From Cytophagales bacterium (GTDB lineage Bacteria; Bacteroidota; Bacteroidia; Cytophagales; Cyclobacteriaceae), in assembly GCA_017303805.1 (NCBI GenBank), contig JAFLBQ010000004.1, forward strand, positions 248,001 through 312,000: 64,000 nucleotides of DNA, in the 5' to 3' direction. How positions within the stretch are numbered: the stretch's first letter is position 1; each line of letters begins with the position of its first letter. Under the pieces are notes generated by a model that ran no database searches, was not told the origin of the DNA, and worked only from the letters and a program-made list of their open reading frames with translations. Positions 1 to 64,000 of the stretch are shown one piece after another. The position numbers and the translations under genes were made by a program.

Positions 1-1
1 G

Positions 2-442
2 CGCGAGTTTGCCGCCACGCCTGGCCTGGTGTGGAAAGCCTGGACTACCGCAGAATTGCTGGACCAATGGTGGGCACCACTCCCCTATCAAAACAAAACC
101 AAAACACTCGACTTCCGTGCCGGTGGGCGCTGGCATTATTCAATGATTAGTCCCGAAAACCAGGTACACTGGTGTTGCTTCGACTATGAGAAGATTGAAA
201 CCGAAAAAAGCTACTCGGGCCTTGATGCTTTTTGCGATGAAGCCGGAACCCTCAACCCCGATTTCGCGCGCATGCATTGGCATACGGCCTTTAGCACCAG
301 CTCGCATGGAACGGTAGTAACCATTACCATTACCGTGGACACCCTGGAAACGCTCGAAAAAATAATTGAAATGGGCTTCAAAGAAGGATTTACTATGGGC
401 TTAAATCAACTCGAAAATTTGCTTACCACTTTAAAAAAATAA
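2..442 (+). CDS. AHSA1/SRPBCC domain protein (5' end cut off)
   Basis: The frame is open from the left edge of the window, so the true start lies outside and only the C-terminal ~146 residues are seen. The first residues (REFAATPGLVWKAWT) and the following WW, 'GGRWHYSM' and the C-terminal amphipathic helix fit the activator of Hsp90 ATPase homologue 1 (AHSA1) branch of the SRPBCC ligand-binding fold. Members of this family bind hydrophobic ligands or act as stress-related cofactors; no substrate can be named here. The stop is 4 nt before the DUF1801 gene, which suggests co-transcription; AHSA1 and DUF1801 genes are often neighbours in Bacteroidota. Confidence 0.85.
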   Translation, partial: REFAATPGLVWKAWTTAELLDQWWAPLPYQNKTKTLDFRAGGRWHYSMISPENQVHWCCFDYEKIETEKSYSGLDAFCDEAGTLNPDFARMHWHTAFSTSSHGTVVTITITVDTLETLEKIIEMGFKEGFTMGLNQLENLLTTLKK

Positions 443-446
443 ACGA

Positions 447-851
447 ATGACCATCAAGATTGCCCAGCCCATAATAGAATACAATGCCGCGCAGCATTTG
501 GAAGACAAGGTAATTTGCGAAACCCTGGCGAACGAAATTACCAAAAACCTGCCCGAGGCTGAAAATAAAATCTGGCACCGCCACCCGGTTTGGTTCTTAG
601 ATGGAAACCCCATAGCTGGTTACCATAAGCTAAAGGCCGGAGTGCGCCTTATGTTTTGGAGTGGGGCCGATTTTGATGAAGATGCATTAAGCGAACGCGG
701 TAAAAAATTTAAAGATGCTTCTATTACCTACACTTCCGCTCAGGAAATCAGCCTGAAAGATTTAAAGCGCTGGCTTACAAAAGCAAGAGAGATACAGTGG
801 GATTACAAAAACATTGTAAAGCGAAAAGGAAAGCTGGTTCGGTTAAAATAA
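447..851 (+). CDS. DUF1801 domain protein (YdhG-like)
   Basis: 134-residue small cytoplasmic protein starting at ATG 4 nt after the upstream stop. The stretch 'IWHRHPVWFLDGNPIAGYH' and the following 'GVRLMFWSGADF' match the DUF1801 / YdhG fold, which has a frataxin-like alpha/beta shape. The C-terminal 'RWLTKAREIQWDYKN' is the usual helical end. The biochemical role of the family is not known. Its pairing with an AHSA1 protein suggests an operon of two stress- or ligand-binding proteins. It is followed by a stem-loop terminator at 874-905. Confidence 0.8.
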   Translation: MTIKIAQPIIEYNAAQHLEDKVICETLANEITKNLPEAENKIWHRHPVWFLDGNPIAGYHKLKAGVRLMFWSGADFDEDALSERGKKFKDASITYTSAQEISLKDLKRWLTKAREIQWDYKNIVKRKGKLVRLK

Positions 852-873
852 AAAATTACCTGATGCGTAAAAC

Positions 874-905
874 AAAGCCCCAGCGCATAAGTGTGCCGGG
901 GCTTT
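874..905. terminator. Bidirectional intrinsic terminator
   Basis: The arms AAAGCCCC (874-881) and GGGGCTTT (898-905) pair perfectly and continue with GCGCA/TGTGC after one mismatch. T-rich sequence follows on the plus strand and A-rich sequence precedes it, so it can end both the plus-strand DUF1801 transcript and the minus-strand tmRNA, whose 3' end is at 916. Confidence 0.85.
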
Positions 906-915
906 TAAATTTAAG

Positions 916-1308
916 TGGAGCTGCAGGGAATCGAACCCTGGTCCAGAGAAGATGAACGTGTACGTTCTACATGCTTAGTTGCACTTTGATTGTCAGGAAG
1001 AGCAAGGCAGGCAACGGCCAAACACTTCCGTAGTTACTGTTGTCTTAATGGGGTTACGTAACCATAACCGCATCCAGTTTGTGCTATCGACACCGCTAAT
1101 CCGGCACCGCAAAACAGAGCACCGGGCGATGATGGCCTCCACCGATCTTATCAGCGGATAAGCAAATCTAACCTTGGGTCAGATTAAGCAGCCATGGCGT
1201 AGTTATTCTCGCCACTTAAATTGGTAGGACTATCTTTCAAGGCTCTCATCCCACGAGCCTGCATGCTGGCATACACCCCCACACATCCTGTCAAAACCGG
1301 TCAGCCCC
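916..1308 (-). ncRNA. ssrA: Transfer-messenger RNA (tmRNA)
   Basis: One-piece tmRNA of about 393 nt that rescues stalled ribosomes. On the minus strand the 5' end reads GGGGCTGACCGGTTTTGACA, a typical tmRNA start, and the 3' end holds a T-arm with GGGTTCGATTCCC followed by CAGCTCC and discriminator A. The 5' GGGGCTG and 3' CAGCTCC form a full 7-bp acceptor stem with one G-U pair. The next three template bases read CTT, so the 3' CCA is not encoded and must be added by tRNA nucleotidyltransferase. The tag frame (1184-1213) encodes GENNYAMAA and a stop. A terminator lies just downstream (874-905). Short reading frames drawn across this region are not genes. Confidence 0.97.
1184..1213 (-). other. 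tmRNA proteolysis tag (GENNYAMAA-stop)
   Basis: Inside ssrA, the minus strand reads GGC GAG AAT AAC TAC GCC ATG GCT GCT TAA. The tag GENNYAMAA ends in AMAA and keeps the NYA core of Bacteroidota tags such as GETNYALAA of Bacteroides; the usual Leu is replaced by Met. The resume codon is GGC. The C-terminal Ala-Ala is the part read by ClpXP-type proteases. Confidence 0.92.
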
Positions 1309-1312
1309 AGAT

Positions 1313-1332
1313 AAATTCCGAATTCGGAATTT
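1313..1332. promoter_or_regulatory. Perfect 20-bp palindrome upstream of ssrA
   Basis: Bases 1313-1332 read AAATTCCGAATTCGGAATTT, which equals its own reverse complement. The site ends 5 bp before the mature 5' end of tmRNA (1308), so it covers the promoter/leader region of ssrA. The symmetry and position suggest a dimeric-regulator operator or a structured leader. No family-specific operator is recognised. Confidence 0.55.
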
Positions 1333-1354
1333 TAAATTTTGAATCGATTTGTTG

Positions 1355-1445
1355 GGCGGCCGAGCGGGCTATCCGCTACAAGCTCCCTCTCGCCAACGCT
1401 ATCCCGAGCGCAGCGAGGGAGGCTTTTCGCTTCTATCCCTGCCGC
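1355..1445. repeat. Possible extragenic repeat with imperfect stem-loop
   Basis: The 239-bp gap between ssrA and the lipoprotein gene contains a GC-richer block unlike the AT-rich flanks. It includes CGGGCTATCCGCTACAAGCT and an imperfect stem-loop formed by AGCTCCCTCTCGC and GCGAGGGAGGCT (about 1381-1423). An open frame of 96 codons crosses it but has no coding features. It may be a dispersed extragenic element; copy number cannot be judged from one window. Confidence 0.3.
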
Positions 1446-1547
1446 AAATTCTGTTTCAAAGAACAATTGGGTTACAAATGTAATCCAAAAATAGTTCTTA
1501 CCGAGCGCTGATTTTGATACCTTTAAGCAACCTAACCGCCAAGCTAA

Positions 1548-2033
1548 ATGAAAAAATTATTCATACTCCCGGCCTTACTCGTGCTTATTCAATGCAGCCC
1601 TACCCCGGTACAGCAAGACCTCATTAACTATATAAATGTCGAAATGCCAAAAGTGGCTACGTTGGAGAGCGAGGCTTTAGAAGCCTACGAAAGTATTAGT
1701 GGTGCCAACTACCAAAACGACTCGACTATGTACTACACCATTACCGAAACGGTGTTGCCGAAATACGAAGAGTTTTACGCCCTCTTAAAAGATATAAAGC
1801 CGGCCACAGAAGATGTAAACCAACTACACGCCAAATACCTGCAGGCTGCGGAAGACCAACTGCAGGCATTTAAGCTAATATTGGATGCTATTGAAAAACA
1901 AGACCCTCAAATAATTATTGCGGCCAATAAAGATCTTGCCGAAGGCCGCGCCTTGCTAACCACGTGGCGTGCTAGCCTCGACTCGGCCTGCGCAAAACAC
2001 CAGGTGGTTTTTACCAGCGATGAAGAAAAGTAA
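1548..2033 (+). CDS. Putative lipoprotein, alpha-helical
   Basis: 161-residue protein with a lipoprotein signal: 'MKKLFILPALLVLIQCS' has a short positive N-region, a hydrophobic core and Cys16 in a lipobox-like LIQC. The mature part is rich in Glu, Leu and Ala and predicted to be almost entirely helical, with no catalytic motif. Size, signal and helical make-up resemble LIC11966-type surface lipoproteins, but this is a weak family assignment. It is probably anchored in the envelope. It stands alone between ssrA and a convergent glycosyltransferase gene, whose end is 37 nt away. Confidence 0.7.
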   Translation: MKKLFILPALLVLIQCSPTPVQQDLINYINVEMPKVATLESEALEAYESISGANYQNDSTMYYTITETVLPKYEEFYALLKDIKPATEDVNQLHAKYLQAAEDQLQAFKLILDAIEKQDPQIIIAANKDLAEGRALLTTWRASLDSACAKHQVVFTSDEEK

Positions 2034-2070
2034 GCGGAAGTAAATAAGATCGAAGTAAAAAAGTTCAGAA

Positions 2071-3063
2071 TTAAACTTTCAATCTCTTACTTTCATCTTC
2101 TGCTATTCCCACGCTATCAATAACCAAATACTTTTTAGCAGAAACCGATTGCCGCGCCAATAACTCGGCAATAAAGCCGGTAAGAAAAAGTTGCACACCA
2201 ATTACCACAGCCACCAACGCCAGGTAAAAGATAGGCTGTTCGGTTACATCGCGCTTAAGCGCTACTTTAGAAATAAAAACCGAATCGATTTTATCGTAAA
2301 GAATTTTAACGGTAAAGCCTAAGCCCACCAAAAACGAAACGATACCCCACGACCCAAAGAAGTGCATGGGCCGCTGTGCAAACCGACCGATGAATGTGAT
2401 GGAGAGTAAATCCAAAAAGCCGCGCACAAAACGCTCCCAGCCAAATTTGCTGTGGCCATACTTGCGCTCGCGGTGTTCAACTACCTTCTCGGTAATTTTT
2501 GTAAAGCCGGCCCACTTGGCTATTACCGGAATGTAACGGTGCATTTCGCCATACACCGAAATATTTTTTACTACTGCCTGATGGTAGGCTTTTAAGCCAC
2601 AGTTAAAGTCGTGCAGGCTAATACCCGAAATTTTGCGGGTAACAAAATTGAAAAACTTAGAGGGAATAGTTTTTGAAATCGGATCGTGCCGCTTTTTCTT
2701 CCAGCCACTTACCAGGTGAAATCCATCTTGTTTAATCAACTTATACAACTCCGGAATTTCATCGGGACTATCCTGCAAGTCGGCATCCATGGTAATTACC
2801 ACTTCGCCTTGCGTAAGTTTAAATGCAGTATGCAGCGCAGCCGATTTACCAAAATTGCGATTGAATTTTATTCCCTTGAAGGCAACATTGAATTCACTCA
2901 ATTTCTGAATCTCAGCCCACGTATCATCGGTGCTGCCATCATCCACAAAAATAACTTCATAAGAAAAGCCGTGTGCTTGCATCACACGGCTAATCCATTC
3001 GCTTAGCTCAGGAATAGACTCCTGCTCGTCTTTAGCAGGGATAACAATAGACAAGTGAAGCAT
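2071..3063 (-). CDS. GT2 glycosyltransferase, DPM1/ArnC-like membrane type
   Basis: 330 residues. The N-terminal GT-A domain starts 'MLHLSIVIPAKDEQESI' and carries 'VDDGSTDDTW' and 'DADLQDSPDEI', the nucleotide-sugar and metal-binding Asp motifs of family 2 glycosyltransferases. Two strongly hydrophobic C-terminal segments ('WGIVSFLVGLGFTV', 'FYLALVAVVIGVQLFLTGF') give the layout of polyprenyl-phosphate sugar transferases (DPM1, ArnC, GtrB). It probably moves a sugar from a nucleotide donor to undecaprenyl phosphate at the inner membrane for envelope glycan synthesis. Its start overlaps the stop of the upstream DUF4199 gene by one base (TAATG), so translation is likely coupled. Acceptor and sugar are unknown. 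Confidence 0.88.
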   Translation of the reverse strand: MLHLSIVIPAKDEQESIPELSEWISRVMQAHGFSYEVIFVDDGSTDDTWAEIQKLSEFNVAFKGIKFNRNFGKSAALHTAFKLTQGEVVITMDADLQDSPDEIPELYKLIKQDGFHLVSGWKKKRHDPISKTIPSKFFNFVTRKISGISLHDFNCGLKAYHQAVVKNISVYGEMHRYIPVIAKWAGFTKITEKVVEHRERKYGHSKFGWERFVRGFLDLLSITFIGRFAQRPMHFFGSWGIVSFLVGLGFTVKILYDKIDSVFISKVALKRDVTEQPIFYLALVAVVIGVQLFLTGFIAELLARQSVSAKKYLVIDSVGIAEDESKRLKV

Positions 3064-3587
3064 TAAAAGCCTGGCTCGGGGTTACTTTTTTGCGTAAACA
3101 AGGGAACGATGGCTCCGAGTATTGCACTCAAAATTGCACCCCCGAAAACAATGCCCACCCACATAAAAATTCTGCCCATCTTCATTCCCATTTCAATCGC
3201 CTCTTCCGATTGGCCCTGGTCGCGCATCTGCTCTTCTGCTTTTTGCCAAATCTCGGCATAGAGAGCAGGCTCAATCATGGTGATGTATACCATCATAAAA
3301 ACAGTACCTAGTATGAATGAAAAAAGTGTTGTCAGAAATCCTATACCAAAACCCTTTCCGTAGCTCATGTACCCATCGCCCCTGTCTTTATACTCTTTGT
3401 GTGCCAATACAATAATTGCAATTCCAATAACCGCACTCAACAAACTCATTTTCCAATCGCTCTCCATGGGGTTAGCCGAAAAAACCATACTTCGTATCAG
3501 CGAAAATAATATTGATACAATACCGGCAATAGCTCCATATTTTATCGATACGGACAAAAGAGTAGGTTTTTCAATTTTCTCTTCCAT
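3063..3587 (-). CDS. DUF4199 membrane protein (copy 2)
   Basis: 174-residue integral membrane protein with four hydrophobic segments: around residues 13-33, 45-62, 78-102 and 140-165. The short charged motif after TM2 ('LAHKEYKDRGDGYMSYGKGF') is the hallmark of DUF4199, a Bacteroidota membrane family of unknown function. A soluble loop before TM4 is acidic and helical. It is the second of two adjacent DUF4199 genes that differ strongly in sequence, so the duplication is old. It lies in a minus-strand operon with the dihydroorotase-like gene and the GT2 enzyme. Confidence 0.85.
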   Translation of the reverse strand: MEEKIEKPTLLSVSIKYGAIAGIVSILFSLIRSMVFSANPMESDWKMSLLSAVIGIAIIVLAHKEYKDRGDGYMSYGKGFGIGFLTTLFSFILGTVFMMVYITMIEPALYAEIWQKAEEQMRDQGQSEEAIEMGMKMGRIFMWVGIVFGGAILSAILGAIVPLFTQKSNPEPGF

Positions 3588-3592
3588 TTTAA

Positions 3593-4126
3593 TTAGTTTT
3601 TTGGTTGACGTCTTAAAATTACTGATATTATCAAGCTAATAAAAAAGCTTATCAGCACCGATTTAACGAGGTAGTCCAGCGCCAAATCTGCCCCATTAGT
3701 AGCAGGAAGCTCATTAATATTACGCTCCACTACTTCTTTTCCTAATTGCGCTACAATGGCTGGGTCGATAGACCGGAGTTGCGAGGTAGCCAGCGTAATA
3801 TAATCTTGTACAAAAGCCGGGTAAAGCGCACTAAAGATCAGAATAAAGCCGGCTGCGATAAGCGCGAACACCAGTGTAAATAAAAACGCAGCAATCATAC
3901 CCTGGCCAAAATAAAGTACACCCTGCTGGTGGTCGTCTCGTAGTTCTTTTAATGTTATTACAACAAACGCTGAAATCAACACTAACCGAAAATCAAAATA
4001 GACAGGGAACAAAAACGGGTGGCGCCCCACAAAATAGAGGATCACTAAAAAAACAATTCCCAACAACCCAGCCAACAACCCATTGCGCACACTTATAAAA
4101 ACCAGGCGCGGTACGCGTTCAAACAT
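3593..4126 (-). CDS. DUF4199 membrane protein (copy 1)
   Basis: 177-residue membrane protein with about four TM segments. It has the same fold outline as its downstream neighbour: 'VVITLKELRDDHQQGVLYFGQGM' after TM2 and a long periplasmic or cytosolic helix before the last TM. The ATG at 4126 was chosen over an upstream in-frame ATG (4156) because it overlaps the stop of the dihydroorotase-like gene as ATGTTTGA, an 8-bp overlap typical of translational coupling in this window. Function unknown. Confidence 0.82.
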   Translation of the reverse strand: MFERVPRLVFISVRNGLLAGLLGIVFLVILYFVGRHPFLFPVYFDFRLVLISAFVVITLKELRDDHQQGVLYFGQGMIAAFLFTLVFALIAAGFILIFSALYPAFVQDYITLATSQLRSIDPAIVAQLGKEVVERNINELPATNGADLALDYLVKSVLISFFISLIISVILRRQPKN

Positions 4127-5381
4127 CCAGGCTTTGTTTAGAATTGTTAAATACACCCACCGCCTTTCCCGTAAGCTTTTGGCCTACCCACGGTGAGTTT
4201 TTCGATTTTGAGAAATTTACGTCCGGACTGAAAGTCCATTCGCAGGTTGGATCGAACAGGGTAAGGTTTGCCTTAGTGTCCACATCTATTATGACCGAAG
4301 CCAGATTAAGCAGCTTGCGTGGGGCATCCGTAATTTTTTCAATCAGCTCGGCCAAATCAATTTCCTGGGCCAATGCTGCTACCTGAGCTGCAAATGTCTG
4401 CAGGTTAATTACGCCAAACTCGGCCTGGTCAAACTCCAGAAATTTACTCTCATCGTCTTGCGGGGCATGGTTGCTTACAAGTATATCAATGGTGCCATCT
4501 TTTAACCCCTTCACCAGTGCATCCTGGTCGGTCTTTTCGCGAAGCGGAGGATTTACTTTGAAGTTTGTATCAAAATCACCCAGGGCGCTATCGTTAAGCA
4601 ACGGTTGGTACGCGGCAATATCGCACGTTACCTGCAGGCCTTTCTTTTTTGCAGCCCGAACCAGGTCTATCGATTTTGCAGTAGATAATTTACTTAGGTG
4701 CAACCTGCCACCGGCATAGGCCAGCAACTCCAGATTTTTTAAAAGGGCTACTTCTTCGGCAATACGCGGCATGCCCTTTAACCCCAGGCGCGTGCTTTGT
4801 ACCCCCTCGTGCATTTGACCAAATAAATTTAGCCACGTGTCTTCGGGGTGATCGATGAGTACGGCATTAAACTTTTGCAGGTATTGCAAGGCTTTCAGAA
4901 AAATATCGGTATGCCACACAGGCTTAAGGCCATCGGTAAAAGCCAGGGCCCCGGCCTGCTGCAAGTCTATCATTTCTGTAAGCTCCTCACCTTTACAGTT
5001 TTTGGTAACGGCAGCCAATGCATGAATTTGCACCAACCTGTTAGTGTTGTTGGCGGTAAGGTAGCTGATTTCGTTTTTGGTTTGTACCGTGGGTTGCGTG
5101 TTGGGTAGTACTGCTACTTCGGTAAAGCCACCGGCCGAAGCCGCTTTTGCAAGTGACTGTAAATCTTCTTTTTGCTCGTGTCCCGGGTCGCCCACACTGG
5201 CACCAAGGTCCACCCAGCCGGCCGAAAGAATCATGCCGGCTGCATCAATTACCCGATCGGCTGAGTAATTCTTTTCACCGATTTCGGCAATGCGCCCATT
5301 GTGCAGCAACACGTTGCGGGTTTTAAGATGAAAGGGCGAACCTTTGGAAATTATCTTGGCCGATTGGATCAGGAGTTTCAT
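4119..5381 (-). CDS. Dihydroorotase-like protein, probably non-catalytic
   Basis: 420-residue amidohydrolase-fold protein of the class I dihydroorotase family (allantoinase/DHOase type). True DHOases bind two zinc ions through a D-x-H-x-H-x-R motif near residue 60 and a late Asp in 'TDHAPH'. Here the first motif is D58-L-G-A-S-V-G-D-P-G, with both His and the Arg lost, and the late site is S303-N304-H-A-P-Q, with Asp changed to Asn. 'HLSKLST' and 'DHPED' remain. Catalysis is therefore unlikely. In other bacteria, inactive DHOase homologues (PyrX/pDHO) support aspartate carbamoyltransferase; that role is an inference here. Bacteroidota often carry this paralogue alongside an active PyrC. It is first in an operon with two DUF4199 proteins and a GT2 enzyme. 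Confidence 0.88.
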   Translation of the reverse strand: MKLLIQSAKIISKGSPFHLKTRNVLLHNGRIAEIGEKNYSADRVIDAAGMILSAGWVDLGASVGDPGHEQKEDLQSLAKAASAGGFTEVAVLPNTQPTVQTKNEISYLTANNTNRLVQIHALAAVTKNCKGEELTEMIDLQQAGALAFTDGLKPVWHTDIFLKALQYLQKFNAVLIDHPEDTWLNLFGQMHEGVQSTRLGLKGMPRIAEEVALLKNLELLAYAGGRLHLSKLSTAKSIDLVRAAKKKGLQVTCDIAAYQPLLNDSALGDFDTNFKVNPPLREKTDQDALVKGLKDGTIDILVSNHAPQDDESKFLEFDQAEFGVINLQTFAAQVAALAQEIDLAELIEKITDAPRKLLNLASVIIDVDTKANLTLFDPTCEWTFSPDVNFSKSKNSPWVGQKLTGKAVGVFNNSKQSLDV

Positions 5382-5444
5382 GAGTTAGGGATTGATCGGC
5401 TGGTTAGGTTGAAAATCTCTTTCGCACAACATTATCAGTATGCA

Positions 5445-5484
5445 AAGTAACTCCTCAAAGTGTTATAATGCTATGGAGTTACTT
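5445..5484. repeat. Stem-loop at the end of the BatA gene
   Basis: AAGTAACTCC (5445-5454) and GGAGTTACTT (5475-5484) form a perfect 10-bp stem with a 20-nt loop. It spans the stop codon of the BatA-domain gene and sits in the 97-bp gap before the dihydroorotase-like gene, both on the minus strand. The tail on the minus strand is only TTTGC, so it is a poor intrinsic terminator. It may stabilise an mRNA end or attenuate read-through. Confidence 0.5.
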
Positions 5485-7443
5485 CAAAAATCTTATCAAC
5501 AGTATCTCTGTCAACAAAAAGGCCAAGGCCAGAAGCAGTGCGTATTTCCACAATGGTGTGCCTAAATACCGGGCTTTTAATTCGGTGCTAAACGTTTCGG
5601 GCGTGGCCGCATCAAAAACAGAAACATGGGCGCCCGCAAAATACTGCGGTAGCTCAGCTGGTGCAACGGTTGTAAGATCCGATTCGGCCTTCTCCAGGTT
5701 AAAGGCTACCAGGTCCAGGGTATCGCGTTGATGTGTAATTGCGTAAAATCCGGGCCGCACTTCGTAGCGCGGCAATTCCAAAAGTATTCTTTTGGGCAGC
5801 CTGCGCTGCACCGGCACCAGTTCCTGTTCGCCCTTCATGCGCACCGGTTCAGCACCACTAAGGCTATCGGCAAAAACGGTAACCAATGCATTGGAGAGGT
5901 AATGGTAGGGCTTACGATCTTGCCGGTTGCCTGCGGCCGCTAACCTATACATAACCGGCACAAACAAGGCGTGCGAAGCAAAGTCGGTTTCGCGGTTCAA
6001 ACCACTTGCGGCTATATAAACCGTAGCAAAGCGCGAGAGAAAGGGTTGGCCGTTTTGAAAAGAAAGAATAGCAGAGCGATCGGGGCCCCAGCCCCAAACC
6101 GGTTGGGCCGAGGGCATGGCCATAGTGGCCGATTTCTCCTCGAACACATTTTCAAAAAATGGATTTTGATAGTCGGGCTTATCGAGCACCATGCGCGTGG
6201 CATTTTGCACACGGGCCAATGCGGGCAGGCGCAACAGATTTTGGTAAGAAGCAACGTCTGGTTCGCTGCCGGGAAAAACAAGCAGCAAACCCTGGTTGCT
6301 CAGGTAGTTTTGCAAGGCCGCTGCCAGCGCGGCATCTACCCGGTTAACACCATTTAAGATTAACAGGTTTGCATCTTGAAATGCTCCGAAATCTACATTG
6401 GCGGTAGTATAACTTTTAAAATCAAATAATTGCCGGTTGCCATATACTTGCTCCACATAGGTAATGCCCGGCTCTGGTTTAATTTCTACAATGCGCAAGC
6501 GGCCCGCATAGTTGAGCGTAAAATAAAATTCATTATCAAAGCTTATGGGGAAATCTGTAAAACTGAAAACGGCTTTATTGTTGCCGCGCAGGCCGGCAGA
6601 AAGATCGAATGTGGTTTCTACCGAGCTGTTGGGTTGAAGCGTTACCGAGGAGGTTGCCACCTGAATGTTATTTATGGAAAGCCGGGTTACTAAACCTTCA
6701 ACAGCGCGCGGCCCTTTGTTGCGTAGTTTTACCCGAAGCGAATTGCGCTCGCCACCAATGCGAAAGGGGTTGGCCAGGTACACCGAATCTACAAACACGT
6801 TCGAAACCGGGGCCAGCCCCACAGGGGCTAACTGTAACTGCCAGGCCGAATCGAGTACCAACGCATCGCCCAACGTAGCTTGTTGGAAATCTGAGATCCA
6901 AAATACAGAGCCGGGTTGTTCTATTCTTCTTATCACCTCGCTGGCTTTGCGTGCCACTGACGAAAACCGAACTTGAGCCAGTTGATCCAGAATTTCTGAT
7001 TTAGATTTGAACGTGTTGGAGAAGGGAGCAAAATCGTTGGTGAGCAATTTGAACCGGGTTTCGGCTGGAAACAGCGTTACAATTTCGCGTGCAAATGCAG
7101 TGGCCGCCTCTAACCCCCGCAACTTGTCTTGCACCGGAGCCGACATGCTGTAAGAGTTATCGAGGTATAGGGTAATATTTTTCTGTTCTGCAAATTGTTG
7201 GGTAGCCGGCCGAAAGGGTTGTGCAAAAGCCATCACCAAAAAAAACAAAAACAACAGGCGGCTGGCTAAAATCAAATAGCGCTTTAGCCTGCGTTGCTGA
7301 ATGGTTTCCTGCTTTACCTGTTGCAATAACCTTGTGTTCGAAAAAAACAGGCGGGTAGTTCTTTTAAAATTAAAGAGGTGAATGATTACCGGAATGGCAA
7401 GCGCAGCAAGCGCCCAAAGAAATTGCGGATAGCTAAAACTCAT
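5479..7443 (-). CDS. BatA-domain membrane protein with vWA-like region
   Basis: 654 residues. The N-terminus 'MSFSYPQFLWALAALAIPVIIHLFNFKRTTRLFFSNT' plus a second TM ('RYLILASRLLFLFFLVMAFAQP') is the BatA / double-TM domain (PF07584). Next comes a von Willebrand A-like segment with 'LYLDNSYSM', a DxSxS-like metal site, then beta-rich extracytoplasmic repeats and a final TM helix ('YALLLALAFLLTEILLI'). Such proteins occur with MoxR/Bat systems, but no moxR, batB or batC is nearby. The ATG at 7443 was chosen because the double-TM domain starts there; an in-frame codon at 7488 adds 15 atypical residues. The 136-bp upstream gap holds only a small hairpin (ATAGCC-GCG-GGCTAT). Confidence 0.85.
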   Translation of the reverse strand: MSFSYPQFLWALAALAIPVIIHLFNFKRTTRLFFSNTRLLQQVKQETIQQRRLKRYLILASRLLFLFFLVMAFAQPFRPATQQFAEQKNITLYLDNSYSMSAPVQDKLRGLEAATAFAREIVTLFPAETRFKLLTNDFAPFSNTFKSKSEILDQLAQVRFSSVARKASEVIRRIEQPGSVFWISDFQQATLGDALVLDSAWQLQLAPVGLAPVSNVFVDSVYLANPFRIGGERNSLRVKLRNKGPRAVEGLVTRLSINNIQVATSSVTLQPNSSVETTFDLSAGLRGNNKAVFSFTDFPISFDNEFYFTLNYAGRLRIVEIKPEPGITYVEQVYGNRQLFDFKSYTTANVDFGAFQDANLLILNGVNRVDAALAAALQNYLSNQGLLLVFPGSEPDVASYQNLLRLPALARVQNATRMVLDKPDYQNPFFENVFEEKSATMAMPSAQPVWGWGPDRSAILSFQNGQPFLSRFATVYIAASGLNRETDFASHALFVPVMYRLAAAGNRQDRKPYHYLSNALVTVFADSLSGAEPVRMKGEQELVPVQRRLPKRILLELPRYEVRPGFYAITHQRDTLDLVAFNLEKAESDLTTVAPAELPQYFAGAHVSVFDAATPETFSTELKARYLGTPLWKYALLLALAFLLTEILLIRFLK

Positions 7444-7624
7444 TGGTGTAAAAATAAACGAAATCGTGCGAGTAATAAACGGATGCAATACCCCAGTGTT
7501 GTTTTATCTGTACCAACGGAGCGCTGCCTACCTGTGCGGCTCTATGTGAATGAGCGCCTGACCTACATACGGAATTTGTTGTTGGAGTGTATGCTATAGC
7601 CGCGGGCTATGCACCTACCCGGCT

Positions 7625-10453
7625 TCACAAGCCCGTCATTACAAATGCCCCCCAATAATAAGGTTCTTTAAACTTTGCCATTAGTTGCAGTTGGGCTTGT
7701 TTAAATGCTTTGGCTTTGGGTGTTCCCTTCGAAATGTTTGTATAAAAATTGGTCATCAACGCCTGCGTGGCTGCATCATCTACTTTCCATAAACTCATTA
7801 CCAATGCTTTTGCACCCGCCACAATAAACGCGCGCTGCAAGCCGTACACACCTTCACCGGCACGCACATCGCCCAATCCGGTTTCGCAAGCGCTCAGCAC
7901 AATCAGGTCGGTGCCCTCCAGCGCAAGGTTCATTGCTTCGTAGGCGGTAAGCACTCCGTTGTCGTTACTTTCCAGGTTGGGTATCGCTTCGCCTTTTAGC
8001 GTAGGCGATGCTCCAGCCAGTAAAAGGCCCGATCGCAGCAACGGGTTTTGACGCGCATTTTCATGCTGCACTCCGGCTGAAGCTTGTTCTACATCGGCCT
8101 GAAAGTAACCGTGCGTTGCAATGTGCACGATGGCCGGGCCATTTAAGGTTTTAATAATTGCTTCAGTGGCCGACTTCTGCAAGTAGGGCGTGGTTTGGTA
8201 GCCGCTCGTTTTTAAAATCTTTGAGATGTTCTCTATTTCTAATCTGGTGCCCGGCAAGGCAGGCACCGCATCGCCACCGTAATCGGGAAAGCCCAAAAGA
8301 AATGCATTCTTCTTAGAGGCTACCGGTTTTTGATTTTTTAGAGCCAGCACATCGCGGGTGTTGCCAATCATTACCAGATCGTACCGATTGAGTAAATAAT
8401 CACCATCGGTTTTTTTCAACGTGTTAAGGCTTATTTGATTATACACGCCATCGGCCGAAATGTAAAGTTGTTTTTTACCGGCCAGCGCAGGCTCAATGCG
8501 GGCCCAGAACTGTTCGTACGAATAATTGTCGGATTGCTTATTTTGAATGGCATTGCGATAAAATTTTGCGTAGCGGGTTTCAAGTTGGTTGCCGTTGTCC
8601 AGTACAATCAGTTTAGGGTTTACTGCACCTTTGGTTATAACCACAGCCGCATAGCGGGCATCGGTTGTGAAATCTTTATCGAACGCACGGATGCGGATAA
8701 GTTCTACTACTGCTTCCTGGTCGCTCAGTGCCGCCACGATAGTGGCATAACCGGTTTTATCGGTAGCATACCCTTGCGAGAAATCGCTGGAGCGTTGCGA
8801 AAGCGAGCGCTCCATGTCGTTGGCTTCTTGCTCAAGTGCAGCCAGGTTAATGTTCTGATTCGATAAGTCTTCTTTTGAAAGTGCATACAACCGGGCCAGG
8901 GTTTCTTTCTTATCCAGCCACGCCAGGTAGTCTTTAATCAGCTCATTGTTACCACTGCTTAAAATCGCTTTTTTTATTTTGTTGGTTGAGTTGAGCAAGA
9001 GGCCTTTAGTAACCAGTTGGTACTCCAGCAAGGTTTGAATAACAGCCGGGTTTGTAGCGCTTGCCTCCAGGCAATAGTTGTAGAAGCGCTGAAACCTGGG
9101 CTGCAACACATCCCAATACTTTGTTTTTTCGGCCTCGCTCATAGGCGGAAAATATTGATTGATAAAGTCGATGGATTTGTCCATTGCTATTTTGAAGCTG
9201 GCATCGGCTTTTGCTAAATCGCCTTTCTTCCAATAAAGTATGGCCAGGTCTTCCTGCGCCTTTACATACTCAGGGTGGTTGGTGTTAAGCGAAGTAGCGC
9301 TGATGGTAAGTGCTTTGGTTAGATTATCTTCGGCTTCGGCATAGCGGCCTTGCATGCGATAAAAGTTGCCGAGGTCATTCAGCACTTTCCCATAGTTAGG
9401 GTTTTCTTTTCCAAACCGGTTTAAATAAATCTGTGCGGCCTCTTTTAAGTAGCCCTCCACTTTATCTAACTTATTCATTTGAATGTAGAGCAAGCCGAGG
9501 TTATTGAGCACCCCGGCATAAAATGTTTTATCGCCCAGGGCCTTCAATTGCCTTTCCAGTTTTAAGTAAATCACTTCCGCCTCGGGGTACTTGCCTTGCT
9601 CCTGGTACAAGAGCGCCAGGTTAGATTGAAAGCCCACCTGGTTGCGTTTGCTTTTATTTTTTGATTTCTCCAGAATTTCGATGGCGGTGGTAAGCTGGGC
9701 CAGGGCCTGCTCTAAGCGGCCCACTTCGTAAAAGAAGAGCGCCTGGTTATTTAACACTACCGCATACTCATTGCTTTCTTTGCCCCATTGCTTTTCTACA
9801 GCTTGCAACGCCTCACGAAAATAGTTTTCGGCTTCATTAAAGCGGGCGGTTTCCTGGTAAAGTACCGCCAGGTTATTTAATGAAGAAGCGCCCGCCTTGC
9901 TATCGCGCCCCAGCGTTTGCTCGCGCAGCGCCAGGCCTTCGCTGGCATAGTACTCGGCCTGGTTAAACCGACCCATTGTTGCATACAGCAAACCCAGGTC
10001 GGCATGCACTTTACTGTAATTAATATTTTTAGTTAGCCCGGCTGCTTCGTAGGCAAGTTTCGCTTCTAAAAAAGAAACTTCAGCCAACTTATACCTGCGG
10101 GCCTGGTAAAAGTTTTCAGCCTGATCTAAAACAGCACGGCATCGCTCGGCTGCAGTTATGTCACTTTCTTTTTTAAGGTATTTATTTGAAGCCATGTAGG
10201 CTGTGCGGGTAGCTATTTCATCGGCATCCAGCACGTTCATCATGCCGGAGTTATCAATTACTGTAATGGCGTAGTTAAAATCGGTAGAATCCAACCGCTC
10301 GCGCGCGGCATCGGCCTGATTGGCTGCTTTACCTTTGGCTGCTTCTTTGGTTTTTTGAACAACTTTGTTTTTTAAATTCTGCAATTGGCTGCTGGCCACC
10401 AGCGGCAACAACAGCAAAAAAATCCACACCAGCTTCTTCATACTATTTTTCAT
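7625..10453 (-). CDS. Secreted TPR-CHAT caspase-like protein
   Basis: 942 residues. The signal peptide is 'MKNSMKKLVWIFLLLLPLVASSQ'. Residues ~95-430 hold about eight tetratricopeptide repeats of the kinesin-light-chain type ('SLNNLAVLYQETARFNEAENYFREAL' and similar units). The C-terminal ~300 residues are a CHAT domain, a caspase-fold peptidase, with the catalytic pair visible as His in 'HIATHGYF' (~776) and Cys in 'SACETGLG' (~856). CHAT proteins cleave partners recruited through the TPRs; some act in defence with gasdermin or Craspase systems, but this copy has a signal peptide and no such partners. It starts 3 nt after the upstream isomerase stop. Substrate unknown. Confidence 0.9.
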   Translation of the reverse strand: MKNSMKKLVWIFLLLLPLVASSQLQNLKNKVVQKTKEAAKGKAANQADAARERLDSTDFNYAITVIDNSGMMNVLDADEIATRTAYMASNKYLKKESDITAAERCRAVLDQAENFYQARRYKLAEVSFLEAKLAYEAAGLTKNINYSKVHADLGLLYATMGRFNQAEYYASEGLALREQTLGRDSKAGASSLNNLAVLYQETARFNEAENYFREALQAVEKQWGKESNEYAVVLNNQALFFYEVGRLEQALAQLTTAIEILEKSKNKSKRNQVGFQSNLALLYQEQGKYPEAEVIYLKLERQLKALGDKTFYAGVLNNLGLLYIQMNKLDKVEGYLKEAAQIYLNRFGKENPNYGKVLNDLGNFYRMQGRYAEAEDNLTKALTISATSLNTNHPEYVKAQEDLAILYWKKGDLAKADASFKIAMDKSIDFINQYFPPMSEAEKTKYWDVLQPRFQRFYNYCLEASATNPAVIQTLLEYQLVTKGLLLNSTNKIKKAILSSGNNELIKDYLAWLDKKETLARLYALSKEDLSNQNINLAALEQEANDMERSLSQRSSDFSQGYATDKTGYATIVAALSDQEAVVELIRIRAFDKDFTTDARYAAVVITKGAVNPKLIVLDNGNQLETRYAKFYRNAIQNKQSDNYSYEQFWARIEPALAGKKQLYISADGVYNQISLNTLKKTDGDYLLNRYDLVMIGNTRDVLALKNQKPVASKKNAFLLGFPDYGGDAVPALPGTRLEIENISKILKTSGYQTTPYLQKSATEAIIKTLNGPAIVHIATHGYFQADVEQASAGVQHENARQNPLLRSGLLLAGASPTLKGEAIPNLESNDNGVLTAYEAMNLALEGTDLIVLSACETGLGDVRAGEGVYGLQRAFIVAGAKALVMSLWKVDDAATQALMTNFYTNISKGTPKAKAFKQAQLQLMAKFKEPYYWGAFVMTGL

Positions 10454-10456
10454 TTT

Positions 10457-11386
10457 TTAGAACGTATCACTATCGCGGTAAGCCTGAATTAATGCAAGCT
10501 CGCCCGCTTTGCCCTCTTTGGCATTTCCGTGTTCCATACCCACCACACCTTTAAATCCTTTTTCGTGCAAGTGCTTAAAAATATTTTTGTAGTTGATTTC
10601 TCCGGTAGTGGGTTCTTTCCGGCCCGGGTTATCCCCTACCTGTATATAGGCAATCTCATCCCAACAGGTGTTAAGGTTGTTAATCAGGTTGCCTTCGTTG
10701 CGTTGCATGTGGTAAATATCAAACAGAATTTTGCAGGCCGGGCTTTTTACAGCTTTGCAGATTTCGAAGGTTTGATCGGAAAAGCGAAGAAAAAGTTCGG
10801 GCGTATCGCTAAGGGGTTCCAAAACCATAACCAGACCATGTGGTTCAAAAATTTCTGCTCCTCTGCGCAACGCCTCCACTACATTGGCAGTCTGAATACC
10901 CAACGGCAGTTTGCGTTCAAAAAAACCAGGCACCACCGTCATCCATTTTGCGTTAACACGTTTTGCAGCTTCTACCGAAGCCCGGCAGGTTTTTATAAAG
11001 TTGTCGGTAAACTCTTGCTTGCCGGTTGTAAGCGAAGTTTTCCAGTTATCGCCACCATCTACAACAAAAACACCCATAGTCATATTGAGTGCGGCCAGTG
11101 TTTTTCCAATTCGCTCCTGGTATTCAATAGGCCGGCCCAATAAGCCATTATCTTCAATGGCCCGAAAACCCTGGTCGGCCATAAACTTAATCTGATCAAT
11201 AAAGTCAGGCCCGGCATGGTTTTTAAACATGCCATCGTGCGGGGCATAGTTTAATTTAAAAGGTTTGCCGGCCACCCGTTGTTTTTCAGTTGCCTCCGCG
11301 TGCAAAGGCCAGGCTGCGAGAGCCGACAAGCCGGCCATCAACGTAGTGTTCTTAACAAATTCTCTTCGGGATTGCGTGGTTTTCAT
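10457..11386 (-). CDS. Tat-exported hydroxypyruvate isomerase-like TIM barrel
   Basis: 309 residues. It begins with a twin-arginine signal, SRREFVKNTTLMAG, then a hydrophobic stretch ending 'WPLHAEA', so it is probably exported folded. The rest is an AP-endonuclease-2/xylose-isomerase-like TIM barrel with metal-ligand motifs 'MVLEPLSD', 'ILFDIYHMQ' and 'VGMEHGN', as in hydroxypyruvate isomerase (Hyi) and related sugar isomerases. The substrate is not certain; periplasmic Bacteroidota homologues are usually tied to sugar or polyol breakdown. Just upstream is a palindromic leader (11391-11477) shared with the Tat-exported Gfo/Idh/MocA gene 2.4 kb away, which suggests joint function or regulation. 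Confidence 0.85.
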   Translation of the reverse strand: MKTTQSRREFVKNTTLMAGLSALAAWPLHAEATEKQRVAGKPFKLNYAPHDGMFKNHAGPDFIDQIKFMADQGFRAIEDNGLLGRPIEYQERIGKTLAALNMTMGVFVVDGGDNWKTSLTTGKQEFTDNFIKTCRASVEAAKRVNAKWMTVVPGFFERKLPLGIQTANVVEALRRGAEIFEPHGLVMVLEPLSDTPELFLRFSDQTFEICKAVKSPACKILFDIYHMQRNEGNLINNLNTCWDEIAYIQVGDNPGRKEPTTGEINYKNIFKHLHEKGFKGVVGMEHGNAKEGKAGELALIQAYRDSDTF

Positions 11387-11390
11387 AAAT

Positions 11391-11477
11391 CAGTTGCTGG
11401 TTACTGGTCGCTGGTTTCTTGTTACTGGTTGGATGCTATTAGTTAGTAGCTAAGTAGCCAGCAACCAGCTACTACTT
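11391..11477. repeat. Palindromic leader repeat, copy 1
   Basis: An 87-bp block that ends 4 bp from the ATG of the Tat-exported isomerase. It is built from repeats of CTGGTTACTG-like units facing their complements: read toward the gene it starts AAGTAGTAGCTGG-TTGCTGG and ends CCAGTAACCAGCAACTG. The two halves can fold into a long imperfect hairpin. The same element, in the same orientation relative to its gene, precedes the Tat-exported oxidoreductase gene (13756-13823). Confidence 0.75.
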
Positions 11478-11556
11478 ACGCCACAAGTTAAAAACATTCC
11501 ATCAAATAATGTCTGCTATTAATACGGAGCACGTTAACTTGCTGCACTTTAGTGCA

Positions 11557-12747
11557 ATGAGATTATATCGCAATTTATCCGTAGCCGTTGTTGATGCCCT
11601 GAGCGAAATCTTTGTTAACAACAAATATGCCGATAAGGTAATAGAAAAGATTTTGAAGAGTAACCCCCGGTGGGGCGCGCGCGACAGACGCTTTATTGCC
11701 GAAACAACCTACGACATTGTGCGGTGGTACCGTCTTTTTAAAGAGTTGGGCGAAGCTGCAGATACCGATTTTTGGAAACTGCTGGGAGTGTGGTGTGTGT
11801 GGAGCCGGGCCGAACTGCCGGAGTGGGAGGAATTAAAAGGAATTAACCGCCCCCGGATTGAAGCCCGCTACGAAACACTAAAGAACAACCGCGTGCTGCG
11901 CGAGTCCATACCCGATTGGTTAGATGAAGTGTGTGAAGCTGAATTAGGTACTTCGTGGGATAAAGAGTTGGCAGCTTTGAATGAAGAAGCTACCGTGGTG
12001 TTGCGGGTTAACACGCTAAAAACATCGCGCAAAGAGTTGCAACAAATTCTGGTCGAAGAAGAGATTCAAACCGAAGCACCGGCAGAGTTTCCGGATGCGT
12101 TGTTACTGGCGCAACGCCAGAATATTTTTACACGGCAGGCATTTAAAGATGGATTGTTCGAAGTGCAGGATGCCGGCTCCCAATTGATCGCGCCCTTTTT
12201 ACAAGCGCAGCCCGGCATGCGTGTAATTGATGCTTGTGCCGGAGGTGGCGGAAAAACGTTGCACCTCGCTTCGCTTATGCATAACAAGGGCCGCATTATT
12301 GCCATGGACACCGAGGCGTGGAAACTGGACGAGTTGAAGAAACGCGCACGCAGAGCCGGGGCTGCCAACATTGAAACCCGTTGGATTGAATCGTCCAAAA
12401 CAATTAAGCGTTTAGAAAATTCAGCCGACAGGCTGTTGCTGGATGTACCGTGTTCGGGGTTGGGTGTGTTAAAACGTAACCCCGATGCCAAGTGGAAACT
12501 TACTCCGGACTTTATTCAACGTGTTAAAGAATTACAACAACACATTCTATCCGATTATTGCGCCATGGTTAAACCCGGTGGGTTAATCGTATATTCAACT
12601 TGCAGTGTACTACCCTCAGAAAATGAATTGCAAGTGCAGGAATTTTTGCGCACGCACCCCAACTACGAATTGCTGGATGAGAAAACCATGCGGCCCAGTG
12701 CAGGATTTGATGGGTTTTACATGGCCCGGCTTATGCGAAAGCTTTAA
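11557..12747 (+). CDS. RsmB-like rRNA (cytosine-5) methyltransferase
   Basis: 396 residues. An N-terminal NusB-like helical region ('FVNNKYADKVIEKIL') is followed by a class I SAM-dependent methyltransferase domain. Motif I is 'VIDACAGGGGKTLHLA', motif IV is 'LLDVPCSGLGVLKRNPD', and motif VI is 'YSTCSVLPSENE' with the catalytic Cys in TCS. These mark the RsmB/NSUN family, which methylates C5 of cytosine in RNA using two cysteines; 16S C967 is the usual RsmB target, but the exact site is inferred. ATG 11557 aligns with the family N-terminus; an in-frame ATG at 11509 would add 16 residues. Confidence 0.9.
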   Translation: MRLYRNLSVAVVDALSEIFVNNKYADKVIEKILKSNPRWGARDRRFIAETTYDIVRWYRLFKELGEAADTDFWKLLGVWCVWSRAELPEWEELKGINRPRIEARYETLKNNRVLRESIPDWLDEVCEAELGTSWDKELAALNEEATVVLRVNTLKTSRKELQQILVEEEIQTEAPAEFPDALLLAQRQNIFTRQAFKDGLFEVQDAGSQLIAPFLQAQPGMRVIDACAGGGGKTLHLASLMHNKGRIIAMDTEAWKLDELKKRARRAGAANIETRWIESSKTIKRLENSADRLLLDVPCSGLGVLKRNPDAKWKLTPDFIQRVKELQQHILSDYCAMVKPGGLIVYSTCSVLPSENELQVQEFLRTHPNYELLDEKTMRPSAGFDGFYMARLMRKL

Positions 12748-12822
12748 ATTTTATAAAGGTTGAGCGAAGGAAAACAAACCACTCCTGATTTACTTCCCAT
12801 TTTAAATTCTATACTTTCGCTT

Positions 12823-13755
12823 ATGATGAAGCACGTGTTCCCAATCATTCTTTTCTTTTCCGTGCAGCTAACCGCGCAGGACATTAAAACTTACGTGCAA
12901 AAAATGGACGGCAACGTGAGTTTTAAAATGGTGGCCATTCCGGCCGGCAAATTCAGAATAGGTAGCGCCCTTACTGAGCGCGGAAGGCAAGAAGATGAAG
13001 GCCCGCAAAAAGAAATAACCCTTGGCGCTTTTTGGATGGGCGAGCACGAAGTAACCTTTGCCGAGTGGGATTTATATTTTAAAGACAACTCGCTTCCGCA
13101 AAGCAAAACGATAGACGGAGTTACACGGGCAACCCCACAATACATAGATTTAACCTGGGGTATGGGGCGCGATGCGCGGCACCCAACCAATAGCATGAGC
13201 CACACCGCAGCTATGATGTACTGCAAATGGCTTTACACCCAAACCGGATTTTTCTATCGCCTGCCCACCGAAGCCGAATGGGAGTATGCATGCCGCGCTG
13301 GCAGCGAAACCTCCTATCCATTCGGAAATGAGGCCGCCAGCTTGCGGGACTATGGCTATTTTAAAGATAACAGCAGCGGGAAATTTCATTTGGTAGCACA
13401 ATTGAAACCCAATGCCTGGGGCTTGTACGATATGCTGGGCAATTTAAGCGAGTGGACGCTTGACCAATACGATGCCGGTTACTACTCAAAAGTGTCCGAT
13501 AAAAATCCCATAACCACTCCGGCCGCCAAACATCCTAAAACGGTTAAAGGCGGTTCTTATTTAGACGATGCATCCGAACTGCGCTGCGCCAACCGCATTG
13601 CCTCCCAGGCCAACTGGAACATACGCGACCCGCAAATACCTAAGAGTAAATGGTGGCTTACCGATGGCATGTTTGTGGGCTTTCGGGTGGTGCGACCACT
13701 CGTGCAACCTTCTAAAGAAGAGATTGAAAAGTTTTATACCTTGTACCTGAAGTAG
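12823..13755 (+). CDS. Exported SUMF1/formylglycine-generating-like protein
   Basis: 310 residues. ATG 12823 opens a signal peptide ('MMKHVFPIILFFSVQLTAQ'); an upstream in-frame start at 12760 would bury it. The mature protein is an FGE-sulfatase (SUMF1) C-type-lectin-like domain: 'FKMVAIPAGKFRIGS', 'FWMGEHEVTFAEWDLYF', 'YRLPTEAEWEYACRAG', 'WGLYDMLGNLSEWTLDQY', 'VKGGSYLDD' and 'GFRVVRP' all fit in order. True FGE converts a sulfatase Cys to formylglycine with a Cys pair; that pair is not evident and no sulfatase is nearby, so it may be a structural or gliding-related member (GldK-like families share the fold). Its stop abuts the palindromic leader of the next gene. Confidence 0.87.
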   Translation: MMKHVFPIILFFSVQLTAQDIKTYVQKMDGNVSFKMVAIPAGKFRIGSALTERGRQEDEGPQKEITLGAFWMGEHEVTFAEWDLYFKDNSLPQSKTIDGVTRATPQYIDLTWGMGRDARHPTNSMSHTAAMMYCKWLYTQTGFFYRLPTEAEWEYACRAGSETSYPFGNEAASLRDYGYFKDNSSGKFHLVAQLKPNAWGLYDMLGNLSEWTLDQYDAGYYSKVSDKNPITTPAAKHPKTVKGGSYLDDASELRCANRIASQANWNIRDPQIPKSKWWLTDGMFVGFRVVRPLVQPSKEEIEKFYTLYLK

Positions 13756-13823
13756 TAGCTGGTTACTGGTTGCTGGCTACTTGCAATGACAGACCAGTGA
13801 CCAGAAACAAGTAACCAGATACA
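13756..13823. repeat. Palindromic leader repeat, copy 2
   Basis: A 68-bp block between the SUMF1-like stop and the Gfo/Idh/MocA ATG. CTGGTTACTGGTTGCTGG on the left pairs with the complement of CCAGTGACCAGAAACAAGT and AACCAG on the right to give an imperfect hairpin. It is clearly homologous to copy 1 (11391-11477): both start AAGTAGTAGCTGG and both carry TTGCTGGCTACTT. Each ends a few bases before the ATG of a Tat-exported enzyme gene. Confidence 0.75.
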
Positions 13824-13826
13824 GTT

Positions 13827-15152
13827 ATGAAATCCCACACACGCAGAGAGTTCGTAAAAAAAACCTCGCTCCTTGCCGGAAGTTTGGCAGCACTGCCGCT
13901 CATCTCAAAATCACAATCTGTAAACACCTCGGTGGATGATGCAATAAAAATTGCATTGATAGGATGTGGCGGGCGTGGCACGGGAGCCGCCATGCAGGCA
14001 TTGCTTACCAAACAAAATGTAAAACTGGTAGCCATGGCCGATGCTTTCCGCGATCGCCTTGAGCAATGCTACGCTGCATTAACCGATGCCGACAATGAAG
14101 AAGGCAACGTTTCGGGCCGCGTGGCAGTGCCCGAAGAAAATAAGTTTGTTGGTTTTGAAGGCTACAAAAAAGCAATTGCCTTAGCCGATGTAGTAATTCT
14201 TACCACCCCGCCCGGCTTTAGGCCCATGCACTTTGAAGAAGCCGTACGATTAGGCAAGCATGTGTTTATGGAAAAGCCGGTGGCTACCGACCCGGCTGGG
14301 ATAAAACGCGTGTTGGATGCAGCGCTTGTTGCGCGCCAAAAAAAGTTGAACGTAGTAGTTGGTTTGCAGCGACATTATCAAAACTCTTACCGCGAGTTGT
14401 ACAAAAAATTTAAAGATGGTTTAATTGGTGAGATCGTTTCCGCGCAAGCGTGGTGGAACAATGAAGGAGTGTGGGTTAATCATCGCAAATACAACCAAAC
14501 CGAAATGGAATACCAGATGCGCAACTGGTATTATTTTAACTGGCTCTGTGGCGATCACATCGTTGAGCAACATATACACAACATAGATGTGATCAACTGG
14601 TTTAAGGGCGGCTACCCGGTAAAAGCACAAGGCATGGGTGGCCGCGAGGTGCGCAAAGGCAAAGACTTTGGCGAAATCTTCGACCATCACTATGTAGAGT
14701 TTACCTATGCCGATGGAACCATTTTGAATAGCCAATGCCGCCATATAAAAGGCACGATGAGCAAGGTAGATGAGTTGATTATGGGCACCAAAGGCAACAT
14801 TTATTTTGGAGCCGCCAACATGGTTGACCGTAAAGGCAAAGTGCTATACCAATACGATCGCGCCAAAGAAAACAACCCGTATCAAACCGAGCATGATGAG
14901 TTATTTGCAGCCATTGCTAAACGGGAATATAAATTTGATGATACCGAGAACGGAGCCCGCAGCACCATGACGGCCATCCTCGGGCGGCTGGCAACTTACT
15001 CGGGCAACGTGGTGGAGTTTGATAAAGCGTTAAACTCGGGCCTAAGCATTATGCCTGCGCAATACGATTTCAATGCATTGCCCCCCATTGTTCCCAATGC
15101 CGAGGGGCTGTATCCGGTTGCGGTGCCCGGGGTTACCAATTATAATTCCTGA
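13827..15152 (+). CDS. Tat-exported Gfo/Idh/MocA oxidoreductase
   Basis: 441 residues. The twin-arginine signal TRREFVKKTSLLAG is nearly the same as in the isomerase at 10457-11386. The Rossmann domain follows ('KIALIGCGGRGTGAAM') with 'FMEKPVA' holding the conserved Lys of EKP that positions the nicotinamide ring. The C-terminal alpha/beta domain holds 'HIVEQHIHNIDVINWFKGGYP', the conserved active-site His region. The family oxidises or epimerises sugars or inositols with tightly bound NAD(P). Export and the shared leader with the isomerase suggest that both work on the same periplasmic carbohydrate. It is followed by a stem-loop terminator. Confidence 0.9.
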   Translation: MKSHTRREFVKKTSLLAGSLAALPLISKSQSVNTSVDDAIKIALIGCGGRGTGAAMQALLTKQNVKLVAMADAFRDRLEQCYAALTDADNEEGNVSGRVAVPEENKFVGFEGYKKAIALADVVILTTPPGFRPMHFEEAVRLGKHVFMEKPVATDPAGIKRVLDAALVARQKKLNVVVGLQRHYQNSYRELYKKFKDGLIGEIVSAQAWWNNEGVWVNHRKYNQTEMEYQMRNWYYFNWLCGDHIVEQHIHNIDVINWFKGGYPVKAQGMGGREVRKGKDFGEIFDHHYVEFTYADGTILNSQCRHIKGTMSKVDELIMGTKGNIYFGAANMVDRKGKVLYQYDRAKENNPYQTEHDELFAAIAKREYKFDDTENGARSTMTAILGRLATYSGNVVEFDKALNSGLSIMPAQYDFNALPPIVPNAEGLYPVAVPGVTNYNS

Positions 15153-15178
15153 CACCACTTATAAAGTTTAGCCCCTAC

Positions 15179-15218
15179 AATTCCCGTAAGATTTGCACAT
15201 TTCGGGAATTTTCATTTT
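15179..15218 (+). terminator. Stem-loop terminator after the oxidoreductase gene
   Basis: AATTCCCG (15179-15186) pairs with CGGGAATT (15203-15210), followed by TTCATTTT. It lies 27 bp after the Gfo/Idh stop and 11 bp before the plsC start, so it may partly insulate the two genes. The interrupted T-run makes it a moderate terminator. Confidence 0.55.
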
Positions 15219-15229
15219 AAAAAATAAGC

Positions 15230-15955
15230 GTGAAGTACATCGTTGCATTCTTTTCTGCCTTGTACATCTTTTGGGTGTTTCTGGTGTTTACGGTTTTTAT
15301 GTTGGTGTTTTTGCCCGGCATAATTCTGCCCGCATTTTTTGGCCAACATGCCGTAGCGGTAACTTATTTTTTTATGAAAGCCTGGAGTTGGGTGTTCAGC
15401 ATGCTCACTTTTATCCGCTACGAAATGGTGGGTAGAGAAAATATCGTTCCGGGCAAAGCTTACATCTACGTGAGCAACCATACTTCATTTCTCGATTTGC
15501 CGGGCATTGCCATGACCATCCGGGGCCAATTCAGGCCGTTGGCTAAAAAAGAGTTATTGAAGTTGCCTGTGTTTGGATGGATTACCCGGGCCACGTGTGT
15601 AGTGGTTGACCGCAGTAATAATGAAAGCCGCAAGAAAAGCCTCGAACGTCTGAAGGAAATCCTCAACATGGGCATCAACATTCTGGTGTTTCCGGAAGGA
15701 ACTCAAAATCGTTCGCAGCAATTGTTGCAACCTTTTAAAGATGGCGCTTTTCGCATTGCAGCCGACACACAAAAGCCTTTACTACCTATGGTTGTAATTG
15801 GCGCGGGGAAACTAATGCCGCCTGGCACCATTAAGCTGCGCCCGGGCAAAATTCAAATTAAAGTGGGGCCCGAAATTCCTGTGACTGCAGAAGAAGATAC
15901 CCGGGCGCTTAAAGAAAAAGTTTACAACAAATTAGAGGCAATGCTGCTGGCATGA
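15230..15955 (+). CDS. plsC: 1-acyl-sn-glycerol-3-phosphate acyltransferase
   Basis: 241 residues starting at GTG. Two N-terminal hydrophobic stretches form the membrane anchor. The acyltransferase motifs appear in order: 'VSNHTSFLD' (NHxxxxD, block I), 'ATCVVVDRSNNESR' (block II), 'ILVFPEGTQNRS' (block III FPEGT) and 'LLPMVVIGA' (block IV). The enzyme adds the second acyl chain to lysophosphatidic acid to make phosphatidic acid for membrane phospholipids. No other lipid gene is adjacent. A hairpin follows at 15980-16023. Confidence 0.92.
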   Translation: MKYIVAFFSALYIFWVFLVFTVFMLVFLPGIILPAFFGQHAVAVTYFFMKAWSWVFSMLTFIRYEMVGRENIVPGKAYIYVSNHTSFLDLPGIAMTIRGQFRPLAKKELLKLPVFGWITRATCVVVDRSNNESRKKSLERLKEILNMGINILVFPEGTQNRSQQLLQPFKDGAFRIAADTQKPLLPMVVIGAGKLMPPGTIKLRPGKIQIKVGPEIPVTAEEDTRALKEKVYNKLEAMLLA

Positions 15956-16290
15956 ACTGCCTCGTAAATCTCCTTGCCCTTGCCAGGCGGGTAGGCATTC
16001 AACCTGCCGGCCACTAATGGCAAGTCAACTTTTGAAGTACTCATTATTTATAATGCGGTAAATTTTAGGTAAACCTCCTAACACCCGTTTAACCATCCAG
16101 TTAACACCGAGTGTGGTTTCTATTTCTGTGGATATCAATCCATTAGCCAGACCTTTCCCACTTGGCTGCCTACAATAAATTTTACCTGACCTCAAGCTCC
16201 GAACTCGACAGCAGTAAAAAAATCATTAAAAAATTACACTTTAATTGAATATTTAACCAAATGTTGTAAGTTTCTATTTCCTAAACACTT
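15956..16290. other. 335-bp intergenic region with stem-loop
   Basis: No gene is supported here. The first part has a strong hairpin right after plsC: GGCGGGTAGG (15986-15995) with CCTGCCGGCC (16003-16012), one mismatch, extended by TTGCC/GGCAA. Its T-run is weak, so it may be an mRNA-end or REP-like structure. The rest is AT-rich and must hold the promoter of the downstream T9SS gene, but no good TTG-N19-TAnnTTTG match was found. A 60-codon open frame on the minus strand (about 16030-16230) lacks a start codon. Confidence 0.6.
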
Positions 16291-16761
16291 ATGAGGTCCA
16301 AACTTACCACCATCTTACTTCTTGCCTTGCCGGTTATGGGGCTGGCGCAGGCCCGCCAACAGGTAACTAACCTGGCCGGGTTCGACCTCTCAGTAACTGA
16401 TTTTATTTTAACAAGCTCCATTGGCGAGCCGGCCATTGTTACGCTGCAGACTTCGGAGGTTATCCTCACGCAAGGATTTCTTCAACCCGAGTTATTGCCT
16501 TGCAAAGAGCTTGAGTTTGACTATTACCCTAACCCGGCCCGCAGCACCATCACCATTATGGCGCGCGGCTGCGATGCCCGAATTGTAAGCATGCTGCTTT
16601 ACGACACCTTTGGCCGCTACATTACTTCTATTAAACCCGACAACAACAACGTGGTGCACTTAGGCGATCTGAGTGCCGGAGTATTTTTTATGAAAGTGAT
16701 TCTGACTACCAACGAAACTAAAACTATAAAACTTATTAAAGTGGGTACCGACTATGATTAG
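16291..16761 (+). CDS. Small T9SS type A sorting-domain protein
   Basis: 156 residues. The signal peptide is 'MRSKLTTILLLALPVMGLAQ'. Residues ~75-153 form the T9SS C-terminal sorting domain: 'DYYPNPARSTITI', 'LYDTFGRYI', 'LSAGVFFMKVILTTNETKTIKLIKV', the usual YPNP-start and GxYxxK-like end. Only about 55 residues lie between the signal and the sorting domain, so the exported cargo is tiny. Such proteins pass the outer membrane through the type IX system and are anchored or released. The stop overlaps the next gene by 8 bp (ATGATTAG), so the two are likely made together. Confidence 0.85.
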   Translation: MRSKLTTILLLALPVMGLAQARQQVTNLAGFDLSVTDFILTSSIGEPAIVTLQTSEVILTQGFLQPELLPCKELEFDYYPNPARSTITIMARGCDARIVSMLLYDTFGRYITSIKPDNNNVVHLGDLSAGVFFMKVILTTNETKTIKLIKVGTDYD

Positions 16762-18091
16762 ACGTTTACTAATTTCTGTTCTGGCTTTACTCTTTATTCA
16801 ACTTGCATTTGGCCAAGCGCCCAAAGGTATTAACTACCAGGGGGTGGCCCGCGATAACGAAGGCAAACCTATTGCCTCTAAAACCATAGCGGTGCGCATT
16901 AGCATTTTGCAAAATGGCGCCCAGGGAGCTACCGAATATGCCGAAACCCACAACCCGCTTACCAACCAGTTTGGACTGTTTACCTTAGTAATTGGCCAGG
17001 GCATTGTAACAACCGGCAACTTTGCTTTTGTAAGTTGGGCTGTAGGTAATAAGTGGCTGCAAATTGAAATTGACCCTGCCGGTGGTAACTCCTACCAACT
17101 TGCCGGCAGCCAGCAATTAATGAGTGTGCCGTACGCATTTTATGCAGAGTACTCCGGCAATCTGAATTTAACTGCCGGCACCGGCATTGCCATTACCAAT
17201 GGCGTGATTAGCAACACAGGCGATGCCGATAACAGCCCTACCAATGAATTGATTACAAGCGCAACACTTACTGCCGATAAAAAACTCCGCATTACCGATG
17301 CCGGAGGAACTAAAGAAGTTGATTTGGCACCGGTAGCAAACCAGAGTTTGTCGTTGAGCGGAACTACCTTAAGCATTACCGGGGGCAATAGTGTAAATAT
17401 TGGCTCAGTAAACACCGACAATCAGGATTTATCGCTAAACCCAACCACCAACCTACTTAGTCTTACAAACGATGCAACCCCGGTTGACTTATCTGCCTAC
17501 AAGCAAACGCTTGCCTACACCCCAGCCACCAATAACCTGGCCATTAGCGGAGGTAATAATGTAACCATCAGCACTACGCTGGCCCAGGTGCTCGCGGCCG
17601 GTGCCAATGCCAATACAACGCGCATCCAAAATGTAGGTGCTCCCACCGCTACTACCGATGCTACCACCAAAGGGTACGTGGATACCGCCATTGCAACCGC
17701 CATCGCTACCAACTACGCATTTAAAGAAACTTTTAATTTTCAAAACACGGGCACACCCATGAACGATGCACCCATTGGGCTAACCGATGTGTTTGACGAT
17801 TTTAACGTTGTTGGTGCCAACCGCTTTACAGCACCGGTGGCGGGTGTGTATTCCTTTACTGTTACCGCAACGTCCAACCTGGGCGGCATACCCGTAAAAC
17901 TGCGTGTAACCTCGGGTGGCACCTCGTTGTTTGAGATCAAGCGTATGCAAGCCTATCCGGTTGTAACTATTATCAACTACCAGGACTCCAACATTTACAA
18001 ATTAAATGCGGGCGACACAGTAGAGGTTGTAGTTACAAGTTTGTTAGTAGGCGAACGGGTGGAGGGCTTCTTCTTTGGAAGCAAATTATAA
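16754..18091 (+). CDS. Secreted C1q/TNF-like repeat protein
   Basis: 445 residues. The signal peptide is 'MIRRLLISVLALLFIQLAFGQ'. The first domain has 'GINYQGVARDNEGKPI', a beta-sandwich start common in Bacteroidota secreted fibre-like proteins. The middle (residues ~130-320) is a low-complexity, Thr/Asn-rich beta repeat region ending in 'TTKGYVDTAIATAIAT', similar to phage-tail-type trimer segments. The last ~120 residues resemble a C1q/TNF jelly roll ('NRFTAPVAGVYSFTVTA'). The protein is probably a trimeric surface or adhesive fibre. It overlaps the T9SS protein upstream by 8 bp and ends convergent with rsmG, overlapping it by 6 bp. Confidence 0.75.
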   Translation: MIRRLLISVLALLFIQLAFGQAPKGINYQGVARDNEGKPIASKTIAVRISILQNGAQGATEYAETHNPLTNQFGLFTLVIGQGIVTTGNFAFVSWAVGNKWLQIEIDPAGGNSYQLAGSQQLMSVPYAFYAEYSGNLNLTAGTGIAITNGVISNTGDADNSPTNELITSATLTADKKLRITDAGGTKEVDLAPVANQSLSLSGTTLSITGGNSVNIGSVNTDNQDLSLNPTTNLLSLTNDATPVDLSAYKQTLAYTPATNNLAISGGNNVTISTTLAQVLAAGANANTTRIQNVGAPTATTDATTKGYVDTAIATAIATNYAFKETFNFQNTGTPMNDAPIGLTDVFDDFNVVGANRFTAPVAGVYSFTVTATSNLGGIPVKLRVTSGGTSLFEIKRMQAYPVVTIINYQDSNIYKLNAGDTVEVVVTSLLVGERVEGFFFGSKL

Positions 18092-18715
18092 AGGCACGTA
18101 AATCACCTTTTTGGTTTCGAAAAAATCTTCAGTAAAATAATTAGAAAGATCATACACGCTGTACGGACGCTTCAATTCACCCATTTCTTCGTCCAGGTCG
18201 CCACCTTTCAGGTAAAGAATTCCGTTATCCAAGGTATGTGTTGATTCAGGTTTTACTTTCGTATTCACCCAGCCATAAAATTCTTTCATGCGGGTAACGG
18301 CCCGGCTCACAATAAAATCATAGCGGCCCCGCAGTTGTTCGACCCTTGCTTGCTCCGCCCTTACATTTTTTAAACCCAATTCTTTTGCTACGGCATTAAC
18401 TACCGTTATCTTTTTACCGATAGAATCTACGAGGTGAAAGTGTGTGTTCGGAAAGAGCACTGCCAGCGGAATTCCCGGAAATCCACCCCCGGTGCCTACA
18501 TCCAAAACCTGAGCCTGCTCTTTAAACGCCATTACTTTTGCAATTCCCAGTGAATGCAACACATGGTTCACATAGATATTTTCAATATCCTTTCGCGAGA
18601 TCACATTTATTTTTTCGTTCCATTGCTGGTAGAGCAGTCCCAGCTTCGAAAATTGTTCTATCTGTTGGCTGGACAGATCTAGGAAATATTTTTGAATAAC
18701 AGCTGGCGATTGCAT
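18086..18715 (-). CDS. rsmG: 16S rRNA (guanine-527 N7) methyltransferase
   Basis: 209 residues from ATG 18715. The SAM-binding motif I is 'VLDVGTGGGFPGIPLAVLFP', followed by 'HLVDSIGKKI', 'IVSRAVTRMKEF' and 'NGILYLKGGDL', all typical of GidB/RsmG. The enzyme methylates N7 of G527 in 16S rRNA; its loss gives low-level streptomycin resistance in several bacteria. The start at 18715 is preferred over 18736 because the -7 promoter box TATCTTTG at 18734-18741 would place the transcript start downstream of 18736. Its end overlaps the convergent C1q-like gene. Confidence 0.93.
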   Translation of the reverse strand: MQSPAVIQKYFLDLSSQQIEQFSKLGLLYQQWNEKINVISRKDIENIYVNHVLHSLGIAKVMAFKEQAQVLDVGTGGGFPGIPLAVLFPNTHFHLVDSIGKKITVVNAVAKELGLKNVRAEQARVEQLRGRYDFIVSRAVTRMKEFYGWVNTKVKPESTHTLDNGILYLKGGDLDEEMGELKRPYSVYDLSNYFTEDFFETKKVIYVPL

Positions 18716-18733
18716 AACTAAAAAAGGACGCCC

Positions 18734-18761
18734 CAAAGATAGGCTTTAATAGTGGAAACAA
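18734..18761 (-). promoter_or_regulatory. Promoter of rsmG
   Basis: On the minus strand TTG (18761-18759) is followed by 17 bp and TATCTTTG (18741-18734), a full match to the Bacteroidota -7 consensus TAnnTTTG, with a -33 TTG at slightly short spacing. Confidence 0.65.
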
Positions 18762-18827
18762 CCGTTTGAAATGAAGAAGTAAAACCCGGAAGGGAATTGT
18801 ACCGTTGTAACCGTTACCTTTACGGCT

Positions 18828-19148
18828 ATGAAGCACATTCGCAACATTAAAAGAATTACTGCCGGCACCCTGCTTGCACTTTTTTTAGTTGCGGCTGCTT
18901 TTGCCAACCAACCCCAACACGTAGCAACTGGCAAGCCGGTTTATCAGGTTAGCCAGGTTGCAGCCCTTACCCTTCGCGATCAAAACGAAACCACCTTCGT
19001 CAACTTACCAGCGCCCGTTGCATTAACCACTCCCGGGTGGACTGCCAGCAATTTACTTCAGCTAAAAGCTGTTACCCATCGGGCCTTGCGCATACCTGCG
19101 CATGCTTTCAATGTATTTTATCTGCTGGTTTCCATTCACGCACCCTAA
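18828..19148 (+). CDS. Small secreted protein, unknown
   Basis: 106 residues. The N-terminus 'MKHIRNIKRITAGTLLALFLVAAAFANQ' is a clear Sec signal peptide with an ANQ cleavage region. The mature ~78 residues have no Cys and no known domain; they hold Val/Leu/Ala-rich segments and end 'RIPAHAFNVFYLLVSIHAP'. It was not recognised. It lies divergent from rsmG, 91 bp from its promoter, and alone. Coding is supported by the signal peptide and normal codon use, but the short C-terminal end looks unusual. Confidence 0.55.
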   Translation: MKHIRNIKRITAGTLLALFLVAAAFANQPQHVATGKPVYQVSQVAALTLRDQNETTFVNLPAPVALTTPGWTASNLLQLKAVTHRALRIPAHAFNVFYLLVSIHAP

Positions 19149-19314
19149 TTAAGTCTAAATCGTAAAGGCATGATTATCCACCGCCTGGCTTAATGCCATT
19201 TGCGCTGGTGTCTGCTTTGTTGTACTTCAGCTATTCGCTGAAGAAAAAATCATCATTCTTTAAATTAAACAATGCTTGCACGGCCGCGCCTGCAAAGCTG
19301 CTATACTACCTCTT

Positions 19315-19410
19315 ATGAAAAATTTTTTTGAACATGTAAAAAGACTTTGGTTTATCATTTTAATGGGTGTGCTCTTTATGGGCCTTTTCGTTATCTTGAA
19401 ACTTGCATAA
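19315..19410 (+). CDS. 31-residue single-TM membrane peptide
   Basis: A short open frame from ATG 19315 to TAA 19410 encodes a peptide with a charged N-terminus (MKNFFEHVKRLW) and one TM helix ('FIILMGVLFMGLFVILKLA'). The positive-inside layout, the clean stop and a very strong terminator starting 6 bp after the stop (19417-19453) suggest a real small membrane-protein gene. Single-TM peptides of this size often modulate membrane complexes, but no function is known here. The downstream gene is a K+/H+ antiporter in the same direction, beyond the terminator. Confidence 0.55.
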   Translation: MKNFFEHVKRLWFIILMGVLFMGLFVILKLA

Positions 19411-19416
19411 ACACCG

Positions 19417-19453
19417 GAGCCAGAAACCGGTAAGGTTTCTGGCTCTTATTTTT
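19417..19453 (+). terminator. Strong intrinsic terminator
   Basis: GAGCCAGAAACC (19417-19428) pairs perfectly with GGTTTCTGGCTC (19434-19445) across a 5-nt loop, followed by TTATTTTT. It ends the transcript that carries the 31-residue peptide gene and lies 16 bp before the antiporter start. Confidence 0.9.
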
Positions 19454-19469
19454 AAATGAATGACTCCGC

Positions 19470-20942
19470 ATGACCTTAACGGCAGAAAACATCTTGCTAC
19501 TTGGCTCCATCATGTTGTTTGCCAGCATTATTGCCAGCAAAACGTCATTCAAGTTCGGCATCCCCACGCTTATTCTCTTTCTTATTGTAGGCATGTTGGC
19601 CGGTTCGGAGGGGCCCGGCAAAATTTATTTTGACGACCCTAACATTGCCCAGTTTATGGGCGTGATGGCCTTAACTTTTATTCTATTTTCTGGCGGCTTA
19701 GATACCAAGCTGGAGAGCGTACGCCCCGTTCTAAAAAACGGGCTCGTACTTTCTACTGTGGGCGTATTGATTACGGCCTTGCTGGTAGGCGCATTTACAG
19801 CATACGTGCTCAACTTCTCCATAGTAGAGGGCTTGCTGCTTGGCGCCATTGTATCTTCTACCGATGCAGCGGCTGTATTTTCCATTTTGCGCACCCGCAA
19901 CATTGGTTTAAAAGGAAACATCCGGCCCTTGCTGGAGTTTGAGAGTGGCAGTAACGACCCGATGGCATTCTTTCTCACCATCAGCTTTATCGAATTGGTA
20001 TTGCACCCCGAAGCATCACTTGCCTTACTCATACCCAAATTTATTAAAGGTATGGTGCTGGGTGCTTTATGCGGTTATGGTGGCGGGCGCCTGATGGTAT
20101 TTATCATTAACCGGATTAACCTGGATGTTGCCGGCCTTTACCCGGTGCTGCTCATTTCACTTATGTTCTTTACCTTTTCGTTTACCGATACCATTGGTGG
20201 CAACGGGTTTCTTGCTATTTATGGTGCCGGCATTATTTTAGGCAACAGCAACTGCATTCATAAAAAAAGCCTCATCAAATTTTTTGATGGCATTGCGTGG
20301 CTTATGCAGATTGTGATGTTCTTAACACTTGGGCTTCTCGTATTCCCCTCTAAAATTATTCCTATTCTTGGCGAAGGTATCCTGATTTCACTTTTCCTGA
20401 TTTTAATTGCCCGGCCGGTTGCCGTATTCTTAATGTTGATTCGTGCGCGAGATTTAAACAACCGAAAAAAACTTTTCATTTCGTGGGTGGGCTTGCGGGG
20501 TGCGGCCCCCATTGTGTTTGCCACCTACCCGTTGATTGCCGGCATCCATTATGCCGATACCATTTTTAACCTCGTGTTTTTCATTTCTGTAACCTCCGTA
20601 ATTCTGCAGGGCTCCACGCTATCACTCATGGCCAAATGGCTGCATGTGGGCGTGCCCGAAAAAGTAAAACGTAAATTCCCGCTCGATCTGGAACTGAAGG
20701 AAGATTCTAAATCAGAATTGATTGAATTGGATATTCCGGAAAACGCCACGGCCGTAGGAAAGAAAATTGTAGAATTAAAACTTCCCAAATCAGCATTAAT
20801 TGTTCTCATTCACCGCCACGATAAGTACGTAACACCTGGTGGCGAAACTCAAATTGAAGCCAACGATCACTTATTGATTCTTACCGATAAGAAAGACCTG
20901 CGCCCGAAAGTCTTCGAAACGTTTGGCATTCAACTGGATTGA
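19470..20942 (+). CDS. K+/H+ antiporter, NhaP2/CvrA type
   Basis: 490 residues. About 12 TM helices make up a CPA1 cation/proton exchange domain; 'SSTDAAAVFSILRTRNIGLKG' and 'ESGSNDPMAF' carry the conserved Asp residues of the ion path. After the last TM comes 'LEL...SELIELDIPENATAVGKKIVELKLP', a TrkA-C (RCK_C) domain that senses ions or nucleotides. This order matches NhaP2/CvrA, which exports K+ (and Na+) and helps in osmotic and pH balance. It stands alone: a terminator precedes it and the next gene is convergent. Confidence 0.88.
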   Translation: MTLTAENILLLGSIMLFASIIASKTSFKFGIPTLILFLIVGMLAGSEGPGKIYFDDPNIAQFMGVMALTFILFSGGLDTKLESVRPVLKNGLVLSTVGVLITALLVGAFTAYVLNFSIVEGLLLGAIVSSTDAAAVFSILRTRNIGLKGNIRPLLEFESGSNDPMAFFLTISFIELVLHPEASLALLIPKFIKGMVLGALCGYGGGRLMVFIINRINLDVAGLYPVLLISLMFFTFSFTDTIGGNGFLAIYGAGIILGNSNCIHKKSLIKFFDGIAWLMQIVMFLTLGLLVFPSKIIPILGEGILISLFLILIARPVAVFLMLIRARDLNNRKKLFISWVGLRGAAPIVFATYPLIAGIHYADTIFNLVFFISVTSVILQGSTLSLMAKWLHVGVPEKVKRKFPLDLELKEDSKSELIELDIPENATAVGKKIVELKLPKSALIVLIHRHDKYVTPGGETQIEANDHLLILTDKKDLRPKVFETFGIQLD

Positions 20943-20955
20943 ATAGGCGCAATGC

Positions 20956-21918
20956 CTACTGTTGTTGCTGCATTTGCATATAGGCCATGTACGAATTACG
21001 CGGTACTGCTTCTGCCAGTGTATCGCCACTTACAAAGGTGGGCGTTGTATTGGCTAACTGATTATCCGTAAACTCTCTTTGCCCAAATTGTACAATTACT
21101 TCCAGCTTATGTTCTGTAGCACCTTTGTAGGTTCCCTTTACCGGAGTGCAGTCGCTAAAATTTCTGCCGGAAGCCAGGCGCACATGGCGCTCGCCTGCAA
21201 TGCATTTGTTGGTGGGGTCAATACCAACCCAGCCTGTATCGGGCAACCATGCCTCGGCCCATGCGTGGGTGGCACCTTCACCCCGCCACTCACTACTACC
21301 CGGACAAATATATCCGCTGATGTACCGGGCCGGTATGCCCAGCAAACGCAGCATGTACAGCAATAAGTGCGCAAAGTCCTGGCAAACACCTGCCCGCAGC
21401 TTCCATAATTCATCCACGCTGGTTTCAATACTGGTTACTCCTTTTTTATAAGTAAAGTTTTCGTAGATATAGGTAGATAAATCAAGAATGGTATCAAGCG
21501 GGTGCTGCACCTTACTTACTATTTCATGTACCGCCTGCTGAATTTCGGTTTGTCCTTGTGCCTCCTCTGCTTTCAGAAAATCGTGATAGCGAAGTTGTAT
21601 TTCATCGCTGTGCGTTTGCTTCCACACATCCGAAGGCGCCAACGAACGAACGGGCTCGGCCTTGGGCACCATCTCCACCGAAAGGATGCTGTCGATAGAC
21701 AACTCGCTATGCGGAGCTACCAAAGAAAAGAAACCCGTAAGGTTTCCGAAATAATCGCGAACCGTGTGTACACCGGGGTTAGAAGAAATAACCAACCGAT
21801 GCTCATGCACTTTTTGATTGGCATCGCTTACCGGATAAAGTTTTATCTGGTTGGCCGAATCTATTACCAGGCCGGAGTAGAGGTAGTGTGTACGATGACG
21901 AATATAAAACATCGGCAT
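20956..21918 (-). CDS. Transglutaminase-like cysteine peptidase family protein
   Basis: 320 residues, cytoplasmic. An N-terminal bacterial transglutaminase-like beta domain ('MFYIRHRTHYLYSG') is followed by the papain-fold core with catalytic Cys in 'RAGVCQDFAHLLLYMLR', His in 'GEGATHAWAEAW' and Asp in 'WVGIDPTNKC'. Third gene of the minus-strand triad ATP-grasp / alpha-E / transglutaminase. Comparative work predicts that this trio builds or modifies a peptide-like compound: ATP-grasp ligates, and the transglutaminase fold hydrolyses or transfers amides. The product is unknown. Spacing to the alpha-E gene is 9 bp. Confidence 0.9.
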   Translation of the reverse strand: MPMFYIRHRTHYLYSGLVIDSANQIKLYPVSDANQKVHEHRLVISSNPGVHTVRDYFGNLTGFFSLVAPHSELSIDSILSVEMVPKAEPVRSLAPSDVWKQTHSDEIQLRYHDFLKAEEAQGQTEIQQAVHEIVSKVQHPLDTILDLSTYIYENFTYKKGVTSIETSVDELWKLRAGVCQDFAHLLLYMLRLLGIPARYISGYICPGSSEWRGEGATHAWAEAWLPDTGWVGIDPTNKCIAGERHVRLASGRNFSDCTPVKGTYKGATEHKLEVIVQFGQREFTDNQLANTTPTFVSGDTLAEAVPRNSYMAYMQMQQQQ

Positions 21919-21927
21919 AACGGTTAA

Positions 21928-22848
21928 CTAAGAATATCCAAAATACAATGCAGCCAGTTTTTGACTTAACGATTTTATTTCAACGCGGGTGTTCTGCAAA
22001 ATTGGCTTTATGGTTACCGCGGTAGGTGCAGTGGGCATTCCATAACGCAAATTACTAATGGCCTTACCCAGCAAGAACTCCATTTCCTTAAAATGCTCGG
22101 GCACCGAAACACTATCTAATCTTTTGAAGTACCGCTCTACCTGTTGCATGCAATACAAAACCGAATGCGGAAACTGCACATTCAGCATTACCTGATGCAG
22201 TACGTTATCGGTTGAGAGTGTGTTGCGATAATACTTGGTATGAAACTCGTAGCCCGATAAGGCATACAATAAATATTTCCATTGCACGAGTTCATTTCCC
22301 TGCTGCTCCAACTCTTTTATTTTCAGTTCCAGGAAGTCGAGGCTGCGCAACATGCGCTCAATGTACTTGCCCATGTTTAAGAACGTGTACCCTTCGCCCC
22401 GGTTAAGGGTTATATCCACCGTTCCATAAAACAAGGTGCTTTCGCGAAGCAGATTATCGAAAGCCGTTACCGGGTCGCCATGCAAAATAAGGTACTCCGT
22501 ATGCTTTTCGCGAATCAGGTGATAATAATCGTTCATGCACTGCCAAACTTCTTTGGTAATGTAGTCCTGCACGGAGCGGGCATTCTCCCGGGCGCGCACA
22601 ATATTGGTGAGCACCGAGGTGTCATTTTCTTTTTGCAGCAATAAGTCAAACAAGGCCTGCCGATAGCCGGGCTTTACAGTTTCGTCATACGTGGTGCATC
22701 CCAAACCGGCAATCCACAAATTCCAATCAAAGTTTTGAATTTCGTCTTGCGAGGCAATGTAGTTGGTACGCAACACCCGTAAAATGTTATCGGTTCGCTC
22801 CATGTAGCGGGCCATCCAGAAAACAGCATCGGCAACTCGGCTCAGCAT
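21928..22848 (-). CDS. Alpha-E domain protein
   Basis: 306 residues, mostly helical, matching the alpha-E domain. 'MLSRVADAVFWMARYMERTDNILRVLRTNYIA' is the near-invariant start of the family (SR.A...FW..RY.ER..), and 'GEGYTFLNMGKYIERMLRSLDFLELK' repeats that helix pattern midway. The enzymatic role is unknown; the protein always travels with a circularly permuted ATP-grasp protein and often a transglutaminase, as here. It starts 3 bp after the ATP-grasp stop and is surely in the same operon. Confidence 0.92.
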   Translation of the reverse strand: MLSRVADAVFWMARYMERTDNILRVLRTNYIASQDEIQNFDWNLWIAGLGCTTYDETVKPGYRQALFDLLLQKENDTSVLTNIVRARENARSVQDYITKEVWQCMNDYYHLIREKHTEYLILHGDPVTAFDNLLRESTLFYGTVDITLNRGEGYTFLNMGKYIERMLRSLDFLELKIKELEQQGNELVQWKYLLYALSGYEFHTKYYRNTLSTDNVLHQVMLNVQFPHSVLYCMQQVERYFKRLDSVSVPEHFKEMEFLLGKAISNLRYGMPTAPTAVTIKPILQNTRVEIKSLSQKLAALYFGYS

Positions 22849-22851
22849 AAC

Positions 22852-24297
22852 TTAACTTACTATCCAGGTGTCTTTGCTTCCTCCACCCTGCGAGGAATTT
22901 ACAACCAACGAACCCTCGCGCAATGCTACGCGCGTTAACCCACCAGGAACAATTTCTATTCCTTGGGGGCCGTACAACGCAAAGGGTCTTAAATCCACAT
23001 GCCTAGGTTGAATTTTATTATTGATAAAACACGGCACGGAAGACAAACTGATTATGGGCTGAGCGATGAACTGCCGGGCATTTTTCTGCACTTCCTTTTT
23101 ATAATCCCGCACTTGTTGTTCGGTAGCGGCACTTCCCATCAACATGCCATAGCCTCCGCTTTCGTTGGTCTTTTTTATTACCATCCGTTCGATATTTCCA
23201 AACACGTGCGTAAAATGCTCCGGGTTATCCATAGCATAGGTAGGCACCGTTTTTAAAATCGGATCTTCATTTAAATAATACTTGATCATATCCGGAACAA
23301 ACGGGTACACTGCTTTATCATCGGCCACGCCATTGCCTGGCGCATTTACGATGGCCACGTTGCCTTTGCGGTATGCATAGTATAAACCCGATACCCCCAA
23401 AATACTACCCGGGTTAAAGATGAGTGGATCGATAAAATCATCATCTACCCTGCGATAGATCACGTCAACCTGTTTTAACCCAGCCGTAGTTTTCATGTAA
23501 ACCTTCGCATTGTCCACCACCAGGTCGCGCCCTTCTACCAACTCTACTCCCATTAAGCGGGCTAAGGTAGTGTGTTCGAAGTACGCAGAATTATAAATAC
23601 CGGGGGTAAGCAATACTACGGTGGGTTGGCTCTTTTGCCGGTTGCTCAATGCCAGTAAATTTTTAAATAGCAAGTCGGGGTAATCTTTTACAGAGCGTAC
23701 ATTGTTATGCGGCACCAGGCCGGGAAAAACCCGGTATGTCATATTCCGGTTTTCCAACATGTACGAAACCCCCGAGGGTGTGCGCAAATTATCTTCCAAC
23801 ACAAAGAAAGACCCATCGCTGTCGCGGATTAAGTCAATACCGGAAATATGGGTGTAGATATTGAAGGGTACATCTACGTTTACCATCTCGCGCAAAAAAT
23901 TTGGACACGAGTGAATGAGTGCCGCAGGCAGCACACCATCCTTAATTATAAATTGATCGTGGTAGATGTCTTTTAAAAAAATGTTAAGGGCTTTTATACG
24001 CTGCTTTATGCCGGCTTCAATCTGTTGCCACTCGGCTGCTGTAATGATGCGGGGTATAATGTCGAACGGAAAAATTTTTTCGATTCCCTCGCCATCGCTG
24101 TACACCGTAAAGGTTACGCCCTGGCTCATAAAAAGTTTTTTGGCCAGTTCATCCTTTCGCAATAAGTCGGCCGGAGAAACCTGGCTTAAAGAATCAAAAA
24201 AAACTTTGTAGTGATTCCGGATCTCGCCTTGGGTGCACATTTCATCCCAGATGTGGCCGGAGGTGGCATAGTCGGCAAGGAGTGACGCAAAAGACAT
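22852..24297 (-). CDS. Circularly permuted type 2 ATP-grasp protein
   Basis: 481 residues. It has the domain order of CP_ATPgrasp_2: 'LRKDELAKKLFMSQGVTFTVYSDGEGIEKIFPFDIIPRII', then 'GSFFVLEDNLRTPSGVSYMLENR' with ATP/Mg-binding acidic residues, 'DVIYRRVDDDFIDPLIF', 'VNAPGNGVADDKAVYPFV' and 'MVIKKTNESGGYGMLMG', the last being the glycine-rich lysine strand. ATP-grasp enzymes join a carboxylate to an amine via an acyl phosphate. It leads the three-gene operon with alpha-E and transglutaminase genes. A near-consensus promoter sits just 5 bp upstream of the ATG, so the mRNA may be nearly leaderless. Confidence 0.92.
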   Translation of the reverse strand: MSFASLLADYATSGHIWDEMCTQGEIRNHYKVFFDSLSQVSPADLLRKDELAKKLFMSQGVTFTVYSDGEGIEKIFPFDIIPRIITAAEWQQIEAGIKQRIKALNIFLKDIYHDQFIIKDGVLPAALIHSCPNFLREMVNVDVPFNIYTHISGIDLIRDSDGSFFVLEDNLRTPSGVSYMLENRNMTYRVFPGLVPHNNVRSVKDYPDLLFKNLLALSNRQKSQPTVVLLTPGIYNSAYFEHTTLARLMGVELVEGRDLVVDNAKVYMKTTAGLKQVDVIYRRVDDDFIDPLIFNPGSILGVSGLYYAYRKGNVAIVNAPGNGVADDKAVYPFVPDMIKYYLNEDPILKTVPTYAMDNPEHFTHVFGNIERMVIKKTNESGGYGMLMGSAATEQQVRDYKKEVQKNARQFIAQPIISLSSVPCFINNKIQPRHVDLRPFALYGPQGIEIVPGGLTRVALREGSLVVNSSQGGGSKDTWIVS

Positions 24298-24301
24298 TGC
24301 T

Positions 24302-24331
24302 TAAAGATACTAAGGGGTTTGAATGTTGCAA
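24302..24331 (-). promoter_or_regulatory. Promoter of the ATP-grasp operon
   Basis: On the minus strand TTG (24331-24329), a 19-bp spacer and TATCTTTA (24309-24302) match TTG-N19-TAnnTTTG with one difference. The -7 box ends 5 bp before the ATG at 24297, so transcription would start at or next to the start codon. Confidence 0.75.
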
Positions 24332-24382
24332 GGATTTGCGTGCTGCTAAAAATTTGAAAGCAGACGGAAACGATTGCACGGC

Positions 24383-24420
24383 AAAAAAAAAGAATGCCAG
24401 GTACCCCTACCCGGCATTCT
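24383..24420 (-). terminator. Terminator after the TonB receptor gene
   Basis: On the minus strand AGAATGCC (24420-24413) and GGCATTCT (24398-24391) form a stem, followed by a run of nine T (24390 down). It lies 37 bp past the stop of the TonB-dependent receptor gene and closes that operon. Confidence 0.88.
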
Positions 24421-24456
24421 ACCCTAAAACAACAAAAAACTAAAACAACAATTTCT

Positions 24457-26622
24457 TTAAACCTTAAAACCAACCGATACTACCACCGAGCGGCCATCGG
24501 AGGGCCAGATACCCGGCCCGGGATAGAAGGAAGGGCGCTTGGTAAAATACATTTGGTTGGTAAGGTTATTTACGTTTACACGGATTGTTAGCTGGCGAAT
24601 AAAAACCGTTGCATTAACATCCAGCAATCCATAGCCGGGCACGCGGCCAACAGCCGCATTGGCAGAAGGCGTAACGGTATTAAGTGCATCGGCATAGGTT
24701 TTACCTACATAGCTATACAGCAACGACATGCTACCACTTGCGCTCCGCACGGTTATTCCGTTGCGGGTAATCAAATCAGGAACGCTTTCAAGTTTGTTTC
24801 CGGAAATATCTACGTTGCCTTCGCCCAAACGAATTTGAGCATGTGTATAGCGGCCGTTAAATAGTGCCGTAGATGTAAAAACAGAAATAGCTACCCGGTG
24901 CCACACCGGTGCCAGATATTCGGTATAAATTTCAGCGCCTGTGTTGGCCGAGTTACCAATATTGGTTCGGTACAAGTAAAACTCATTTTGCGCATCGAGC
25001 ATGGCCTGCGCACCCAGCCGGTTGTTGTACTGCAAGTGAAACAGGCTTACATCCCAGCGCAAATAGTTTGTGTGGCCCCGATAGCCGGCCTCGAGGTTGT
25101 ACCCGTAGGCATCCTTCAGATTTTTATCTACCCGCTCATACCCGGTGGCCGGAATAATATCTTTAAAAATTACGGGGCGATAGGCTTGCGACCACCCGGC
25201 ATACAACGCTCCGTGGCGCACCTGATACTGAGTCGTTAACCCCAGCAACGGAAACTTATGTACGATGGTGTTGGCTACTTCATCATCGGGATAGTACGAG
25301 ATAAGGCCCGTCATGTAGGATTGGCCCGATTCAATGCGCACACCCGGTGTTACCGACCATTTATCTGTAACCTGAAAATTGTTTTCGGCAAACAACGCTA
25401 CGTTGGTAGATTTTAATTTCATGTTGCGGCCAAACACGGGTTCGGTTAACGAAAGATCAAAATCAGACCCTGCTGTTCCTTTACCTTGTTGCCTGCGGTG
25501 CAAATCGTTATTAACGTATTGAACTCCGGCTACCAATTTATTTTGTATGCCCAATGCGCGGTACGCGTGCAGCATGCGCAGCTCCGAAGTGTAGCTGTTG
25601 AAATTATCAATATCTACCTGGCGCAAAGCATACTGATTGGTAAGCGGATCGATGGCATCCTGTACATTTGCCGGCTTATCGAATACTACGCTATTCCGAT
25701 AACCCAACACAGCCGAGGTAAGCCAGCTTATTTTGGTTTGCTTGCCTAAGTCCCACTCCACAAGAAATGACGGCACATAGATTTCCGGATTAAAATAGTT
25801 GCGCGCGCGGGTGGACTGGCGAGGGTCTTGCTCAAATTGTGCATCGGTTAAAGGCCCCGGAATATGATATACATAGTTGGATCGGCTTAGCTCGGCCGTA
25901 AGTTTAACAGTCTGTAGTGGCTTGTAACTTATCTGTACCGATTGTGCATCGTATTGCGTTTCGCTGTTAGTACGAAATCCTTTCGAAACCCGTTTTGAAT
26001 AATAGGTAGCATATTGAAATTTACCCACGGTGCCGCTTGCCGCGATGTAGGAACTTACCAATCCATACGATCCTACTGAAGTGATGCTCTCCAATGCAAG
26101 TGCCCGCACGCTGTCGGGTGCTTTGGTTACATAATTTAACATACCCCCAAACTGCGCACCGTATTGTAACGATCCAGTGCCTCGCACCAGTTCAATCCGG
26201 TCAACCGCCTCCATGGGAATACTGTAGTGACTGGCCGGATAGCCGTAGATATCGGAGTTGGTAAGAGATCCGTTTCTTCGAATGTTATACTCCCAGCCGC
26301 GGTGCGGATCAAGCCCACGCGTGGAAATATTCATTTGATTTCCGCTCCCATCCATATCATAAACAAACACCCCGGGCACTTTGGCAAAAATCTGGCGCCC
26401 TGTTTTTTCTGCCAGGTTGGCGTTGATGCTTACTAAACTTATTACCTCACTCTTTTTACCAGCGTACAAATGGGTGCCTGACGTTTCGGGTAACCGGTTT
26501 ACATCAAATAGCCGGTTGCTCTTTATTTCTACTTCTTCAAGCCTGCGTAAGCGCAAGGTGTCCTGCGCTACACCCATGCTTGGTAGCAGTATTAAAACCG
26601 ATAGAGTGGTAAACTTAGTCAT
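24457..26622 (-). CDS. TonB-dependent outer-membrane receptor (FecA-like)
   Basis: 721 residues. The signal peptide is 'MTKFTTLSVLILLPSMGVAQ'. The plug domain follows ('RQIFAKVPGVFVYDMDGSGNQMNISTRGLDPHRGWEYNIRRNG' region, then 'VDRIELVRGTGSLQYGAQFGGMLNYVTK'), and a 22-strand-type barrel ends in Val-Gly-Phe-Lys-Val. The plug resembles siderophore/ferric-citrate (FecA-like) receptors more than SusC types, since there is no carboxypeptidase-D domain. ATG 26622 was chosen because it overlaps the PAP2 stop as ATGACTAA. Last gene of an operon with a PAP2 lipoprotein and a barrel protein; the ligand is not evident. Confidence 0.88.
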   Translation of the reverse strand: MTKFTTLSVLILLPSMGVAQDTLRLRRLEEVEIKSNRLFDVNRLPETSGTHLYAGKKSEVISLVSINANLAEKTGRQIFAKVPGVFVYDMDGSGNQMNISTRGLDPHRGWEYNIRRNGSLTNSDIYGYPASHYSIPMEAVDRIELVRGTGSLQYGAQFGGMLNYVTKAPDSVRALALESITSVGSYGLVSSYIAASGTVGKFQYATYYSKRVSKGFRTNSETQYDAQSVQISYKPLQTVKLTAELSRSNYVYHIPGPLTDAQFEQDPRQSTRARNYFNPEIYVPSFLVEWDLGKQTKISWLTSAVLGYRNSVVFDKPANVQDAIDPLTNQYALRQVDIDNFNSYTSELRMLHAYRALGIQNKLVAGVQYVNNDLHRRQQGKGTAGSDFDLSLTEPVFGRNMKLKSTNVALFAENNFQVTDKWSVTPGVRIESGQSYMTGLISYYPDDEVANTIVHKFPLLGLTTQYQVRHGALYAGWSQAYRPVIFKDIIPATGYERVDKNLKDAYGYNLEAGYRGHTNYLRWDVSLFHLQYNNRLGAQAMLDAQNEFYLYRTNIGNSANTGAEIYTEYLAPVWHRVAISVFTSTALFNGRYTHAQIRLGEGNVDISGNKLESVPDLITRNGITVRSASGSMSLLYSYVGKTYADALNTVTPSANAAVGRVPGYGLLDVNATVFIRQLTIRVNVNNLTNQMYFTKRPSFYPGPGIWPSDGRSVVVSVGFKV

Positions 26623-28156
26623 CCGCACCATCGGCTTGCGCACGCGCAATAGTAAAAGCAGCTACCGCTCTTCCTTGCGTTAAGCCCACTTCCGAATCAA
26701 ATCGGTAATGGATGCCGCCATAAATTCTTGACTCGGCTGCTTCTATAGCCCACTCGCGCACTGCGTTTGCCTCGGCAGGAAAAATATAAGCCAGCACTTC
26801 AGCGGCAGCGCCAGAGAATGTACTGTGGCCCGAAGTGTAAGCCGGAAAGTTAGGCGTACCCAAAATGGTTTTAAAACCGTTGATGGTTTGAATAGGGCGC
26901 GGATAGTGATAATAATATTTGGTATCCCAACAGGCAATACCGGCATCTTGCACGGCCATATTCAGGTAAGCAAAAGTGCGCGCTGCACGCAATGGATTCA
27001 TGTTGTATTTAATAATGTATTCTTTGGTGCGCCTGTTCCAATGGCCAGGAGGTGTGTAGGTGCCCAGCCCATCCGACCACCAGTTGGCAATTTTGCGTTG
27101 GCGATCGGTAAGATTTTTTGCTACGTCTTTCAACTCGTTGGCTGCCGTTTGAAATTCTGCCGAGCCGGGAGCAGGCGGAGGGCCGGGCCTCACCGTGGTA
27201 ATATCGGGTACATTCCAGGGAGTAACCTGACCAAAAGCTGGCGTTAGACCCACCGGGCGTTGGGGTGTTTCCTGATTATCCCAATGCCAACCAAAGCGAT
27301 CGATGGCCGCTTGCTTGATGGCATCTGATACCGGGCGTGGAGTTTGTGCTGCCCCCATTTTATCGGTTGGTGCCCGTGCAAGGGCTGCAGCTTTGGCGGC
27401 AGTTCCAATTGCTTTGCCCGCTTCAATGTCGCTGGCTGTGGCCGACCCCGACCATGTTAAACTATTCAAATGTTCTTCGGCTTTGGCGTTCAGGTAGTCA
27501 TGCTCCAACGGAAACATGGCCTTAAGAATATCGCGCGAAGCAATGGCAATTACCGCACCCTCGCTGGGATACGAAGGCAAATTATTTTTATGGTATGCAT
27601 ACGGAATGGTGGCATCGGTTTGGTAAATGGCCGGCCGGTTGTATTCAAACTTGTAGTGCCAGGCTGTAATCAAGCCATCGAACTGCGCCACACTTAAGTA
27701 AGCAAGCATGCGGCTGGTATAGGGCGGATGTGCAAACGGAAAGGGAGGCGGGCCTTGCGGATTGGCTGCACTTGGCAATGTATAAGTGCCATCCGGATTG
27801 GGTGGTGGTATAAGATTATACTTGGCTGCGAGCTCCAATGCAATTTCATTCCAACGAATTACGGGGTTGTTCGTCCAATAGGCCACAGCATCGGCTTGTT
27901 GGCCCGACAGGTTTTGTGCAGCCGATTTTAGTGCTGCCAACTCTGCCTGGTATTCGGAAGAAGTAACGTTCGAAGGCGCGGGCACTTCAATACTGGAAGG
28001 GCCAATCAAAATCGGTTGCCAATTCCCACCATCGGTATCTAAATCAGAAAACTGATAGGCATTGAATTTAAAATAAGTTGGTAGTTCGTTTTCGCAACTG
28101 ATTACCGATGCTGCTACCAGCACCAGACACAAACAAATTGTAGTTATCTTTTTCAT
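26615..28156 (-). CDS. PAP2/vanadium haloperoxidase-family lipoprotein
   Basis: 513 residues with a lipoprotein signal: 'MKKITTICLCLVLVAASVISC' with Cys21. The C-terminal third has the three PAP2/haloperoxidase phosphate- or vanadate-binding motifs: 'KYYYHYPRPIQ' (KxxxxxxRP), 'PAYTSGHSTFSG' (PSGH-like, here TSGH) and 'SRIYGGIHYRFDSEVG' (SRxxxxxHxxxD). An earlier copy-like region ('YKFEYNRPAI', 'YPSEGAVIA') suggests an internal duplication of the fold in which the first half is degenerate, as in bacterial vanadium haloperoxidase-like proteins. It probably acts as a periplasmic phosphatase or haloperoxidase. It is flanked by outer-membrane genes in one operon. Confidence 0.87.
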   Translation of the reverse strand: MKKITTICLCLVLVAASVISCENELPTYFKFNAYQFSDLDTDGGNWQPILIGPSSIEVPAPSNVTSSEYQAELAALKSAAQNLSGQQADAVAYWTNNPVIRWNEIALELAAKYNLIPPPNPDGTYTLPSAANPQGPPPFPFAHPPYTSRMLAYLSVAQFDGLITAWHYKFEYNRPAIYQTDATIPYAYHKNNLPSYPSEGAVIAIASRDILKAMFPLEHDYLNAKAEEHLNSLTWSGSATASDIEAGKAIGTAAKAAALARAPTDKMGAAQTPRPVSDAIKQAAIDRFGWHWDNQETPQRPVGLTPAFGQVTPWNVPDITTVRPGPPPAPGSAEFQTAANELKDVAKNLTDRQRKIANWWSDGLGTYTPPGHWNRRTKEYIIKYNMNPLRAARTFAYLNMAVQDAGIACWDTKYYYHYPRPIQTINGFKTILGTPNFPAYTSGHSTFSGAAAEVLAYIFPAEANAVREWAIEAAESRIYGGIHYRFDSEVGLTQGRAVAAFTIARAQADGADD

Positions 28157-28174
28157 GTTAGTTACGCTTAAAAA

Positions 28175-29089
28175 TCAAAAGGTAAATTGATAAGTAATGC
28201 CGCCACCGATGTTGGTAGCCTTGCCCATGTTGCGGCCATCCAGCACCTGGCTGTAGTTGGCCATTACACTAAATCCTTTCAAAGGCTCAATAGCTTTTAG
28301 GTAGTATTGGGCGAAGAACCCAGCCTGGGTAACTTCCATCTTGTTGGTAGGCTGGGGCATGTTCCACCTTCTTATGTCGTCTCCTGCTATGCAATTAAGT
28401 ACAGTGTAAAAAGCCTCTAACCGCAGATTGTGTTTCAACGCCCAGCCTCCTAAAATTGCCTGGTAGTTTACCGCGTTAGGCACATCCATAAAGGTGGTAT
28501 AATAGCTGCCGTTATTGTAATAATACGGGCGTTCTGCTTCGGTTTGCCCACGCCACAGGTACGCGGCTGAAGCACGCACATAAATCATTTTGTTAAATTC
28601 ATATTGCCCGATAAGCCTGCCTGTTAACTCCTGCGTGCCGAGGCCTAAACTATACGGCTGGTAGTCGGACAGGTAGTTGGACATAGGGGTACCGAACTGC
28701 GCCACTGCATGTACCGATACCCGGTGCTTGCCAAAATCTTTTTTAAGGGCTTCGTATTTAACACCAATGTTTAAATCCTGAAACCCTTGTACACCCGCCA
28801 ACTGGCCACCACTTGATTGGGTTTTCATATACGGAGTAGCCGCCAGTACATTGATTTTATCCGTTATTCCATACACTACCATGGGCATATAGGTGTTGCG
28901 GGTAAACGTGCCAATGTTTGCATTTTCTATCAGGGTGGTTCCTTCCCAGTAGTGATCCCACTGGCCCTGGTTGTACATAAATGCAAAACAGATTTCTTTC
29001 TTTTTCATCATAATGGCATCCGAAAATGTTTGGGCCCGCAAAGAGCCCATGCACAGGATGCCCGCGCTTAGCAGTAAAAGTTTTTTCAT
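28175..29089 (-). CDS. Outer-membrane beta-barrel protein (MetA-type transporter family)
   Basis: 304 residues. The signal peptide is 'MKKLLLLSAGILCMGSLRAQ'. The rest alternates aromatic and small residues in about 12-14 predicted strands and ends with Phe ('GGGITYQFTF'), the usual last-strand signal for the BAM machinery. 'YGITDKINVLAATPYMKTQSSGG' and 'FQDLNIGVKYEAL' resemble the phenol-degradation MetA-like outer-membrane family (PF13557). First gene of the operon with the PAP2 lipoprotein (18-bp gap) and the TonB receptor, so it probably helps move or sense the same unknown compound. Confidence 0.75.
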   Translation of the reverse strand: MKKLLLLSAGILCMGSLRAQTFSDAIMMKKKEICFAFMYNQGQWDHYWEGTTLIENANIGTFTRNTYMPMVVYGITDKINVLAATPYMKTQSSGGQLAGVQGFQDLNIGVKYEALKKDFGKHRVSVHAVAQFGTPMSNYLSDYQPYSLGLGTQELTGRLIGQYEFNKMIYVRASAAYLWRGQTEAERPYYYNNGSYYTTFMDVPNAVNYQAILGGWALKHNLRLEAFYTVLNCIAGDDIRRWNMPQPTNKMEVTQAGFFAQYYLKAIEPLKGFSVMANYSQVLDGRNMGKATNIGGGITYQFTF

Positions 29090-29225
29090 GGAGTTTGTGA
29101 GTAGCGTTAAAATAGCCGATATAAAAAACCATGCGCAGGCATGCCTGGATGCCGGTGCCGGATAGCTGCACGCAATCAGTTCAATCTGATTTACACCAGT
29201 ATTTTTCTGTTGAGCGCAGGTTAAC

Positions 29226-29765
29226 TTAAACCTGTGGTGGTGGGTTGCTTAAAGTAAGGCCGATGGATTGATACATCGGTACGCGAACACTTTGTGGTAA
29301 TTCGCTATTCCAGCCTGTTGTGTTGGACTGTAATTGAGTAGTAGTTGCAATAAAATCTTTTATAAAGTTTTGCAGCAATTGAGTCTGGCTTTTTTCGGTT
29401 GCAGGTTTATCGGTAAACGAAGCCACGTAATCTGTTAATACCTGTTTTAATCCCTTAGAAGCGTTGTCCTTTACACACACGATAAACAAAGTATCTTGCT
29501 GCAGTTTCTGTTTTACCATGCGAAAGATTTCGCCCTGGTGTTCAAACTCGCCATCCACACGGGTATATTCTCTTGAGTCGGATGCATACGGCACGGTAAT
29601 AGGCACCTTGATGGTAATTTCGTGCTGCCGCGAATAATCATCGTTATCAAAGCGGGCGATAAGCGACTTGGTGTTTTTTGCCTGCAAACCCACCAATACC
29701 CCATAATATCCCAGCACATTGAGCAGGAATAAACAAAGCATGAGTAGGGCGAACAGCTTTTTCAC
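29226..29765 (-). CDS. Membrane-anchored or exported protein, unknown
   Basis: 179 residues from GTG 29765. The first 25 residues ('MKKLFALLMLCLFLLNVLGYYGVLVGLQ') are a signal anchor or uncleaved signal. The rest is a soluble mixed alpha/beta domain with 'KVPITVPYASDSREYTRVDGEFEHQGEIFRMVKQKL' and no Cys in a lipobox. It was not recognised. A strong promoter matching TTTG-N19-TACTTTTC (29770-29800) ends just upstream of the GTG, so it is expressed on its own. The neighbouring sigma-factor gene is on the same strand but beyond this promoter. Confidence 0.7.
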   Translation of the reverse strand: MKKLFALLMLCLFLLNVLGYYGVLVGLQAKNTKSLIARFDNDDYSRQHEITIKVPITVPYASDSREYTRVDGEFEHQGEIFRMVKQKLQQDTLFIVCVKDNASKGLKQVLTDYVASFTDKPATEKSQTQLLQNFIKDFIATTTQLQSNTTGWNSELPQSVRVPMYQSIGLTLSNPPPQV

Positions 29766-29769
29766 AACT

Positions 29770-29800
29770 GAAAAGTAGAAAATAGTTTTAAACCTGCAAA
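29770..29800 (-). promoter_or_regulatory. Near-perfect promoter of the 179-residue protein gene
   Basis: The minus strand reads TTTG (29800-29797), a spacer of exactly 19 bp, then TACTTTTC (29777-29770). Only the last base differs from the Bacteroidota consensus TTTG-N19-TAnnTTTG. The transcript would start within a few bases of the GTG start, giving a very short or no leader. Confidence 0.8.
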
Positions 29801-29844
29801 CAACTGCAAAGAATTAAACTTTGCACAACAGGCGTTAGGCGGTT

Positions 29845-30459
29845 TTAGATGTGCTCTTTTTTATTTTTTACCAAGTCGTACATAAGCTCCCGCGCCCGAT
29901 GCAGTTGAGCTTTTACTGTTCCTAGCGGGGCTTCCAGTTCGGCTGCAATCTCTTCGTAGCTTAGTTCGTGAAAGTAGCGCAGGCGAACCAGCTTTTGATA
30001 TTTGGAAGGCAGCATATTTACAAAAACCTGAATCAACTCCTCTTTCTGGGCTTTAATGGTTTCGTCTTGCGGATTCAGATTACCATCGTCTTCTACGTCA
30101 ATACTAACAGCCTGTCCGTCATCATCGGTAAACGTGTTTTGGATACTGAGCGTGTTAAGCTTTTTCTTGCGAATAAAATCGATGGTGTTGTTGGTGGCAA
30201 TACGAAACAACCAGGTGCTAAAAGTAAAATCTTTTTTAAAACGGGCCAGGCTGCGAAAGGCTTTCGAAAACGACTCCATGGTTAGGTCTTCGGCATCGTC
30301 TATGTTGCGCACCATTTTTAAAATCATGTGATAAACCGGGCGTTTGTAGCGTTGCAACAACTTCGCATAGGCCTTGTCATCGCCACCCACGGCCATGTCA
30401 ATCAACTTAAAGTCTTCCAGTGCTTTTGACGAAAACCGGCTTTCTTCTAATTCTTCCAT
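29845..30459 (-). CDS. ECF-type RNA polymerase sigma factor
   Basis: 204 residues. Sigma region 2 ('YKRPVYHMILKMVRNIDDAEDLTMESFSKAFRSLARFKKDFTFSTWLFRIATNNTIDFIRKKK') and region 4 ('LRYFHELSYEEIAAELEAPLGTVKAQLHRARELM') are complete; region 3 is absent, as in extracytoplasmic-function sigma factors. ATG 30459 was chosen because a longer frame (30543) would intrude deep into the upstream gene; with 30459 the two genes overlap by 13 bp. No anti-sigma factor is next to it. The 29226-29765 membrane protein downstream is a possible but unproven partner. Regulon unknown. Confidence 0.93.
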   Translation of the reverse strand: MEELEESRFSSKALEDFKLIDMAVGGDDKAYAKLLQRYKRPVYHMILKMVRNIDDAEDLTMESFSKAFRSLARFKKDFTFSTWLFRIATNNTIDFIRKKKLNTLSIQNTFTDDDGQAVSIDVEDDGNLNPQDETIKAQKEELIQVFVNMLPSKYQKLVRLRYFHELSYEEIAAELEAPLGTVKAQLHRARELMYDLVKNKKEHI

Positions 30460-31547
30460 TGTAAATGTTTGGCTACCAACGCCCGCAGGCCGGTTACAAG
30501 ATAGTAAAACACAAAAATAATATCTAAAACCGGTACTTTCCACAGCTCAACGCGGGTATGTGCCTTGCGTCCGGCTACGTACACCAGGGCAAGCAATAAA
30601 ACGGTGCGTACCAAAAATACTACGGGCACTAAATAAGGTGTGGGTTCATACCACCAGGCAGGTACCAAGAGCAACCAACTGCTCAGCCAGCTTAGCATAA
30701 ACATGCCAATCATAATTTTATCTGTCCACCGGTAATACTTGCCAGCCGAAAGATGCCGGAGTTTTTGATGAAGGAAACCGGAAAGCGTGGTTGCCGGCTG
30801 CGAGTAAACCAACGAATCGGGATGCAGCGTTGCCCGCGTATTTTTACGGGTTGCGTGCGCATTTACAAATAAATCGTCATCGCCACCCAGCAAATGCTGA
30901 TGTTGCACAAACCCTTTGCCGGCCAGAAACATGGATTTTTTATAGGACAGATTACGACCTACGCCCATGTAAGGATTTCCCAGCCACGCAAAGCCCAGGT
31001 ATTGAATTGCCGTAAGCAACGTTTCGAACCGGATAAAAGCATTTAACCAGCCTTTGGTTTTTAGGTATGGCGAAAACCCAAGTACCAAATCAGTAGCAGG
31101 AAGGTAGTGAGCCGACATGGTAGCCGCCCAGTTCGCATTTACCGGCCGGCAGTCTGCATCGGTTAACAACACATGCTCGTACCGCGCTGCTTTAATTCCA
31201 AGCGTTAAAGCAAATTTCTTACCGCTGATGTGATCGGGCTTATGTTGCACACGCACCATGCGCAGGTTGCTATGTTGTTGAACCGCCTCGTACAAAAAAT
31301 CATAGGTAGTATCGTTCGATCTGTCTTCCACAATAATTACCTCAAACTGTGGATGATTTTGTGAGACCAGCAATGGAATTAATGCCCGCAGGTTTTCTTC
31401 TTCATCGTGGGCACACACGATGATAGAAACCGGAACCGGTTCGCCTGTTTTGTTATTGCGTTGCTTGGCAAACACAAGTAATAACGCCACCAAATACACC
31501 ACCTGAATGCCTGCCAGCGATAGAAATAAAATGGTAAGTAAGTTCAA
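30447..31547 (-). CDS. GT2 glycosyltransferase, membrane-bound
   Basis: 366 residues. An N-terminal TM ('LNLLTILFLSLAGIQVVYLVALLLVF') leads to a GT-A domain: 'VSIIVCAHDEEENLRALIPLL', 'VIIVEDRSNDTTYD' and 'VLLTDADCRPVNANW', with 'GGDDDLFVNAHA' and a QxxRW-like 'KLRHLSAGKYYRW' further on. Three C-terminal TM helices follow. This layout fits processive or lipid-linked GT2 enzymes that build envelope polysaccharide or glycolipid. A TTG start at 31547 was chosen: no ATG is available before the TM, and longer frames run past the promoter box at 31576-31583 and into the divergent tgt start. It overlaps the sigma-factor gene by 13 bp. Confidence 0.82.
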   Translation of the reverse strand: MNLLTILFLSLAGIQVVYLVALLLVFAKQRNNKTGEPVPVSIIVCAHDEEENLRALIPLLVSQNHPQFEVIIVEDRSNDTTYDFLYEAVQQHSNLRMVRVQHKPDHISGKKFALTLGIKAARYEHVLLTDADCRPVNANWAATMSAHYLPATDLVLGFSPYLKTKGWLNAFIRFETLLTAIQYLGFAWLGNPYMGVGRNLSYKKSMFLAGKGFVQHQHLLGGDDDLFVNAHATRKNTRATLHPDSLVYSQPATTLSGFLHQKLRHLSAGKYYRWTDKIMIGMFMLSWLSSWLLLVPAWWYEPTPYLVPVVFLVRTVLLLALVYVAGRKAHTRVELWKVPVLDIIFVFYYLVTGLRALVAKHLQWKN

Positions 31548-31575
31548 CTTCGCAATCTCTTTTTTTTGAATGCGA

Positions 31576-31583
31576 CAAAGATA
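31576..31583 (-). promoter_or_regulatory. -7 promoter box of the GT2/sigma operon
   Basis: The minus strand reads TATCTTTG, a full match to TAnnTTTG. No clear -33 TTG lies at 17-20 bp. The position, 28 bp before the TTG start at 31547 and clear of tgt, supports the shorter start of the GT2 gene. Confidence 0.5.
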
Positions 31584-31692
31584 AAGGCTTGCATCAAACC
31601 ATCGCTTTCTTTTTTGGCAAGCCGTTGAGATCAGGGTCGGGAGTTGATCCGGTTTGGAAGCCCCCTTTACCCACCTTAACTTGCGCCCGTTT

Positions 31693-32823
31693 ATGAAATT
31701 TACTCTTTCGGCAACCGACCCGCATACCAAAGCACGAGCAGGCGTAGTGGTAACAGATCATGGCGAAATCCCTACTCCTGTTTTTATGCCTGTGGGCACG
31801 GCCGGTTCGGTAAAGGCCGTACACCAACGCGAACTGGAAACCGACATTCTCGCTAAGATTATTTTAGGCAATACCTACCATTTGTACTTGCGGCCGGGGT
31901 TAGCGTTGTTGGAACAAGCCGGGGGCCTGCATAAGTTGATTGGCTGGCAACTACCCATATTAACCGATAGCGGTGGCTACCAGGTGTATTCGTTGGGCGC
32001 TAATCGCAAAATCACAGAAGAAGGCGTAATTTTTAAATCGCACATTGATGGTTCGCGGCACGTATTTACGCCCGAAGGCGTAATGGATATTCAGCGCACT
32101 ATTGGTGCGGATATTATTATGGCGTTCGATGAATGTACACCCTACCCCTGCGAGCGTACTTATGCAAAAAAGTCGATGGACTTAACGCACCGGTGGCTGC
32201 AGCGGTGTGTAACACGCATGGATGCAACTACCGGAAAATATGGCTACAGCCAGGCTTTGTTTCCAATTGTACAGGGCAGCGTGTACAAAGACCTGCGCAT
32301 ACAATCAGCCGAATTTATTACCAACCAAAACCAGCCCGGCAACGCAATAGGCGGCCTATCGGTAGGCGAGCCTCATGAACTGATGTATGAAATGACCGAA
32401 GTGGTTTGCACGATTTTACCTGCCACCAAACCCCGCTACCTGATGGGCGTAGGCACACCCGAAAATATTCTGGAGTGCATTGCGTTGGGCATTGACATGT
32501 TTGATTGTGTAATGCCTACCCGCAATGCGCGCAATGGCATGTTGTTTACTTCACAAGGCATTATTAACATCCGCAACGAAAAGTGGAAAGATGACCTCTC
32601 ACCCATCGACCCGGAAATGAGTAACTACGCCAGCACGCATTATTCAAAGGCGTACCTGCGGCATCTTATTATTTCAAAAGAAATCTTAGGCGCGCAAATT
32701 GCTTCTATCCACAACCTTGCCTTTTACCTGTGGCTGGTAACGGAGGCACGAAAACAAATTATAGCCGGCACTTTTAGCACCTGGAAAAACAAAATGGTAA
32801 AACTTGTTTCGCAGCGCGTATAA
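31693..32823 (+). CDS. tgt: Queuine tRNA-ribosyltransferase lacking zinc cysteines
   Basis: 376 residues. TIM-barrel Tgt swaps guanine 34 for preQ1 in tRNAs with GUN anticodons. Substrate-site motifs are intact: 'TDSGGYQVYS' with D92, 'GGLSVGE', and 'DMFDCVMPTRNARNG' with the nucleophile Asp271. In most bacteria a zinc site CxCxxC...H follows before 'YLHHL'; here residues 306-317 read D-P-E-M-S-N-Y-A-S-T-H-Y, so all three Cys are replaced. The rest of that segment (YSKAYLRHL, IHNLAFYLWL) aligns well. This seems to be a lineage feature of Bacteroidota and the enzyme is probably active. ATG 31693 aligns with the family start. An LptF/G permease starts 3 bp downstream. Confidence 0.93.
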   Translation: MKFTLSATDPHTKARAGVVVTDHGEIPTPVFMPVGTAGSVKAVHQRELETDILAKIILGNTYHLYLRPGLALLEQAGGLHKLIGWQLPILTDSGGYQVYSLGANRKITEEGVIFKSHIDGSRHVFTPEGVMDIQRTIGADIIMAFDECTPYPCERTYAKKSMDLTHRWLQRCVTRMDATTGKYGYSQALFPIVQGSVYKDLRIQSAEFITNQNQPGNAIGGLSVGEPHELMYEMTEVVCTILPATKPRYLMGVGTPENILECIALGIDMFDCVMPTRNARNGMLFTSQGIINIRNEKWKDDLSPIDPEMSNYASTHYSKAYLRHLIISKEILGAQIASIHNLAFYLWLVTEARKQIIAGTFSTWKNKMVKLVSQRV

Positions 32824-32826
32824 CCT

Positions 32827-33930
32827 ATGATGACTATTTTAGATCGTTATATCATAAAAAAAATCTTAGCTACATTTTTTTACGTAGTGCTGATACTGGT
32901 AGCCATTATTACCGTAATTGATGTAACCGAAAAAATAGACAAGTTTGTAATTAACAATTTAAGTACAGCCAGCATTCTGGGTTACTATGGCGATTTCATT
33001 CCGTGGATTGCCGGACTTATTTCGCCCATTACGGTTTTTATAACCATTGTGTATGTTACCTCGCGCATGGCTGCGCATACGGAGATTATCGCCATCCTGA
33101 GTAGCGGAGTAAGTTTCAGACGGTTGTTGGTACCTTATTTTATAGCTGCACTTATAATTGCAGGCTTAAGTTTCTATTTGAATGGCTGGGTTATACCCCA
33201 ATCCAACCGCGAGCGGATTGACTTCGAACTTCAATACTTCAAAAAAAATAACCTTACCAGCCGCTCGAACATTCACATGCAAATAGAGCCCAACGTATAT
33301 TTGTTCATTCAGAATTTCAACAGCCTTTCTAACATGGGCCACCAGTTTACACTGGAGCGCTTTGACAGCAACCGGCTGGTAGAAAAACTAACTGCCGAAA
33401 ATATTCAATGGGACACGGCCAAACTTAAATGGACCTTGCGCTATTGGAAACGCAAGCAGGTGGATAGTATTTTTCATATTCAAAAAACCGGGGCCGCTAT
33501 TGACTTGCTTACCAAAGGCGATGCGGTGGATACAACGCTCGCTATTTCGCCCCAGGATTTTGAAGCAACCGACCGGGGCTACGATGGCATGACTATCAAT
33601 GAACTTACTAACCAAATAGAAAAAATGCGCTTTCGCGGCAACACCGGGGTAGAAGTTTACGAAACGGAAAAACAAATTCGCTATGCCATTCCGTTTACCA
33701 TTTTTGTATTGGTATTTATGGGCGTGTTGGTGTCGGCCCGCAAAAGCCGCGGGGGCACCGGGTTTCAGATTGCATTGGGGTTCCTGCTTTCATTTATCTT
33801 CATTTTATTTTTTACAATGACACGCACGTTTGCCGAAGCGGGCTCGCTACCGCCCTTCTTTGCTGCGTGGCTACCCAATGGGGTATTTGTTGTTATCTCG
33901 TTGGTCATGTATAAATACGTTCCGCGTTGA
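32827..33930 (+). CDS. LptF/LptG family permease
   Basis: 367 residues. An N-terminal TM ('IIKKILATFFYVVLILVAIITVIDVTEKIDKF') and two more TMs lead to a large periplasmic beta-jellyroll (residues ~130-265), then three TMs ('YAIPFTIFVLVFMGVLVSARKSRGGTGFQIALGFLLSF'). This is the YjgP/YjgQ architecture. LptF and LptG with LptB2 extract lipopolysaccharide from the inner membrane and hand it to LptC. Which of the two this protein represents cannot be told. It is co-transcribed with tgt (3-bp gap) and with an EamA transporter whose start overlaps its stop. Confidence 0.9.
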   Translation: MMTILDRYIIKKILATFFYVVLILVAIITVIDVTEKIDKFVINNLSTASILGYYGDFIPWIAGLISPITVFITIVYVTSRMAAHTEIIAILSSGVSFRRLLVPYFIAALIIAGLSFYLNGWVIPQSNRERIDFELQYFKKNNLTSRSNIHMQIEPNVYLFIQNFNSLSNMGHQFTLERFDSNRLVEKLTAENIQWDTAKLKWTLRYWKRKQVDSIFHIQKTGAAIDLLTKGDAVDTTLAISPQDFEATDRGYDGMTINELTNQIEKMRFRGNTGVEVYETEKQIRYAIPFTIFVLVFMGVLVSARKSRGGTGFQIALGFLLSFIFILFFTMTRTFAEAGSLPPFFAAWLPNGVFVVISLVMYKYVPR

Positions 33931-34823
33931 GCACCACCCGCGATTACCTGCACCTGCACTTTTTGGTTTTCCTTTGGGGCTTTACCGCTGTATTGGGAAA
34001 ACTCATCAGCATACCTTCGGTAGAGATGGTATTTTACCGAACCTTGCTGGCGGCTGTAGGTATGGCGCTCGTAATGCTTGTGTGGAACAAATCGTTTTCG
34101 ATAACCACCCCCGTGCTGATAAAAGTAGCAGCCACCAGTGTGTTGGTAGCCCTTCATTGGATTTCATTTTTTGTAGCCGGTAAAATTTCTAATCCCTCCA
34201 CCAGCCTGGTTGGGTTTGCAACCTGCTCGTTTTGGGCCGCCCTTCTGGAGCCCCTGCTCAAAAGAAAAAAAATTGCCGCTATCGAAATCGGGTTGGGGCT
34301 TGTGGTGTTGATTGGATTAGGAATTATTCTCGCGTTTGATTTTCAACACCCGTTGGGCTTGCTGCTTGGTGTACTTTCGGGGTTTACTGCTGCATGGTTC
34401 AGCATCAGCAACTCTAAACTGGTGCACCGGGTAAATGCATTTACCATTACCTTTTACGAGATGCTGGGCGCCTGCCTGCTTATCTTGATTTTCATGCCGC
34501 TTTATATGCAACTTCCTATGGTTGGCAAGCTGCAATTAGTTCCTACCGCAAGCGATTGGATGTACATCGCAATCATGGCCTGGGCTTGTTCGGTTTACGC
34601 CTTTGCGGCTTCTATCAATCTCTCTAAAAAAATTTCTGTCTTTATGATTCAACTGGCGCTAAACCTGGAACCCCTTTACGGGATTGTGTTGGCGCTGCTC
34701 GTGTTTGGCCAGCAGGAAGTAATGAGTTGGCAGTTTTATGTGGGCACAGCCATTCTGTTAAGTGCGGTTATTCTCTACCCGATTCTTAAAAAGAAAAATC
34801 AGGCCAGCGTTCCGGCCCAGTAA
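33927..34823 (+). CDS. EamA-family transporter (DMT)
   Basis: 298 residues, ten TM helices in two EamA halves. The first half starts 'YLHLHFLVFLWGFTAVLGKLISIP' and the second 'LGLLLGVLSGFTAAWFSISNSKLVHR', the usual tandem-duplicated layout of drug/metabolite transporters. The start is a TTG (33927) overlapping the LptF/G stop as TTGA. Substrate unknown; family members export metabolites or amino acids. Its 3' end overlaps the convergent ispE gene by 25 bp. Confidence 0.85.
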   Translation: MSTTRDYLHLHFLVFLWGFTAVLGKLISIPSVEMVFYRTLLAAVGMALVMLVWNKSFSITTPVLIKVAATSVLVALHWISFFVAGKISNPSTSLVGFATCSFWAALLEPLLKRKKIAAIEIGLGLVVLIGLGIILAFDFQHPLGLLLGVLSGFTAAWFSISNSKLVHRVNAFTITFYEMLGACLLILIFMPLYMQLPMVGKLQLVPTASDWMYIAIMAWACSVYAFAASINLSKKISVFMIQLALNLEPLYGIVLALLVFGQQEVMSWQFYVGTAILLSAVILYPILKKKNQASVPAQ

Positions 34824-35608
34824 TCTACATCGGCAAACTGATGAAATAGATTAACCGGAGCATCGAAAATTCCAAACACCGAGGCCCCCGAGCCACTCAT
34901 GCTGGCGTAGGCTGCACCCTGCGCATAAAGTCGTGTTTTCAGGTCTGCTATTAACGGAAATTTTTTAAACACCGATGGCTCAAAGTTGTTAACCAATTTT
35001 TCGCGCCAGTTATCAATCGGTAGCTGCACTACTTCCGATAAGTTATTAACCGGTTTAACCGGAGTAATTCCTGCATACGCATCGGCTGTAGCCACGTGCA
35101 CGGGGGGCTTTACCAACACCAGGTACTTTCCTTTAAGACTAACAGGCGCTGCAGAAAGTATTTCGCCCCTACCCTCGGCCAACATGGGTTGGTCTTGAAG
35201 AAAAAATGCGCAATCGCTGCCCAACTGCAACGCATATTTTTGTTGCTGATGCGGTGCGAGGTTTAATTCGAATACGTGATTAAGGAGGCGCACCGTGTAG
35301 GCAGCATCGGCCGAGCCGCCCCCCACCCCGGCACCCATGGGAATAATTTTATGCAAATGAATTTTTACGGGAGCCAGGTTAAAGTCGGCTGCCAGCAACC
35401 GATAGGCCTTCATACATAGATTATCCTCGGGCAAACCCGTAATAGGTAAACCCGAGGTGGTAAACTCTGTTGTGTGGGATTTGATTACTTCCAGAATATC
35501 GGTACGGGGCACCGGGTAGAAACAGGTTTCGATGTTATGAAATCCATCGCTGCGCTTTGCCACCACATGCAAGCCGAGATTAATTTTGCAAGGCGGAAAT
35601 GCTACCAT
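34799..35608 (-). CDS. ispE: 4-diphosphocytidyl-2-C-methyl-D-erythritol kinase
   Basis: 269 residues, GHMP kinase fold. 'FPPCKINLGLHVVAKRSDGFHNIETCFYPV' is the typical IspE N-terminus and 'PMGAGVGGGSADAAY' the ATP-binding loop; 'LGSDCAFFL' and 'ASMSGSGASVFGIF' follow. The enzyme phosphorylates CDP-methylerythritol in the MEP (non-mevalonate) isoprenoid pathway. ATG 35608 is preferred to 35632 because the conserved core starts right after it. The gene lies 43 bp after fabI on the same strand; TAATTTTA at about 35642-35649 could be a weak own promoter. Confidence 0.94.
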   Translation of the reverse strand: MVAFPPCKINLGLHVVAKRSDGFHNIETCFYPVPRTDILEVIKSHTTEFTTSGLPITGLPEDNLCMKAYRLLAADFNLAPVKIHLHKIIPMGAGVGGGSADAAYTVRLLNHVFELNLAPHQQQKYALQLGSDCAFFLQDQPMLAEGRGEILSAAPVSLKGKYLVLVKPPVHVATADAYAGITPVKPVNNLSEVVQLPIDNWREKLVNNFEPSVFKKFPLIADLKTRLYAQGAAYASMSGSGASVFGIFDAPVNLFHQFADVDYWAGTLA

Positions 35609-35651
35609 CTCACTGTTGGTTAGGGCTACCACCCAAGCCTGCCCTGTAAAA

Positions 35652-36461
35652 TTATTTCGACAACCGTTCGATTAAACTGTTAGTTATGCCCGAGGACGAG
35701 AAACCGCCATCGTGCATCAGGTTTTGCATAGTAACCATGCGCGTATAATCCGAAAACATAACTGCAATGTAGTTGGCACAATCTTCGGCTGTGGCATTAC
35801 CCAGTGGCGACATCATTTCGGCAAAATCAAAAAACACATCGAAACCCGAAATACCGGTGCCGGCTATGGTTTTTGTAGGTGATTGCGAGATGGTATTAAC
35901 GCGCACTTTCTTTTTGGTGCCATAGCGTTGGCCATAGCTGCGGGCAATAGATTCCAACATGGCCTTTGCCTGAGCCATATCGGTATAATCCGGGTAGGCC
36001 CGTTGAGCAGCAATATAACTTAGCCCTACTACGCTTGCCCATTCATTCAAGGCATCCAGCTTTTCGGAAGTTTGTAATACTTTATGAAACGACAGGGCGG
36101 AGATATCCAATGTTTTCAGATACCATTCGTAATTCATATCGCCATACTCTTTGCCTTTGCGGATGTTAGGGCTCATGCCAATGGAGTGCAACACGAAGTC
36201 TAGTTTACCACCCAACGCTTCCATTGATTTGGTGAAAAGATTATTCAGGTCTGCTTCGGAAGTCGCATCGGCTGGAATAACCTGCGCGTTGCAAGCCTCG
36301 GCCAGTTTATTGATGGTGCCCAGGCGCATGGCAATGGGCGCATTGGTTAACGTAAATTCGCCTCCTTCTTCCTTTACCTTCAATGCGGTTTTCCAGGCGA
36401 TGGAGTTTTCGTCCAATGCGCCAAAGATGATTCCCTTTTTTCCTTTCAGCAGATGAGCCAT
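35652..36461 (-). CDS. fabI: Enoyl-[acyl-carrier-protein] reductase [NADH]
   Basis: 269 residues. Short-chain dehydrogenase fold of the FabI type: 'LLKGKKGIIFGALDENSIAWKTAL' is the atypical NAD-binding loop, 'FVLHSIGMSPN' the second strand, and 'YIAAQRAYPDYTDMAQAKAMLESIAR' holds the Tyr-x6-Lys catalytic pair. 'SQSPTKTIAGTGISGFDVFF' is the substrate loop. FabI does the last step of each fatty-acid elongation round and is the triclosan/isoniazid-class target. It is divergent from murI with a 68-bp shared promoter region, and ispE follows downstream. Confidence 0.95.
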   Translation of the reverse strand: MAHLLKGKKGIIFGALDENSIAWKTALKVKEEGGEFTLTNAPIAMRLGTINKLAEACNAQVIPADATSEADLNNLFTKSMEALGGKLDFVLHSIGMSPNIRKGKEYGDMNYEWYLKTLDISALSFHKVLQTSEKLDALNEWASVVGLSYIAAQRAYPDYTDMAQAKAMLESIARSYGQRYGTKKKVRVNTISQSPTKTIAGTGISGFDVFFDFAEMMSPLGNATAEDCANYIAVMFSDYTRMVTMQNLMHDGGFSSSGITNSLIERLSK

Positions 36462-36515
36462 GTGAAGTGCAATTTAAAGTTTGGGCAATATTACAAATTT
36501 CCTGTGCATTGCGCC

Positions 36516-36523
36516 TATTTTTG
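36516..36523 (+). promoter_or_regulatory. -7 promoter box of murI
   Basis: TATTTTTG fully matches TAnnTTTG and ends 6 bp before the GTG at 36530, so the murI mRNA would be leaderless. No clear -33 TTG at 19 bp was found. Confidence 0.55.
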
Positions 36524-36529
36524 CGCCCT

Positions 36530-37342
36530 GTGAAAAAGCATGCATCGGCCCCGGTAGGAATTTTTGACAGCGGCATTGGCGGCCTTACTGTGGCACACGC
36601 CATACAACAACAACTTCCCCACGAAAACCTTATCTACTTTGGTGATACAGCCCATCTTCCGTATGGCGATAAATCGGAAGCAGCCATACAAGCATATTCG
36701 ATAAAAATTGCTGATGTGTTGCTAAAGCATGGCTGCAAAGTAATTGTAATTGCCTGCAACTCGGCCAGTTCGGCTGCTTACGAGTTGTTAAAAGAATATG
36801 TGCGCCACGAAGCACACATTATTAACGTAATTGACCCAATGGTGGAATTTATTGCAACGCACTTTGCAGGAAAAACAATTGGGTTGATTGGCACCAAGCG
36901 CACGGTACAATCGGGCGTGTACCCGCGCAGACTTGAATTATGCCATGCCCAGGTTACGTTAAAACCGTTGGCCACACCGTTGTTGGCCCCAATGATCGAG
37001 GAGGGTTTTTTTAATAATCAGATCAGCCATGAAATCATTCAGCAATATCTTTCTGATGAAACCCTGGCCGGCATTGAGGCGCTCGTTTTAGCCTGCACGC
37101 ACTACCCACTTATTCAGCAGGAAATTAACCACTACTACCAGGGGGCAGTGCCCTTGCTCGACTCGGCTGCAACGGTAGCGCGGGCCTTGCAGCAATATTT
37201 ACAGCAACACCAACTGCTTGCACCAGCCGCCACACCTCGCCATCAGTTTTTTGTTTCAGACTATACCGATTCATTTGAGGCCGCCACGCAATTGTTTTTT
37301 AAGAAGCAGATCCGGTTAAACCATTACCCATTGTGGAATTAA
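36530..37342 (+). CDS. murI: Glutamate racemase
   Basis: 270 residues. 'PVGIFDSGIGGLTVAHAI' holds the conserved Asp-Ser; the catalytic Cys pair appears in 'VIACNSASSAAY' and 'VLACTHYPLI', with 'YFGDTAHLPYGDKS' between. MurI makes D-glutamate for peptidoglycan. GTG 36530 is preferred over the in-frame ATG at 36467, because a perfect -7 box lies between them and the residues before the GTG do not fit the family. nuoH follows 55 bp downstream but has its own -7 box. Confidence 0.94.
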   Translation: MKKHASAPVGIFDSGIGGLTVAHAIQQQLPHENLIYFGDTAHLPYGDKSEAAIQAYSIKIADVLLKHGCKVIVIACNSASSAAYELLKEYVRHEAHIINVIDPMVEFIATHFAGKTIGLIGTKRTVQSGVYPRRLELCHAQVTLKPLATPLLAPMIEEGFFNNQISHEIIQQYLSDETLAGIEALVLACTHYPLIQQEINHYYQGAVPLLDSAATVARALQQYLQQHQLLAPAATPRHQFFVSDYTDSFEAATQLFFKKQIRLNHYPLWN

Positions 37343-37364
37343 ATTCAGCCGTCAGAATTTTGCC

Positions 37365-37372
37365 TACATTTG
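37365..37372 (+). promoter_or_regulatory. -7 promoter box of the nuoH-N operon
   Basis: TACATTTG matches TAnnTTTG in full and lies 25 bp before the GTG of nuoH. The -33 region is not clear. Confidence 0.45.
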
Positions 37373-37397
37373 AATTGTAACCGTTTACGCTGCTTAG

Positions 37398-38477
37398 GTG
37401 CCCTCCACGCTGCTGTTCATATTACCTTTTCTGTTGCTGTACACAGTTATTGTGGTTTATGCCGAGCGTAAACTTGCGGCCTTTATTCAAGATCGCCTTG
37501 GCCCTATGGAAGTGGGTTATTATGGGATACTGCAAACTGTAGCCGACCTTATCAAGTTGTTGCAAAAAGAAGACCTGGTGCCGGCCGGTGCCAATCGGTT
37601 GCTGTTTAAAGTGGCACCATTGCTCATCTTTGTTCCGATCTTTTTAGGTTTTAGCGTGTTGCCTTTATCGGCCACGTGGAGCAGTAGTTTATCCACGGCA
37701 GCATTTTTTCTGCTGGCCATCATTTCGTTGGATGTAATTGGCATCGTAACAGCGGGCTGGGCCTCCAACAACAAGTACAGCATGCTGGGAACCATGCGGG
37801 CCGTAGCGCAGATTATTTCGTACGAAGTGCCCATGGGTATTGCAGTGTTGTGTGTAGTAGTTGTAGCACAATCGCTCGATCTACAGGAAATCTCAACGCA
37901 GCAAGGAATTTTTAATACTTCAGTATCACCCATGCTGGGAATAAAGGCGCTGCCTTCGGTTACCCCAAACGGAGGCTTTCTTGCCTGGAATGTTTTTCGC
38001 ATGCCGGTACTTTTTATTGCCTGGGTAATATTTTTTATCGCTTCGCTTGCCGAAAGCAACCGGGCACCATTCGACTTGCCCGAGGCCGAGTCTGAGTTGG
38101 TAGCCGGCTACCAAACGGAGTACTCGGGGTTTAGATGGGCCGTTATGATGCTGGCCGAATACGCCATGATGTTGCTGGTAAGTTTTGCCGGGGTAATTTT
38201 GTTTTGGGGAAGTTGGAATACTCCGATGCCCAACCTAGGTTCATGGAACCTGGCTGCCTGGACAACCGGGCAACCGGGCACTATCTGGGTGCATGTTTGG
38301 GGTCTCTTTTGGCTGATATCCAAAACATTACTCATGGTGGCCCTTCAGATTTGGGTGCGTTGGACCTACCCCCGGGTACGAATTGATCAACTTACTACCC
38401 TGAGTTGGAAGTTTCTTACGCCAATTGGATTTATATTGCTGCTGATTTGTGCCGCCTGGAAATTAGTTTTGATTTAG
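37398..38477 (+). CDS. nuoH: NADH-quinone oxidoreductase subunit H
   Basis: 359 residues with eight TM helices. 'AERKLAAFIQDRLGPMEVGYYGILQTVADLIKLLQKED' is the first conserved loop and 'ESNRAPFDLPEAESELVAGYQTEYSGF' the second; both line the quinone-binding cavity at the junction of the two arms of complex I. The start is GTG 37398. NuoH couples quinone reduction to the proton channels. It opens a run of complex-I membrane-arm genes (H-I-J-K-L-M-N); nuoA-G are not in this window, and a histidine kinase gene is inserted after it. Confidence 0.95.
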   Translation: MPSTLLFILPFLLLYTVIVVYAERKLAAFIQDRLGPMEVGYYGILQTVADLIKLLQKEDLVPAGANRLLFKVAPLLIFVPIFLGFSVLPLSATWSSSLSTAAFFLLAIISLDVIGIVTAGWASNNKYSMLGTMRAVAQIISYEVPMGIAVLCVVVVAQSLDLQEISTQQGIFNTSVSPMLGIKALPSVTPNGGFLAWNVFRMPVLFIAWVIFFIASLAESNRAPFDLPEAESELVAGYQTEYSGFRWAVMMLAEYAMMLLVSFAGVILFWGSWNTPMPNLGSWNLAAWTTGQPGTIWVHVWGLFWLISKTLLMVALQIWVRWTYPRVRIDQLTTLSWKFLTPIGFILLLICAAWKLVLI

Positions 38478-38482
38478 AAGAC

Positions 38483-40501
38483 ATGGCAACACTACGCGTT
38501 TACGCAATACTGGCAAGTTTATTCCTTCCCATTTTTAGCACACACGGGCAAAACATCGATAGCCTGGAAAGTGTGCTCCGCAACACAACCAACGATTCCG
38601 TTCGACTGGTTACCTTAATAGAATTATCGAAAGCCAATCAATACAAAGACTTTAGCAGGGCAGCTCAATTTAGTAAAACCGCCCTCACGCTGGCCGAACG
38701 ACAAAACTGGATCTGGGGAAAAACAAAAACCTACCGGCAGGAAGTTTACCTAGCCGCCATCAGTGGCGACTACGCCAGCGCTATAAAATTCGCTAACCAA
38801 AATCTGCAATTGGTTGTAAGCCAGAAAGACAGCGTAGCTATTTCGGAATCGCTCAACTTTGTGGGGTACGGCTATAATGAACTTGGTAAGTACGATGAAG
38901 CTTACTATTACTTTGCCCAATCGTACCGGGTTGCGCGCGGCATTCGCGATTCGTTGAAGATGGCCATCTCCATGTTTAATATCGGCACGGTGCTTACCGA
39001 GTTAGGCCAGTACGATCTGGCACTCGATCATTTTCGGGTTGCTACCCGAACCAGCGAAGCCGTAGGCGATTGGGACGGCCTGCCCTACAACCAGGATGCC
39101 GTGGGCGATGTGTTTCTGCGAAAGAAAGACTATAAAAAAGCCGAAGAGAATTTTCAGAAGGCATTAAAGAACACCCGCGCGCGCAACCTTACTATTCTGG
39201 AACCACGTGTTCTTAGCCACCTGGCGCGGCTCTATTTTGAAACAAATGATTTCTCAAAAGCACTGCTGGCCTACGATTCTGCCATTAAAATTTTCATTCA
39301 CTCCAGCAACGAGTTTGGCGAAGCGGAAGCCAACTTAGGCAAAAGCGAAGTGTTGATTGAACAAGGGAAATTTGATGACGCGTTAAAATTAATCGAAGCC
39401 ACGCTAAAAATGGCATTGCAATTCAATGCCGACAAAATGAGCATTAGTTGCTACAAATTGCTTTCTACGCTGGCCGAGCGCAAAGGCGATTTCAAAGCTG
39501 CACTGCAATACCACAAAAGTTATAAGCAAATGGAAGATTCGCTCTTCAGCCAAGACATGGTAGAGAAAATTTTTCAGGATCAACTGCGCTTTAAAACCGA
39601 AACCAAAGATTATGAGATTGAACAGTTAAGCAAGGCCCGCACCGAACAAGATCAAGAAATCAGGCGCGAAGAGTTTGTGCGTAATATTCTGGTAGTGGTG
39701 GTGGCCTTAAGTATTATTCTGCTGTTTACGGTGTACCGAAGCGGAAAACGCAGGGTGCAGATAAACCAGCTACTAATTAACCACCAGGAAGAAATAAAGA
39801 AACGCAATGACGAACTCGAACAACTGAATCAGGTAAAAGATAAATTCTTTTCCATTATTTCGCACGACTTGCGCTCGCCTATGAATGCACTATCGGGTAT
39901 TTTAAACCTGATGGAATCGGAAAACGTAAGCCGTGAAGAGTTTGTAAGCCTTTCGAAAGAACTTCGCACGCAGTTTAACCACACGCGCACGCTTATCAAC
40001 AACTTGTTGGATTGGGCCTTGTTGCAAATGGATAAGCTAAAGATTCAACCCGAAAAAATTGACCTGGCCAAGTTAGTTACCGAAAACATAACGCTGCTGT
40101 CCACCTTTCAATTGAAAGAGATTTCATTGGTTAACCGCATCTCCGAAAATCTTTGGGGCTGGGGCGATTTGAATATGATTAACCTGGTCTTGCGCAATCT
40201 CATTCTGAACGGGATAAAGTTTTCGAAAGGCGGAGGGAATATTGAAATAAGCGCTACCGAAAAAGACGGTTGGATAACCATTGCGGTTAAAGACAATGGC
40301 GTAGGTATTCGGCCCGAAGTGCAGCAAATCTTGTTTGAGAAAACCATGGGCTATAGCACCCGGGGCACCGCTAACGAAAAAGGCACCGGCCTCGGGCTTA
40401 TTCTTTGTAAAGAGTTTGTAGAGAAAAATGGCGGCAAAATCTGGCTGGAGAGCGAGGTAGGCAAAGGCAGTACTTTTTATTTCACCTTGCGCAAAGCATA
40501 G
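38483..40501 (+). CDS. TPR sensor histidine kinase within the nuo operon
   Basis: 672 residues. ATG 38483 opens a signal peptide ('MATLRVYAILASLFLPIFSTHGQ'); the frame begins earlier inside nuoH, but that part is not a natural start. Residues ~35-370 are about seven TPR units, predicted periplasmic. A TM ('NILVVVVALSIILLFTVYRS', ~401-420) follows, then a coiled coil, HisKA with H461 in 'FSIISHDLRSPMNAL', and HATPase with 'NLILNGIKFSKGGG', 'VKDNGVGI' and 'GTGLGLILCKEFVEKNGGKIW'. There is no receiver domain and no response regulator nearby. It starts 5 bp after nuoH and so shares its transcript; nuoI has its own -7 box after it. Function likely sensing, input unknown. Confidence 0.9.
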   Translation: MATLRVYAILASLFLPIFSTHGQNIDSLESVLRNTTNDSVRLVTLIELSKANQYKDFSRAAQFSKTALTLAERQNWIWGKTKTYRQEVYLAAISGDYASAIKFANQNLQLVVSQKDSVAISESLNFVGYGYNELGKYDEAYYYFAQSYRVARGIRDSLKMAISMFNIGTVLTELGQYDLALDHFRVATRTSEAVGDWDGLPYNQDAVGDVFLRKKDYKKAEENFQKALKNTRARNLTILEPRVLSHLARLYFETNDFSKALLAYDSAIKIFIHSSNEFGEAEANLGKSEVLIEQGKFDDALKLIEATLKMALQFNADKMSISCYKLLSTLAERKGDFKAALQYHKSYKQMEDSLFSQDMVEKIFQDQLRFKTETKDYEIEQLSKARTEQDQEIRREEFVRNILVVVVALSIILLFTVYRSGKRRVQINQLLINHQEEIKKRNDELEQLNQVKDKFFSIISHDLRSPMNALSGILNLMESENVSREEFVSLSKELRTQFNHTRTLINNLLDWALLQMDKLKIQPEKIDLAKLVTENITLLSTFQLKEISLVNRISENLWGWGDLNMINLVLRNLILNGIKFSKGGGNIEISATEKDGWITIAVKDNGVGIRPEVQQILFEKTMGYSTRGTANEKGTGLGLILCKEFVEKNGGKIWLESEVGKGSTFYFTLRKA

Positions 40502-40522
40502 CCGAAATAATCTTTTTACTTC

Positions 40523-40530
40523 TATTTTTG
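40523..40530 (+). promoter_or_regulatory. -7 promoter box of nuoI
   Basis: TATTTTTG fully matches TAnnTTTG and lies 41 bp before the nuoI ATG, in the 70-bp gap after the histidine kinase gene. It would restart transcription for nuoI-N. No clear -33 box. Confidence 0.45.
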
Positions 40531-40571
40531 TTTTTGCATAGTGTAGTTCATTAACTCACTTGCCCAAGCCC

Positions 40572-41207
40572 ATGCCCAAACAACCAACGTATTGGAGTAA
40601 CCTGAATGCGGCCGTAAAAACACTGGCGCACGGACTTGGTTTAACTTTCCAACATTTGCTAAAGGCCCGCAAGCGCAGCCGCTCGTTTGCTATTATGCAG
40701 CCCGGATATTTCGAGGCGCAGCAAGGAATTGCCACCGTACAATACCCGCACGAGCAGATACCCGTGCCCGACAATGGCCGCTACAAATTGCACAACGAAA
40801 TTGACGATTGCATTGTGTGCGATAAGTGCGCAAAAATTTGCCCGGTTAATTGCATCACCATCGAACCCATCCGTTCGCCAGAAGAATTTGGAAAAACATC
40901 AGACGGAACTTCGAAGCGGATTTATGCAGCTGTATTTGATATTGATATGGCCAAATGTTGCTTCTGTGGTTTGTGTACTACCGTGTGCCCCACCGAGTGC
41001 CTTACCATGACCAAAGAATTTGACTTTTCTACATTTGATATTACCACCCACAACTTTGGCTTTGGAAACATGACTGTGGCAGAAATTGAGCACCGTAAAA
41101 ATGAGTGGAGCAACCATCAGCAAACCAAAACACAAACTGAACCCGTTGCACCCAAAGCACCCATTCTGAAACCAAAAATAACACCCCCTACCCCTCAAAC
41201 CGATTAA
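40572..41207 (+). CDS. nuoI: NADH-quinone oxidoreductase subunit I
   Basis: 211 residues. Two 4Fe-4S ferredoxin motifs, 'CIVCDKCAKICPVNC' and 'CCFCGLCTTVCPTEC', bind clusters N6a and N6b that carry electrons toward the quinone. The start is the ATG at 40572; a TTG at 40560 is in frame. The C-terminal ~50 residues are a Pro/Thr/Gln-rich tail not found in most NuoI. It abuts nuoJ directly (the next base is the nuoJ ATG). Confidence 0.95.
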   Translation: MPKQPTYWSNLNAAVKTLAHGLGLTFQHLLKARKRSRSFAIMQPGYFEAQQGIATVQYPHEQIPVPDNGRYKLHNEIDDCIVCDKCAKICPVNCITIEPIRSPEEFGKTSDGTSKRIYAAVFDIDMAKCCFCGLCTTVCPTECLTMTKEFDFSTFDITTHNFGFGNMTVAEIEHRKNEWSNHQQTKTQTEPVAPKAPILKPKITPPTPQTD

Positions 41208-41702
41208 ATGGAAGAACTTCTACTGTACTTACTGATCGGGGTGGTTGCACTAAGTGCCCTTACATTAGTATTTGTGCGGCAGGTGTTCTATGCTGCCTTG
41301 GCCTTGCTGGCATGCCTGATTGCCCTGGCTGGTATTTACGGCATTATGCAGGCCGGATTTCTGGCGGTGGTTCAACTAATGATTTATGCAGGCGGTGTAT
41401 TGGTGTTGATTGTAGTTGCCATTGTGGTTACCAATCGCGAGGCCGGGCAACCCTTACGCGTACAATCGCACCATCGCCTTATCGGTTTTTGTGTAGCTGC
41501 GTTATTGGCGTACCTGCTGGCAACCGCTTATCATCAAACCGAAATGGCGCACAGCGGGGTTACTTCAAAAGAACTAAAACCTTTGGGCGAAGCCCTTTTC
41601 ACCACTTATGCAGCCCCTTTCGAAATAGGCGGTGTACTCCTGCTCGTAAGCCTGATTGGGGCAGCACTTACCGCATCGGCATTTAAAAAATCAGCACCAT
41701 GA
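41208..41702 (+). CDS. nuoJ: NADH-quinone oxidoreductase subunit J
   Basis: 164 residues, five TM helices. 'FYAALALLACLIALAGIYGIMQAGFLAVVQLMIYAGGVLVLIVVAIVV' is the conserved core with the pi-bulge helix TM3 that links to proton pumping. Stop overlaps the nuoK start as ATGA. Part of the membrane arm of complex I. Confidence 0.93.
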   Translation: MEELLLYLLIGVVALSALTLVFVRQVFYAALALLACLIALAGIYGIMQAGFLAVVQLMIYAGGVLVLIVVAIVVTNREAGQPLRVQSHHRLIGFCVAALLAYLLATAYHQTEMAHSGVTSKELKPLGEALFTTYAAPFEIGGVLLLVSLIGAALTASAFKKSAP

Positions 41703-42007
41703 CAATTAACGACCTGTTGTTTTATCTGAGTGCGTTTCTCTTTTGTTGCGGGCTGCTGATTGTATTCACCAAAAAAAATGCAATTATGGTTTTGATGGGC
41801 ATTGAGTTAATGCTCAATGCGGCCAATCTTAACCTGGTGGTGTTCAACCACCAGCAATCCGGACTGGACGGCCAACTCACAGCGCTGTTTGTAATTCTGG
41901 TAGCCGTGTGCGAGGCTGCGGTTGGCATTGCCATCGTGTTGCGGGTATATCAATACTATCAAACTGCCGTACCCGACCAGGTTAGCGAATTGAAAGAACA
42001 TGACTGA
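41699..42007 (+). CDS. nuoK: NADH-quinone oxidoreductase subunit K
   Basis: 102 residues, three TM helices, exactly the family length. 'GIELMLNAANLNLVVFN' holds the conserved Glu in TM2 and 'VAVCEAAVGIAIVLRVYQYY' the Glu in TM3, both in the proton path. It overlaps nuoJ by 4 bp and nuoL by 8 bp (ATGACTGA), so the genes are tightly coupled. Confidence 0.95.
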   Translation: MTINDLLFYLSAFLFCCGLLIVFTKKNAIMVLMGIELMLNAANLNLVVFNHQQSGLDGQLTALFVILVAVCEAAVGIAIVLRVYQYYQTAVPDQVSELKEHD

Positions 42008-43871
42008 ATTTATTACCATACCGGCTTTAGTCATTACGCTTTTACTTCCCATAGTATCTGCTGCGGTTGCCTTTGTAATCAAAGAAAAATTTGGTTGGCT
42101 TACACCCATACTCTGCACCCTGCTGCTGCTTGCAGCGGCCGCAGCTATTTTATACACCCTGTTTTCAAACCCTGAACTTACCGAACATTACACGCTGCGT
42201 TGGTTTACTGCGGGCAACACCACCCTGCACACCGGCATTCTATCTACACCGGGTACACGCCTGATGGCCGCCAGTGTATTGGTTGTAGCGGCCATGGTAC
42301 ACGTATTTTCAATTGGCTATATGGCCGGTGATAATCATCCCGATCGCTACTTCGGGTTCCTTGGTTTATTTACAGCAGCCATGCTGGGATTAGTTTACAG
42401 TTCCAACTTGCTAACTACTTTTTGCTTTTGGGAGTTGCTGGGATTTTGCTCGTACCGGCTAATTGCCCACTGGCAACAAAAACCGGCTGCAGCCGTGGCA
42501 GCAACCAAAGCGTTTTTATTGACTAAAACCGGAGACCTCGCATTTTTAATCGGGCTATTGATTTTGTGGGCACAACATGGCTCGTTGGAATATACAGCTC
42601 TTACCAACACCACCGGATGGAGCACCCTTGCCGGTGTTTGTATTTTTTGCGGAGTAATTGGCAAGTCGGCACAGTTTCCATTACTTAATTGGTTACCCGA
42701 TGCCATGCAAGGCCCCACGCCTGTTTCGGCATTGATTCATGCAGCCACTATGGTAGCTGCGGGCATTTTTGTTTTAGTACAACTTGCCCCTGCACTTTCT
42801 CCGGCAACCTTAGCGTTTATGACAGCCGTAGGAATAACCTCAGCGATTGCCGGAGCGATTGGTGCCTGGTTAGAAACCGACATAAAAAAAATTCTTGCGT
42901 ACTCAACTATTTCGCAGTTGGGTTTTATGGTTCTTGCTTTGGGCCTGGGCGAAATAACCGGAGCTTTTACACACCTGGTACATCATGCCTTTTTCAAGGC
43001 TGGTTTATTTTTAGCTGCGGGCGCCATTCTTCACAGCATGCATCAGGCAACACACCAGCAACAAGCAGATGTACAAGACATTCGCAACCTGGGCAGCTTA
43101 CGCCTGCACTTGCCTTATACCTTTCTTGGTTTTATTGTTTGTGCTGCCGCCCTTGCAGGCATTCCGGGCACCACCGGCTACGTATCGAAAGAGTTAATTT
43201 TAACTGCGGTGCACGCTAAAAATTTTTGGTGGCTGGAGCTTAGCGTTTGGTTGATTGTGGTTGCCACACCGCTCTACATTTTTCGATTGCTGTGGTTCGC
43301 ATTTTTGAAACCTGCAGTGCATTCGCTTGCCGGAACCGAAGTACCATGGATTATGCGTTTACCGGTGCTTGTACTGGCAGTAGGGTCTATCACTTACTTA
43401 TTCAGACAAGGTCATTTTGATTCATTTGCCACGTATTACCTGCAATCTTCCTACAGCATTCCACAGAACATAGCCTTTACTTCGCTTGCGCTAACCGGAG
43501 CTTCGCTGTTAATAGCATGGCTAATCCGAAACAAAACAACAGGCACGACTGAATTTTTACTGAAAAAAATTCTGGATTGGGTGAATGCTGGGGTAGTACG
43601 ACTGGCCACCACACTGGCAACAGTAACACAAACTCTGGATGTTAAATGGATAGACCGGTTTCTTCATGCAATAGCTTACACCAAAGTGGGGCTTGCCCAC
43701 ATGGTAGGCTGGGCCGATAGAAATGTAGTGGATGGCACCGTGCATGGCACTACGTTGGTGCTTCGCAGCGTTGGCAACCTTACGCGCTCGGTCGTAAACG
43801 GAAAAATTCAAAGCTATTTACTGTGGGCCATGGCTGGCTTGCTTATTTTTATAATCTGGATTCTCTACTAA
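42000..43871 (+). CDS. nuoL: NADH-quinone oxidoreductase subunit L
   Basis: 623 residues, about 16 TM helices. The proton-pumping core of Mrp-type antiporter homologues is visible: 'FCFWELLGFCSYRLI' with the channel Glu, 'GKSAQFPLLNWLPDAMQGPTPVSALIHAATMVAAG' with conserved Lys/His, and 'KILAYSTISQLGFM'. The last ~100 residues form the lateral helix and final TM that clamp the membrane arm. The start overlaps nuoK by 8 bp. Confidence 0.95.
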   Translation: MTEFITIPALVITLLLPIVSAAVAFVIKEKFGWLTPILCTLLLLAAAAAILYTLFSNPELTEHYTLRWFTAGNTTLHTGILSTPGTRLMAASVLVVAAMVHVFSIGYMAGDNHPDRYFGFLGLFTAAMLGLVYSSNLLTTFCFWELLGFCSYRLIAHWQQKPAAAVAATKAFLLTKTGDLAFLIGLLILWAQHGSLEYTALTNTTGWSTLAGVCIFCGVIGKSAQFPLLNWLPDAMQGPTPVSALIHAATMVAAGIFVLVQLAPALSPATLAFMTAVGITSAIAGAIGAWLETDIKKILAYSTISQLGFMVLALGLGEITGAFTHLVHHAFFKAGLFLAAGAILHSMHQATHQQQADVQDIRNLGSLRLHLPYTFLGFIVCAAALAGIPGTTGYVSKELILTAVHAKNFWWLELSVWLIVVATPLYIFRLLWFAFLKPAVHSLAGTEVPWIMRLPVLVLAVGSITYLFRQGHFDSFATYYLQSSYSIPQNIAFTSLALTGASLLIAWLIRNKTTGTTEFLLKKILDWVNAGVVRLATTLATVTQTLDVKWIDRFLHAIAYTKVGLAHMVGWADRNVVDGTVHGTTLVLRSVGNLTRSVVNGKIQSYLLWAMAGLLIFIIWILY

Positions 43872-45451
43872 TGCCTTACATCTCCTTTTTAATTCTTATT
43901 CCGATTGTAATCGCACTGGTAGCGCTCTTTATTCCTACGCGCTATAAATTTATTTTTTCGCGGCTAGCACTGGCCGCCACCATTCTGCAACTTGTTCTTT
44001 GTGTGGGCATGATTGTACACTTTCAACCTGGCGAAGGATTACAATTGGTAGAACGGCATAGTTGGATTTCGCTCACCCTAAACAACTGGGGCCGGTTGCA
44101 GGCCGAATACCTGGTGGCTTTGGATGGACTAAGTTTGCCATTGGTTGTTTTAAGTGTGGTGATTATGCTTATCGCCACTATTTCATCGTGGCATATTGCC
44201 AAAAGCCGTAAAGGATATTTCATTTTGTTATTAATCTTAAACGCAGCCATCATCGGCAGCTTTTGCGCCCTCGACTTTCTGCTCTTCTACGTGTTCTTTG
44301 AATTCATGTTGCTGCCCATGTTTTTTCTTATCGGTATGTGGGGTGGCCCGAGGCGGGAATACGCGTCTGTTAAATTTTTTCTTTATACGTTGCTGGGTTC
44401 CATTTTTATTCTGATCGTAATGATTGGATTGTACTTATCGGTACAATCACCAGAAAGCACTGACGAAGTGGTGCATACATTTAATGTACTGCACATGCAG
44501 CAGGCAAAGAACTTTATTGCCGGCTCACTTCTTGATTTTACCGGGGCGGGCAATTGGCGTTTGTGGGCTTTCGCCCTTCTTTTTATAGGGTTTGCAATTA
44601 AGGTACCTGTGGTGCCCTTTCACACCTGGCTGCCCGATGCGCACGTAGAAGCGCCCACACCTATTTCTGTAATTCTGGCTGCGCTGCTTTTAAAAGTTGG
44701 AGCTTACGGGATTTTACGTTTCGTTTACCCGGTATTTCCCGATGCCGCCATTTATTTTAGCGATTGGGTTGCCGGCATGGGTGTAGTTTCTATTATCTAC
44801 GGTGCACTCAATGCATTGGCAAGCAAAGATCTGAAACGTCTCATCGCCTATTCTTCGGTATCGCACATGGGCTTTGTACTGCTGGGCATTGCCTCGGCCA
44901 CCACCGAAGGCATTGCCGGAGCCATTTACCAAATGGTAAGCCATGGAATTATTTCGGCCATGTTGTTTTTAATTGCCGGTGTAGTGTACGACCGCACGCA
45001 CGACCGGCTTATCGAAAACTATTCCGGGCTTGCCTTGAAAATGAAATACTATACATCTTTTACTGTGATTGCATTTTTTGCTTCGCTGGGCCTACCCGGT
45101 TTTTCTGGTTTCATCGGAGAAGTGCTCATATTTTTTGGAGCCTTTCAATCGAACGCAATTAATAACCTCGTGCCCTTGTGGATGCCCGTAGTTGCAACAC
45201 TCGGCTTATTGCTGGGAGCTGGCTATTATTTATGGACGTTGCAGCGAATGTTCTTCGGCCCGTTTTCAATTCGCGCCAACTTTACAGAACTTACCGATCT
45301 GACTGCCCGCGAATACCTGATGCTGTTGCCGCTGGCATTGCTTACACTGCTGTTCGGCATTCTTCCGCAGCTTCTGCTCGACTTCATCAATCCGTTTGCA
45401 GCAACGTTTACGAGTACCTGGTTTTTATTTAGCACGAATGCAACCCCGTAG
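43871..45451 (+). CDS. nuoM: NADH-quinone oxidoreductase subunit M
   Basis: 526 residues, about 14 TM helices. 'LLFYVFFEFMLLPMFFLIGMWGGPRR' holds the channel Glu; 'FAIKVPVVPFHTWLPDAHVEAPTPISVILAALLLKVGAYG' and 'KRLIAYSSVSHMGFV' complete the antiporter-like core. ATG 43871 shares its A with the nuoL stop (TAATG). An upstream in-frame ATG within nuoL was rejected because it adds 16 residues not seen in the family. Confidence 0.95.
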   Translation: MPYISFLILIPIVIALVALFIPTRYKFIFSRLALAATILQLVLCVGMIVHFQPGEGLQLVERHSWISLTLNNWGRLQAEYLVALDGLSLPLVVLSVVIMLIATISSWHIAKSRKGYFILLLILNAAIIGSFCALDFLLFYVFFEFMLLPMFFLIGMWGGPRREYASVKFFLYTLLGSIFILIVMIGLYLSVQSPESTDEVVHTFNVLHMQQAKNFIAGSLLDFTGAGNWRLWAFALLFIGFAIKVPVVPFHTWLPDAHVEAPTPISVILAALLLKVGAYGILRFVYPVFPDAAIYFSDWVAGMGVVSIIYGALNALASKDLKRLIAYSSVSHMGFVLLGIASATTEGIAGAIYQMVSHGIISAMLFLIAGVVYDRTHDRLIENYSGLALKMKYYTSFTVIAFFASLGLPGFSGFIGEVLIFFGAFQSNAINNLVPLWMPVVATLGLLLGAGYYLWTLQRMFFGPFSIRANFTELTDLTAREYLMLLPLALLTLLFGILPQLLLDFINPFAATFTSTWFLFSTNATP

Positions 45452-45456
45452 TGCGT

Positions 45457-46926
45457 ATGTCTGTTGCTGATGCTATCGCTTCTTTCTCTGCCAGCCTGCC
45501 GCGCGTGCTACCCGAAGTGGTACTTGCCGCTTCAAGCTGCGTTACCTTATTGCTCGGCTTATTTCTTAAAAAGAACAAAAGCGCAGTACTCGCCATCTTT
45601 AGTATTGCAGTCTTTTTAGTAGCTATTGGCTTACTGGTTGCCACATGGCCGCAGCAGCCTGTTTCGCTTTTTGCAGGGATGTTCCGTGCCGATGACTTTT
45701 CAGCTTTCTTTCGCTTGCTCTTTTTAACAGGTGGTGCGCTTACCATTTGCATCGCGCTTCAAAAAGAAAGCTCTACCGAGTATTATCTTTTTATCCAGGC
45801 GGTGGTGGCGGGCGCCTGTTGGCTGGCCATGAGCATGCACTTTGTTGCCGTACTTGTTTCGCTCGAATTGGTCTCGATTGGCTCGTACATATTGGCGGGG
45901 TTCGCCTTTAACAAGGCAAGCTCAGAAGGAAGTCTGAAATACTTTTTAATGGGGTCGGTAGCTACTGCCTGCCTGATTTACGGAGCATCGTTGCTTTATG
46001 GTATTACAGGCACTTTCGATTTCTCTTCGCAGCAGTTGGCCGATGCCCTGCTGCAATCGCAGACCGGGTTTATGTTAATTGCAGCCTTTCTTATTCTGGC
46101 GGCAATTCTTTTTAAGCTCACCGCTTTTCCTTTTCACCTTTGGGCACCCGATGTGTACCAAAGCGCACCTACACCCGTAGTTGCATTTATCTCGGTGGTT
46201 CCCAAACTGGCCGGACTGGTTGTGTTTATCAAATTAGTGTTGGCCTTCAATCTGTTTGGACAAGCACCCATTAACTGGAAAAGTGTTATTTCCGCGCTTG
46301 CCCTGCTTTCAATACTGGTGGGCAATCTTTCCGCTTTAGCGCAAACCAATCCCAAAAGAATGCTTGCCTACTCCTCCATCGCGCAAGCTGGTTTTTTATT
46401 GGTTGGCGTTACCACATTGGACCTGGCCGGCATCCATGCCACCATGTTTTATGCAGTAGCCTTTCTGCTCATGAACGTGCTCGTATTTACTGCCTTGCAC
46501 TTTTTTGAGAAATGGAAAAGCCTGCCTGCTTTTACCAACTTTTCAGGCCTGGGGCGTGTGGCTTTTGTGCCGGCTTTGGGGTTGGTTATTGGGCTGGTAG
46601 CACTTACAGGCTTGCCCCCAACTGCGGGTTTTACTGCAAAACTTTTTGTGTTTAGCGCATTGTGGGGTAGCTGGACAGACAGTGGCCAATTCATAGTGCT
46701 CTTGCTCTTTGTTACCGGGTTGCTGAACACCATTGTGGCATTATACTTCTATCTTAAAATACCCTACTATCTGTTTCTAAAAGCAACGCCACCGGGCACG
46801 GCCTCTATAAAAATTACCTTCACCGGTAATCTTTTGTTGCTGATTTTGGTTATAGCTATTGTCTGGCTTTTCCTTAACCCTGGCCTGTTGATGGGTTGGA
46901 TAAATCGGATTACTTTTGTGCTGTAA
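45457..46926 (+). CDS. nuoN: NADH-quinone oxidoreductase subunit N
   Basis: 489 residues, about 14 TM helices. 'VSLELVSIGSYILAGF' has the channel Glu, 'FPFHLWAPDVYQSAPTPVVAFISVVPKLAGL' the core His/Lys segment, and 'KRMLAYSSIAQAGFLLVGV' the half-channel Lys. ATG 45457 is taken; a GTG at 45451, right after the nuoM stop, is in frame and adds two residues. Last gene of the nuo run; purF-like follows 51 bp later. Confidence 0.94.
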   Translation: MSVADAIASFSASLPRVLPEVVLAASSCVTLLLGLFLKKNKSAVLAIFSIAVFLVAIGLLVATWPQQPVSLFAGMFRADDFSAFFRLLFLTGGALTICIALQKESSTEYYLFIQAVVAGACWLAMSMHFVAVLVSLELVSIGSYILAGFAFNKASSEGSLKYFLMGSVATACLIYGASLLYGITGTFDFSSQQLADALLQSQTGFMLIAAFLILAAILFKLTAFPFHLWAPDVYQSAPTPVVAFISVVPKLAGLVVFIKLVLAFNLFGQAPINWKSVISALALLSILVGNLSALAQTNPKRMLAYSSIAQAGFLLVGVTTLDLAGIHATMFYAVAFLLMNVLVFTALHFFEKWKSLPAFTNFSGLGRVAFVPALGLVIGLVALTGLPPTAGFTAKLFVFSALWGSWTDSGQFIVLLLFVTGLLNTIVALYFYLKIPYYLFLKATPPGTASIKITFTGNLLLLILVIAIVWLFLNPGLLMGWINRITFVL

Positions 46927-46977
46927 AACCGGAGAGGGTTTACCCTACCGCTTAACAGGAACCCGTAAAAGCTACGT

Positions 46978-48861
46978 ATGAGCGATACCATCCTACACGA
47001 ATGCGGCATTGCCCTCATTCGATTGCGCAAGCCCCTTTCCTACTACATCGAAAAGTATGGCCCTACCTATGCCATTAACAAGATGTACATTCTAATGGAA
47101 AAGCAGCATAACCGGGGGCAGGATGGTGCCGGTATTGCCAACATTAAAATAGATAGTAAACCCGGGCACCGGTTTTTTAGCCGCTATCGGTCAGTTAAGA
47201 GCCAGCCCGTGGCCCACCTGTTTCGGAAAATCGGTAAGAAGTACAAAAAAGCCCAGAAAGAGGGCAAAGAGAAATTTAAAACCGAAGAGTGGCTAAAAGA
47301 TAATGTGGCATTTAGTGGCGAGTTATGGCTAGGACATTTGCGCTATGGCACGCATGGGGTAAACAGCATCGAAAACGTGCACCCGTTTTTGCGCCAAAAC
47401 AACTGGCGTAGCCGCAACCTGGTAATGGCCGGCAATTTTAACATGACCAACGTGGACGAACTCTTTAATGTGCTGGTAGATTTAGGTCAGCACCCTAAAG
47501 ACAAAGTAGATACGGTTACGGTAATGGAAAAGATCGGACACTTTCTGGATTTAGAGGTGCAATCGATTTTTGAGAAGTATAAAGATCAGTACAGCAACAA
47601 AGAGGTTTCTGAAATCATCGAAAAAGAATTAGATCTTGCAAGGGTACTGAAACGGGCCTGTAAAGATTTTGACGGTGGTTATACCATGGCTGGCCTCACC
47701 GGTTCCGGCTCTGCGTTTGTGGTGCGCGATCCGTCTGGCATTCGGCCGGCTTATTATTATGCAGATGATGAGGTGGTAGTAGTAGCCTCTGAAAAGCCGG
47801 CTATTAAAACAGCCTTTAATATCAACTACTCGCAAATAAAGGAGATTCAACCGGGCCATGCGCTGGTCATCAACAAAGAAGGCGAATTTCAACATCAGGA
47901 AATTACCAAGCCGCTCTCAAAAACATCGTGCAGTTTTGAGCGCATCTACTTTTCGCGGGGTACCGATCCTGAAATTTACCAGGAGCGGAAACAACTTGGC
48001 AAATTGCTGGTGCCGCAAGTACTCAAAGCCATTAACTTCGATTTGAAGAATACCATTTTCTCGTACATCCCCAACACAGCCGAAACCGCCTTTATGGGAA
48101 TGATGTCAGGTATTGAAGATTACCTCATCGCCAAACAGAAAGATATTATCATCGATTCCAAACCAACGGTTGACTCGCTGGATGATTTACTTTCGTTCAG
48201 ACCACGTATCGAAAAGATTGTAATTAAAGATGTGAAGCTACGCACATTTATTACAGACGATACCCACCGCGATGACATGGTGGCCCACGTGTATGACACC
48301 ACGTACGAGGTGGTGAACAAGGGGAAAGATACGCTGGTGGTAATTGACGACTCAATTGTGCGCGGAACAACGCTTGAGAAGAGTATTCTTAAAATGCTGG
48401 ATCGGCTGCAGCCAAAAAAGATTGTGGTAGTTTCATCAGCCCCGCAAATCCGCTTCCCCGATTGCTACGGTATTGATATGAGCAAGATGGGTGAGTTTGT
48501 AGCCTTCCGTGCAGTAATCAAATTATTAAAAGAGCAAGGCAAAGACTACCTGCTTGGCGAAGTGTATGAACAATGCAGGCAGGCATGGCAAGACAACGAG
48601 CCCGTTAATTATGTAAAGCGGCTCTATGAGCAATTTACCTATGAAGAAATTTCAGAAAAAATTACCGACATCGTGCGCCCGGCCGATATGAAAGCGGAGC
48701 TAGAAGTAATTTTTCAAACAGTAGATAACCTGCACAAAGCAATTCCTAACCACAGTGGCGATTGGTATTTTACTGGCAACTACCCCACGCCTGGTGGTAT
48801 GCGCGTAGTAAACCGATCGTACCTGAATTATATGGATGGAAAACTGGTAAGGGCGTATTGA
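46978..48861 (+). CDS. Amidophosphoribosyltransferase family protein (long form)
   Basis: 627 residues, longer than the ~470-510 of PurF. N-terminal Ntn glutaminase: 'ILHECGIALIRL' gives Cys9 as the probable processed nucleophile, then 'HNRGQDGAGIA', 'GHLRYGTHG' and 'DFDGGYTMAGL'. An extra ~50-residue lysine-rich insert (about 80-110) and an insert at ~165-215 lengthen the domain. The oxyanion-hole motif HNGN of PurF reads MAGN (150-153). C-terminal PRT domain: 'VVIDDSIVRGTT' (454-465) binds PRPP. It is annotated as PurF in many Bacteroidota and may do the first step of purine synthesis, but these changes leave room for a related reaction. Confidence 0.85.
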   Translation: MSDTILHECGIALIRLRKPLSYYIEKYGPTYAINKMYILMEKQHNRGQDGAGIANIKIDSKPGHRFFSRYRSVKSQPVAHLFRKIGKKYKKAQKEGKEKFKTEEWLKDNVAFSGELWLGHLRYGTHGVNSIENVHPFLRQNNWRSRNLVMAGNFNMTNVDELFNVLVDLGQHPKDKVDTVTVMEKIGHFLDLEVQSIFEKYKDQYSNKEVSEIIEKELDLARVLKRACKDFDGGYTMAGLTGSGSAFVVRDPSGIRPAYYYADDEVVVVASEKPAIKTAFNINYSQIKEIQPGHALVINKEGEFQHQEITKPLSKTSCSFERIYFSRGTDPEIYQERKQLGKLLVPQVLKAINFDLKNTIFSYIPNTAETAFMGMMSGIEDYLIAKQKDIIIDSKPTVDSLDDLLSFRPRIEKIVIKDVKLRTFITDDTHRDDMVAHVYDTTYEVVNKGKDTLVVIDDSIVRGTTLEKSILKMLDRLQPKKIVVVSSAPQIRFPDCYGIDMSKMGEFVAFRAVIKLLKEQGKDYLLGEVYEQCRQAWQDNEPVNYVKRLYEQFTYEEISEKITDIVRPADMKAELEVIFQTVDNLHKAIPNHSGDWYFTGNYPTPGGMRVVNRSYLNYMDGKLVRAY

Positions 48862-48882
48862 TTGCGGATAATCTGAAATTAA

Positions 48883-49458
48883 TTAAAACGCCACATCCAG
48901 ATAAATCTCTTTTAGTGGAACCTCAATCGAAAGTGTTTCGAGTAATACTGTGTCGTTGACTTGTACGGTTTCTGACATGAGCCAGTTGTTATTAGGTTGC
49001 CGCACAAACTTTTGCAACCGGTACTCTATAGAAGACAGAACCCAGTATTCTTTGAGTGATTCGATGGACCGGTACAAAGTAAACTTCCCTCCGGTATCAT
49101 AGTCGGCAGTAGATGGCGAATGTACCTCGCAGATAAAAGTTGGATTCAGCAACGTGTCGAACTGCGCGTCCACAAACTCTTCCTTACCACACACTACACT
49201 AATGTCCGGATAGGTGTAGAGCGAGTTGTGGGGAATATGCACCCGCAAATCGGAACCATAAGGCCGACTCCCTTTGGATTTTAATTTCTGATGTAAAAAA
49301 GCATATAAATTTCCACTAATAACATTATGCTGCCGGGTAGCGCCAGACATGGCAAATATCTCGCCCTTAAAATACTCGCTCTTATGCTCGGCCTTCCGCT
49401 CCAGTTCAAGGTACTCTTGCGGGGTGTATTTCGGGTTTTTCTGATTTGTGGCTGACAT
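48883..49458 (-). CDS. Uma2-family (DUF820) putative endonuclease
   Basis: 191 residues. 'YTPQEYLELERKAEHKSEYFKGEIFAMSGAT' is the Uma2 start and 'YTYPDISVVCGKEEF', with 'FICEVHSPSTADYDTGGKFTLYRSIESLKEYWVL', the PD-(D/E)XK nuclease core (Asp, Glu-Val-His in place of Glu-x-Lys, conserved Tyr). The family is abundant in Cyanobacteria and Bacteroidota; its role is unclear and often linked to mobile DNA. Start ATG 49458. It is a lone gene between purF-like and a GT9 gene. Confidence 0.85.
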   Translation of the reverse strand: MSATNQKNPKYTPQEYLELERKAEHKSEYFKGEIFAMSGATRQHNVISGNLYAFLHQKLKSKGSRPYGSDLRVHIPHNSLYTYPDISVVCGKEEFVDAQFDTLLNPTFICEVHSPSTADYDTGGKFTLYRSIESLKEYWVLSSIEYRLQKFVRQPNNNWLMSETVQVNDTVLLETLSIEVPLKEIYLDVAF

Positions 49459-49564
49459 GGCAGGTAAAGATAAGAAATTTACAAGGTTTGAAGCGGCTCT
49501 CAATACTCTCGGTTCATGTTTAGTTAGAGTCTGCTCAACACATGCACTTAAATCTCAGTAAGAG

Positions 49565-50569
49565 CTACGGCAAGTAAAAATCAAATACAATATCGTTCAT
49601 GCACTTAAAGTGTCCTTTAGGACATGCGGAATAACCAATTTTAGAACACGGCCGGCACGCTGCTTTTTTGTTCTCCAACACAGTAAACCGGGTGCGGTAA
49701 GGATACATTCCAAACTCTGAAATAGTATTGCCCCAGATTGAAAAGACTTCCTTTTTAAACGCAGCCGCTATGTGCATCAGTCCGGTATCGTGTGTAAACA
49801 CATACCGGGCTTGCTTTACCAGGCTGGCTGATTGATTGATGTTGAATTTGCCGCACGCATTAAAGATGATGGTCTTTTTGCCTAACTCGTTTAAGCCGGC
49901 TTCGTACTCACTGTGAGCGGGACGCTCAAAAAAATCCCGCAGCACTTCTGCCGTTTCATAATCTTCTTTTCCGCCCAGCAAAACAATTGGTTTATTAATC
50001 TTGTCGCATAATTCAATCATGCGCTTTAGCGGAAGCCGTTTGGTAGCGTGTTGTGCCCCCACCGCATACGCCACATAACCCGATTGAAATTCTTTCGGAA
50101 GCCAGTCAAGTGGAACTACATCTTCTTCGGGAATAAAAAAATCCAAACCTAAGGTATCGGCCTTCAAACCCAGTGGTTTGAGGGTATGAAGGTACCGCTC
50201 CACAATGTGTACATTGGGCATTCTGTTAATCTTCAGATTTACCAATAGCCACTTCTTCCAATTCAGTTTCTGAAAACTATAAGCCCTTACTCCCAAAGCT
50301 ATTTTAATAAGGCGCGTACGCAGGTTGTTGTGCAAATCAATAATGTAATCGTAGCGCTCGGCCCGCAACTGTTTAATTAAAGGGCGCAGGTCTTTTTCCA
50401 ACACCTGAATTTTATCTACATACGGGTTAGACTCCAGCAACACCTTAAATTGCTTTTTGGTAGCAAAGTGTACCTCCGCATCGCTAAGTTGGGTTTTGAG
50501 AATCCTTACCACGGGTGTAGTCAGAACGATATCGCCAATAGAAGAAAACCGGAGCACCAAAACCTTCAT
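49565..50569 (-). CDS. Glycosyltransferase family 9 (heptosyltransferase-like)
   Basis: 334 residues, GT-B fold. 'MKVLVLRFSSIGDIVLTTPVVRILK' is the classic N-terminal Rossmann start of ADP-heptose:LPS heptosyltransferases; 'DYIIDLHNNLRT', 'VAYAVGAQHATKRLP' and 'RYVFTHDTGLMHIAAAF' followed by 'GNTISEFGMYPY' match the donor-binding half. It probably adds a sugar to the LPS core or another cell-surface glycan. Cys-rich C-terminal 'CRPCSKIGYSACPKGHFKCM' is unusual for GT9 and recurs in Bacteroidota members. Confidence 0.88.
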   Translation of the reverse strand: MKVLVLRFSSIGDIVLTTPVVRILKTQLSDAEVHFATKKQFKVLLESNPYVDKIQVLEKDLRPLIKQLRAERYDYIIDLHNNLRTRLIKIALGVRAYSFQKLNWKKWLLVNLKINRMPNVHIVERYLHTLKPLGLKADTLGLDFFIPEEDVVPLDWLPKEFQSGYVAYAVGAQHATKRLPLKRMIELCDKINKPIVLLGGKEDYETAEVLRDFFERPAHSEYEAGLNELGKKTIIFNACGKFNINQSASLVKQARYVFTHDTGLMHIAAAFKKEVFSIWGNTISEFGMYPYRTRFTVLENKKAACRPCSKIGYSACPKGHFKCMNDIVFDFYLP

Positions 50570-50638
50570 TCCCTTAATAGTAGTTATGCCAGCAGGAAAA
50601 TTACGAATTCAATTTGCTATTTTAGATGCTTTAACAGA

Positions 50639-50658
50639 ACTATACTATACTATACTAT
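50639..50658 (+). repeat. ACTAT x4 tandem repeat upstream of the EVE gene
   Basis: Four perfect copies of the pentamer ACTAT lie 24 bp before the EVE-domain ATG, followed by ATCATT. The repeat sits in the promoter/leader between two divergent genes. Such short repeats change length by slipped-strand replication and can tune promoter spacing. Confidence 0.85.
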
Positions 50659-50682
50659 ATCATTCCATTAAATTGAGTTGTT

Positions 50683-51084
50683 ATGAACTATTGGCTGTTG
50701 AAAACAGAGCCTGAAACTTTTTCGTGGGCTGACCTGGCACGTGATAAGAAAGCATCGTGGGACGGGGTGCGTAATTTTAAGGCAAGGAGTAACCTTAAAG
50801 CAATGAAAAAAGGGGATTGGGCTTTCATTTATCACACAGGCGATGAAAAATCGGTTGTAGGCATTGCAGAGGTAGCCAAAGAATTTTATCCTGAGCCAAA
50901 AGATCCGGATTGGGTGCAAGTGGATTTAAAACCTGTACGCCCGCTGGCGGCTCCGGTTTCGCTGGCAACCATAAAAGCAGACAAAACCCTGGCCGAGATG
51001 ACTTTGGTGAAGGTAGCTCGCCTTTCGGTACAACCTGTAAAGGCCGAAGAATTTAATCGGATTGTACACCTGAGTGAAAAATAA
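50683..51084 (+). CDS. EVE domain protein
   Basis: 133 residues. 'MNYWLLKTEPETFSWADLARDKKASWDGVRNFKARSNLKAMKKGDWAFIYHTG' is the EVE (PUA-like, thymocyte nuclear protein 1) fold, which binds modified bases in RNA or DNA such as 5-methylcytosine derivatives. Family length is 130-150, so it is complete. Stand-alone EVE proteins in bacteria are linked to RNA turnover and sometimes to restriction of modified DNA, but no nuclease partner is near. Its stop directly touches the next ATG, so it is co-transcribed with the two secreted-protein genes. Confidence 0.92.
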   Translation: MNYWLLKTEPETFSWADLARDKKASWDGVRNFKARSNLKAMKKGDWAFIYHTGDEKSVVGIAEVAKEFYPEPKDPDWVQVDLKPVRPLAAPVSLATIKADKTLAEMTLVKVARLSVQPVKAEEFNRIVHLSEK

Positions 51085-52647
51085 ATGATTCGACTGCTTG
51101 CATTTGTTGCCCTGATGTGGATGAGCCACCAATGTGTGGCCCAGTGCACGCAAACGGCCCGCTACGAGCGCGACCATAAGAGCAGCGACAATGAGTTTAT
51201 TATCATTTCGATGTTTGAAAACGGCCTTGCCCTGGTGCGCGACAAAGACAAATTCAAAGACGGAAAAAAACTTTGGGAAGTGATTCGGCTGGATACCGAA
51301 CTTACCGAAACCTGGGCGCTGGACCTGAGCACCGAAAACCGCTTGCGCCTGGTGGGTTATGATTACCGCGACAACCTGATTTACCTGCTCTTCCGCGAAG
51401 GCGACCACGAGGCGAGCAACCTGGTGCTGCACACGGTGCACATTCAAACCCAGCAAACCAACCGCTATACTATTAAGCAGGAAATTTCTTTTAAGGTTAC
51501 GCACTTCAGTGCATTGGCAAACGTAATTACACTGGGTGGCTATGTTTCCAGCGAACCGGCAATCTTGTTATTTGATCTTGAGACAGAAAAAGCAAAACTG
51601 GTTCCCGGCTTTTTCGTTACAAATTCCGAACTGTTGGATTTGCGTGTAAATACCAACAATACATTCAACGCGCTAATAATGGATCGGAGCAACAAGCAAA
51701 ATAAAAAGCTGCTGTTGAAAACTTTTGATGCTACCGGAGCTGCCTTGCTGGAAGATGAGATTGAAATTGATCCGGCACGCACCATCTTAACAGCCATTAC
51801 CAGCTCGCTGCTAAACGATGAACTGCTGATAGCCGGAACATGGACCGTTGGCAATGCCAAACAAGCAGGTGGCATTTTTACAACCCTTGCCGATCCGTTT
51901 TCGCAACAACCCGTTCAATATTATCCCTTCGGGCAGTTCGAACATTTTTTAGATTACACACCGCCCAAGCGGGCCGCTCGCATTCGCGCCAAATCCAACG
52001 AAGCTATATCCGCACAAAAAATTCCAGACTTTAAAACGTATGCCCTCCCCATGCGCATTGCCGAACAACCGCACGGCTATGCTTTGCTTGTAGAAGTGTA
52101 CCAGCCGGCTGCCAACCTGGGCCCATATCCGTATCCTTATTATGGAACCTATGGCCCTCCGATGTACGGCAGCTATCCGTACGGTTATAACCCGTTTATG
52201 AATCGGTACTACAGCACTCCGTATCAATACAACCAACCGCAGCAGGGCGACTCGCGCATGATACTGGCCTCGGTGGCGGTATTTGACCAAAAGGCGAAGT
52301 TGGTGAAAGACTACGGTTTAAAGTTGGATGAGTTAAAGACGAGTACCGTAGAGCAAACTGCCGACTTTAGTTATGAAAACAACGAAGTGATACTGGGCTT
52401 TAAAAAAGAAAAGGTTATTAAAATGCTTCGCAGCCAAAATGAAGACCTGAAGCCCGACACGGTAACTACCCGGCTTAGTAAAACCACAGAAACCATTCGC
52501 AACGAAAACGAACGCAACACCTACCTGCGCAGTTGGTATGGAACAACCTTTTATGCATGGGGCTACCATTCCCTGCGCGATATTAGTCAGGGTGTTTTAG
52601 AATCCGGAAGACAAATTTTTTACATCAATAAAATTGAATGCCGTTAA
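51085..52647 (+). CDS. Exported protein of unknown function, paralogue A
   Basis: 520 residues. The N-terminus 'MIRLLAFVALMWMSHQCVAQ' is a signal peptide. The body is beta-rich, with a run of 6-bladed-like repeats: 'LALVRDKDKFKDGKKLWEVIRLDTELTETWAL', 'LGGYVSSEPAILLFDLETEKAKLVPGFF' and others. A Tyr/Pro/Gly-rich low-complexity stretch lies at ~350-390. No domain was recognised. The downstream gene encodes a clear paralogue with the same order of segments, so this is a tandem duplication. Both are probably periplasmic or surface proteins. It abuts the EVE gene. Confidence 0.75.
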   Translation: MIRLLAFVALMWMSHQCVAQCTQTARYERDHKSSDNEFIIISMFENGLALVRDKDKFKDGKKLWEVIRLDTELTETWALDLSTENRLRLVGYDYRDNLIYLLFREGDHEASNLVLHTVHIQTQQTNRYTIKQEISFKVTHFSALANVITLGGYVSSEPAILLFDLETEKAKLVPGFFVTNSELLDLRVNTNNTFNALIMDRSNKQNKKLLLKTFDATGAALLEDEIEIDPARTILTAITSSLLNDELLIAGTWTVGNAKQAGGIFTTLADPFSQQPVQYYPFGQFEHFLDYTPPKRAARIRAKSNEAISAQKIPDFKTYALPMRIAEQPHGYALLVEVYQPAANLGPYPYPYYGTYGPPMYGSYPYGYNPFMNRYYSTPYQYNQPQQGDSRMILASVAVFDQKAKLVKDYGLKLDELKTSTVEQTADFSYENNEVILGFKKEKVIKMLRSQNEDLKPDTVTTRLSKTTETIRNENERNTYLRSWYGTTFYAWGYHSLRDISQGVLESGRQIFYINKIECR

Positions 52648-54151
52648 AACCATAGTGATCCTGCTGGTAAGCCTCAATTCTGTTTGTGCCCAATTGGAGC
52701 AGTTAGATCGGTACGAATTGATTTTACCCGACAACGAGCCGGCTGAAAGAAACCAGTTTAAAGTGGCCTCTTTAGAAGATGACGGACTTCTTATTTATCG
52801 GGTGGTAAGTGAAGCTACCGGTGACGACAAACTTCAGCTCATTCGGCTGGATACGGCCATGAAAGAAAAGTGGCAAGGTTTTGTTGCTTTGGACAAAAGC
52901 CTTCAGATCTCGCACATCAGAACATATAAAAACATTGTCTTTCTACTTTTTAAATCGGCCCGCGCGGTTAGCGGGAATTTTCAGGTAATGGCTGCCGATA
53001 TTAAAAGTGGAAGTTTTGTGGTGCACACCATCGAGAACTTTATTCCTTTTAACCCTACAGACTTTGTAGCTACAAACCGGGGCCTAATGCTGGGGGGGTA
53101 TTTTAACTACCGGCCCCTGGTGCTTTTTTACAACTTTTCCACGCAACGTGCACGGGTGCTGCCCGGTTTTTTTAATGAACCAGGCGAGTTGAATCAAATT
53201 AAAATTAACACAGACGAAACCGTTGACATTGTGGTAAGCGCAAAAAATTTTGAACGCAAGAAATGCTTGTGGATACGAAACTACGATGCCGAAGGCAACC
53301 TGAATAAGACAACTGTTTTGGAACCCGATCAGAACAAACACCTGATCTTTGGCCGATCGACACACATGGGCGATCGCGCGCAGGTAGTAGCCGGAATTTA
53401 TGGCAATCGAAACTCGGAATACTCGCGGGGAATCTTTCTTGCTGAAATAAATGAAGCCGGAGAATATGCCATTCAATATTACAATTTTGGCGACCTGCAG
53501 AATTTTTTCAGCTACATGAAAGCCAACCGCGAAAGGCGCACCAAAGAGCGAATAGAGCGCAGAAAAATCAAAGGCAAAAAAATCCGGTTTAACTACCGGC
53601 TGCTGGTGCAGGAAGTGGTGCCTTACGGCAATCAATACATCATGCTGGGCGAAGCCTTTTATCCTACCTATACCTACTCTACCAGCAGGCCCGGGTATTC
53701 GTACAATCCCGCTTACTTTACTTCCATGTACCGGTCCGATCGTGTTTTTAATGGCTATCAATACACCCATGCCGTGGTGATTGGGTTTGATACCCGCGGT
53801 AAACTAGTGTGGGATAATAGCTTTGAAATCAACGATGCAAAATCGTTCGAACTGCAGCAATTTGTAAAAATAGCACCCGATGATGACCACATCTCGCTGC
53901 TTTACCTGCACAATAACCTTATCCGTACAAAAATTATCAAGGGTAATCAGGTGCTGGAAGGTAAATCGGCCGATCCGCTTAAAACCCGGTTCGACTTTGA
54001 CCTGATCAAAGAACGTGATACGGAGTCCAGTAAACTGGATTATTGGTATTCAAACCATTTCTTTGCCTCGGGAGTGCAGCGGGTGCGCAACCAGGCCCGC
54101 GAGGCCGCCACGCGTAAAGTATTTTTTATCAACAAACTCAAATATCAGTAG
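52634..54151 (+). CDS. Exported protein of unknown function, paralogue B
   Basis: 505 residues, starting at a TTG that overlaps the end of paralogue A by 14 bp. Signal peptide 'MNAVKTIVILLVSLNSVCAQ'. It matches A segment by segment: 'RLDTAMKEKWQGFVALDKSLQISHIRTYKNIVFLLFKSAR', 'LGGYFNYRPLVLFYNFSTQRARVLPGFF', 'LNQIKINTDETVDIVV', 'NKTTVLEPDQNKHLI'. A basic run ('RERRTKERIERRKIKGKKIR') and a Tyr-rich region are extra. Both end 'FINK(I/L)' motifs ('VFFINKLKYQ', 'IFYINKIECR'). Function unknown; likely an envelope component made as a pair. Confidence 0.75.
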   Translation: MNAVKTIVILLVSLNSVCAQLEQLDRYELILPDNEPAERNQFKVASLEDDGLLIYRVVSEATGDDKLQLIRLDTAMKEKWQGFVALDKSLQISHIRTYKNIVFLLFKSARAVSGNFQVMAADIKSGSFVVHTIENFIPFNPTDFVATNRGLMLGGYFNYRPLVLFYNFSTQRARVLPGFFNEPGELNQIKINTDETVDIVVSAKNFERKKCLWIRNYDAEGNLNKTTVLEPDQNKHLIFGRSTHMGDRAQVVAGIYGNRNSEYSRGIFLAEINEAGEYAIQYYNFGDLQNFFSYMKANRERRTKERIERRKIKGKKIRFNYRLLVQEVVPYGNQYIMLGEAFYPTYTYSTSRPGYSYNPAYFTSMYRSDRVFNGYQYTHAVVIGFDTRGKLVWDNSFEINDAKSFELQQFVKIAPDDDHISLLYLHNNLIRTKIIKGNQVLEGKSADPLKTRFDFDLIKERDTESSKLDYWYSNHFFASGVQRVRNQAREAATRKVFFINKLKYQ

Positions 54152-54180
54152 CTGGCTTTTTTTGTTAATTTCGCGCAGGC

Positions 54181-54726
54181 ATGCAGAAAAAACTCATCCT
54201 CGATTCCGACCTGCTCGACATAACCTTAAGCCGTTTGTGCGAGCAATTAATCGAAAACCACGGTGATTTTAAGAGCAGTGTAATTCTGGGACTGCAGCCG
54301 CGCGGCATCTTTCTTGCCGAACTCATTCAACAGAAAATTTTAACCCTTTCTAAAAAAGAAGTCCCCCTTGGCTATCTCGATGCCACTTTCTACCGCGATG
54401 ACTTTCGAAGGCGCGATACACCCGCCAAGGCAAGCGAAACCCGCGTACCTTTTGTGATTGAGGGTAAGCACGTTATTCTGGTGGACGATGTATTGTTTAC
54501 AGGCCGAACCGTGCGGGCTGCATTAGATGCGATGATTGCCTTTGGCCGACCCGAAAAAGTGGAGTTGCTGGTTTTGGTAGATCGCACACACACCCGCGAT
54601 TTACCGATTGCGGCCGACTACGTGGGTAAATATGTAAATACGCTGGAGTCGCAGCGCGTACTGGTAGAATTAGTAGCGCAAGGTCATAAACAAAATAGAA
54701 TCTGGTTAATCAACAATAAGGTTTAA
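54181..54726 (+). CDS. pyrR: PyrR-type phosphoribosyltransferase
   Basis: 181 residues, exact family length. 'MQKKLILDSDLLDITLSRLCEQLIENHGDFKSSVILGLQPRGIFLAELIQ' and 'VILVDDVLFTGRTVRAALDAM' (PRPP-binding loop) match PyrR. In Bacillus it binds pyr mRNA to attenuate transcription and has weak uracil PRTase activity. Here the pyrB gene follows 4 bp later, so a link to pyrimidine control is likely, but no attenuator structure is seen in the 29-bp leader. TAATTTCG just upstream is a possible -7 box. Confidence 0.92.
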   Translation: MQKKLILDSDLLDITLSRLCEQLIENHGDFKSSVILGLQPRGIFLAELIQQKILTLSKKEVPLGYLDATFYRDDFRRRDTPAKASETRVPFVIEGKHVILVDDVLFTGRTVRAALDAMIAFGRPEKVELLVLVDRTHTRDLPIAADYVGKYVNTLESQRVLVELVAQGHKQNRIWLINNKV

Positions 54727-54730
54727 TCGC

Positions 54731-55657
54731 ATGTCTTCCAAACTCAGTCAACGCCACCTGCTCGGAATCAAAAATATAACCGCTAAGGACATTGAACTGA
54801 TTTTTGAAACTGCTGATACCTTTAAAGAAGTTATTAACCGCCCCATAAAAAAAGTACCTTCGCTACGCGATGTTACCATTGCAAACATCTTTTTCGAAAA
54901 CTCAACCCGCACGCGGTTGTCATTTGAATTAGCCGAGAAACGCCTTTCGGCTGATGTGGTAAACTTTTCGGCTTCTACCAGTTCGGTTAAAAAAGGCGAA
55001 ACCCTTTTAGATACGGTGCATAATATTTTAGCCATGAAGGTGGATATGGTGGTTATGCGCCATGCCAGCGTAGGCGCTCCGCACTTTTTATCGCGCCACA
55101 TTAAAGCCAACATTGTAAATGCCGGAGATGGCACCCACGAACATCCTACCCAGGCCTTGCTGGATACGTACTCCATACGCGAAAAACTGGGAGATGTACA
55201 AGGAAAGAACGTAGCCATCATAGGCGACATTCTCCACTCGCGTGTGGCCCTCTCTAACATTTTTGCCTTACAAAAACTGGGGGCCAAAGTAATGGTGTGT
55301 GGGCCACCCACCTTGCTTCCAAAATTTATTGGCTCGTTGGGCGTGCAGGTAGAACTAGATGTTCGAAAGGCATTGGAATGGTGCGATGTGGCAAATGTAT
55401 TGCGTATTCAATTAGAACGCCAGCAAATAAAATATTTCCCCTCGCTACGCGAATACACGTTGTACTATGGCATTACTAAAAAAATGCTCGATAGTCTTAA
55501 AAGGGAAATTGTGGTAATGCACCCCGGGCCTATTAATCGGGGTGTTGAACTCAGTAGTGATGCGGCCGACTCGGCACATTCCATCATTCTCGATCAGGTA
55601 GAAAACGGTGTGGCTGTGCGAATGGCCGTGCTTTACCTGCTGGCGGGCGCAGCCTGA
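54731..55657 (+). CDS. pyrB: Aspartate carbamoyltransferase catalytic chain
   Basis: 308 residues. 'IFFENSTRTRLSFELAEKRL' is the carbamoyl-phosphate STRT motif, 'HPTQALLDTYSIREKLG' and 'IIGDILHSRVALSNIFALQKLG' line the active site, and 'MHPGPINRGVELSSD' is the C-terminal signature. The enzyme joins carbamoyl phosphate and aspartate in pyrimidine synthesis. No pyrI regulatory chain is nearby. It forms an operon with pyrR. The catalytically doubtful dihydroorotase-like protein in this window (4119-5381) is far away but belongs to the same pathway family. Confidence 0.95.
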   Translation: MSSKLSQRHLLGIKNITAKDIELIFETADTFKEVINRPIKKVPSLRDVTIANIFFENSTRTRLSFELAEKRLSADVVNFSASTSSVKKGETLLDTVHNILAMKVDMVVMRHASVGAPHFLSRHIKANIVNAGDGTHEHPTQALLDTYSIREKLGDVQGKNVAIIGDILHSRVALSNIFALQKLGAKVMVCGPPTLLPKFIGSLGVQVELDVRKALEWCDVANVLRIQLERQQIKYFPSLREYTLYYGITKKMLDSLKREIVVMHPGPINRGVELSSDAADSAHSIILDQVENGVAVRMAVLYLLAGAA

Positions 55658-55696
55658 TTTTAACAAAACACTAACTTCCGTTAGCCTGCTTATTTG

Positions 55697-55704
55697 TACT
55701 TTTG
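55697..55704 (+). promoter_or_regulatory. -7 promoter box of the CBS gene
   Basis: TACTTTTG matches TAnnTTTG fully and ends 19 bp before the ATG at 55724. The -33 site at 19 bp spacing reads ACTT, a weak match. Confidence 0.5.
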
Positions 55705-55723
55705 CTCCCCAAAGCAACTTGCT

Positions 55724-57094
55724 ATGATTTATAATTCAATAATTGAAACCATCGGTAACACACCTATGGTACGCCTGAACAAAGTAGCCAAAGGAATTTC
55801 GGGATCCGTGTTGGCAAAAGTGGAGTATTTCAATCCGGGTAATTCTACCAAAGACCGCATGGCGTTAAAAATGATTGAAGATGCGGAGAAGGCCGGCTTA
55901 CTAAAACCGGGCGGTACCATCATTGAGGGTACGAGTGGTAATACCGGTATGGGTTTAGCTTTAACAGCCGTTGCCAAAGGTTATAAGTGCATTTTTACTA
56001 TGGCCGATAAACAATCGCAGGAGAAGATAAATATTTTAAGGGCCGTGGGTGCCGAAGTAATTGTGTGCCCTACCAACGTAGAACCGGACGATCCACGCTC
56101 GTACTATTCAGTGGCCCGCAAACTCAACAAAGAAATTCCAAACTCAATTTACCCCAATCAGTACGATAACCCCTCCAATGCCAAAGCGCATTTTGAAACA
56201 ACCGGCCCCGAGATCTGGAATCAGACAGCAGGAAAAATTACGCACTATGTGGCTACTGTAGGCACCGGTGGCTCTATGTGTGGAACCGCGCGCTACCTAA
56301 AACAACAAAACCCTGAGTTGATTGCGGTGGGTATTGATACGTATGGCTCTGTATTTAAGAAGTATAAAGAAACCGGCATCTTCGATAAGAATGAAATTTA
56401 CCCCTACCTCACCGAGGGTTTTGGTGAGGACATCTTACCGCAGAATGTGAACTTTGAAGTGATAGATCAATTTATAAAAGTTACAGATAAGGATGGTGCC
56501 ATTGCCGCACGCAGGTTGGCACGCGAAGAAGGCTTGTTTGTGGGCTGGAGCAGCGGCTCGGCTTTGCATGGCGCTCTGGAGTATGCAAAAGATAATCTCA
56601 AAAAAGACGATGTAATGGTAATCCTGCTTCCCGACCACGGCACGCGCTACCTTAATAAAGTTTATAACGACATGTGGATGAAAGACCACGGCTTTCTGGA
56701 AGAGCGCGCGTATGGAACAGCCCGTGAAATTATTGCCCGCAGAAATGGCAAAGACTCGCTGCTTACCGTTACTAAATCTTCAACCATTGGCGAGGCTATC
56801 CGGATTATGAACCAGGAAGGGGTAGATCAAATGCCCGTTGTAGAGGGCAGTGAATTTGTTGGAAGTGTAACTACGGCTGCGCTGGTAGAAAAAATTATTC
56901 ACGATCCCACCATTAAGAACAAGGCCGTTGCAGAAATTATGGACAAGCCCATGCAAGTTGTGGCGCTTGACAGCACGTTGGATGTTTTGTCGTCCATGCT
57001 GAACAAATCCAACAAAGCATTGCTGGTACGCGATGAGCAAGAAAATGCGCACATTATTACCCAGCACGATATTTTGAAAGCTATGACGATGTGA
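55724..57094 (+). CDS. Cystathionine beta-synthase
   Basis: 456 residues. A PLP-dependent domain of the cysteine-synthase fold: 'MIYNSIIETIGNTPMVRLNKV', 'NSTKDRMALKMI' with the PLP-binding Lys, 'EGTSGNTGMGLALTA' (phosphate loop) and 'YVATVGTGGSMCGTARYLK'. The C-terminal ~120 residues are a tandem CBS (Bateman) pair ('TIGEAIRIMNQEGVDQMPVVE', 'STLDVLSSMLNKSNKALLVRD') that may sense SAM or adenosine nucleotides. The pair makes cystathionine beta-synthase more likely than simple cysteine synthase: homocysteine and serine to cystathionine. ATG 55724 aligns with family starts. Confidence 0.9.
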   Translation: MIYNSIIETIGNTPMVRLNKVAKGISGSVLAKVEYFNPGNSTKDRMALKMIEDAEKAGLLKPGGTIIEGTSGNTGMGLALTAVAKGYKCIFTMADKQSQEKINILRAVGAEVIVCPTNVEPDDPRSYYSVARKLNKEIPNSIYPNQYDNPSNAKAHFETTGPEIWNQTAGKITHYVATVGTGGSMCGTARYLKQQNPELIAVGIDTYGSVFKKYKETGIFDKNEIYPYLTEGFGEDILPQNVNFEVIDQFIKVTDKDGAIAARRLAREEGLFVGWSSGSALHGALEYAKDNLKKDDVMVILLPDHGTRYLNKVYNDMWMKDHGFLEERAYGTAREIIARRNGKDSLLTVTKSSTIGEAIRIMNQEGVDQMPVVEGSEFVGSVTTAALVEKIIHDPTIKNKAVAEIMDKPMQVVALDSTLDVLSSMLNKSNKALLVRDEQENAHIITQHDILKAMTM

Positions 57095-57133
57095 GGAAGA
57101 TCCTGCGTTTACAAAGCAGCCTTTATTGAGTAG

Positions 57134-57239
57134 CGTCTTCCGCAGGGGACGATACATTGATCTGAAACGTGCACAGGAATTGTCTGATTTGTGTCTCCAT
57201 TAATTTTTGTTTTCAAAGTGCATAGTCCCTGCGGAGACG
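57134..57239. repeat. Long-range inverted repeat in the CBS-ompA gap
   Basis: CGTCTTCCGCAGGGGAC (57134-57150) and GTCCCTGCGGAGACG (57225-57239) are inverted and near-complementary, 74 bp apart. Right after the second arm, GACGATGCTGAAGAA is followed by GACGATGCTGAAAAT, a direct repeat. No gene lies here. It could be a decayed mobile or REP-like element, or two halves of a larger hairpin. Confidence 0.45.
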
Positions 57240-57268
57240 ATGCTGAAGAAGACGATGCTGAAAATAAA

Positions 57269-57297
57269 AAGAGGCTGCTTAAAAAAAGCAGCCTCTT
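57269..57297. terminator. Terminator between the CBS and OmpA genes
   Basis: AAGAGGCTGCTT (57269-57280) and AAGCAGCCTCTT (57286-57297) form a perfect 12-bp stem with a 5-nt loop. On the minus strand TTTTTATTTT follows, which ends the OmpA transcript well; on the plus strand the tail is AGCTTTTC, a weaker stop for the CBS gene. Confidence 0.9.
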
Positions 57298-57323
57298 AGC
57301 TTTTCAATAAATTATATAGAATT

Positions 57324-58514
57324 CTATCTTCTTGTAATCTCAATCTCCACCCGGTCGTTATACTGGCCAAGGGTTCCGCCCTCCGGATACAGTGGGATTT
57401 TTCCACCTTCACCCCGGGTATCAATTCGGGAGGACTCAATACCTTGACTTACCAGGTATGCTTTTACCGTTGCGGCTCGTTCGCTGGTCAACTCTTTAGC
57501 GGAAAATTTACCAATCTTATTTTTGCCTGGCTCTAGCGCAAAAAAGTTGGTGCTCGTTCCGAGTATCGAACCCTCCTTCACCTGATTGCCATTGCAATGG
57601 CCATGGATCCGGATTTTGTAGCCAGGAGATTCTTTCATCAAATCCACAAGGCCATCCAATTCGTTTTGGGCAGCGGGCTCAAGAATTGCAGAGTTCCTAA
57701 AAAACCGTACGTTGGTAAAGTCGATATAATCCCCGCGTTTTACTTTGCTTACTTCAATTTGAATAATATGTTCCCCATCGGCCCCGGTTTGTGGGCTGGG
57801 TTCGCTATAGTTTAAAATCATACTTACAGGTTGATAGCCCGCGGCTTGCGTAATAACTACATAGTTACCGCGCGAATTTTTCGGTGCCTCCAGGTAAATA
57901 AGTTCGTTGGCCTTGTGTACTTCGTAGCGGGTTGCATTGGTTGATTCCTGCACGTGCACCTCACCGGTAACCGCCTTGCCATCGGTGGTTTCTATTTTAA
58001 ACACAAAGGGTTTACCGGCAGGTTTTTTCACTTCCGGTTTGGGTTCGGGTTTAACTTCAACCGGCTTTTCTTCAATGGGTTTTTCAATTGGCTTTTCTTC
58101 TACCGGCTTTTCTACAATGGGTTTTTCTATCGGTTTTTCAACAACAGGTTTTTCCTCAATTGGCTTTACCTCTACCCGGGGCCCGGTAATAAACTGGCCT
58201 TCACCCAACTGCCCTGTAAACACCCAGGCATCTTTGTACTCAGACTCCGCTCGCAGCCGGATAACAAATGCATAGGCTTTTCGCTTTTCGGCCGATTCAA
58301 ACAAATAAACGTAGTTCCAATGGTTTTTTGGGTTAATGGCATACTGCGCATTAAAACCTTTTTGGTTGGCCTGGTTAGTAAAGCGAACGGCATTATCCAG
58401 TTTCGCAAACACACCAATTACAACATAATACGTAGGCTCAGTTTGGGCATGAACAGCAGAAAAACTGCCTGCAACAAAAAGCAATAAGAAGAGGGCTCGT
58501 TGGGATAATCGCAT
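57324..58514 (-). CDS. SPOR-like/OmpA envelope protein, paralogue 1
   Basis: 396 residues. Signal peptide 'MRLSQRALFLLLFVAGSFSAVHAQ'. Residues ~28-105 are a SPOR-like fold ('YYVVIGVFAKLDNAVRFTNQANQKGFNAQY'). Next is a Pro/Glu/Lys-rich repeat (EKP units, ~115-170) that may span the wall, then a carboxypeptidase-regulatory-like beta domain and a C-terminal OmpA peptidoglycan-binding domain ('YKIRIHGHCNGNQ', 'SAKELTSERAATVKAYLVSQGI', 'RGEGG'). Such proteins tie the outer membrane to peptidoglycan. It is a tandem paralogue of the next gene and ends at a strong terminator. Confidence 0.85.
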   Translation of the reverse strand: MRLSQRALFLLLFVAGSFSAVHAQTEPTYYVVIGVFAKLDNAVRFTNQANQKGFNAQYAINPKNHWNYVYLFESAEKRKAYAFVIRLRAESEYKDAWVFTGQLGEGQFITGPRVEVKPIEEKPVVEKPIEKPIVEKPVEEKPIEKPIEEKPVEVKPEPKPEVKKPAGKPFVFKIETTDGKAVTGEVHVQESTNATRYEVHKANELIYLEAPKNSRGNYVVITQAAGYQPVSMILNYSEPSPQTGADGEHIIQIEVSKVKRGDYIDFTNVRFFRNSAILEPAAQNELDGLVDLMKESPGYKIRIHGHCNGNQVKEGSILGTSTNFFALEPGKNKIGKFSAKELTSERAATVKAYLVSQGIESSRIDTRGEGGKIPLYPEGGTLGQYNDRVEIEITRR

Positions 58515-58610
58515 AACTCCAGGTTAGGAATAGCCACCAAGTTAATAATTTATGCGGGTAAACCGCAAAATTTTTGTTTTTTGACGGTCTTATCCTTCCT
58601 AAGGAAGTGT

Positions 58611-59819
58611 TCAATCTTCCAGAATTTCAATTTCTACCCGCACATTAGCATGGGCTGCCGGATGATCTACATCGTAAATTGGCTGGTTGCCTCCCCAAGC
58701 CTTTACCTGAATCCGGTTGGCAGCAATTTTATTTTCAATCAGAAACTGCTTTAACAAAATAGCCCGCTCCTCCGATAGTTTTTTGGCAGAACCCCGGCCT
58801 TCTTTATTATCGGTAGTAAGTTGAAAAAAGTTCTTGCTGGACCCCATCGAGATAATTTTGCCGCCCGCATTGCCATTGGTATGGCCGTGAATCATAATCT
58901 TGTAATTGGGATTTTCATTCATCATTTCCAGCAAACTGTTTACCTCGTACCGCGATTCGGGGCGCATGATTGCCGCATCTTTATAGAAATAAACATTGAA
59001 CATAATGGCCTTATCTCCTTTCTGAAGTCGCACCAACTCGAATGGTACCGTTACCAAATCGCCCTTAAGGGTTACGCCCTCGGTACTATCGGGTTTATTA
59101 AAGTTTAAGGGCAGTTGCAATTTGCGGTAGCCAAATACTTCGCACTCCAACAGCATCTTGCCCGACTTATTAATCGATTTTACCTGCACCACATCATTGC
59201 CCCGGTACGTTGCCGCCTTGCGCTTTTTGGAAATACCATCCGCATCAAACACATCCACATCACCCGCCAGGGTATCCTTGTCTGCCAGTGCAGTAATCCT
59301 GAATAAAAAAGATCTGACCCCTGCTTTTTCAGCGCTGGATGCTGCCGGGGTGGGTTTCTCAACCGGCTCTTGTAGTTTGGTCTCCGTTTCGTTAGAGGTG
59401 GTGGCTGCTATAGCAACTTCCGTTTTGCCTTCCGGCTTTTTGTCTTCCAGCTTATTAATAACCTCTTTTCGTTCGGCTTCGGTTATCCGCACCACCTGGG
59501 GGTTATCGCCCAACAAACCCTGGTACACCCAGGTATCAGGAAAGGGAGACTGCTTTTGCAATCGAACCGCTTCTGCTACTGCTGCTTTGCGATCTTCTGT
59601 ATGGAGCACGTACACATAGAAAAGTTTTCGCTTCGGGTTTAATTCAAACCGGGCAGCATACCCTTGCTTAGTTGCGTTTTCGGTAAACTCAATGGCGTTG
59701 CGTGGCACGCCAAAGGCTCCAATTACCACGTATAAAGATTGATCGGTGTGCGGTTTGTCTTGAGCACCTAGAAATTGAGTGCCAACCAAAAGAAAAGTAA
59801 GGAGTGTGAGGAGGCGCAT
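58611..59819 (-). CDS. SPOR-like/OmpA envelope protein, paralogue 2
   Basis: 402 residues with the same order as its neighbour: signal peptide 'MRLLTLLTFLLVGTQFLGAQ', SPOR-like domain ('LYVVIGAFGVPRNAIEFTENATKQGYAARFELNPKRKLFYVYVL'), a linker with Glu/Lys/Thr in place of the EKP repeat, a beta domain, and OmpA ('YKIMIHGHTNGNAGG', 'SAKKLSEERAILLKQFLIENKI'). It differs mainly in the linker, so the two may set different distances to the wall. The gap to the paralogue is 96 bp and no promoter is clear. PbpC, a cell-wall synthase, is the next gene upstream on the strand. Confidence 0.85.
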   Translation of the reverse strand: MRLLTLLTFLLVGTQFLGAQDKPHTDQSLYVVIGAFGVPRNAIEFTENATKQGYAARFELNPKRKLFYVYVLHTEDRKAAVAEAVRLQKQSPFPDTWVYQGLLGDNPQVVRITEAERKEVINKLEDKKPEGKTEVAIAATTSNETETKLQEPVEKPTPAASSAEKAGVRSFLFRITALADKDTLAGDVDVFDADGISKKRKAATYRGNDVVQVKSINKSGKMLLECEVFGYRKLQLPLNFNKPDSTEGVTLKGDLVTVPFELVRLQKGDKAIMFNVYFYKDAAIMRPESRYEVNSLLEMMNENPNYKIMIHGHTNGNAGGKIISMGSSKNFFQLTTDNKEGRGSAKKLSEERAILLKQFLIENKIAANRIQVKAWGGNQPIYDVDHPAAHANVRVEIEILED

Positions 59820-59975
59820 AACACAAAGTTTAGTTCCAAGATTAAAAAATAGGTTCTCTTTCTGCGCAAAAACAATCTATCACGAATTCCAAAGGTACTC
59901 AGTTATAAGAAAAAATGCTATACCTGGTCTCAAATCTTGAGCACCACAGAAATACCAATACTATCAACTATAAAC

Positions 59976-62324
59976 TTACTGTACTGTGAACATAAGGTCC
60001 ACTGTATTTCCATCTTCATCCAGCAGCAACAACGAATGGCTTCCTGCCTGCGGGGTTACTGCCAACTTATGCGAGCCCGCTGTAGTACCTATAAACTCTT
60101 TGTCCAAGTGCCAGTAGATAGTGGCTCGTGCATTTCGGTGTGTTGCCTGCAACAAGACCTGCCCCGGTGTGCCGTCTAACTCGCGGGGTATAAATATCCG
60201 CGCATAGTTGGTAGGGTAAATTATTTCCATGCTGGCTACTGTTAGCGGCTGTTCGCAGTTGCGTTTAAATGCGGGCATTGGTTTGTAACTAATATTTTTT
60301 GTTTTGAAGTAATACTCCTGCACAGGGGGCAATACAAACCACGGCTGTGTTTTTATTTGCGATACCGGCTCGCACCCACTGTGTACCTGATAGCGGCCAT
60401 CGGCTGAAAGGTGTAACAGCTTATGGTATTTGCACACCCCGCTTTGCAAACCCTTTTCTGTTACCCATTGTGTTTCGGCTTGCGGGCACCATTCTGAAAT
60501 GCGCATGCCGCTCTGGCTACACACGCCTACCGCATGTAGTTCCTGCTGTGGTTTTAAAAACCAGGCATTGCCTGGCAGATAATTAAAGATCTCGAACAGC
60601 AAGGGCGCGGCAGCCTCGGTGCCAGTTAACCCCGGGCGACCCTCCCCATCGGCATTGCCAACCCAAACCCCAACTGCATACTGGCCATTAACACCAATGG
60701 CCCATGCATCGCGCAAGCCATGGCTGGTGCCGGTTTTCCAGGCTATTTGCTTGGAGGTATGAAACAAGCGCCAGCCGGTTTCTTCTCCTGGTCTGAAAAC
60801 TTCCTGTAGGGCATCGAAGGTTTGGTACAGCGCTCCGGCTGATAGCCATGATGTTGCTTCAGTATTTTTATAAAGCAACGAGTCGCGCTGTTGGTAATGT
60901 GGTGGATGAAAATCTTTCCGGTTGTACCGCACGGTGCCAGCCGAAGAAAAGTAATTGGTAAGTGTGCGGGCCATCGATGCATACACTCCGGTAATTTCCC
61001 ACAAGGTACCTTCGGCTCCACCCAATATGAGAGACAACCCGTAATGATCGGCCGGCTGCGGAAGCGTAGTAATTCCAATATGTTTCAATAAGTCATAAAA
61101 CTTTTCGTAGCGGTAATCGCGCAATTGGTGAACAGCCGGAATATTGAGCGATCGGATAAGTGCCTGATTGGCCGGCACCGCGCCATCATACTGCTTACTG
61201 AAATTGCGTGGTGCAAATCCGTTGATAACCGTGGGCACATCGGGTTGTAAGGTGGCCGGCAAAATTTTTCCTTCATCCAGCAACGCAGCAAAGAGTATCG
61301 GTTTCAAAATACTCCCGGTGCTTCTGCGCGCCATAACTAAATCTACCGACTCGTTGTGAGCAACTCCGGCTGGCGTGTTACCCACATAAGCCAGCACGTT
61401 ACCGGTTTTAATATCCAACACGAGTGCGGCCGCATTAAATACCTGATTGCCTTTTAAACGCTCATGATGATATTTCACTACTTGCTGCACGTGTTCCTGC
61501 AAGGGGCCATCAACGGAAGAGAAAATACGCGTACCGGCCCGGCCATCTTTAACTGTGCGTAAGAGCAAATGCGGGGCTGCCTGCGGTAATGGTACCGGTT
61601 GCCCGGGTATTGCTTCGGCAATGGAAAGTTCGTAAGTAAGAGAATCAATGGCCTGGGTTTGCAACAGCCGGCCCAACAACCGATCGCGCTTTTGTTTTAG
61701 TGCCGCTCTGTTTTTTCCTGGATGGATTAGTGCCGGATTGTTGGGTAACACCGCAAGCAACGCTGCCTCAGCCCAACTCAATTCTTCCACATCGCGACCA
61801 AAGTATCGCCAGCAGGCAGCTTCCAGTCCTACTACATTTCCACCAAACGGAGCATGCGCTGCATACAAAGCCAAAATCTCTTCTTTGGAATACCGGAATT
61901 CAAGCCGCGTGGCCAACACCATTTCGATCACCTTCTCAAAATAAGTTCGCGGTTTATCTTTACGTGCAAGGCGAATTACCTGCATGGAGAGGGTGCTGCC
62001 CCCACTGCTGATTTTTCCAGCGTTAAAATTTTGTCGTATTGCACGGGCAAGTGCGCGAACATCCACACCGGGATGCGAATAAAAACGTTTGTCTTCAAAA
62101 AGCACCAAAGCAGTTTTGTAATTCTCGGGTATAACATTTCCTTCCGGAAAACGCCACTGACCATCGGGGGCAATGGTAGCCCCAAGCAGTTTTTGGTTGC
62201 GGTCTTCTAATACTGTAGAATAGGAGTTAACGAAAAGCAATGTGGGCAATGAAAAATAGTAACCCACCAGAAGTAAAATCAGTGCCGGGCCTGCATACCA
62301 GTATTTGCGAGCGAGCCTCCGCAT
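59976..62324 (-). CDS. pbpC: Penicillin-binding protein 1C
   Basis: 782 residues. A short TM anchor ('YWYAGPALILLLVGYYFS') leads to a GT51 transglycosylase ('LFEDKRFYSHPGVDVRALARAI', 'SSGGSTLSMQVIRLARK') and a penicillin-binding transpeptidase ('RRSTGSILKPILFAALLDEG' with SxxK, 'WKTGTSHGLRDAWAIGV'). The last ~90 residues are the BiPBP_C domain of PBP1C ('YPTNYARIFIPRELDGTPG...'). It polymerises and cross-links peptidoglycan. ATG 62324 is used; a GTG at 62330 is in frame. It starts within 7 bp of the upstream stop, so it is co-transcribed with the SecA-like gene. Confidence 0.92.
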   Translation of the reverse strand: MRRLARKYWYAGPALILLLVGYYFSLPTLLFVNSYSTVLEDRNQKLLGATIAPDGQWRFPEGNVIPENYKTALVLFEDKRFYSHPGVDVRALARAIRQNFNAGKISSGGSTLSMQVIRLARKDKPRTYFEKVIEMVLATRLEFRYSKEEILALYAAHAPFGGNVVGLEAACWRYFGRDVEELSWAEAALLAVLPNNPALIHPGKNRAALKQKRDRLLGRLLQTQAIDSLTYELSIAEAIPGQPVPLPQAAPHLLLRTVKDGRAGTRIFSSVDGPLQEHVQQVVKYHHERLKGNQVFNAAALVLDIKTGNVLAYVGNTPAGVAHNESVDLVMARRSTGSILKPILFAALLDEGKILPATLQPDVPTVINGFAPRNFSKQYDGAVPANQALIRSLNIPAVHQLRDYRYEKFYDLLKHIGITTLPQPADHYGLSLILGGAEGTLWEITGVYASMARTLTNYFSSAGTVRYNRKDFHPPHYQQRDSLLYKNTEATSWLSAGALYQTFDALQEVFRPGEETGWRLFHTSKQIAWKTGTSHGLRDAWAIGVNGQYAVGVWVGNADGEGRPGLTGTEAAAPLLFEIFNYLPGNAWFLKPQQELHAVGVCSQSGMRISEWCPQAETQWVTEKGLQSGVCKYHKLLHLSADGRYQVHSGCEPVSQIKTQPWFVLPPVQEYYFKTKNISYKPMPAFKRNCEQPLTVASMEIIYPTNYARIFIPRELDGTPGQVLLQATHRNARATIYWHLDKEFIGTTAGSHKLAVTPQAGSHSLLLLDEDGNTVDLMFTVQ

Positions 62325-62330
62325 GGCCAC

Positions 62331-62945
62331 TTACTTCGAATTTATGTTCTTTAAAAACCAGCCTTCCTCAGAAGTAGCAGGTATTTCATTTCGTACCATG
62401 CGCTCCACTTTTTCGCGGGCCTGTTGCATCGAACGGGTAACGATGGGATGTTCAATGGCTTCGTCTTCCTTCATCCCTAACTTATCTAAAATTCCAATCA
62501 GGCGTTCCCCACTGAACATCTTAAAAGCAGGTTCGTCCAGCGAAGAGTAAAATACCAGCGAAGCCGAAGGAACAATCTTCTTTATTTTTTGAAGGTACTC
62601 ATTCTCTTTTTTGGGAAGCGGGTAATGCCCGAATAAAAAAATGGCTACCGTTTGATTTGCCAACGCTAAAGGGAATTCATTTGTAGCTGAAGCATACAAC
62701 ACTACACCTTCTTGTGGCTGCATGCTGTAATCGCGCAGAGCCATTGCCGGCACGCCTTTACCCGCAAGGAATTTTGTGATCTGTTGCAACTCGTCTTCAA
62801 AAAAACAGATTACTACCGGAACCTGCTTCCTGGTAATGGCTACCAAGGCATCGGTAATCATGCCTTGCAATGCGTATTCAGTCGTTCGCCAAACCCGGTC
62901 GGTGTAAACCGGTTTTGAAGATTTGAATAAAGAAAATAGACCCAT
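62331..62945 (-). CDS. Solo SecA-NBD2-like protein, no motor motifs
   Basis: 204 residues with no annotated family that I can name, but the whole length follows the second nucleotide-binding domain and HSD start of SecA. 'DRVWRTTEYALQGMITDALVAITRKQVPVVICF' matches the NBD2 entry (Y-K-T, then PVLV). 'SASLVFYSSLDEPAFKMFSGERLIGILDKLGM' (127-158) matches SecA 'SSQFYLSLEDDLMRLFGSERI..VMDRLG', and 'EAIEHPIVTRSMQQAREKVE' (163-181) matches 'EVIQHSMITKSIERAQKKVE'. The helicase motifs V and VI (GRGTD, QxxGRxGR) that should lie between are absent. It lies just before pbpC and may bind envelope or Sec components; the role is unknown. Confidence 0.75.
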   Translation of the reverse strand: MGLFSLFKSSKPVYTDRVWRTTEYALQGMITDALVAITRKQVPVVICFFEDELQQITKFLAGKGVPAMALRDYSMQPQEGVVLYASATNEFPLALANQTVAIFLFGHYPLPKKENEYLQKIKKIVPSASLVFYSSLDEPAFKMFSGERLIGILDKLGMKEDEAIEHPIVTRSMQQAREKVERMVRNEIPATSEEGWFLKNINSK

Positions 62946-62951
62946 AAGATT

Positions 62952-64000
62952 TTAATAAAGAAACCCAAACAACCAGAGTGGAATCTTATTTAAAGACCCT
63001 ATTTCTAAATCATCAGAAACCACATAAGAGAATTTATTCTTTTCAAGTTGACTAAATTTTTTATCCTTCCCGCCCACTTCAAAAAAGTATTTTTCATCTA
63101 CATAAAAATCGGTTTTGGGTGGAAGCGACACATGATGGCCTGCATTTCGTATCTGATTTAAAAAGAATGATTCCCTCAGCGTTCCCGCATTTGCCTTCTC
63201 CGGTGAAAGCACAATATGCAGGTTAGTATTTTCTAAGAATATCTTATCAGGTTTCTGCAAGGTACTAGTGCTCTTACCCGCTGCTGTAAGTGAGTTAACC
63301 AACCTGGCCTTTTCAAGATAATATAGGTATTGAACCAATGTGTTGCGATGAACTCCTATTTTTTCGCTTAGCTTGGTTACATTAGGTTTAAAAGGAACAT
63401 TGGTGGCCAACACGTAAAGTAATTGATAAACTTTTCTGCTATTGGTCTGATCAAACCCTTCAATAAATCGTAGGTCGTTTTCTATTATCAGTTTAACCAC
63501 CTGCTCTAACCTGATAGCATAGGTATTAAGGTTCTCCGCAAAAAAAGGGTAATATCCATTCTTCCAATATTCTGGAAGAAATTTTAAGGGCTTAAACTGA
63601 GAGGTTAGTTCAGCCGCAATTTCATAATGATTCTTAATCAACTCCGGCAACCGGATGACTGGAGTTTTACTTATCTCCAAAAATTGTAAATACTCACGAA
63701 AAGATAAACCCGGAAGCTCATATTGCACTGCTCTTCTACTAAGGTCGGCATGCTGGCGAAGCATGTCCATAATGGAAGAACCCGTAAATACTATGCGCAG
63801 TTCTTTATGAAAATCGTAGATATTTTTAATTTCCTGAGCCCATCCCGGATATTTGTGCACCTCATCAATAAACAGTGCTTTGCCACCCTGCTGCTGAAAT
63901 TCTTTTGCAAAATCAACCAGTCGATTTTCTGTAAAATAAATATCATCTAACGTGATGTAAGCTGCTTCTTGCTTTAAACCATACAAGCTTTTTTGCCTTT
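62952..64000 (-). CDS. AAA+ ATPase with DUF4143 domain (5' end cut off)
   Basis: The frame is open to the right edge, so the N-terminus with the Walker A motif lies outside; about 349 residues are seen. 'GKALFIDEVHKYPGWAQEIKNIYDF' is the Walker B region (FIDEVH) and 'RIVFTGSSIMDMLRQHADLSRRAVQYELPGLSFREYL' the sensor and arginine segment of archaeal-type DUF4143 ATPases. The C-terminal third is the DUF4143 nuclease-like domain, ending 'FSYVVSDDLEIGSLNKIPLWLFGFLY'. Such solitary ATPases are common as accessory genes of unknown role, possibly toxin-antitoxin or transposon-linked. It ends 7 bp before the SecA-like gene start and may share its transcript. Confidence 0.85.
   Translation of the reverse strand, partial: RQKSLYGLKQEAAYITLDDIYFTENRLVDFAKEFQQQGGKALFIDEVHKYPGWAQEIKNIYDFHKELRIVFTGSSIMDMLRQHADLSRRAVQYELPGLSFREYLQFLEISKTPVIRLPELIKNHYEIAAELTSQFKPLKFLPEYWKNGYYPFFAENLNTYAIRLEQVVKLIIENDLRFIEGFDQTNSRKVYQLLYVLATNVPFKPNVTKLSEKIGVHRNTLVQYLYYLEKARLVNSLTAAGKSTSTLQKPDKIFLENTNLHIVLSPEKANAGTLRESFFLNQIRNAGHHVSLPPKTDFYVDEKYFFEVGGKDKKFSQLEKNKFSYVVSDDLEIGSLNKIPLWLFGFLY

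Follow-up and report, generated by a model that had tools for sequence, protein, structure and literature searches.

A conserved SecA NBD2-like protein family that lacks the motor motifs in Bacteroidota and Planctomycetota

P0001, a protein of 204 residues encoded near the end of the window (the whole stretch of 64,000 nucleotides of Cytophagales DNA that was analysed), almost certainly belongs to a family of about 175–220 aa with a single origin. The family derives from NBD2 of SecA together with the joint between NBD2 and the helical scaffold, has lost the motor motifs and has a tail of its own. It is a conserved, motorless SecA NBD2 protein family that is unnamed in the libraries searched. 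Our best explanation as a whole includes a mechanism, in which the protein would act by binding at the Sec machinery or the membrane, and we put its probability at about 0.38. The features of the locus are collected in Table 1.

Table 1. Coordinates in the window of the SecA-like gene, its segments and its direct neighbours.
Feature	Position	Strand	Basis
Stand-alone SecA-NBD2-like protein P0001, 204 aa	62945..62331	minus	ORF call, NCBIfam, PDB, hhalign, predicted structure
N-terminal residues 1-12 (MGLFSLFKSSKP)	62910..62945	minus	Conserved hydrophobic motif; residues 1-10 with low pLDDT
Residues 13-128, RecA2-like NBD2 core, motor motifs lost	62562..62909	minus	hhalign, model, column count
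Residues 129-183, NBD2-to-scaffold joint	62397..62561	minus	PDB matches, column count
Residues 184-204, family-specific tail	62334..62396	minus	Column count, residue counts
Penicillin-binding protein 1C (pbpC), directly downstream	59976..62330	minus	NCBIfam PBP_1c 2.1e-210, Pfam
AAA_14/DUF4143 ATPase immediately upstream, truncated at the window end	62952..63998	minus	Pfam; 398 aa in L164

The sequence-only reading had located the ORF at the right coordinates, and its strand was corrected to minus: only this strand carries the open frame of 204 aa, and the plus strand has 9 stops between 62331 and 62945. Single-sequence searches with P0001 recognized SecA over residues of about 128-183 only. 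There the NCBIfam SecA models matched at 1.2e-9 to 3.8e-8, with 32-37 bits against model cut-offs of 800-1493, and a search of the PDB returned 21 distinct sequences at E<=10, all of them SecA or SecA2 (best 7.9e-9). All 19 family members tested were matched by the NCBIfam SecA models. The Pfam model P-loop_SecA (PF21090) gave 16.2 bits for P0001, which is under its gathering cut-off of 27, and 25.1 and 22.7 bits for the relatives L041 and L049; 12 of the 19 members matched it at E<=0.01.

A profile of the family extended the match considerably. Aligned with SecA by hhalign, it covered columns 16-187 with Prob 99.5, and positions 13-188 were spanned in most of the Bacteroidota SecA rows listed. 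SecA accounted for 24 of the 25 matches in a PDB-wide profile search, and it was the best structural match of two AlphaFold models predicted with the SecA rows left out of the input. The structures ranking after SecA are mostly second domains of SF2 helicases or translocases; since the fold itself makes such matches expected, this list rules out no family. The homology to SecA spans all of NBD2 and reaches into the scaffold helix as far as its first turns. These searches bore out the likeness to SecA NBD2 up to the start of the scaffold that had been claimed from the sequence alone, and another Rossmann family with a better score, which would have spoken against that claim, did not appear in the profile and structure searches run.

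Of the features of the SecA translocation ATPase, P0001 possesses the NBD2 fold, as predicted, with its sequence, and the joint between NBD2 and the scaffold. NBD1 with Walker A and B is absent, and the Pfam model SecA_DEAD (NBD1) gave no match in P0001 up to E 1, nor in 19 members up to 0.01. The motifs GRGTD (V) and QxxGRxGR (VI) are missing from the P0001 sequence, as are the PPXD, the wing and the two-helix finger, and the protein ends about 20 residues past the joint. The absences listed in the sequence-only reading (NBD1, both motifs and the remaining SecA) were thus read correctly.

The loss and retention of SecA residues are uneven along the protein. When 50 family members were aligned with 32 SecA sequences and a column was counted as SecA-conserved at >=70%, the family was seen to retain 8 of 47 such columns in residues 13-98, 2 of 24 in residues 99-128, 15 of 24 in the joint, which is the best-kept part, and none of the 10 in the tail. 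Residues 99-128 correspond to the former site of motif VI; here the residues invariant in SecA are replaced in the family consensus, and the face has been rebuilt round a conserved proline (P109 in 48/50 members, followed by L110 in 40/50). The tail carries a signature that is not in SecA, with S192 in 46, W196 in all and N200 in 47 of 50 members. The counts for S, W and N were made on 50 of 55 non-redundant rows, the dropped fragments or frameshifts being L113 twice, L110, L112 and L037.

At the other end, the motif [LIVFMW]F[GSK] was found in 50 of 54 family N-termini and in 21 of 475 neighbouring ORFs, an enrichment that is no independent test because the members share descent and each start was chosen from the alignment (the Met nearest the aligned start), a choice that favours a shared motif. 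All five Planctomycetota N-termini in this set read [LIVF]FG, like SecA N-termini such as MLLNLLTKVFGSRN. The hydrophobic N-terminus may be analogous to that of SecA. The idea that it forms an amphipathic helix was rejected, as the hydrophobic moment is not raised (median 0.31 vs 0.34 in the 475 neighbouring ORFs, p 0.58).

In one LG+G4 tree run, all 50 members of the family fell into one clade against the 32 SecA sequences with a UFBoot support of 100 and a stem branch of 1.31, and the five Planctomycetota members grouped together with a support of 93. To obtain spread, the 32 SecA rows were selected manually among 141 long matches with GRGTD (143 long matches overall). Selection was analysed in seven close members. 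Differences at third codon positions (0.48-0.67) exceed those at second positions (0.09-0.33) in all 21 pairs, and dN/dS is 0.05-0.27 in the 14 pairs with computable dS; as dS is near saturation, the contrast between codon positions is the plainer sign of purifying selection. The SecA-derived family has a single origin, is under purifying selection and has its own C-terminal signature.

These results decide against a functionless SecA fragment in decay, which is how the sequence-only reading had described the gene ("decayed"). All motor motifs are lost, 2 of 28 genus members contain internal stops and L037 is apparently frameshifted at its end, which is what decay would leave; a monophyletic family with one old origin, invariant new residues in the C-terminal motif, strong purifying selection and a frame that stays open in 26 of the 28 genus members is not. 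We rejected decay as an explanation and regard it as scarcely credible.

Searches with 19 members against Pfam, NCBIfam, PADLOC and PHROGs turned up no model dedicated to the family. A PHROG profile of 806 positions and unknown function was matched at the joint by 18 of the 19, and from the position of the match this profile is probably SecA-like. Marginal matches of one member each were PADLOC PDC-M01B (0.0034) and Pfam FIST (0.0084).

The gene is accessory and patchy in two phyla. Counting stand-alone ORFs among the matches listed, with the own genome or sample centre included where sampled and with overlapping genome samples, it is found in 28 of 58 genomes of the same genus (plus one fragment of 86 aa) and, by single-sequence search, in 8 of 98 of the same family. 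Among the matches listed, it occurs in at least 17 of 194 genomes of the order (one of these in two pieces), at least 8 of 395 of the class, at least 6 of 296 of the phylum Bacteroidota and at least 4 of 199 Planctomycetota, and in 0 of 249 Pseudomonadota. In the Chitinophagaceae-type family of G340 it is present in 10 of 79 genomes. The centres of the last sample and of the Planctomycetota sample (G339) were picked for holding the gene and are within their own counts. Matches outside those listed score lower than the full-length members observed. The gene is conserved well past the source genome, across genus, order, Bacteroidota and Planctomycetota, so that the sequence-only reading was not refuted by a lack of conservation, and the patchy distribution indicates that its job is dispensable.

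The two genus members with internal stops are L134 and L144, and a frameshift is likely at the end of L037 (5001-5612); these are draft genomes, and the lesions may be real or assembly errors. Within the genus, gene-bearing genomes exceed in size those lacking it (n=28, median 4.35 Mb vs n=30, median 3.55 Mb; p 3e-5), a difference that may partly reflect missing data, as completeness was uncontrolled. None of the plasmid (33) or phage (5) records covers 80% of P0001, and the annotated plasmid and phage matches among those listed are SecA.

In the source genome the gene is open and linked to pbpC in an operon-like arrangement, as the sequence-only reading had it, with a gap of 0 nt when the longest-ORF start is used. 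After pbpC, at 57324-59819 on the minus strand, comes a tandem pair of OmpA+SPOR proteins of 402 and 396 aa (by Pfam), and homologues of them (cluster c1) follow pbpC in most of the linked relatives. In the source genome and two other genus regions, 3 of 20 in all (L147, L151, L164; duplicates L034, L039), the AAA_14/DUF4143 gene separates an ArsC-family gene from the SecA-like gene. It looks as if it had been inserted, as it is missing at that position from the other 17.

We compared 20 regions from the 28 gene-bearing genomes of the genus and 20 regions outside it, from the family and order. Within the genus, 12 of 20 regions have pbpC no more than three ORFs downstream, and in nine of these it is the next ORF at -23 to 19 nt. 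The looser links are L165 (next ORF at 233 nt), L151 (an opposite-strand ORF between) and L162 (two ORFs between, one a desaturase). An ArsC-cluster gene is directly upstream of the SecA-like gene (gap -1 to 3 nt) in six of the 12 pbpC-linked regions; in three more it is one place further upstream, separated by the AAA gene. Co-transcription with pbpC is likely in this linked clade, and the arrangement would suit a regulator or partner of cell-wall synthesis that works with PBP1C. Against such a role, the pbpC cluster (c2) is found in 0 of 20 regions outside the genus, and is absent from L040, L041 and L049 and from 8 of 20 genus regions. PBP1C works outside the cytoplasm, and P0001 has no signal peptide by eye. 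The expectation that orthologues lie beside pbpC in other Cytophagales thus held for part of one genus and failed beyond it; a general link to pbpC was rejected. As the neighbours in other clades (urocanase, uvrA, dehydrogenases and others) differ, and the linkage is specific to a clade, the suggested wall-synthesis role is without general support, and we consider it improbable.

Where pbpC is not the neighbour, the gene is found beside a histidine kinase with an SDR, 2-oxoacid dehydrogenase E1, NadE, acyl-CoA oxidase, GH97, DUF2911, proline dehydrogenase, thiolase, urocanase, uvrA and others. The histidine kinase (cluster c6) is the next ORF in L158, L159, L170 and L178, the next but one in L160 and L163, and occurs separately in L258; it was not counted as evidence, as kinases are a large family. 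Urocanase is downstream in all four contexts of the families f101 and f107 (L264 and L265 by Pfam, L261 and L266 by eye), with a spacing of a few nt or an overlap in L264, L265 and L266 and of 226 nt in L261. A DUF5522 mini-gene is located upstream of the SecA-like gene in L265 and, by eye, in L266.

A functional tie to UvrA and nucleotide excision repair was also considered. In 5 of 8 Chitinophagaceae-type loci a divergent uvrA lies beside the gene (L188, L253, L255, L256 and L257, with a 61-aa ORF between in L253), a different uvrA paralogue, again divergent, adjoins it in G151 (L177), and a UvrA-like gene is separated from it by two genes in L171. P0001 itself gave sub-threshold matches to UvrB_inter (0.065, Pfam) and mfd (0.032, NCBIfam), which the SF2 fold common to them explains. 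The UvrA-like protein in L171 (9521-14278) has 1585 aa and two UvrA DNA-binding matches, and far exceeds in length the UvrA of L177 (949 aa). The tie is post hoc and involves two different paralogues; a rough estimate gives about 0.7 such coincidences expected over about 33 contexts (for small gene families), and most members, P0001 included, are not near uvrA. The uvrA neighbour is a possible lead only, and we believe the functional tie to be very improbable, more so than the wall-synthesis role.

The varied surroundings favour an explanation of another kind, in which exaptation gave the NBD2 fold a job outside export, for example as regulator or adaptor, in the cytosol, of a pathway varying between lineages, and the likeness to SecA reflects origin and fold constraint. 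Neighbours vary by clade, and no Sec family was matched in about 50 neighbouring ORFs searched with Pfam (E<=0.001; seven matched nothing, including one in L192 that is itself an overlapping, spurious frame). The long stem branch and the new invariant tail point to an altered role, and so does the rebuilt motif-VI face. The joint, however, is the basis on which single members are recognized as SecA and is also the best-conserved part, which free exaptation would not obviously keep. We give exaptation odds not far below even. As a class, an unrelated exapted role is likelier than a role in Sec export, but it names no mechanism.

The best-kept joint, together with structural and lipid data on SecA in the accessible text of PMC6599042, makes action at the Sec machinery or the membrane our best mechanistic guess. 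According to that text, the nucleotide in SecA sits at the NBD1-NBD2 interface, the PPXD rotates towards NBD2 to form a clamp, and in the crystal 2IBM a segment of NBD2 from the neighbouring molecule occupies this clamp. According to the same text, NBD2 makes no contact with the polypeptide being translocated when SecA is bound to SecY in the structure, so a substrate-binding role is unsupported. The SecA-like protein would not hydrolyse ATP. It would bind through the retained joint surface to a SecA partner, namely SecA itself, SecYEG or the membrane face, and, once bound, would modulate the Sec export motor, or act as its decoy, in an accessory and non-essential capacity. Its hold near the membrane may be aided by the short hydrophobic N-terminus. 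We propose this binding-based role tentatively, since taken separately it has the odds moderately against it; alternatively, the joint may be retained simply for the needs of the fold.

In B. subtilis SecA, the residues R553, R576 and K583 contact lipid, as described in the accessible text of PMC6599042. With an offset of 405, the equivalents in P0001 are R148, R171 and E178, of which only the first two keep the charge. The three positions are basic in 36, 27 and 13 of 50 members, and the K583 position is basic in 32 of 32 SecA sequences; the mapping of lipid contacts onto the family is weak. A more specific form of the Sec role is a trans-acting mimic of SecA, in which the motor-dead NBD2 and joint would dock at the site of the SecA domain and tune or pause export, with the tail capping the surface that NBD1 or the PPXD covers in SecA. 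This version we consider doubtful. The suggestion that the protein is a putative regulator or adaptor of export, made from its sequence, is possible.

The family matters under either outcome. Should it bind the Sec machinery, it would represent a type of export regulator absent from the libraries and literature searched, and if it does not, half of a two-domain motor has been turned into a separate, selected protein. In the accessible texts, the reduced SecA relatives found described either retain the DEAD motor domain or have the metal-binding domain alone, and the P0001 family retains NBD2 and the joint only. No stand-alone NBD2-like relative of SecA was found in a literature search of open-licence PMC text.

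Compared with SecA, P0001 shares the fold of NBD2 and the joint and a sequence homology detectable into the first scaffold turns. SecA has the NBD1, PPXD, wing, two-helix finger, GRGTD and QxxGRxGR that P0001 lacks, and P0001 has its own N-terminus and tail; the two also differ in size, as P0001 has 204 aa and the SecA of the source genome has an open frame of 1118. SecA2 (e.g. 6sxh, 4uaq) has a homologous NBD2 but is a complete ATPase motor. YecA/AscA and YchJ are likewise small separate proteins with one SecA module, and for YecA a function in Sec-dependent export has been proposed, as stated in the accessible text of PMC8076867. Their module is the metal-binding domain of the SecA C-terminus (PMC8076867), whereas that of P0001 is NBD2; P0001 has a single cysteine in 204 aa and no Pfam match to the SecA-like metal-binding domain. 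The secondary SecA_DEAD proteins of Planctomycetes, Verrucomicrobia and others are likewise divergent, reduced extra relatives of SecA; as described in the accessible text of PMC4452313, they keep SecA_DEAD (NBD1), have lost the wing-scaffold wholly or partly and lie beside type I secretion genes. The P0001 family is the converse of these proteins, with SecA_DEAD missing and NBD2 and the joint kept.
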